Virus record (IMG/VR): IMGVR_UViG_3300007960_000224 | Coordinates: 1 to 22,274 of that record | Strand: one strand, 5' to 3' | Source: a virus | DNA length: 22,274 bases | Part shown: one piece after another, positions 1 to 22,274 of the stretch | Numbering within the stretch: the first letter of the stretch is position 1 | Layout: each line of letters starts with the position of its first letter | Notes under the pieces: model-generated | What the model was told of the DNA's origin: nothing | What the model saw: only the letters and a program-made list of their open reading frames with translations | Database searches by the model: none | Made by a program: the position numbers and the translations under genes

Positions 1-309
1 GATGACGTGGGGATTACCGAGAACGAGGCGCGCTATTTGCTGGAAAATGATATCGGCGTTGCGATGGCCGAACTTGACCGCGAAGCGCCCTGGTGGCGAG
101 ACCTTCCCGAACCGGCGCAACGGGCGCTGGTGAATATGTGCTTCAACCTCGGGTGGCCCCGCCTGTCGAAGTTCCGCAACATGCTGGGGGCGCTTCGAAA
201 CGGCGTATACGGCGCGGCGGCAAATGAAGCGCTAGACAGCCGATGGGCCGCACAGGTGGGCGACAGGGCGCGGCGGATCGCAGACTTATATAGGAGTTGT
301 GAACAATGA
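1..309 (+). CDS. Endolysin, T4-type lysozyme (GH24), 5'-truncated by window edge
   Basis: C-terminal half of a phage muramidase that cleaves the glycan strands of peptidoglycan at the end of infection. The reading frame is open from base 1, so the gene starts outside the window; the GTG at base 7 is unlikely to be the true start. Visible family signature: the ALVNMCFNLG stretch, a phenylalanine-containing helix, then AANEALDSRWAAQVGDRARR, which matches the C-terminal lobe of T4-like lysozymes (alanine-rich helix, SRWA, then the RA-R motif). The catalytic glutamate near the N-terminus lies upstream and cannot be checked. Its stop overlaps the holin start (ATGA), as expected for a coupled lysis cassette. 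Family assignment is firm. Confidence 0.88.
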   Translation, partial: DDVGITENEARYLLENDIGVAMAELDREAPWWRDLPEPAQRALVNMCFNLGWPRLSKFRNMLGALRNGVYGAAANEALDSRWAAQVGDRARRIADLYRSCEQ

Positions 310-728
310 TACCGGCAATCCTTGGTGCGGCTGGCCCGCTATTCAATCTCATTGACGATTTATTCACCAGTGATGAAGAACGCGCGGAAGCCCGGCGCAA
401 AATGGAAAAGATGGCCATTGACGGCGAACTTCAAAAGGTCATGGGCCAGCTTCAGATCAATATGAAGGAAGCAGAAAGCGAAAACTGGTTTGTTTCTGGC
501 TGGCGTCCCTTCGTCGGTTGGGTGTGCGGTGCGTCGCTGGCGTGGGAGTATCTATTGAAGCCATTTGCCGTATTTGTGGCGATTGCGGGCGACATTATGA
601 CAAAGGAGCAAATCGCCCTTCTACCGGCGCTAGAGCTTTCGGTGATGATGCCGGTGTTGATGGGAATGCTTGGCCTTGGTGGTATGCGCTCTTTTGAAAA
701 GTGGAAAGGCGCGAATAAGAACCGATAA
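306..728 (+). CDS. Holin, three-transmembrane (GTA-type) family
   Basis: 140-residue membrane protein likely to permeabilise the inner membrane and release the adjacent lysozyme. The first 60 residues are amphipathic and charged, including an E/R/K-rich helix around residues 22-58. They are followed by the family hallmark W-x4-WRPFVGW near residues 61-72 and hydrophobic segments at about 68-82, 83-97 and 108-126, then a basic tail. This arrangement matches the 'holin of 3TMs, for gene-transfer release' family. The start overlaps the lysozyme stop (ATGA) and a purine-rich AGGAG lies a few bases upstream. Position beside lysozyme supports the role; family recognition is from memory of the motif. 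Confidence 0.85.
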   Translation: MIPAILGAAGPLFNLIDDLFTSDEERAEARRKMEKMAIDGELQKVMGQLQINMKEAESENWFVSGWRPFVGWVCGASLAWEYLLKPFAVFVAIAGDIMTKEQIALLPALELSVMMPVLMGMLGLGGMRSFEKWKGANKNR

Positions 729-799
729 TGGAACCTATTGCATTTGGAATGGCTGCGGCTATTTGGCGCTACGTTGATGGATCAGACAAGCGCTCCTAA
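728..799 (+). CDS. Tiny ORF after holin, 23 aa, doubtful
   Basis: A 23-codon ORF whose ATG overlaps the holin TAA by one base (TAATG), the same stop/start coupling used elsewhere in this genome. The peptide begins MEPIAFGMAAAIWRY and has no recognisable domain. It might be a small lysis accessory or simply chance; no independent ribosome-binding site is evident. Listed only because of the overlap geometry. Confidence 0.25.
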   Translation: MEPIAFGMAAAIWRYVDGSDKRS

Positions 800-811
800 A
801 CCACCCTAAAC

Positions 812-831
812 TCGCTAAGGCTCGTTAGCGA
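812..831. terminator. Hairpin between convergent genes, possible bidirectional terminator
   Basis: TCGCTAA at 812-818 pairs with TTAGCGA at 825-831 around a 6-base loop. It sits exactly where the rightward lysis genes and the leftward early block converge. Neither side has a long T-tract (only a short GTTTAG on the leftward side), so it may be a weak terminator or need Rho. Confidence 0.4.
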
Positions 832-1031
832 CCGAGGGCGTTGGTGTAAGCGTTGAATTCGTGGACGCACTGCAAAAGCCGTTCAGTTTCCTCCCGCAGC
901 GCTGCCATCCGTTCATGCCTGAACCCGTCATTGCGGATAGTTTCGGCTATGTCGTTGACAGCCCCGGCTCGGCGAATTGTTTCGTTTAGGCGGGACTTGG
1001 CAGATCGTTGCAGCCCTTTTTCTGTTTTCAT
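825..1031 (-). CDS. Hypothetical basic helical protein, 68 aa
   Basis: Last gene of the leftward block. I place the start at 1031 (MKTEKGLQRSAK) because AGGAAG sits 5 bases upstream, whereas the longer ORF from 1073 has no such signal and would run through the preceding microORF. The protein is charged and apparently all-helical: a basic N-terminus with a possible coiled coil around residues 15-55 (many R/E, few aromatics). I recognise no family. It could be a small regulatory or host-takeover protein, as is common at the distal end of phage early operons, but nothing in the sequence shows that. Confidence 0.6.
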   Translation of the reverse strand: MKTEKGLQRSAKSRLNETIRRAGAVNDIAETIRNDGFRHERMAALREETERLLQCVHEFNAYTNALGR

Positions 1032-1032
1032 G

Positions 1033-1089
1033 TCACTTCCTTTCAAAGGCGCGATACTGGCGAAGGCGGGCAATCAAATCGTCAGCCAT
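1033..1089 (-). CDS. MicroORF, 18 aa
   Basis: ATG at 1089 overlaps the stop of the DUF7666 gene by one base (TGATG) and is preceded by GGAGG inside that gene's last codons. It encodes MADDLIARLRQYRAFERK and ends 1 base before the next gene's ATG; its last codons contain the AGGAAG ribosome-binding site of that gene. It fits the gap exactly, so it may be a genuine microprotein or a coupling leader that carries ribosomes between two genes. Confidence 0.4.
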   Translation of the reverse strand: MADDLIARLRQYRAFERK

Positions 1090-1994
1090 CACTCAACCTC
1101 CACCGGCTTGCCGTTATTGAGCGTGTAGAACGTGTCGGGCTTGATGCGCTTTTTCCCGACGATGCCCGCCCAGGCGGCGATAATTTCGCCATCGTCGTTG
1201 CGTTCGACCAGAAACAACGCACAACCTTTCGCGCCCTTGGCCATTCCGTCGAGGCCCGCCGACATGGCAACGCTATGCTTGCCGTTGCTGGCGGCGCTCG
1301 ACCAGTCGCCGGTGCTGACGGCGCTCGACCAGTCGCCGGTGCTGGCGGCGCTCGTCCATCTGCCGTTGCTAGCGGCGTTCGACCTGTCGCCGGTGCTGAC
1401 GGCGTTCGACCCGTTGCCGTTGCTGGCGGCGCTCGACCAGTCGCCGGTGCTGGCGGCGCTCGACCAGTTGCCGTTGCTGGCAGCGCTCGTCCATCTGCCG
1501 TTGCTAGCGGCGTTCGACACGTAGCCGTTGCTAGCGGCGTTCGACCTGTAGCCAGTGCTGGCGGCGCTCGACCTTTCGCCGTTGCTGACGGCGCTCGACC
1601 TTTCGCCGTTGCTGGCGGCGCTCGACCCGTAGCCGGTGGCGAGTTGCTTGTCGCCTTCCCTTTTTGCCTTGGCTGAAATCCAATCGACCGCGCGCGCGAT
1701 CAACTCACGCAATTCAAGTCGTGCGTGAATGGTGATTTCCGATGCTGTAATTTTGGAACCGATGCCGTCTCGGTCGATGTCGCCACCGCACACAGCTTCG
1801 TGGTACACGCTCTTGGTCGGCGGGTAAAAACTGAACACGGAAAGCGGGTTGCCATCGATGGCGTGAAAGCCGCTTTCCGTGCAGCGCGCCGGTGGCCCAT
1901 CGTGCTTGTAGGTCTGGCCTTCCTCGTACTGGAAGCCCCGACACGTCATGTCGGTGTTGAAGCCCTTGATTGCCTTGATGGTATTGTCTTGCAT
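1089..1994 (-). CDS. DUF7666-type phage protein with fourteen nonapeptide repeats
   Basis: 301 residues in three parts. Residues 1-110 (KAIKGFNTDMTCRGFQYEEG..., ESGFHA, NPLSVFSFYPP) match the DUF7666 domain of phage and bacterial proteins of unknown function. Residues 122-247 are fourteen back-to-back nine-residue units of consensus xxSSAASNG or xxSSAASTG. Residues 248-301 (KGAKGCALFLVERNDDGEI...IKPDTFYTLNNGKPVEVE) are the C-terminal cap usually seen after such repeats. Small residues at fixed spacing suggest a beta-solenoid-like stack, by inference only. TGGAG lies 6 bases before the ATG. No enzymatic motif is seen. It lies in the small-gene end of the early block, so an accessory role in the infected cell is more likely than a virion role, but this is not shown. 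Confidence 0.85.
   Translation of the reverse strand: MQDNTIKAIKGFNTDMTCRGFQYEEGQTYKHDGPPARCTESGFHAIDGNPLSVFSFYPPTKSVYHEAVCGGDIDRDGIGSKITASEITIHARLELRELIARAVDWISAKAKREGDKQLATGYGSSAASNGERSSAVSNGERSSAASTGYRSNAASNGYVSNAASNGRWTSAASNGNWSSAASTGDWSSAASNGNGSNAVSTGDRSNAASNGRWTSAASTGDWSSAVSTGDWSSAASNGKHSVAMSAGLDGMAKGAKGCALFLVERNDDGEIIAAWAGIVGKKRIKPDTFYTLNNGKPVEVE
1254..1631 (-). repeat. 27-bp tandem repeat array, 14 units, inside CDS
   Basis: Fourteen in-frame 27-bp units with no interruption, encoding residues 122-247 of the DUF7666 protein. On the leftward strand each unit ends with AGCAACGGC (SNG) or AGCACCGGC (STG), apart from the last, which ends SAG. Units differ mainly in the first two codons (DW, RW, ER, NW, YR, KH etc.) and in N versus T at position 8. 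Confidence 0.95.
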
Positions 1995-1997
1995 GAT

Positions 1998-2102
1998 CTA
2001 CTCCATTTCCTCTGGGCGGGCCTCTACCCAGCATCCAACGTCTCCTCCGACTTCCTTGGCTAGACGCGCTGTGTAACCAGCGCACTTTTCGCAGCTATAC
2101 AT
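1998..2102 (-). CDS. Small cysteine-containing protein, 34 aa
   Basis: Starts MYSCEKCAGYTARLAKE with a CxxC pair (C4, C7) and a third cysteine at C24, suggesting a mini zinc-knuckle or redox peptide. GGAGGAAGTG directly precedes the ATG, and the ATG overlaps the stop of the upstream gene by one base (TGATG). Its last codons supply the ribosome-binding region of the DUF7666 gene. No family recognised; the strong RBS and tight packing argue that it is translated. Confidence 0.6.
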   Translation of the reverse strand: MYSCEKCAGYTARLAKEVGGDVGCWVEARPEEME

Positions 2103-2266
2103 CACTTCCTCCCCCTATCCAGAGAGGCAAGTTTACTTTCCGCCGCCTTGCGGAACACCTCTACTTCGTCACGGCGTACCCAAAAACATATTCGCGTATG
2201 GGTCTTCTGCTTCATGGAATAATACGCCTGCTGACGTTTGGCGTGGGCTTTTTTATCGGTCGGCAT
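2102..2266 (-). CDS. Small basic protein, possible DNA-binding, 54 aa
   Basis: I chose the ATG at 2266 (MPTDKKAHAKRQQAYYSMKQ) because GGGAG lies 7 bases upstream; the in-frame ATG at 2284 has no Shine-Dalgarno sequence. The first half is very basic. The second half, TRICFWVRRDEVEVFRKAAES, alternates hydrophobic and polar residues and then forms a helix, recalling a ribbon-helix-helix fold (beta strand then helices). That fold is a guess from pattern. The gene overlaps the 3' end of the DUF6378 gene by 14 bases. Confidence 0.6.
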   Translation of the reverse strand: MPTDKKAHAKRQQAYYSMKQKTHTRICFWVRRDEVEVFRKAAESKLASLDRGRK

Positions 2267-2588
2267 CTCGTCTCTCCCGCTCATCGTGGATCATAGTAAT
2301 GGTACGAGCGTAGCCCGCGATATCGATCAGGCTGTCGAGGTGGTCCGGCGACGTACAGAGCCGGGCCATCTTGACGCCAATCATCTCCAAGGCGTGGCGC
2401 ACTACGGGATCTTTACATGGCCGCAGAGCCCGCTTGATTTGAGCAGCGATGTCGAAGTCATCGACCGGGTGGCCGTATGCGTCCCCACGCTCCTTGGTGA
2501 TGGTTTGGACGGCAGCGTCGAACCGCTGCCGCCGGTCCCCGAGGGGCAGCTCCCGCTGCGCCCCCGGCTGAGGTGTGTTGTTTACCAT
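2253..2588 (-). CDS. DUF6378 phage protein, 111 aa
   Basis: Matches the DUF6378 family of phage proteins: residues 33-45 contain ERGDAYGHPVDDF and the C-terminal half contains VKMARLCTSPDHLDSLIDIAGYA, both characteristic. The helical E/D-rich arrangement (KxARL...H.DS..DxAGY) resembles all-alpha NTP-pyrophosphohydrolase-like proteins, so a nucleotide-pool role is possible but unproven. A full AGGAGG lies 9 bases before the ATG. It follows the DUF6011 gene with only a 13-base gap, implying co-transcription from the promoter at 3070-3097. Confidence 0.8.
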   Translation of the reverse strand: MVNNTPQPGAQRELPLGDRRQRFDAAVQTITKERGDAYGHPVDDFDIAAQIKRALRPCKDPVVRHALEMIGVKMARLCTSPDHLDSLIDIAGYARTITMIHDERERRDADR

Positions 2589-2601
2589 AGGCTATTTCCT
2601 C

Positions 2602-3036
2602 CTAAATATGTTTGCGGCACTCGGGACCGAGGCCGGTGGAGACCGATATTGGATCGGTCAATGCCCGCCCGCAACGCCCGCAGGCGTCGTCGTGCTGGAC
2701 GGTGAGTTGAGCCGGGATGTCGCCCCGGTTCAAGTGAGCCAGCGCCCAGCTCAGAGCCTTGAAGCTCTCAGCGTCTGGGTGGCCCTTGCGGCCCGCGATC
2801 AGGCAGGACGTCGGCGTACCTTCGTCTGCCTTAACGAACCCCAGGAACAACCAATCGCCGTTCCACGAGTTGTCGGGGCCGTTCAGCACTTTGACGAAAA
2901 AGATTTCGCCGTCCTTCTCGTTGACCTTGAAGGTGAAGTGCTTGCCGGAAGCTGCCGACGTCAACGTGAACCGGGACTTCCCGGCGAAGATGAAATCGAG
3001 TGCTTCCTGGGCTGTTTCAAAACCTTGATGCGACAT
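2602..3036 (-). CDS. DUF6011 zinc-knuckle protein, 144 aa
   Basis: The C-terminus CGRCGRALTDPISVSTGLGP followed by ECRKH is the DUF6011 signature, with C119, C122, C140 and H143 as the likely metal ligands. The N-terminal 110 residues form a predicted alpha/beta domain rich in F and K, of unknown role; similar domains are found on phage and plasmid proteins that act on nucleic acids. Start at 3036 (MSHQGFETAQEAL) has AGGAGG 5 bases upstream; the longer ORF from 3057 would place that site inside the coding region. It is the first gene after the leftward promoter at 3070-3097. Confidence 0.8.
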   Translation of the reverse strand: MSHQGFETAQEALDFIFAGKSRFTLTSAASGKHFTFKVNEKDGEIFFVKVLNGPDNSWNGDWLFLGFVKADEGTPTSCLIAGRKGHPDAESFKALSWALAHLNRGDIPAQLTVQHDDACGRCGRALTDPISVSTGLGPECRKHI

Positions 3037-3064
3037 AATGACCTCCTGTTGTTTCAATGTCTGA

Positions 3065-3080
3065 GGGGTATAGTAACCCC
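3065..3080. promoter_or_regulatory. Inverted repeat overlapping a leftward -10 element
   Basis: GGGGT at 3065-3069 and ACCCC at 3076-3080 flank the -10 hexamer of the promoter at 3070-3097. The position would let a bound repressor block RNA polymerase. The four better-conserved promoters of this block lack this dyad. Confidence 0.4.
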
Positions 3081-3097
3081 GCAGACACTGATGTCAA
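3070..3097 (-). promoter_or_regulatory. Leftward sigma70-type promoter, upstream of DUF6011 gene
   Basis: Leftward strand: TTGACA (3097-3092), 16-base spacer beginning TCAGTGTCTG, then TACTAT (3075-3070). The -35 and the first ten spacer bases equal those of the promoters at 10687-11231, but the -10 is weaker. The -35 overlaps the TGA stop of the preceding 358-residue gene. Confidence 0.65.
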
Positions 3098-4170
3098 GCT
3101 GATAATACCTTAGCCAGTCGATCGCCAACATCCTTACTATCCAACATAACGGTTTCCTCGGGCGAATTATCCTTGTCGTATGCCTCAGTGGAGAATTCCA
3201 TCAATGACCTGTGATGCAAGTCTGGCACAGTTATATTCACGGCGTAGCCGTTCCAACTAAATCGGCGCAGCCCTCGAAAGTGGCTCCTCACGAAGGAGCC
3301 TGTCTTTCTCTTATGGGTGCGGACGATATGAAATATCCGCTTCTTCACCCCTGTCTCCGGGTCTATGACATCGTCGCGGTCTTTGAAGAAGTACGGTGTT
3401 CTAAGCATATCGATGTTGAAGACGGCAGAAATATTATCCTTCTTCGCTTGAACTCGAATACCGCCCTCGGAGTTCGTGTACCAGTTAGCGGCGCAGCAGA
3501 AGTACTCCTTAGCTTTATCCGGGGTCACCCCATCAACAGCGTTAATCCACGAGGGGTAATTCCACTCCTTACGGCTTAGCGTCGAGCGGGTGCCATCCCC
3601 ATGCGGGATAATCTGGCTAACTGTACGCAGCTCTCGCAGAAGCGTCGTTGTTTGGTCCGGGGAAATACCAACGACGAAGGTGAGAAAGCCCCGGCGATAT
3701 GCCTTCTTAGCGGTGGGGGAATACAGGAAAACTGTGCAGGTATATATGGGGCCGTCCCACGGCTCTATCCCCGCAGACGGGGCGATTTTACGTACGTAGA
3801 TAAACCGAGCAGCGTAGCCATCATCCTCCTCATCGTCTTTAGACAAGCAAACGGCGGTGAATGAGGGTAGGCAATTCTTAAACAACGGCTCTACTTTATC
3901 CGTTGCTGCTAAACTACCTCCCGGTACAATAGAAGCGCCGACGCGGGAGTACAACGCGTAGCTATCTGTATCCCCTTTCCGCATACGTTTAAGGTCGCGC
4001 ATATAGGCAGGGAGCTGCTCTAAGACGCCGGATTTAAAGTACCATCGTCCCGCCTCCTCAACCTCCTTACCCGCCTCCCGCGTCGAGGGTTTTTTCTTAG
4101 TGGAAGTAGCCTCCACCTTCGACGAGAACGGGTGTTTTAGCCAACGGATGAACGTGTGAATAAATGACAT
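3094..4170 (-). CDS. Unknown phage protein, 358 aa
   Basis: No family recognised. Starts MSFIHTFIRWLKHPF after a perfect AGGAGG with 5-base spacing, 9 bases downstream of the polymerase stop. A basic, lysine-rich stretch (about residues 18-35) is followed by an aromatic- and tryptophan-rich body, including KEWNYPSWINAVDGVTPDKA and a late RSHFRGLRRFSWNGYAVNI segment. No signal peptide, membrane segment or catalytic signature is evident. Base composition looks less GC-rich than the flanking polymerase, with more TTA, ATA and TAC codons, which hints at separate acquisition. Its stop overlaps the next promoter's -35. Cargo or host-interaction function is possible; replication is equally compatible with position. 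Confidence 0.7.
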   Translation of the reverse strand: MSFIHTFIRWLKHPFSSKVEATSTKKKPSTREAGKEVEEAGRWYFKSGVLEQLPAYMRDLKRMRKGDTDSYALYSRVGASIVPGGSLAATDKVEPLFKNCLPSFTAVCLSKDDEEDDGYAARFIYVRKIAPSAGIEPWDGPIYTCTVFLYSPTAKKAYRRGFLTFVVGISPDQTTTLLRELRTVSQIIPHGDGTRSTLSRKEWNYPSWINAVDGVTPDKAKEYFCCAANWYTNSEGGIRVQAKKDNISAVFNIDMLRTPYFFKDRDDVIDPETGVKKRIFHIVRTHKRKTGSFVRSHFRGLRRFSWNGYAVNITVPDLHHRSLMEFSTEAYDKDNSPEETVMLDSKDVGDRLAKVLSA

Positions 4171-4179
4171 AATGACCTC

Positions 4180-6012
4180 CTAGTCTAGTTTACCCCAGTT
4201 CGGCCCCATGCCGCCTTCGACCAACCCGTCTGTCGGGCTGCCGGGGAATATGTCGAGGTATCCGGCGATCATGTCGTCTTCCATGAAGCGCAGGCATTTC
4301 TTCGCGTCCCTCGTTGCCGCCTCGTCTATCAAGGCGTCGTGGATGGTGGACAGCATCTTGGTGTACCGCTGACGGCCAGCAGCCCGCTCCTGATCGAGTG
4401 TGTCCTTATGGCGGGCGATGGCCCGAGCCATGATCGACAGGGCCGCCCGCTGCACGGGATAGTTCGCGCACTTAGGCATCTCCGGGTTTTGGCCCATGTA
4501 GATGGTGCCGCCATCGACGCAGCGGATGTAGCGTGTTCTCCTCGCCTCATCCATAACTTTGTTCCGGTAGTCGAAGGCGCGGGTGTAGCGATCCGCCCAT
4601 CCGTCGATGTATCGCTGGCCCTCGGCCACTGACACGCGCAGGTTTGTCGCCAGCCCCCCGGCGCTCGATCCGTAGATGATGCCGAAGCTGATCGGCTTGG
4701 CGGACTTACGCGCACGGTCGTCGTCTTTGTTGCGCTCGCTGCTGTGGATGGAGATACGGCGGCCCGTCACCATCGAGGCGACCTCGGCATGGAGATCGCC
4801 TTCTAGGATGTCCGCCATCATCACGGCATCCTCAGCCAGGAGAGCCAGGACGCGCAGCTCAATGCCGCTGTAATCCAGAGAGACGAGCTTCCGGCCTGTC
4901 TTCGCTATGAACGACGATCGGACGCTGGTCTCCTCTCCGAGCAGCTCAAGGTCACGAGGCACCTGTTGCAGGTTCGGGTTCGAGCTTGAGAAGCGGCCTG
5001 TCTTCGCCGCAGCGATGTTGAACCGGGCGCGGACGCGCTTGTTTGGCGACAACTGCGCCTTGGTGATCAGGGTCTCCCCGAAGCTGGAGATGTACTTCTC
5101 AATCTTCTTATAGTCGGCCAGCGCGTCGAGCAGCGTCGTCATCGGGTTCTTCCCGTTGGCCTGCTCGAACTGGGCGGCGATGGAGCGCAGTACGTCCCCA
5201 GTCGTCTGGAGCTGCCCGCTCTTCTCTGTTCGAGGCCATGAGGCCAGCGTGTCGTCATCTAGGATGCGGGCGAAGAAGTCGGACCATTGCGCGTTGCTGT
5301 TGATATTGGCGACGTCGTCGATCGGCACAATCTTGCGGACGATCTTTTCCTTGGCAACCCGGATTTTCTGCCAGTGGAGGTCGAGCTTCTTATGGCGCTC
5401 GGTGTCGAGCAGCATCCCCGCCTCTTCCATCTCGATGATGGCGGGTGTCATATCGTCGAATAGTTTCCATCCGGCGAGGTGGCCGAGGTCGGCACGGTCG
5501 TACCAGTGCTGGTATAAATCCCATGTATCGACGGCGTCCTTGTATGCGTAGTGATACTGCTCCGCCGTCAGCTCCTTAGCGCCCCAGTCGGACGCCTGCT
5601 CGGTCTTATCCATCTCGCGCTCTAAGTCCCAGGCGACGACCTGCTTGAGGGAGTAGCGCCCGCCGCCAAGGATCGCACAACGGAGGTAAGCGACATCCCG
5701 GCAGCGGACTTGGCTGGCTCCGGCTGCGATGAACCATCGCAACTCGAAGCCGGAATTGAATACGATCCACTCCCCCTTGTCGAAGAGAGAGGCGACGGCC
5801 TCGAAGCCGCCTTTGATTTTGTCGAAGTCAACGACGTAGCCGTGCTTGCCGTCGAATAGCTGGACTAGGCGCACTCTACCGTGCTCGGGGCGCAATGCCG
5901 TAGTCTCGAAATCTAGGGCGCAGGGGCCAACGCCGATGGTCTTTAACGCCCCGATGAGGTCGAGCTTCGTTGACACCATTCTATAGTTCGCGTATTTTTC
6001 TTGGGTCTTCAT
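4180..6012 (-). CDS. polA-like: DNA polymerase I family (PolA) replicative phage polymerase
   Basis: 610-residue polymerase with a 3'-5' exonuclease domain and a polymerase domain but no 5'-3' exonuclease. Exo I is D34-F-E36; the Exo II position reads NSGFELRWF with E90 where Asp is usual; Exo III is around Y155/D159. In the palm and fingers, TGRFSSSNPNLQQVP, motif A VSLDYSGIELR (D380), and motif B RKSAKPISFGIIYG (K439, F443, Y447) are clear. Motif C reads IHDALIDE: H558 and catalytic D559 are present, but the usual third residue Glu is A560. Start at 6012 has CGGAGG upstream; the ATG at 6048 does not. A terminator lies just upstream and no good promoter is visible, so expression probably depends on read-through. 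Likely the phage fork polymerase, partnered by the primase-helicase at 11477. Confidence 0.95.
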   Translation of the reverse strand: MKTQEKYANYRMVSTKLDLIGALKTIGVGPCALDFETTALRPEHGRVRLVQLFDGKHGYVVDFDKIKGGFEAVASLFDKGEWIVFNSGFELRWFIAAGASQVRCRDVAYLRCAILGGGRYSLKQVVAWDLEREMDKTEQASDWGAKELTAEQYHYAYKDAVDTWDLYQHWYDRADLGHLAGWKLFDDMTPAIIEMEEAGMLLDTERHKKLDLHWQKIRVAKEKIVRKIVPIDDVANINSNAQWSDFFARILDDDTLASWPRTEKSGQLQTTGDVLRSIAAQFEQANGKNPMTTLLDALADYKKIEKYISSFGETLITKAQLSPNKRVRARFNIAAAKTGRFSSSNPNLQQVPRDLELLGEETSVRSSFIAKTGRKLVSLDYSGIELRVLALLAEDAVMMADILEGDLHAEVASMVTGRRISIHSSERNKDDDRARKSAKPISFGIIYGSSAGGLATNLRVSVAEGQRYIDGWADRYTRAFDYRNKVMDEARRTRYIRCVDGGTIYMGQNPEMPKCANYPVQRAALSIMARAIARHKDTLDQERAAGRQRYTKMLSTIHDALIDEAATRDAKKCLRFMEDDMIAGYLDIFPGSPTDGLVEGGMGPNWGKLD

Positions 6013-6048
6013 AGATTGACCTCCGTGTTGGCACGTTGAACGTGACAT

Positions 6049-6097
6049 AAAAATTGAAGAACTGGCCCCGCCCCGAAAGAGGCGGGGCCAATTCTTC
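6049..6097 (-). terminator. Intrinsic terminator between Cas4/unknown pair and polymerase
   Basis: Long stem: outer arms GAAGAA/TTCTTC and core TGGCCCCGCC/GGCGGGGCCA (6056-6097), followed on the leftward strand by AATTTTT. The stem base touches the stop codon of the 233-residue gene. Very stable; it should reduce transcription into the polymerase gene unless antiterminated. Confidence 0.85.
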
Positions 6098-6798
6098 TAG
6101 GCGTCCAGCTTCTTGAGCTGCGCCTTCGTCGGGTTCTTACCTTCGAGAAGGTCGTCCGCCGAGAAGATGCCCTCGAAGAAGAGAGACGCCTGATCCCGCG
6201 TCACCCACGTCTCCACAACGAACTTAGGCTTGTAGTTTGTCTGGCCTTGGGCCTCGAACTGCTCCTTATCGAAGTGGATCAGCGGAAGCGCAGGCTCCCG
6301 TCTACGCGACCGGGATTTGATCTCCTCAATCAAATCACTCATCGCGTTTTTCGCTGAGACGGTGTTGGACGAGAACTTGACGTTCACGTCTTCGCCATCC
6401 AGCGAGAGGCAGCCGAAGCCGAGGAGGTCAGCCCAGCCCTCGCCTGCCTTGGTGTTGTACGGCCCGTGATCTTTCAGATCCTCTTCGGCAATAGCCCTGC
6501 CTCCGAAGAACGACCATTCGAGACGCTCAACAGGTTTGCCGCCTTTCCAGCAGACCCACCCAGCCAAGAGGCTCATGGGTTCCACGAGGTAAGTATCCTC
6601 GGGGTCCATATCGTCCTTGTTCTTGCCGAGCGCGTAGCGGCCCGTCTTGCCGGAGAATGAGAGGAACCGAACCCCCTCGCCGATCTGGCCGTGCGCCCCG
6701 GTTTCCTGCTGGCCCTGCTCGATGGCATCAGCCAATGCGTCGTCGGAGAGTACGGGTACGTTTGCCTTCTGCAAGAAGGCGGTCAATGCGGTGCTCAT
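6097..6798 (-). CDS. Unknown 233-aa protein, candidate ssDNA-binding or nuclease partner
   Basis: I do not recognise the family with certainty. It is mildly acidic, with no membrane segment. Residues about 45-75 (RFLSFSGKTGRYALGKNKDD) and 85-105 (SLLAGWVCWKGGKPVERLEW) look like beta strands with aromatic and basic faces, and the tail is KKLDA after LLEGKNPTKAQL. Genes of this size beside a Cas4/RecB-like nuclease and a polymerase in phages are often single-strand-binding or recombination proteins, so that is my leading guess from context only. AAGGAT precedes the ATG; it follows the nuclease by 15 bases and ends directly at a strong terminator. Confidence 0.7.
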   Translation of the reverse strand: MSTALTAFLQKANVPVLSDDALADAIEQGQQETGAHGQIGEGVRFLSFSGKTGRYALGKNKDDMDPEDTYLVEPMSLLAGWVCWKGGKPVERLEWSFFGGRAIAEEDLKDHGPYNTKAGEGWADLLGFGCLSLDGEDVNVKFSSNTVSAKNAMSDLIEEIKSRSRRREPALPLIHFDKEQFEAQGQTNYKPKFVVETWVTRDQASLFFEGIFSADDLLEGKNPTKAQLKKLDA

Positions 6799-6813
6799 TA
6801 CTAGTATCCTTTT

Positions 6814-7800
6814 CTACTGAACACGTTTCAACGTAAGGCGTTCGCTGGGTGCGCCCACCTTGGTAAAGGGAGATAAGTCAATACCAGCCGCCGCGACGGC
6901 CTTCTTGTCCAGGGTCTCCCGGCCCTTCGTCATCTGCAACGTCACTTCGACGTTGCCGACGATGACCTTGGGACGGCCTTGCAAGCCGTCTTTGATGTCT
7001 TCCTTGAGTGCATCGAGGCGGAGCTTCGCCACGTCCTGCGCTTCCTTGATGGCCATGTATTCGAGAGCGGCACTGTCGAGGCCACTGCCCCGGCGTACCC
7101 TCTGACGACCCTGCACGTCGCTCATCTCCACGCCACACATCTTTTTGTGCGGGCAGTAGGTGCAGCCACCATTGCGCTTACCTTCGCGATCCAGCGCGTC
7201 GGCGGACTTGGCACGTAGTACCTTGGCGGCCTTCTTGGCGTAGACGTCCAGGAGCTTGTCGTCCCCTGCCTCGACGGTGAATTCCAGGATGTCGTTGTAG
7301 TTCGAGGCGTCGATGTAGAGCAGGCTACCTTCGCGTATCTTAGGCTCTCGCTCCCCGACGGTCTGGTTCTCCAGCGCCATAGCGATCTTAAATTGCGTGA
7401 TGTGCTCTGGCTTCGGTAGGCTGGAGCGGTTAGTCCTGGGATCAATAGACTTGATCTCCAGCCCGAAAATCTCGCCCACCTCGACCCGGTAGAAACCATC
7501 AGGTGTTGCCGACAGCCTGCGCTTGGTGTCCTGGAGGCTCTCCTGCTCCTCTCCGGCCTTTATCAAGTCGACGTCGTTGCGGGCCTCCAGGCAGCGGATG
7601 ACGTACTCCTCAGCCATGTGGCCGCGCCATGCGTAGCCCCACTCCTGCTCCTCTCCCTCGAAGCCCTGCTTGTCGTACCAGAGCCAGCGGATGCAGTTGT
7701 CCGCCTCCGAGCTGTTGAGGTACTTGGTGCGGTCGAAGCCCCATTCTTTTTTGGCGTCCATATTTCTCTGGCCGCCGATGATCAACGCTTTCATGTTCAT
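6814..7800 (-). CDS. Cas4/RecB-like PD-(D/E)XK nuclease with Fe-S-type cysteine set
   Basis: 328-residue nuclease of the PD-(D/E)XK superfamily. Visible elements: GHMAEEYV (H61, E64), SATPDG with D101, LEIKS with E115 and K117, and a downstream HITQFKIAM helix with Q136 (motif QxxxY/A-like). One cysteine near the N-terminus (C36 in ADNCIRWLWY) and three late cysteines in CTYCPHKKMC (C213, C216, C222) match the 1+3 cysteine pattern that holds a 4Fe-4S cluster in Cas4 and AddB. Function is probably exonucleolytic end processing in phage recombination or host DNA breakdown, not CRISPR adaptation: no cas1/cas2 or array is present. GGAGG lies 9 bases before the ATG. The C-terminal 100 residues form an extra helical region of unknown role. 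Confidence 0.88.
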   Translation of the reverse strand: MNMKALIIGGQRNMDAKKEWGFDRTKYLNSSEADNCIRWLWYDKQGFEGEEQEWGYAWRGHMAEEYVIRCLEARNDVDLIKAGEEQESLQDTKRRLSATPDGFYRVEVGEIFGLEIKSIDPRTNRSSLPKPEHITQFKIAMALENQTVGEREPKIREGSLLYIDASNYNDILEFTVEAGDDKLLDVYAKKAAKVLRAKSADALDREGKRNGGCTYCPHKKMCGVEMSDVQGRQRVRRGSGLDSAALEYMAIKEAQDVAKLRLDALKEDIKDGLQGRPKVIVGNVEVTLQMTKGRETLDKKAVAAAGIDLSPFTKVGAPSERLTLKRVQ

Positions 7801-7801
7801 T

Positions 7802-7966
7802 TCAATCTACCTCCGTTGGCGGGCCGTAATGGACCCCGCACTCTTGATAAAACCGCTCTTCCTCAGCCATATGCCTGTCGATACCATCGAAGACGACCCA
7901 CCAGAACAATACGACTGCGGCGAATAGGACGGGGGACACGGCCAGCCCAATCAGGAAGCTCTTCAT
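7802..7966 (-). CDS. Small single-span membrane protein, 54 aa
   Basis: MKSFLIGLAVSPVLFAAVVL followed by FWWVVFDG is a clear N-terminal transmembrane helix (about residues 4-26) with one lysine before it, leaving an acidic 28-residue tail containing one cysteine (C43). The ATG overlaps the helicase stop (ATGA) and GGGAG lies 7 bases upstream; the stop is 1 base from the nuclease ATG, and the last codons carry that gene's GGAGG. Too short to be listed by most callers but well supported. Role unknown: it could be a superinfection or host-membrane effector, or a small membrane anchor. Confidence 0.72.
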   Translation of the reverse strand: MKSFLIGLAVSPVLFAAVVLFWWVVFDGIDRHMAEEERFYQECGVHYGPPTEVD

Positions 7967-9297
7967 GCTGCGTCTCCCTGATCCATAGCGCGGGCGTGTT
8001 CCCGGCGCTTCGTTGCACTGATGCGGGCGACGGCTGCTTCGAGCTTGTTGTCGCCCCGCAGGATGTCTACGTGGACGTGATCCGTCTGCCCGATGCGGTG
8101 CAGGCGGGCGAAGAACTGATCCATGACGGACGGCGACCAGTCTTCCTCGACCACGACGATCCGGTTGCCGCCGTGCTGGAGGTTCAAGGAAACGCCCATC
8201 GCGCTAATCTGCCCGACGATGACGTCGAGCTGCCCGTTGTTGAACTCGGACTGGATCGCCTGCTTCGACGCTGCCGATGTTCGCCCATCGAGAGAGGCGA
8301 CGCGGACCTTACCGCCGGACAGCGCCTTGACCAGCTCGTCGATGACCTCGGTGTGCCATGCGCCGACGAGGACACCGCCCGCACCGCTCTCGATGCGGTC
8401 GGCGATCTCAGACGCTGCGGCCTTTACCTTGGCTGCACCGATCCGGCGGCGGATGGTTGCGAGGTGAGGATCTTTGGTGCGGACGGCCTCCTCGATCTGG
8501 GACTGGTTCATCTTCCCCATATCCTTGAGCATCGACTTCAGCTCAGCGTCGGCATCGAGCGGGACGAGGAGGCTGTTGGTCGTCAACGGCGGCATAGCTG
8601 CCCAGACGTCTTTCAGCTCGCGGCGGACGGCGAGGCCGCCATCGAAGAGCCACTGGTTCAGCTCATCGGTGTTGCGGTTGCCGACCGTCACAGGGACGGG
8701 ACTAGGCTGCCGGGGGCTGAACTTCTTCATCTGGGTGACGCAGAACCGCAGGCGGAACTTGTCGAGGCTGTTGCCGCCGCAGCGTTGCTTGAGGCCGTCC
8801 ATATCAGCGCGGCATAGGAACGTGAAGATGTCGTCGTTCCATCGCGTGATCGGCGTACCTGTCAGCAGCCATGTCCGATCTACGCTCTCGCACAAACCGC
8901 CACGACCGATCATGGCCTGGGTGGTTTTAGCGGCAGGAGACTTGACGGCGTGGGCTTCGTCCATGATGAGAACTCCAGCGTTGATCCGCTTGAGATCAGA
9001 GACGCGGGTGCGCGCGATGGCCCATGAGCAGATGATCGCGCTGGCTGCCCAGTCGATAGGCGTCTTGCCTGTCTTGAGGAGCTGTGCCTTGCCGAGACCG
9101 AACTCCTCGAACTCTTCTTTCCACATATGGAGAGAGATCGGCGGCCCGACGATGATCGTAATGGCTGGGTTCCGCAGGCGAACGGCTTCGAGGGCGGTCA
9201 GGGTCTTACCTGACCCCATGCCGGAAAAGCACCCTGCGAACTTTTTGCTGGCGAGGAACTGGGCGTCCTCAATCTGGTGCTGTAAAAGCGTTTTCAT
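7963..9297 (-). CDS. SNF2-type superfamily 2 DNA helicase/translocase
   Basis: 444-residue ATP-dependent DNA translocase with both RecA-like lobes. Lobe 1: Walker A GMGSGKT (26-32), GPPISLHMWKEEF (Ia), DEAH box LIMDEAHAVKS (113-116), LLTGTPI (motif III, 145-149). Lobe 2: SLDGRTS, VIVGQISAMGVSLNLQ (motif V) and RLHRIGQ (motif VI, 398-404), the last typical of SNF2 proteins. The start at 9297 is preceded by GGAGGTCAAA; the longer ORF start at 9321 lies upstream of this site. A near-consensus promoter sits 26 bases upstream at 9323-9350. Likely assists replication, recombination or removal of bound proteins from phage DNA. Confidence 0.93.
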   Translation of the reverse strand: MKTLLQHQIEDAQFLASKKFAGCFSGMGSGKTLTALEAVRLRNPAITIIVGPPISLHMWKEEFEEFGLGKAQLLKTGKTPIDWAASAIICSWAIARTRVSDLKRINAGVLIMDEAHAVKSPAAKTTQAMIGRGGLCESVDRTWLLTGTPITRWNDDIFTFLCRADMDGLKQRCGGNSLDKFRLRFCVTQMKKFSPRQPSPVPVTVGNRNTDELNQWLFDGGLAVRRELKDVWAAMPPLTTNSLLVPLDADAELKSMLKDMGKMNQSQIEEAVRTKDPHLATIRRRIGAAKVKAAASEIADRIESGAGGVLVGAWHTEVIDELVKALSGGKVRVASLDGRTSAASKQAIQSEFNNGQLDVIVGQISAMGVSLNLQHGGNRIVVVEEDWSPSVMDQFFARLHRIGQTDHVHVDILRGDNKLEAAVARISATKRREHARAMDQGDAA

Positions 9298-9322
9298 TTT
9301 GACCTCCGTTGAACGTCTCACG

Positions 9323-9350
9323 ATTATAAAGCGTCAGTGTCTTCTGTCAA
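9323..9350 (-). promoter_or_regulatory. Leftward consensus sigma70 promoter, upstream of helicase
   Basis: Leftward strand: TTGACA (9350-9345), 16-base spacer, TATAAT (9328-9323). Both hexamers are perfect. The spacer (GAAGACACTGACGCTT) shares its CTGACGC part with the 10687-11231 promoters but not its first half. The promoter lies inside the last codons of the 59-residue gene, whose TAA is formed by the -10. Confidence 0.85.
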
Positions 9351-9503
9351 ATTATTCTTTTCCTCGTATGCCGCGCCCAGCAATTTGGCCGCGATCCTGG
9401 GGTGGACGTGATGCTGCGTCATAAAATCCAACGCCTCTTCGAGCGTCATACGTTCAGCTCTAATTTCTTCTCGCAGGGTCTCTGCGTACAATCCGCCTTG
9501 CAT
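9324..9503 (-). CDS. Small helical protein, 59 aa
   Basis: Begins MQGGLYAETLREEIRAERMT; charged and apparently all-helical, with a region HVHPRIAAKLLGAAYEEK that could be a short helix-turn-helix. Its ATG overlaps the previous gene's TAA (TAATG) and GGAGG lies 10 bases upstream. Its last seven codons are also a consensus promoter, so its C-terminus (LTEDTDAL) may be partly dictated by promoter sequence. No family recognised. Confidence 0.65.
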   Translation of the reverse strand: MQGGLYAETLREEIRAERMTLEEALDFMTQHHVHPRIAAKLLGAAYEEKNNLTEDTDAL

Positions 9504-9796
9504 TAGTGAAAATCCTCCGTTGATGTTTTAATGTAGGTTGCGTGGCCGATCTCAGTCACCATAACACAATCCTGGTCCAAAACCGTCCCGACGGCGCGGG
9601 CCAGCCCTTCAATATAGTCCTGACTATCGGACGCCACGTCCAGCTCGTAAGTGTGGACGGGCTGCCCGTTCCAGAACCCCTGCACCCGACGCATCGTCAG
9701 GTCAGCGGCGTGATCGAGGACGACTTCGAGGAGAGCCTGCTCCTCCAAGCCGCAGGGATCGCCATTGATCCCTGCGCTGATCCGATAGAGCTTCAT
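9503..9796 (-). CDS. Hypothetical protein, 97 aa
   Basis: Alpha/beta-looking protein, MKLYRISAGINGDPCGLEEQ at the start, with a tail GHATYIKTSTEDFH. It reads like a small ferredoxin-like or sensor fold (strand, long helix ALLEVVLDHAADLTMRR, strand), but no family is recognised. The ATG overlaps the ArdC stop (ATGA) and AAGGAGG lies in the last ArdC codons, so translation is coupled to ArdC. Acts in an unknown early process. Confidence 0.7.
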   Translation of the reverse strand: MKLYRISAGINGDPCGLEEQALLEVVLDHAADLTMRRVQGFWNGQPVHTYELDVASDSQDYIEGLARAVGTVLDQDCVMVTEIGHATYIKTSTEDFH

Positions 9797-10659
9797 GCTA
9801 CCTCCTTATTGAGCTTCTGGTCCGCCGCTTCAAAGATGAAGTCGGCGGCCTTTTGTGCTGCGCTGCCTGCGCGGACGATGGCCTTGTTGTCGGCCTTGAG
9901 AACTTCGAGCCACGAGGCCAAGTAGGAAGCGTGATCTTCACGCGGCTCGGCGGAGAGGCCAAGGCCGCCCATGACGAACGCTGCGCCCATCTCGGCGATC
10001 AGCTCCTCCTTGGCGTAGTCGCGGGTGCCGTTGGAGTTCTTGAGGTTACGGTCGAGACGGCTCTCGTGTCCGGTCATGTGGACGTACTCGTGGGCGAGGG
10101 TGGCGTAGTATGCCTCGCCGCTCTCGAACGTCTCGAACTTAGGCATCTGCACATAGTCCTGCGATGGGATGTAGAAGGCAAGGTCGCCGCCGTGCTTGGT
10201 GGCGAAGCCGACGGCATCGAAGAATGCCTGAGCGGCTGCGTCGCGCTCCTCAGCGTTCTGCTCAACTACTGGCGCGTCGAACTTGGCGGGCAGGCCGTCG
10301 ATCTGCGATTGGTTGAACACGTTGTAAATCTTGATCAGCGGAATTTTCTTCTCTTCGCCGCTCTCCTTATCTTTGATCTTGAGGGGCTTGAAGAAAATGA
10401 TCTGGCTGCCTTTCTCGCCTTTGCAAACCTGCGCCCCAAGAGCCTCAGCCTGCTTGTAGGTAAACCAGTGACGACCGACGTTGGCCGGGGACATACCCAG
10501 CAGCCAGACGTTGATGCCCTGGTAAGGCACACCGTTGTGGCGAAGAGGGAGACCCCCGGTGGTGGCCCAGCTCTTTTCCCAAGGGCGGGTGCCAGCCTCA
10601 AGGGCGGCGATGATTTTGTCGGTGATGACTTGGTAGGCGTCGATGCGTTGCTTTTTCAT
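9793..10659 (-). CDS. ardC-like: ArdC-like antirestriction protein (ssDNA-binding N-domain plus zincin)
   Basis: 288 residues with the ArdC architecture. The N-terminal domain (about 5-125) has ALEAGTRPWEKSW, the YQGINVWLL segment, WFTYKQAEALGAQVCKGEKG and NVFNQSQIDGLP, all hallmarks of the ArdC single-stranded-DNA-binding fold. The C-terminal metalloprotease-like domain has LAHEYVHMTGHESRLDR (H190, E191, H194) and KEELIAEMGAAF, whose glutamate is the likely third zinc ligand. Family members protect incoming DNA from restriction in the recipient cell. GGAGGTCATT precedes the ATG, with a strong promoter at 10687-10714, so it is among the first genes expressed, as an anti-defence protein should be. 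Confidence 0.92.
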   Translation of the reverse strand: MKKQRIDAYQVITDKIIAALEAGTRPWEKSWATTGGLPLRHNGVPYQGINVWLLGMSPANVGRHWFTYKQAEALGAQVCKGEKGSQIIFFKPLKIKDKESGEEKKIPLIKIYNVFNQSQIDGLPAKFDAPVVEQNAEERDAAAQAFFDAVGFATKHGGDLAFYIPSQDYVQMPKFETFESGEAYYATLAHEYVHMTGHESRLDRNLKNSNGTRDYAKEELIAEMGAAFVMGGLGLSAEPREDHASYLASWLEVLKADNKAIVRAGSAAQKAADFIFEAADQKLNKEVA

Positions 10660-10686
10660 AATGACCTCCGTTGTTTCAATGATTGG

Positions 10687-10714
10687 ATTATAGGGCGTCA
10701 GACACTGATGTCAA
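10687..10714 (-). promoter_or_regulatory. Leftward consensus sigma70 promoter, upstream of ardC-like gene
   Basis: Leftward strand: TTGACA (10714-10709), spacer TCAGTGTCTGACGCCC (16 bases), TATAAT (10692-10687). Perfect hexamers. The spacer is identical to those at 10910-10937 and 11204-11231 and contains the dyad TCAG-TGT-CTGA. Confidence 0.88.
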
Positions 10715-10728
10715 CACTCCCATATAAA

Positions 10729-10881
10729 TTACCTTGGCCAGCGCAGGCTGGCGTTGTGGCGGCGCTCCTCTTCCGCCTCCTGACGCTGCTCGTCTTCGCG
10801 TCGCATCTCTTCCATAGCCTCGCGCAGAATGCGCTGGCGGCGGGTTTCGCGGTCGAGGATGTTTTGAATTGATTTATGCAT
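10729..10881 (-). CDS. Highly charged coiled-coil microprotein, 50 aa
   Basis: MHKSIQNILDRETRRQRILR then an E/R-rich run (EEMRREDEQRQEAEEERR) and a RWPR tail. Roughly half of the residues are R, E, D or K, consistent with a single long helix or coiled coil. GGAGGTCACC precedes the ATG and a consensus promoter lies 29 bases upstream. Function unknown; charged early microproteins are often host-takeover factors, but that is analogy only. Confidence 0.68.
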   Translation of the reverse strand: MHKSIQNILDRETRRQRILREAMEEMRREDEQRQEAEEERRHNASLRWPR

Positions 10882-10882
10882 G

Positions 10883-10940
10883 GTGACCTCCGTTGATTAA
10901 CTGAGAAGGATTATAGGGCGTCAGACACTGATGTCAACAC
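10883..10940 (-). repeat. 58-bp direct repeat, copy 1 (promoter plus leader)
   Basis: Identical over all 58 bases to 11177-11234. It holds the whole promoter, the 5' leader and the GGAGGTCAC ribosome-binding site. A shorter, related version precedes the ardC-like gene: 33 identical bases ending at 10718, plus the RBS. Confidence 0.97.
10910..10937 (-). promoter_or_regulatory. Leftward consensus sigma70 promoter, upstream of 50-aa gene
   Basis: Leftward strand: TTGACA (10937-10932), the 16-base conserved spacer, TATAAT (10915-10910). Part of the 58-bp repeat. Confidence 0.88.
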
Positions 10941-10950
10941 CCCCATAAAA

Positions 10951-11175
10951 TTATTTCTCGATGGGGTTGCGGCGGAGCCAGCGGGCTAGGTCGAGCATGA
11001 CGCCAGCCGCAGAGTGCCCGGTTACGGTGGAGTGAGCCTCTAAAAGCAGGAGGCCGGTGGGGAGGACGGCAGCGACAATAGCGTCGGTGTTGACGTCTTC
11101 GACGTAGGCGCGCCATGCGACAACTTCTTTGCCGCCGATTTCTTCACGCTCGATTTTGATGTACTTAGTAAACAT
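10951..11175 (-). CDS. Hypothetical protein, 74 aa, first gene of the leftward block
   Basis: MFTKYIKIEREEIGGKEVVA starts a beta-rich N-terminus; the centre AIVAAVLPTGLLLLEAHSTV is hydrophobic but broken by P, T and G; it ends in LDLARWLRRNPIEK. It reads as a small alpha/beta domain rather than a membrane protein. GGAGGTCACA precedes the ATG and a consensus promoter lies 28 bases upstream. Being first after the divergent control region, it is expected to be expressed early. No family recognised. Confidence 0.72.
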   Translation of the reverse strand: MFTKYIKIEREEIGGKEVVAWRAYVEDVNTDAIVAAVLPTGLLLLEAHSTVTGHSAAGVMLDLARWLRRNPIEK

Positions 11176-11176
11176 T

Positions 11177-11234
11177 GTGACCTCCGTTGATTAACTGAGA
11201 AGGATTATAGGGCGTCAGACACTGATGTCAACAC
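11177..11234 (-). repeat. 58-bp direct repeat, copy 2 (promoter plus leader)
   Basis: Second exact copy of 10883-10940, upstream of the 74-residue gene. The two copies are 294 bases apart (start to start) and bracket that gene. Confidence 0.97.
11204..11231 (-). promoter_or_regulatory. Leftward consensus sigma70 promoter, upstream of 74-aa gene
   Basis: Leftward strand: TTGACA (11231-11226), the conserved 16-base spacer, TATAAT (11209-11204). It is the outermost leftward promoter and begins directly beside a terminator T-tract. Confidence 0.88.
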
Positions 11235-11264
11235 AAAAAAATAACCCCCGGAAAAATCCGGGGG
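11231..11264 (-). terminator. Intrinsic terminator in the divergent region
   Basis: CCCCCGGA (11245-11252) pairs with TCCGGGGG (11257-11264) around AAAA. On the leftward strand it is followed by TTATTTTTTT, a strong terminator tail; on the rightward strand only CTTAGTTTTC follows. It would stop a leftward transcript arising from 11265-11470, although no leftward protein gene lies there. Confidence 0.8.
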
Positions 11265-11467
11265 CTTAGTTTTCACAGGGAGGGATCAATGTAATCCGCT
11301 AGAGGATTTCTCACCACAGCGGTGAGGTCGTTATATTGACAGAAACTAAAATGGGGTGCAAGCTGGTCGTTGCCTAAATTTTGGGGCCGGGAGCAAACGC
11401 TCACCGACCCCAAGATTTTCAAGGCGCGGGGTAGCAGCCCCGACTATCGACAACACCAACCTGCGGA
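11265..11467. other. Structured non-coding divergent region (leader, ncRNA or origin candidate)
   Basis: About 200 bases with no convincing ORF. It has four hairpins in series: AATCC/GGATT (11293-11308), CTCACC/GGTGAG (11310-11326), a long imperfect stem of TTGGGG-CGG-GAGC with GCTC-CCG-CCCCAA around an AAAC loop (11381-11413), and CGGGG/CCCCG (11427-11442). It could be the 5' leader of the primase-helicase mRNA, a leftward small RNA ending at the 11231-11264 terminator, or part of an origin. A TTGACA at 11336 has no matching -10, so the rightward promoter is not identified. Confidence 0.6.
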
Positions 11468-11476
11468 GTGATAAAA

Positions 11477-13609
11477 ATGCCGTCGACAAATAATAATTAC
11501 CTCATCAAGACCGCCCTGTCCATCGCTGAGAGCGGCCTTCCCGTATTTCCAACCAACGATAAAATGCCTGCGTGGTCGAATGACGAGCTGAACGTGAAGA
11601 AAGGCGACGGCGGATACAAGATAGCCACGACGGACCCGGATCGCGTCAAGGAACTATTCGCCCACCCCCGTGCCAAAGAGATCGCCGTCCCAATGGGCGA
11701 GCTGTCCGGCCTGATGTGCATCGATGTCGATCTTCATAAAGACCCGACGCTCGCGGCGTGGGTCGAAGAGAACCCTTGGCTGCATGAGACGCGATCTCAT
11801 AAGACGCGATCCGGCGGCCTTCACTTCCTCTTCAAGCACCCCGGCGACATCCGCTTCCCTGCGACACTGCGACGAGGCGTCGATGTCAAGGCAACAGGCA
11901 ACGGCTACATCTGTTGGCCCGGTACTGAGGGCTACGAGATATTGGACGCGGCACCGCCGTCTAAGTTCCCGATGGATGTTCTACGAGACGTGATGAAAGA
12001 GAAGGGCGGCACAGGATCGCTCACGATGTCGTCATGGAACGCGGCCACCGACGAGGAGCTGATCGAGCGCATCCAGACAGCGGAGGATTTATACCCGGCG
12101 CTGAGGTCGTTATCAGTGAGGCTATCCACACGGCGCATCAACGGCGTCCGGCTGACAGTCGAGCAGCAGATCGCCACCCTGACCGCAGTCATCGATGCCA
12201 GTGACGCAGTCAGCCCAGCCCACCCCCGGCATAACGATTGGATTGATCGGAGGGGGAAGATCGAAGACCTAGTCGTCTCAGCCAACGACAGGCTCCAACC
12301 AACATTCTCCGACGACGACGTGGCCGCCATAACAGAAGGGCGACCCGTTATGAATTTGGAGGCACTATCCCGCCCCATTGGGCCGCAGCGCGAAACAAAA
12401 AGCGATGACATCGAACAGCGCGTTGCGGCTATCGTCGAAGACGACGAGTTCGATACCTTTACGATTAGTGAACTAAATGAAACTACCCTCCCCGAAATAG
12501 AGTGGCTCGTCGAAGGCATGGTGCCGAAGGGCGGCACCGTATCTTTGGGGGGTACATCCAATGTTGGTAAGACTAGATGGCTCGCCGGGTTGGCTGCTTG
12601 CCTCAGTGTCGGACGCACTGATCTCATGGGCCTGCCAGTAGGGGAGCAGACAGGCATCTTATGGATCGCAAACGAGGAACACGGCGATGACATCAAACGA
12701 CGCATTAAGGCGGCAGCTCAGCACTACGATATTCGAGATGGTGGAGAGCCAATTAGCGTCCGTCCTAAAACACAAGGCACCCTCAGACTGGTCGCTATCA
12801 ATGAAGTGGGAACACCGGAACTTGACGAGGAGAACATTGCACGTCTCGTTGCACACATCCGACGGCACAATTTTGGATGTGTGTTCCTTGACCCTTACGT
12901 CACACTAAGCGACGCGATGGATGAGAACAGCGCACAGTCGGCAGCGATGCTTACGAAGGCGTTCATTCACATCACCAGCCTCACAGGCTGCGCCCTGATA
13001 CACGCCCACCACACGCCCAAGGATCGCACCCACGACCTCGACTGGTATCGAGGCGACAGTGGGGCGTGGCGGGGCTCGGGTGCCATCTACAGCGCATTGG
13101 ACTGCGGGTTCACGCTGGCACCTTGGATGTCCAGCAATAAGGATAGCCGAAAGACGTGGAAGGCGAAGTACCTCGAAGAGGAGCTGAGCCGGTGGGTGGT
13201 GCTGGACACAGGTAAGATACGAGAGGGTCGTCCGTTGGAGCCTGTCGTGTATGAGCTGCAGGGCGAAGACCTACCCGAGGGCTACGAGATCGGTGTATGC
13301 CACCTCAGCACCGCCCACAATGCAGAGAACAGCCTCCTCCATGCTGGCGATGATGAGTACATCGCAGGCTACTGGGCGACGGAGATTTTCCGCGTCATGG
13401 GGAAGGGGAAACACAAGACCATAGACGTCCACGATGCGATGCAAAACAAGGACGGCTGGGTCGTCAAATCACGCGAAGCAACCAACCGAGATTGGGGTGC
13501 GTTGACCTCGTTATTTGAGGAGCCAACGGCCTGCGAATACGGCTATGTGGAGACGAAAAAACAAGGCCGTAGCAAACTCATCTGTTGTGTAGCAAACGAG
13601 GAAAATTGA
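11477..13609 (+). CDS. Primase-polymerase / RepA-type helicase fusion
   Basis: 710-residue replication protein. N-terminal bifunctional primase-polymerase domain (about 10-170): LMCIDVDLHKD gives the metal-binding D83/D85, then TRSGGLHFLFK (H116) and RRGVDVKATGNGYICWPG (D136). A helical linker follows, then a RecA-fold AAA_25/RepA-like hexameric helicase: Walker A GGTSNVGKT (358-366), LWIANEEHGDD, Walker B CVFLDPYVTLSD (468-472), ALIHAHHTPKD and WRGSGAI. The C-terminal 120 residues are unassigned, possibly a winged-helix loader. I prefer the ATG at 11477 (GGAG 8 bases upstream) to the GTG at 11468, which overlaps that site. It should unwind the fork and synthesise primers for the PolA-type polymerase. 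Confidence 0.94.
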   Translation: MPSTNNNYLIKTALSIAESGLPVFPTNDKMPAWSNDELNVKKGDGGYKIATTDPDRVKELFAHPRAKEIAVPMGELSGLMCIDVDLHKDPTLAAWVEENPWLHETRSHKTRSGGLHFLFKHPGDIRFPATLRRGVDVKATGNGYICWPGTEGYEILDAAPPSKFPMDVLRDVMKEKGGTGSLTMSSWNAATDEELIERIQTAEDLYPALRSLSVRLSTRRINGVRLTVEQQIATLTAVIDASDAVSPAHPRHNDWIDRRGKIEDLVVSANDRLQPTFSDDDVAAITEGRPVMNLEALSRPIGPQRETKSDDIEQRVAAIVEDDEFDTFTISELNETTLPEIEWLVEGMVPKGGTVSLGGTSNVGKTRWLAGLAACLSVGRTDLMGLPVGEQTGILWIANEEHGDDIKRRIKAAAQHYDIRDGGEPISVRPKTQGTLRLVAINEVGTPELDEENIARLVAHIRRHNFGCVFLDPYVTLSDAMDENSAQSAAMLTKAFIHITSLTGCALIHAHHTPKDRTHDLDWYRGDSGAWRGSGAIYSALDCGFTLAPWMSSNKDSRKTWKAKYLEEELSRWVVLDTGKIREGRPLEPVVYELQGEDLPEGYEIGVCHLSTAHNAENSLLHAGDDEYIAGYWATEIFRVMGKGKHKTIDVHDAMQNKDGWVVKSREATNRDWGALTSLFEEPTACEYGYVETKKQGRSKLICCVANEEN

Positions 13610-13652
13610 AAAAATGCTACAGAGTAACCCTTTGAAATCATTGCAAACTACC

Positions 13653-13687
13653 TTGCTACATTTGCTACAGCGTAGCGAATGTAGCAA
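13653..13687. repeat. 35-bp near-perfect dyad within the repeat cluster
   Basis: Two 17-base arms around a central G, matching at 15 of 17 positions; each arm holds two GCTAC-type units (TTGCTACA at 13653 and 13662; reverse units at 13672 and 13680). No T-tract follows, so it is not an obvious terminator. It could form a cruciform or bind a dimeric protein. Confidence 0.8.
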
Positions 13688-13741
13688 AACGCCGTAAGGT
13701 GTTGATTTTGTTGAAGTTTAATTGCTTGCTACATTGCTACC

Positions 13742-13786
13742 CCCTAAAGGGGGCTGTGCTACTGGCGTAGCAACCGCCCTTTAGGG
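13742..13786. repeat. Second dyad, CCCTAAAGGG pair flanking GCTAC/GTAGC
   Basis: CCCTAAAGGG at 13742-13751 and its complement CCCTTTAGGG at 13777-13786 enclose GCTAC (13758) and GTAGC (13767), making nested symmetry. Each decamer is itself a small hairpin. It lies 24 bases before the resolvase-like gene, and may act as a protein-binding site or attenuator. Confidence 0.7.
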
Positions 13787-13810
13787 CCGATTTAAAGAGG
13801 AGAAATTGAG

Positions 13811-14143
13811 ATGGCAAATCGAAATAAGCAGCGTGGTTATGAGCTGGAGAGAGAGACGGTATTATTCTGGCGAGAGCACGGCGCGGAGGTTCAGCGCAAC
13901 GTCGGGTCCGGCGCGTTCAAGAACTACAGCGAAGACCTCGCCGGAGACGTGAAGCTCGGGCCGTATGTGATCGAATGTAAGCGCAAGAAGAGCGGCTACC
14001 GTTTTTTGTATCAGAGCCTCGATCAGGACGAGGTCAACGATATGCTGTGCATACGAGAAGATAGACAGCGTCGGCTTTACGTGCTGGAGGAGGAGACCCT
14101 ACTGGACTTGATGCGCAAAGCTGGGTTATGCTCTGCGCCATGA
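13811..14143 (+). CDS. Holliday-junction-resolvase-like PD-(D/E)XK nuclease, 110 aa
   Basis: Short nuclease with the Hjc/phage-resolvase pattern: NKQRGYELERETVLFWREHG (catalytic-helix glutamate E13 or E15), RNVGSGAF, then D42/D46 in EDLAGDVKLG, and the E55-C-K57 motif in YVIECKRKK. A C-terminal helix LEEETLLDLMRKAG completes the minimal fold. Such enzymes resolve branched phage DNA before packaging. GAGGAG lies 8 bases upstream of the ATG. The gene follows the GCTAC cluster and overlaps the next gene (ATGA), linking it to packaging. It could instead be a nicking enzyme of the same superfamily. Confidence 0.78.
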   Translation: MANRNKQRGYELERETVLFWREHGAEVQRNVGSGAFKNYSEDLAGDVKLGPYVIECKRKKSGYRFLYQSLDQDEVNDMLCIREDRQRRLYVLEEETLLDLMRKAGLCSAP

Positions 14144-14895
14144 GACACTACGTTTACGCACTGATCGACCCGCGTGATCTCCAGCCGTTTTACATCGGCA
14201 AGGGGTCATCGGCTCGTCGCTTTCAGCATTTCAGAGACCTTCCTCGTGACGTCGAAAAGTCCGGCGACAAGGCAAAGCGCATCAAGGAGATTAAGGCCGA
14301 TGGGTTCAAACCCGAGGCTGTTGTACTCTCGTGGCACGATACTGATGATCAGGCATACGCCGAAGAACAGCGCCGCATCGCGAGCATCGGCTTGGACAAG
14401 CTCACAAATCAAAACGGCGGGGGAGCTGGTGATCGCACAAAGCCCTCGACCTCACCGAAGCGTCTTACTCCGAAGCAGGAAAAGTTCTGCCAATGCATCG
14501 TCGAAGGAATGAACCAGAGCGACGCATATCGCGCAGCGTATGACGCTGAGAACATGAAGCCCAACACGATCCACAACCGTGCTAAAGACTTGATGGCTGA
14601 CGGGCTGATTGCGGCTAGGATCGAGGAACTGCGGGAGCCGATCATCGAGGGGCTGGAGAAAACGGTAGCGAGCCAGATCAAAAGGCTCGACGATCTGATC
14701 CAGCAAGCCATCGACACCGATCAAGTATCGGCAGCGATGAAAGGCATCGAGCTTCAATCGAAGCTCCTCGATCAATTCCCTGCGACGAAGAACATCAACG
14801 AGAACCACGACATGACTGCTCTCGACAAGCGCATTCAAGAGGCGCGTGAGCGGCTGACGGAACAACGCCAACACTTGAAGGTCGTCAATGGCTGA
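14140..14895 (+). CDS. GIY-YIG nuclease fused to terminase small subunit
   Basis: 251 residues with two recognisable domains. Residues 3-97 are a GIY-YIG nuclease of the LEM-3-like type: YVYALIDPRD..PFYIGKG, then R26/H30, catalytic Glu in AYAEEQRRIASIG (E75 or E76) and KLTNQNGGG. Residues 108-165 are a terminase small-subunit DNA-binding domain: LTPKQEKFCQCIVEGMNQSD, AYRAAYDAENMKPNTIHNRA, GLIAARIEEL, followed by helices for oligomerisation. TerS normally recognises the packaging site and has no nuclease domain. Immediately upstream of TerL, so the TerS role is secure. The start at 14140 overlaps the resolvase stop (ATGA); the in-frame ATG at 14128 is an alternative and neither has a strong RBS. 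Confidence 0.88.
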   Translation: MRHYVYALIDPRDLQPFYIGKGSSARRFQHFRDLPRDVEKSGDKAKRIKEIKADGFKPEAVVLSWHDTDDQAYAEEQRRIASIGLDKLTNQNGGGAGDRTKPSTSPKRLTPKQEKFCQCIVEGMNQSDAYRAAYDAENMKPNTIHNRAKDLMADGLIAARIEELREPIIEGLEKTVASQIKRLDDLIQQAIDTDQVSAAMKGIELQSKLLDQFPATKNINENHDMTALDKRIQEARERLTEQRQHLKVVNG

Positions 14896-15067
14896 GCATC
14901 AATGGAAAGAACCTCCAGCAGGGCAGAGCCGCGTGCCAGTGTGCCGCGTGTGCGGAGCACGTAAGCTGCCAGACATCGCCAACCCTGATCACCCTGACCA
15001 CACCTGCGTCGCAAAGCCGCAGGATCATTCGAGCTACCATGAAAGCGAATACGACCCGCTCCCGTGA
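14888..15067 (+). CDS. Zinc-knuckle microprotein between terminase subunits, 59 aa
   Basis: Starts MAEHQWKEPPAGQSRVPVCR; C19 and C22 (CRVC) with H35, H38 and C40 (HPDHTC) form a plausible zinc-binding set. It overlaps the TerS end by 8 bases and the TerL start by 29 bases in another frame, so it bridges the two genes. Cysteine pairs in small phage proteins at this position may assist packaging, but no family is recognised. Both overlaps and the metal motif argue for a real gene. Confidence 0.65.
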   Translation: MAEHQWKEPPAGQSRVPVCRVCGARKLPDIANPDHPDHTCVAKPQDHSSYHESEYDPLP

Positions 15068-16529
15068 AGACGAACTCGCGGCATTGGCTGCTGAGTTCTA
15101 CGACGATCCGCTGGGGTTCGTGCTCAACGTGTTTCCGTGGGGCAGCGGCACGCTCAAGGGCTTCGATGGTCCCGACACATGGCAGCGTGAGTTCCTCATC
15201 GATTTAGGTGAGCAGATCAAGGATCGCGGCTTCGACGGTAGCAACGCGGTCCGGCCTATCAGGTTCAGTACAGCCAGCGGCCACGGCATTGGCAAGTCCG
15301 CGATGGTGGCGTGGTTGATCCTCTTCATCATGGTGACGCGGCCCCACTGCAAAGGCGTTGTGACCGCGAATACGGCGCAGCAGCTCCGGTCAAAAACGTG
15401 GTCCGAGCTGAGCCGCTGGGTCGAGCTATGTTTATTCAAGCATTGGTTCACATACAACGGCGGCTCGATGGGCAGCCTCAACATCTACGCCAACGCATCG
15501 CCATCAACGTGGCGGGTCGATGCGCAGACCTGCGAAGAGCGGAACGCAGAGGCGTTCGCTGGTTTGCACGCAGCCAGCTCGACGCCGTTCTACATCTTCG
15601 ACGAGGCGTCCGCAGTGCCTGACCGCATCTGGGAGACATCTGAGGGGGGCCAGACGGACGGGGAACCAATGTTCTTCGCGTTTGGCAACCCGACGCGGAA
15701 CACTGGCCGTTTCTACGAGAACATGATGGGCCGCTTTCGCAACGGGTACATCCGGCGCTTCATCGACTGTCGCACCGTCAAGATCACCAACAAGGAGCTG
15801 TTCGAGGAATGGGCGCAGGCATACGGCGAGGACAGCGACTTCTTCAAGGTCCGCGTCAAGGGCGTATTCCCAGACGCTGGTGCTCTGCAGTTCATCAAAG
15901 GCGCAGCCGCCCGAGCCTGCATCATGCAGGACGTGGTGGTGCAGCCGTTCGATCCCGTCGTCGTGGGCGTGGACGTGGCACGCTTTGGTGATGACCAGTC
16001 CGTCATCTGCGTGCGCCAAGGCCGCGACGCTGAAAGCCAAGGCTGGGACAAGTTCAGAGGTGTGGACACGATGACCCTCGCCGCCAAGGTGGTGGAGATC
16101 GCCAATGCGAAGCGTGCGGATCAGGTCTTCATCGACGGGGGCGGTGTCGGCGGTGGCGTAGTTGACCGGTGCAGACAGCTCGGCCTCGACGTCGTCGAGG
16201 TCAACTTCGGCAGCAAGGCTACCGATCCTCTGTACGCAAATCTTCGAGCGCAGTGCTGGGGCAATATGCGCGAGGCGATCAACAACGGCATCAGATTGCC
16301 CGATGACCACGACCTGATCAGCGACCTCACTGGCCTTGAGTACGGTTACAACCTGCGCAACCAGATACAGCTCGAAAGGAAAGAGGACGCCAAGAAGCGC
16401 GGCATTGCATCGCCTGACTTGGCTGATGCTCTCGCGCTGACGTATGCGTTCCCCGTCGCACCGACGCGCCTTGGCTTCGCTGGTGAGGCGTACACACAAA
16501 CGGATTACGATCCGATGGAGAGTTATTGA
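15039..16529 (+). CDS. terL: Terminase large subunit (TerL)
   Basis: 496-residue packaging motor and nuclease. ATPase domain: STASGHGIGKSAM (Walker A, 80-87), FYIFDEASAVPD (Walker B, 184-189, with catalytic glutamate E189), FGNPTRNTG (coupling motif). RNase H-like nuclease domain: VGVDVARFGDDQ (D312), VFIDGGGVGGGV (D366), ASPDLADALALTYAF (D460/D463). All catalytic aspartates are present. It translocates DNA through the portal encoded at 18552 and cuts it, guided by the fused TerS. The ATG at 15039 lies inside the microprotein gene; Shine-Dalgarno is weak, so translational coupling is likely. Confidence 0.97.
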   Translation: MKANTTRSREDELAALAAEFYDDPLGFVLNVFPWGSGTLKGFDGPDTWQREFLIDLGEQIKDRGFDGSNAVRPIRFSTASGHGIGKSAMVAWLILFIMVTRPHCKGVVTANTAQQLRSKTWSELSRWVELCLFKHWFTYNGGSMGSLNIYANASPSTWRVDAQTCEERNAEAFAGLHAASSTPFYIFDEASAVPDRIWETSEGGQTDGEPMFFAFGNPTRNTGRFYENMMGRFRNGYIRRFIDCRTVKITNKELFEEWAQAYGEDSDFFKVRVKGVFPDAGALQFIKGAAARACIMQDVVVQPFDPVVVGVDVARFGDDQSVICVRQGRDAESQGWDKFRGVDTMTLAAKVVEIANAKRADQVFIDGGGVGGGVVDRCRQLGLDVVEVNFGSKATDPLYANLRAQCWGNMREAINNGIRLPDDHDLISDLTGLEYGYNLRNQIQLERKEDAKKRGIASPDLADALALTYAFPVAPTRLGFAGEAYTQTDYDPMESY

Positions 16530-16777
16530 TGGCCAACCCAACATACAGCTATGTACCCGGCACCAATGATTGGAAGGCAGAACGCTACCGCACCATGCCG
16601 CTCATCGAGCTGGCCGACGGCAGCTTCGTCAATGTTAGTCACGGTACCCCCATGCCTGTGGGCATCGCTGATGATCAGGCGGTTCTTGGCCGCGTCAGGA
16701 ACTTGCGTGTCAGCAATAAGTTTGCCCGCCGCACAAACCTCACCGCAGCCAATGGCTGGGAGACCGTGTGGAGCTGA
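16529..16777 (+). CDS. Structural-region protein, 82 aa, probably 5' half of a frameshifted gene
   Basis: Starts MANPTYSYVPGTNDWKAERY one base into the TerL stop (TGATG). The C-terminal RTNLTAANGWETVWS ends abruptly at a TGA, and the next ORF continues, in the -1 frame, a sequence (GNWSPMRTAEAFTLVYNSST) that reads like the natural continuation in phage proteins with the pattern 'TVW-x-(5-12)-A-T-V-SS-DGAG-TGA'. So the two ORFs may be one protein of about 290 residues. No function is recognised; location suggests a head or decoration protein. Confidence 0.6.
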   Translation: MANPTYSYVPGTNDWKAERYRTMPLIELADGSFVNVSHGTPMPVGIADDQAVLGRVRNLRVSNKFARRTNLTAANGWETVWS

Positions 16778-17406
16778 CCACTGGTAACTGGTCCCCAATG
16801 AGAACGGCTGAAGCCTTCACCTTAGTCTACAACAGTTCTACGGACGGGGCGGGCACGACTGGGGCGTTGACGGTTTTGGTTATCTACCTAGACGCCGCCG
16901 GTCAGCGCCAGACGATAATTCACACGTTAAGCAACACGGGCAGCGATGCTCTTGGAATTAGCGGTATCGGCATCCACCGCGTGGCGGTGGCGAGTAATGG
17001 CGGCGACCAGCAGAACAACTCTGCCATCCCCATCACTACGCCAACATACGGGACCCAAGCCATCTGCCCTGCCGGAGATGGTGTCACCTCGCAGTCCATG
17101 TTCTTTTCCGAAAGCGACGGTTACTCGATCATAAAAAATTTTTTTATCCAAATCGGCACTAAAGAAAGCGGTGGGGGCAATCCGCAGGTTGAGGTGCGCG
17201 GACGCGTCTACAACCGCAGCGTGGACGGTTGGTATGTCGTCTACGGCCCGTTCATCGTGAACACGTCGGCTGAGCAGACGCTCAAACTAGAAAATGAAAA
17301 TTTCCCTTTAAGCCCTGCTGACAATTTAGTTTGGGAGGCAAACACCGACAGCAACGGTGCCACGATCAACGTGCGTTACCGGATCAACGAGTATTTTACA
17401 CCCTGA
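16768..17406 (+). CDS. Unknown beta-rich structural protein, 212 aa (or 3' half of frameshifted gene)
   Basis: Beta-rich, with N, G, T and S abundant: FTLVYNSSTDGAGTTGALTV, LDAAGQRQTIIHTL, SGIGIHRVAVASNG and a C-terminal RINEYFTP. This resembles phage decoration or head-fibre proteins whose N-terminal strands carry '[SS]xDGAGTTGA...YLDxxGx', but the family is not identified with certainty. The only start is GTG 16768, inside the preceding ORF and without RBS, so it is probably translated as part of a longer product by frameshift or was a single gene originally. Frame offset (-1) equals loss of one base. Confidence 0.62.
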   Translation: MELTTGNWSPMRTAEAFTLVYNSSTDGAGTTGALTVLVIYLDAAGQRQTIIHTLSNTGSDALGISGIGIHRVAVASNGGDQQNNSAIPITTPTYGTQAICPAGDGVTSQSMFFSESDGYSIIKNFFIQIGTKESGGGNPQVEVRGRVYNRSVDGWYVVYGPFIVNTSAEQTLKLENENFPLSPADNLVWEANTDSNGATINVRYRINEYFTP

Positions 17407-17423
17407 CGCAGGCTTCGCTTGCG
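17407..17423 (+). terminator. Short hairpin after the 212-aa gene, weak
   Basis: CGCAGGC pairs with GCTTGCG (one G-T wobble) around TTC, one base after the stop codon. The downstream AATAAATC has no T-run, so it is at best a weak or Rho-assisted terminator, or an mRNA 3' stabiliser. Confidence 0.3.
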
Positions 17424-17476
17424 AATAAATCTAACTGACTAGACTGTGTTCACGTTTTGTGGTAAGGCGGTTACCC

Positions 17477-17638
17477 ATGAGACGGTATATTCTATTCGGC
17501 AGCTTAAATGACCACCCGCTCGCATGGCTCTTGCACCGTGACTATCGTCACGTCTGGTGCATCGTAGAGACGCCGCACTGCTGGGTCGCATACGACTGGC
17601 ACCAAGGTATTCCGTCGATCCGAGCCAGGCCGATCTAA
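17477..17638 (+). CDS. N-terminal fragment, 53 aa, of a probably frameshifted protein
   Basis: MRRYILFGSLNDHPLAWLLH, then RHVWCIVETPHCWVAYDWHQ; aromatic- and cysteine-rich. It stops at 17638 while the -1 frame continues with matching style (QADLNYDIVSHYEEQGWEVV). Joined, the two give a protein of about 188 residues with the plan 'cysteine/aromatic N-part, then CVGHVKSVLGI, then TPYQLYKW', which is known from small phage proteins encoded near the portal. A hairpin GGTAA/TTACC (17461-17475) directly precedes the ATG and holds the purine-rich site in its stem-loop. Confidence 0.5.
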   Translation: MRRYILFGSLNDHPLAWLLHRDYRHVWCIVETPHCWVAYDWHQGIPSIRARPI

Positions 17639-18045
17639 ACTACGACATCGTCAGCCACTATGAGGAGCAGGGCTGGGAAGTCGTTGAGGTCAAGGACGAT
17701 CCGGTAGCCGTCGGCACCCCGTTCGTACTAAACAACTGCGTCGGCCATGTGAAGTCGGTGCTCGGCATCACGTCGTGGGCATTGACCCCATACCAGCTTT
17801 ACAAGTGGGCAACGCGCCAGCCGCGTCTGTCGATGCTGACAGTACCCGGCTTTGGTGGCGGCAGCTCCGCCCCGGCGTACACGCCTCCGCCGGAACCTGT
17901 GAAGGTCAAGCGCAGCCCAGAGGAAGATTACCCGGCGCATGAAGACCCCGACAAACGTCGCCGCCTTCGCGCAGGTAAGAAGACGACCTCCACACTGATG
18001 GAGACCGAAGAAAGCACCAGCGATAAAGGGACGCTCCTCAAATGA
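17557..18045 (+). CDS. Portal-proximal protein; proline-rich tail resembles next gene
   Basis: 162-codon ORF from GTG 17557; its first ~18 residues overlap the preceding ORF in another frame and probably are not native sequence. Residues about 25-90 (NYDIVSHYEEQGWEVVEVK, NNCVGHVKSVLGITSWALTP, YQLYKWATRQ) read as a CxxxxK-type domain. From about residue 94 (MLTVPGFGGGSSAPAYTPPP) the tail matches the pattern of the next ORF: PGFGGG, PPPEP, RRR..RAG, then TLL near the end. It may therefore be a fusion of two short genes. Expected to act in the head-neck region, but this is positional inference. Confidence 0.6.
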   Translation: MHRRDAALLGRIRLAPRYSVDPSQADLNYDIVSHYEEQGWEVVEVKDDPVAVGTPFVLNNCVGHVKSVLGITSWALTPYQLYKWATRQPRLSMLTVPGFGGGSSAPAYTPPPEPVKVKRSPEEDYPAHEDPDKRRRLRAGKKTTSTLMETEESTSDKGTLLK

Positions 18046-18269
18046 TGATGTTTACAATCCCCGGCTTCGGCGGCGGCGGTGCTCCTGCAGTCCCGCCACC
18101 TCCCGCTCCTCCGCCAGAGCCTCCGAAGAAAACCGATGAGGCTGTCCGCACTGCACGTCGCGACGAGCAGAAGCGTGCTCGTATCAAGGCTGGCCAAGGC
18201 GGCACAATTCAAACCCCTGTCACTGGCGTCGGCATGGCGACCACGACAAAGACCCTGTTAGGACAGTGA
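18042..18269 (+). CDS. Proline/glycine-rich phage protein, 75 aa, TLLG tail
   Basis: MMMFTIPGFGGGGAPAVPPP, then a PPPEPPKK segment, a basic helix RTARRDEQKRARIKAGQGG and TKTLLGQ at the end. The 'P-rich head, basic helix, R/KAGxGGT, TLLG' plan is common in small proteins encoded beside podovirus portal genes; role unknown. It resembles the tail of the preceding ORF and so is likely a tandem duplicate. The ATG overlaps the preceding stop; three consecutive ATG codons make the exact start ambiguous. Confidence 0.72.
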   Translation: MMMFTIPGFGGGGAPAVPPPPAPPPEPPKKTDEAVRTARRDEQKRARIKAGQGGTIQTPVTGVGMATTTKTLLGQ

Positions 18270-18270
18270 C

Positions 18271-18552
18271 ATGGAACTCGGATCGAAGCCCCTCAAAGGT
18301 ACGCTCATCGAAGGCGCTGATGAGAGCAAGAACTACCCTCGCATCTATCTGATGGACGGCGACACAAGCGTCATCGGCGACCACGCCGTTGGCGATGAGG
18401 TGATGGGCACGATCAAGGTCCGCATTTCCGAGGTGGGCAAGGCAGCCGACGGCAGCCGCAGCGCATCGCTCGAAGTCATCGAGATGCAGCTTGCCGAAAA
18501 GGACAAGCCGACGGCAGCCGACAAGATGTACCCCAGTGTGGCAGGTGACTAA
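18271..18552 (+). CDS. Hypothetical small head-region protein, 93 aa
   Basis: MELGSKPLKGTLIEGADESK, then PRIYLMDGDTSVIGD and MGTIKVRISEVGKAADGSRS, with a LEVIEMQLAEKDKPTAAD tail. It looks like a compact beta-barrel (OB/SH3-like alternation) in the portal neighbourhood. AGGACAG precedes the ATG; its TAA overlaps the portal ATG by one base. No family recognised; accessory head or neck protein by position. Confidence 0.7.
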   Translation: MELGSKPLKGTLIEGADESKNYPRIYLMDGDTSVIGDHAVGDEVMGTIKVRISEVGKAADGSRSASLEVIEMQLAEKDKPTAADKMYPSVAGD

Positions 18553-20288
18553 TGAGCATCGTCGCCACTCCTGAGAACCTGCAAAGCGTCAGCCTCTCCA
18601 CCAAGAAGGGGCCGATCATCAAGCGGTATAAGCGGCTAGAAGATGATCGCAGCTCGTGGCGTTCTCATTGGATGGAGCTGACCGACTACCTCGCTCCGCG
18701 CCGTGGCCGTTACCTTATCGAGGACGTATCGAACACACGTGGCCGGAAGCGCAATAACAAGATCATCGACAGCACCGGGACGCAGGCTCTGCGCACAATG
18801 GCGGCGGGCATGATGTCCGGCATGACCAGCCCGAGCCGACCGTGGCACCGCCGCAAAGTCGCAGACGACGACCTGATGGACAACCAAGCCGTCAAGGAAT
18901 GGCTGAGCCAAGTCGAGATGATCGAGCGCGGCATCCTCAACGCTTCCAACTTCTACACGGCGATGGCCAACGTCTACACCGAGCTAGGCAGCTTCGGCAC
19001 CGCCCCGCTCTACCGGCAGCCATCGTTCGAGATGCTCCGCTTCCGTCCCTTCACTGCTGGTGAGTACGTCATTGCTGAGAATGATCTCGGCATCGTCGAT
19101 ACCCTTGGCCGCTACTTCACGATGAGCGTGTGGCAGATCGTCTCCAAGTTTGTGTCTCAGCCTGATGGCTCTATGGACTGGCGCGGCGTCAGCCGCACGA
19201 CCAAGTCACTTTGGGACAAGGGCAACTACGACACGCTGATCCCAATCATCCACATGATCGAGCCGCGTATGCTGGCCGAGCGCGACATCACCAAGCGCGA
19301 CCAGATGAATATGCCGTTCCGTTCCTGCTACTTCGAGTATGGCGGAGAGGGCAACGACCTTCTGATGGAAGGCGGCTATCGCAAGTTCCCTGCCTACGTC
19401 CCTCGCTGGGACGTGCTGTACGGCGACGTGTATGGGCGCAGCCCCGGCATGGATACGCTTGGCGACATCAAGCAGCTACAGCACCAACAGAAACGCAAGG
19501 CGCAGGCCATCGACAAGATGGTCAACCCGCCGATGGTCGCCAGCGTTGCGCTGCGGGGCAAGCCGACCTCGACGCTGCCGGGTGCAAACACATACGTCGA
19601 TCCGACGCAGGGCCAGACGGCTTTCCAGCCCGCCTACATCGTGCAGCCCCGCATCAACGAAATGATGATGGACATCCAAGAGGTGCAGCAGCGCATCCAA
19701 CGCGGCTTCTATGCAGACCTCTTCGCGATGATGATCAACTCCGATCGTCGTCAGATGACGGCGACTGAGGTGGCCGAGCGCCATGAAGAAAAACTCGTGC
19801 TGCTTGGGCCTGTGCTACAACGGCTCAACGTCGAACTGCTCGACCCGCTCCTCGACGACGTGTTCGAGTACGCGCTGGAGGGCGGTCTCCTCCCGCCACC
19901 TCCGCCTGAGCTGGAAGGTATGGAGCTGGACGTTGAATATGTCTCGTTGTTGGCGCAGGCCCAGCAGGCTGTCGGCGCTTCCGCCATCGAACGCGGAGCG
20001 GGCTTCGTCGGCAATATGTCTGCAATCTTCCCAGAGGTGATGGATGTCGTCGATGCCGACGACATGATCCGCAACTACTTTGACATCGTCGGCGTTCCCG
20101 CGACCTCGACCAAGGACAAGGAGACGGTGGCGCAGGCGCGGCAAGCTCGTGATGAGGCGCAGCAGGCTCAGCAGGGTATGGAGATGGGCGGCCAACTGGC
20201 TCAGAGCGCTAAGGTCTTGAGCGAGGCCGACACGCAGAACCCCAACGCCTTGACTGATCTTCTCGGCACGGGGGCGACGGTACAGTGA
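18552..20288 (+). CDS. Portal, head-to-tail connecting protein (T7/BPP-1-like)
   Basis: 578-residue podovirus-type connector forming the dodecameric ring at the capsid vertex through which TerL moves DNA. Family signs: RYKRLEDDRSSWRSHWMELT at residues 25-44, DYLAPRRGRYL, GTQALRTMAAGMMSGMTSPS (a highly typical segment), WLSQVEMIERGI, NFYTAMANVYTELGSFGTAP, and the C-terminal half with ERHEEKLVLLGPVLQRLNVE. A glutamine-rich coiled-coil tail (QARQARDEAQQAQQG) ends the protein. Length fits the family. Stop overlaps the next start (GTGA). Confidence 0.95.
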   Translation: MSIVATPENLQSVSLSTKKGPIIKRYKRLEDDRSSWRSHWMELTDYLAPRRGRYLIEDVSNTRGRKRNNKIIDSTGTQALRTMAAGMMSGMTSPSRPWHRRKVADDDLMDNQAVKEWLSQVEMIERGILNASNFYTAMANVYTELGSFGTAPLYRQPSFEMLRFRPFTAGEYVIAENDLGIVDTLGRYFTMSVWQIVSKFVSQPDGSMDWRGVSRTTKSLWDKGNYDTLIPIIHMIEPRMLAERDITKRDQMNMPFRSCYFEYGGEGNDLLMEGGYRKFPAYVPRWDVLYGDVYGRSPGMDTLGDIKQLQHQQKRKAQAIDKMVNPPMVASVALRGKPTSTLPGANTYVDPTQGQTAFQPAYIVQPRINEMMMDIQEVQQRIQRGFYADLFAMMINSDRRQMTATEVAERHEEKLVLLGPVLQRLNVELLDPLLDDVFEYALEGGLLPPPPPELEGMELDVEYVSLLAQAQQAVGASAIERGAGFVGNMSAIFPEVMDVVDADDMIRNYFDIVGVPATSTKDKETVAQARQARDEAQQAQQGMEMGGQLAQSAKVLSEADTQNPNALTDLLGTGATVQ

Positions 20289-20548
20289 GCGAGGAGGATA
20301 AAAAGAATGATCGTTCTGAGCATCGCGCACGCGGTCTCGAAGAGATCATGCGTTCTGAGAACGGTCGCGCATTTATGCACGACCTCCTCACGATGCATTG
20401 CCACCTTTATTCGATCAGCCATGTGCCGGGGTGCAGCGATAGCACAGCCTTTAACGAGGGCGCACGCTCGGTGGGCACGGCGTTGTTACAAGAGGTCACT
20501 GATGCGCACCCGCAGCACTACCTCAAAATGCTCGAAGAAAACCAGTAG
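20285..20548 (+). CDS. Bbp19-like phage protein, 87 aa
   Basis: GTG start overlaps the portal TGA (GTGA). The sequence RGLEEIMRSENGRAFMHDLL, FNEGARSVGTALLQEV and YLKMLEENQ follows the Bbp19-type pattern seen next to the portal in BPP-1-like and other podoviruses ('GR-x5-LL', then 'NEG-R-VG-x-LL', then a YxxM tail). Its biochemical role is not known to me; the position between portal and scaffold suggests a minor head or connector function. Confidence in the family is moderate to good. Confidence 0.8.
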   Translation: MSEEDKKNDRSEHRARGLEEIMRSENGRAFMHDLLTMHCHLYSISHVPGCSDSTAFNEGARSVGTALLQEVTDAHPQHYLKMLEENQ

Positions 20549-20564
20549 GCCATAGGAGGAGAAC

Positions 20565-21254
20565 ATGGCAGACGAAGTACAAAACGAAGAAGTGAACGAA
20601 GAGGCAGCCCCGGCTGCTGAAGCTGAACAACAGGCTCCCGCAGCAGAGGCTGCGCCGGGGGCCGAGGCCAAGCCCGAAGGGGGCGAGGCCAAAAAGACTG
20701 ACACCCTGCTGGCGGATGCCGGGGGTGAAGGATCGGACGCAGAACCCATCGAGTATGAGTTCACCGCGCCCGAGGGTTTCGACATCAGCGAGGAAGCCCA
20801 AAGTCGTCTCGACGCCTTCAAGACGAAAGCTGCGGAACTAGAACTGTCACAGGAGCAGTTCCAAAAGCTGGTCGAGCTGGACATCGAGACCGGCATTCGC
20901 GCATCTCAAGAGATGGCGGATGCATACATAGAGCGCATCGAAAAATGGGGCGAAGAGGTCAAGGCCGACAAAGAACTCGGCGGCGACAACCTTCAAGCCA
21001 ACCTCGGGGCCATCAAGAAAGTCACCGACGCCTACGCCGACGAAGCATTCTCTAAGCTGATCGGCGCACCGTCTCCTGACAATCCTGAAGGTCTCGGGCT
21101 AGGCAACCACCCCGCCTTCCTGCGCTTTCTTCACCGGGTCAGTAAATCGTTGACCGACGCCGAGCTTATCGAGGGGGATGCTTCGGCACCCGCTTCCGAT
21201 ACGGCTGGGCTACAACGGCTTTACCCGACCATGTTCCAGCAACAAGCAAGCTAA
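20565..21254 (+). CDS. Capsid scaffold/assembly protein
   Basis: 229 residues. The N-terminal 60 are A/E/P-rich and disordered (EEAAPAAEAEQQAPAAEAAP), followed by YEFTAPEGFDIS and a long coiled-coil region (about 75-150) with LDAFKTKAAELELSQEQFQK, then NHPAFLRFLHRVSKSLTD. This is the standard layout of podovirus scaffold proteins encoded just before the major capsid protein. It should template procapsid assembly and leave before or during packaging. AGGAGG lies 5 bases before the ATG, and the gene ends 12 bases before the capsid ORF, whose own AAAGGAG is in the gap. Confidence 0.88.
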   Translation: MADEVQNEEVNEEAAPAAEAEQQAPAAEAAPGAEAKPEGGEAKKTDTLLADAGGEGSDAEPIEYEFTAPEGFDISEEAQSRLDAFKTKAAELELSQEQFQKLVELDIETGIRASQEMADAYIERIEKWGEEVKADKELGGDNLQANLGAIKKVTDAYADEAFSKLIGAPSPDNPEGLGLGNHPAFLRFLHRVSKSLTDAELIEGDASAPASDTAGLQRLYPTMFQQQAS

Positions 21255-21266
21255 AGGAGATAAATC

Positions 21267-22274
21267 ATGGCTGCGCTTGGCACTGAAAACCCGACCCTCG
21301 CTGATTTGGCGAAGGTCACCGACCCCGACGGCTCCATTGCCGACGTGGTTGAAATCCTAAACCAGACGAACGAAATCCTCGAAGACATGACGTGGATGGA
21401 AGGCAACCTCACGACCGGTCACCGGACCTCGATCCGCACCGGCCTGCCGTCGCCGACCTTCCGCAAAATGTACGGTTTTGTGCAGCCGACGAAGTCGCGT
21501 TCGACACAAGTCACTGACAACACCGCGATGATGGAAGACTACTCGCAGGTCGATAAGGCGCTGGTCGATATGGCTGGCAACCCGGCTGCGTTCCGTCTGC
21601 AAGAGGATCGTCCTCACATCGAGGGCATGAACCAAACCTTGGCCACCAAACTCTTCTACGGCGACGAAGCGTCGGCACCGGAAGAGTTCACGGGTCTCAC
21701 GCCGCGTTACAACGACACGTCGGCTGAGAACGGCGACAACATGATCAACGGCGGTGCGGCAAACGGTCAGACCGACTGCGCATCCATCTGGTTGATCTGC
21801 TGGTCTCCGAATACCTGCCACGGCATCATCCCGAAAGGTTCCAAAGCTGGTCTCCAGCAGCGTGACCTCGGCGAAGTTACCGTGCAGGATACCGTCGGTG
21901 GTTCGACCGGTCTGTATCAGGCATACCGCACCCACTACCGTTGGGATGTTGGTCTGACTGTTCGCGACTGGCGTTACATCGTTCGCATCCACTCTATCGA
22001 CCGCAGCCTGTTGACGGCTGACGTCTCGACGGGTGCCGATCTGAACGATCTGATGCACCAAGCGTTGACGGAAATCCCCAACGCCTCGATGGGCCGTTGC
22101 GCGTGGTACATGGACAAGCAGGTTCTAGCCTTCTTGCGCCGTCAGACCTCCAACGCGGTGGCGAACTCGACGCTGACGACCGATATGGTCGGCGGCACGC
22201 TGCAGACGTCGTGGGGGGGTTACCCGATCCGCCGTGTGGACGCCCTCCGCACTAACGAAACCTCGCTGAACTAA
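21267..22274 (+). CDS. Major capsid protein (Bbp17/podovirus HK97-fold type)
   Basis: 335 residues ending at a TAA on the last base of the window, so the gene is complete. Features of the family: LADLAKVTDPDGSIADVVEI, ILNQTNEILEDMTWMEGN, TSIRTGLPSPTFRKMYGFVQ, KSRSTQVTDNTAMMEDYSQV, ATKLFYGDEASAPEEFTGLT, ANGQTDCASIWLICWSPNTC, TVRDWRYIVRIHSID, GRCAWYMDKQVLAFL and YPIRRVDALRTNET. This matches BPP-1-like capsid proteins of HK97 fold. It forms the icosahedral shell with the scaffold encoded upstream. AAAGGAG precedes the ATG. Codon usage is biased toward C-ending codons, as expected for a highly expressed gene. Confidence 0.95.
   Translation: MAALGTENPTLADLAKVTDPDGSIADVVEILNQTNEILEDMTWMEGNLTTGHRTSIRTGLPSPTFRKMYGFVQPTKSRSTQVTDNTAMMEDYSQVDKALVDMAGNPAAFRLQEDRPHIEGMNQTLATKLFYGDEASAPEEFTGLTPRYNDTSAENGDNMINGGAANGQTDCASIWLICWSPNTCHGIIPKGSKAGLQQRDLGEVTVQDTVGGSTGLYQAYRTHYRWDVGLTVRDWRYIVRIHSIDRSLLTADVSTGADLNDLMHQALTEIPNASMGRCAWYMDKQVLAFLRRQTSNAVANSTLTTDMVGGTLQTSWGGYPIRRVDALRTNETSLN

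What the first reader, a model, noticed from the sequence alone, without database searches (positions are those of the whole stretch)
14140..14895. GIY-YIG nuclease fused to a terminase small subunit
One continuous frame gives a complete LEM-3-like GIY-YIG domain (YVYALI..FYIGKG, catalytic Glu, TNQNGGG) followed by a TerS DNA-binding domain. TerS proteins normally only recognise DNA; cutting is done by TerL. A built-in nuclease could nick or cut at the packaging site, act as a homing element captured by a terminase, or be a remnant. Both domains retain their signature residues, so it does not look decayed.
Basis: partly seen in the sequence, partly recalled or inferred. Interest (0 to 1): 0.68.

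Follow-up and report, generated by a model that had tools for sequence, protein, structure and literature searches.

The report
Phage terminase with built-in DNA cutter
In one group of environmental phages, the protein that picks out phage DNA for packaging (small terminase) is permanently fused to an apparently intact GIY-YIG DNA-cutting enzyme, probably captured from a homing endonuclease, so the idea that such selfish nucleases are domesticated into packaging machines can be tested.

Summary
Window 14140-14895 is one open frame (251 aa): a LEM-3-like GIY-YIG nuclease followed by a small terminase (TerS). It is not an assembly chimera. An identical copy sits in an independent 44-kb contig, and 20 further distinct fusions were found, all with a large-terminase gene downstream wherever the contig extends that far. 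The fused GIY-YIG domains form one clade (support 100/99). Their catalytic residues are invariant or nearly so, and purifying selection on the nuclease part is at least as strong as on the TerS part. In the window and six relatives the linker has no start codon, so every TerS subunit should carry a nuclease. Related GIY-YIG genes repeatedly sit beside terminase genes, and in three contigs one has been inserted inside terS, leaving a stub upstream. This points to capture of a homing-type endonuclease. No record among 50,697 annotated phages has the fusion. My best explanation is a captured endonuclease, now a selected part of the packaging module, that nicks or cuts where TerS binds, alongside an intact TerL nuclease (compare HK97 gp74). 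The evolutionary part is well supported; the cutting role is inferred. Continued homing at terS is the main rival. Interest about 0.6.

The parts
14140..14439 (+). LEM-3-like GIY-YIG nuclease domain (residues 1-100; putative catalytic Y6, Y18, R26/H30, K44, E76, N90)
   Evidence: PF22945; fold match to I-TevI catalytic domain and PD-T4-3; residues conserved across fusions, compared with ANKLE1 active site (PMC10287932)
14440..14463 (+). low-confidence linker between domains, without an in-frame ATG/GTG/TTG
   Evidence: pLDDT below 50 at residues 98-105; no internal start codon
14464..14643 (+). TerS helix-turn-helix DNA-binding region (residues 109-168, LTPKQEKF...)
   Evidence: PF03592 and phrog_51; helices at 111-121, 126-133, 141-152
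14644..14892 (+). TerS helical oligomerisation region and C-terminal tail; tail retained in relatives that lost the GIY-YIG and HTH
   Evidence: AF2 helices 155-192, 196-212, 225-250; L088/L089
13811..14143 (+). upstream Hjc/RusA-like PDDEXK resolvase gene, overlapping the fusion start (ATGA)
   Evidence: PF01870 E 2.8e-5, phrog_244 E 3.6e-12; similar-sized gene upstream in relatives
14888..15067 (+). small CxxC...H..C (zinc-ribbon-like) gene between fusion and TerL, conserved in relatives
   Evidence: ORF; homologous frames in L085, L086, L088, L089, L092
15039..16529 (+). large terminase (TerL), ATPase and RNase H-like nuclease motifs intact
   Evidence: phrog_2; epsilon15/phiV10-like relatives at 39-48% identity; motifs
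18552..20288 (+). portal (head-to-tail connector)
   Evidence: PF12236 E 1.5e-161
21267..22274 (+). major capsid protein GP7 type, runs off the window
   Evidence: PF20911 E 2.6e-126

Best explanation
A homing-type GIY-YIG endonuclease gene that invaded the 5' end of terS became fused in frame to TerS and is now kept by selection as a nuclease carried by the terminase. Shown here: intact fused frame, intact catalytic residues, purifying selection, single origin of the fused clade, obligate fusion in the window phage, invasion of terS by related nucleases. Inferred: TerS forms its usual ring on the packaging site, so each ring presents about 8-11 GIY-YIG domains. The helix-turn-helix supplies the address, and the GIY-YIG nicks or cuts the concatemer nearby at packaging initiation. 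This works with, not instead of, the intact TerL nuclease, in the manner of HK97's HNH protein gp74.
For: 21 distinct fused proteins, all with a TerL gene next where the contig allows. Fused GIY domains form one clade, 100/99. Y6, Y18, K44, E76 and N90 conserved in all, H30 in 18/20, matching ANKLE1 residues whose mutation kills or impairs cleavage (PMC10287932). Close-pair dN/dS in the GIY part 0.02-0.20, often below the TerS parts. No linker start codon in the window and six relatives, so TerS there is made only as a fusion. TerL nuclease motifs intact. GIY-YIG inserted inside terS in L228, L230 and L257; relatives beside TerS/TerL in L225, L247, ctHz2215 and Proteus phage ZX7. The domestication idea is stated as open in PMC10448857, and gp74 stimulates cos cleavage (PMC11331095).
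Against: No cleavage, packaging site or genome end was demonstrated. L088/L089 have 69%-identical TerL but lack the GIY-YIG and HTH, and epsilon15-type relatives manage without it, so it is not required for this TerL class. The GIY domain is exchanged as a cassette between phages with about 87-90% identical flanks, which also fits ongoing homing. In L215 and L224 the fusion sits with an unrelated TerL, so any co-adaptation with TerL is loose.
Confidence: 0.45

Rival explanations
1. The fusion is still an active homing or allele-conversion element: TerS's HTH and the GIY-YIG cut terS of coinfecting phages lacking this allele, and repair copies the fused gene in. Packaging uses only the TerS half.
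For: Standalone relatives have terminase and ribonucleotide-reductase genes as their commonest recognisable neighbours, the sites reported for T5orf172 HEGs (PMC10448857). Three insertions inside terS. Cassette exchange of exactly the GIY segment between near-identical phages (L085 vs L209).
Against: The fused clade is monophyletic, long-lived and under strong constraint. The observed swap exchanges one fused allele for another; a GIY-plus/GIY-minus pair in a near-identical background was not seen.
Confidence: 0.3
2. The LEM-3-like domain clears branched DNA (Y and four-way junctions) from replicating concatemers as TerS/TerL load, like its eukaryotic namesake ANKLE1.
For: Pfam family is LEM-3-like; human ANKLE1 prefers branched DNA (PMC10287932).
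Against: A Hjc/RusA-like resolvase gene already overlaps the fusion gene. The nearer solved relative is PD-T4-3, annotated as 5hmC-specific, not a resolvase.
Confidence: 0.1
3. A weapon: the nuclease cuts DNA of satellites or rival phages that carry a mimic or variant of the packaging site, as the chimeric nuclease Odn does to PLE origins.
For: HEG nucleases have been fused to satellite-derived DNA-binding domains before (PMC8263062; PMC10448857). The HTH region is swapped independently of the nuclease (L084 vs L085).
Against: Here the fused protein is the only TerS found next to terL, so its own genome must carry the bound site; Odn-type weapons avoid that. No satellite was identified.
Confidence: 0.08
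4. A dead remnant: a GIY-YIG fold used only as extra DNA binding or structure.
For: L084/L085 lack the conserved H30.
Against: Other catalytic residues invariant in 20-21 proteins; nonsynonymous changes strongly purged.
Confidence: 0.05

Closest known systems
HK97 gp74 and other HNH packaging endonucleases next to terminase genes
   Same: HEG-like nuclease tied to the terminase module and acting alongside TerL (from PMC11331095 and PMC10448857)
   Different: HNH fold, separate protein; here GIY-YIG and covalently part of TerS
Phage GIY-YIG homing endonucleases (I-TevI, Seg, T5orf172 types)
   Same: GIY-YIG nuclease joined to a helix-turn-helix DNA-binding part; family members sit by terminase and RNR genes
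   Different: The DNA-binding part here is the phage's own TerS; no intron, and homing not shown
Odn of Vibrio phage ICP1 (chimeric GIY-YIG nuclease)
   Same: HEG nuclease domain fused to a borrowed sequence-specific DNA-binding domain
   Different: Odn targets a satellite origin; here the partner is an essential packaging subunit
PD-T4-3 (bacterial GIY-YIG anti-phage nuclease)
   Same: Closest solved and PADLOC relative of the nuclease domain
   Different: Host defence protein, no TerS
Ordinary TerS of PF03592/phrog_51 (e.g. Pam5, ES18)
   Same: HTH and helical region, gene just before terL
   Different: No nuclease domain

Membership tests
GIY-YIG nuclease (LEM-3-like, PF22945) | profile match above curated cut-off | tested here: met
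   48.3 bits vs 27 for residues 1-100
GIY-YIG nuclease (LEM-3-like, PF22945) | catalytic Tyr, Tyr, Lys, Glu, Asn | tested here: met
   Y6, Y18, K44, E76, N90 invariant in fusions; correspondence to ANKLE1 by motif and position
GIY-YIG nuclease (LEM-3-like, PF22945) | nuclease activity | not testable with these tools
   needs protein
Small terminase (TerS, PF03592/phrog_51) | profile match | tested here: met
   28 bits vs 26.1 for residues 101-251; the full-length protein alone is just below, 25.4; phrog_51 E 8e-17; Pam5 TerS E 2e-13
Small terminase (TerS, PF03592/phrog_51) | gene directly upstream of terL | tested here: met
   window (one small gene between) and relatives
Small terminase (TerS, PF03592/phrog_51) | ring oligomer binding pac/cos | not testable with these tools
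   single-chain model only
Homing endonuclease gene | insertion into a conserved gene or neighbourhood | tested here: met
   met for relatives L228, L230, L257; for the fusion itself only adjacency and fusion to terS
Homing endonuclease gene | empty site in a near-identical background | tested here: inconclusive
   L088/L089 lack GIY and HTH but TerL is only 69% identical
Homing endonuclease gene | biased allele transfer | not testable with these tools
   needs coinfection
HK97 gp74-type packaging nuclease | HNH motif | tested here: not met
   Pfam finds GIY-YIG and no HNH family; functional analogy only
HK97 gp74-type packaging nuclease | stimulates terminase cleavage | not testable with these tools
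   needs assay

The most novel reading that the evidence does not exclude
The TerS ring itself is a nuclease: it recognises pac and makes the packaging-initiation cut or nick with its own GIY-YIG domains, giving a terminase with two different nucleases, one for initiation (TerS) and one for headful termination (TerL).
Probability: 0.3. Interest if true: 0.75.

Novelty: new variant of a known kind. Interest (0 to 1): 0.6.

Why it matters
In textbook terminases TerS finds the DNA and TerL cuts it. Whether nucleases beside terminase genes are selfish homing genes or packaging parts is an explicitly open question (PMC10448857 discussion). A lineage in which the nuclease is covalently part of an essential subunit, under strong selection, with unfused and inserted relatives available for comparison, makes that question directly testable with one point mutation.

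Tried and rejected
Assembly chimera or frameshift: rejected (independent identical contig, 20 other fusions). Fusion in isolated phages: none among 50,697 records, best coverage under 80%; Bordetella phage hits 65-210 are an ordinary TerS with no GIY-YIG upstream; ctHz2215 is a GIY-YIG gene before terL, not a TerS fusion. Fusion in bacterial genomes: none in the 80 best loci. GIY-YIG compensating for a dead TerL nuclease: rejected, motifs intact. Independently translated TerS from the linker: no conserved internal start. NCBIfam: no hit. A GIY-only viral scan with single-sequence patterns gave only 8 loci. Pac versus cos could not be decided: the 44-kb relative has an exact 127-base end overlap, which is likely k-mer sized and shows only a circular assembly. 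Kala et al. 2014 is not held in the library, so HK97 gp74 facts come from citing papers. Two PHROG calls failed on bad coordinates and one region request was too long.

Full report
OBSERVATION. The frame 14140-14895 is open and encodes 251 aa. Scanned apart, residues 1-100 match LEM-3_GIY-YIG (PF22945, 48.3 bits, cut-off 27) and residues 101-251 match Terminase_2 (PF03592, 28 bits, cut-off 26.1); phrog_51 and phrog_1595 TerS match the second half. A profile of the family finds PD-T4-3 (E 1e-21) with the first half and the Pam5 small terminase (E 2e-13) with the second. The AlphaFold2 model (mean pLDDT 75.7, pTM 0.37, so relative domain placement is not trustworthy) has a GIY-YIG fold, a low-confidence linker at 98-105 and a helical second half. 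Foldseek finds PD-T4-3, the I-TevI catalytic domain (TM 0.69 by target) and, weakly, PaP3 TerS. The gene starts with an ATGA overlap on an Hjc/RusA-like resolvase gene and is followed by a small CxxC gene, TerL, a PF12236 portal and a GP7-type capsid gene. TerL is of the epsilon15/phiV10 kind, 39-48% identical to isolates.

NOT AN ARTEFACT. An independent 44,360-base contig carries the identical protein and nearly identical DNA over the whole window. Searches with the fusion and with an alignment of fusions found 27 loci holding 21 distinct fused proteins (L280 is a near-copy of L209), 30-99% identical to each other. All have a TerL gene next where the contig extends. L215 and L224 pair the fusion with a quite different TerL (phrog_979 type, 23% identity for L215), so the nuclease-TerS bond is kept across TerL exchange. 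No annotated phage record has a match covering 80% of the protein, and none of the 80 best bacterial loci is a fusion. The collections scanned are limited and the scans use short patterns, so absence is not proof.

CONDITION OF THE NUCLEASE. Y6, Y18, G20-K21-G22, R26, K44, E76 and N90 are invariant and H30 is kept in 18/20. In human ANKLE1 the active site is Y453, Y486, H498, K519, E551 and N565, all needed for full activity (PMC10287932); the correspondence is by motif and position. Close pairs show strong purifying selection on the GIY part: for example L086/L213 has 15 synonymous to 1 nonsynonymous change in GIY, 15:4 in the HTH and 3:7 in the tail; L084/L085 has 18:2 in GIY. TerL keeps its ATPase and nuclease motifs, so the GIY-YIG does not stand in for a lost nuclease. 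In the window, L086, L087, L091, L210, L213 and L221 the linker holds no ATG, GTG or TTG; elsewhere such codons are not at a conserved place. TerS is thus made only as a fusion in those phages, and if it forms the usual ring every subunit brings a nuclease (inference).

ORIGIN. In a tree of 148 GIY-YIG domains the fused ones form one group (100/99); the tree rests on 103 columns and its bootstrap had not fully settled. terS-associated but unfused relatives lie in other groups: L225 (gene overlapping terS start), L247 (after terS), ctHz2215 (before terL); and the isolated Proteus phage ZX7 has a GIY-YIG gene between terS and terL (not in the tree). In L228, L230 and L257 the GIY-YIG sits inside terS: the upstream stub encodes MTKPLTPKQESF (L228) or LTxKQ..F..EY..DLNATQAAIRxGY (L230 and L257, same place), then the nuclease, then a complete small-terminase gene (L257's second gene matches phrog_309). 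Among 129 neighbour ORFs of unfused relatives, the commonest recognised families are ribonucleotide reductase small chain (9) and large terminases (Terminase_3 6, Terminase_6N 5), with UvdE (6) and TerS (4) next. This resembles T5orf172 homing endonucleases, found near terminases (35%) and ribonucleotide reductases (33%) (PMC10448857). I conclude that a homing-type family repeatedly invades terminase genes and that one invasion became a stable fusion.

MODULARITY. L085 and L209 are about 87-90% identical on both sides but unalignable over the GIY segment; L084 and L085 share GIY and tail but differ in the HTH. L088/L089 keep the TerS tail but have replaced GIY plus HTH by a small phrog_11043-like domain. 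Nuclease, DNA-binding part and tail are exchanged as separate modules. This fits homing-driven exchange and also fits selection for new DNA specificity.

MECHANISM. Most likely the nuclease acts where TerS binds, helping start packaging, as HK97 gp74 stimulates cos cleavage (PMC11331095). The nearly equal rival is that it still converts terS alleles. PMC10448857 points out that the two roles are not exclusive and suggests domestication of such nucleases as end-processing machinery; this fusion is a physical case of that idea. Branch clearing is less likely because a resolvase gene is already next door. An Odn-like weapon (PMC8263062) is less likely because the only TerS beside terL is the fused one.

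VERDICT. Observation confirmed; interpretation partly supported; new variant of a known kind; interest 0.6.

Noticed in passing
window 14888-15067: Small CxxC...H..C (zinc-ribbon-like) protein between the fusion and TerL, conserved in L085, L086, L088, L089 and L092; no family match.
   Followed up: partly
L228:5947-6916, L230:5785-6940, L257:5875-6839: GIY-YIG genes inserted inside terS, with an in-frame stub of terS upstream and a complete small-terminase gene downstream; L230 and L257 share the insertion point.
   Followed up: yes
L088:1243-1533 and L089: TerS whose GIY-YIG and HTH are replaced by a GRKKGTPNK-type domain (phrog_11043) while the C-terminal tail stays, beside a 69%-identical TerL.
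   Followed up: partly
L084:4439-5233 versus L085:3886-4635: Near-identical phages with swapped TerS HTH regions: possible change of packaging-site specificity.
   Followed up: partly
L215:6713-8284: Fusion and window-like portal combined with an unrelated TerL (phrog_979 type): TerL exchange within an otherwise similar packaging module.
   Followed up: partly
window 1089-1994 (-): ORF with many degenerate repeats of a SNGxxSSAA(S/T) motif; the DNA repeats also align to each other.
   Followed up: no
window 10879-10940 and 11173-11234: Near-identical 62-base repeat pair near the non-coding stretch between divergent gene blocks; possible replication or promoter element.
   Followed up: no
window 14140-14439: The nuclease domain is closer in sequence to the bacterial anti-phage nuclease PD-T4-3 than to any other solved structure.
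   Followed up: no
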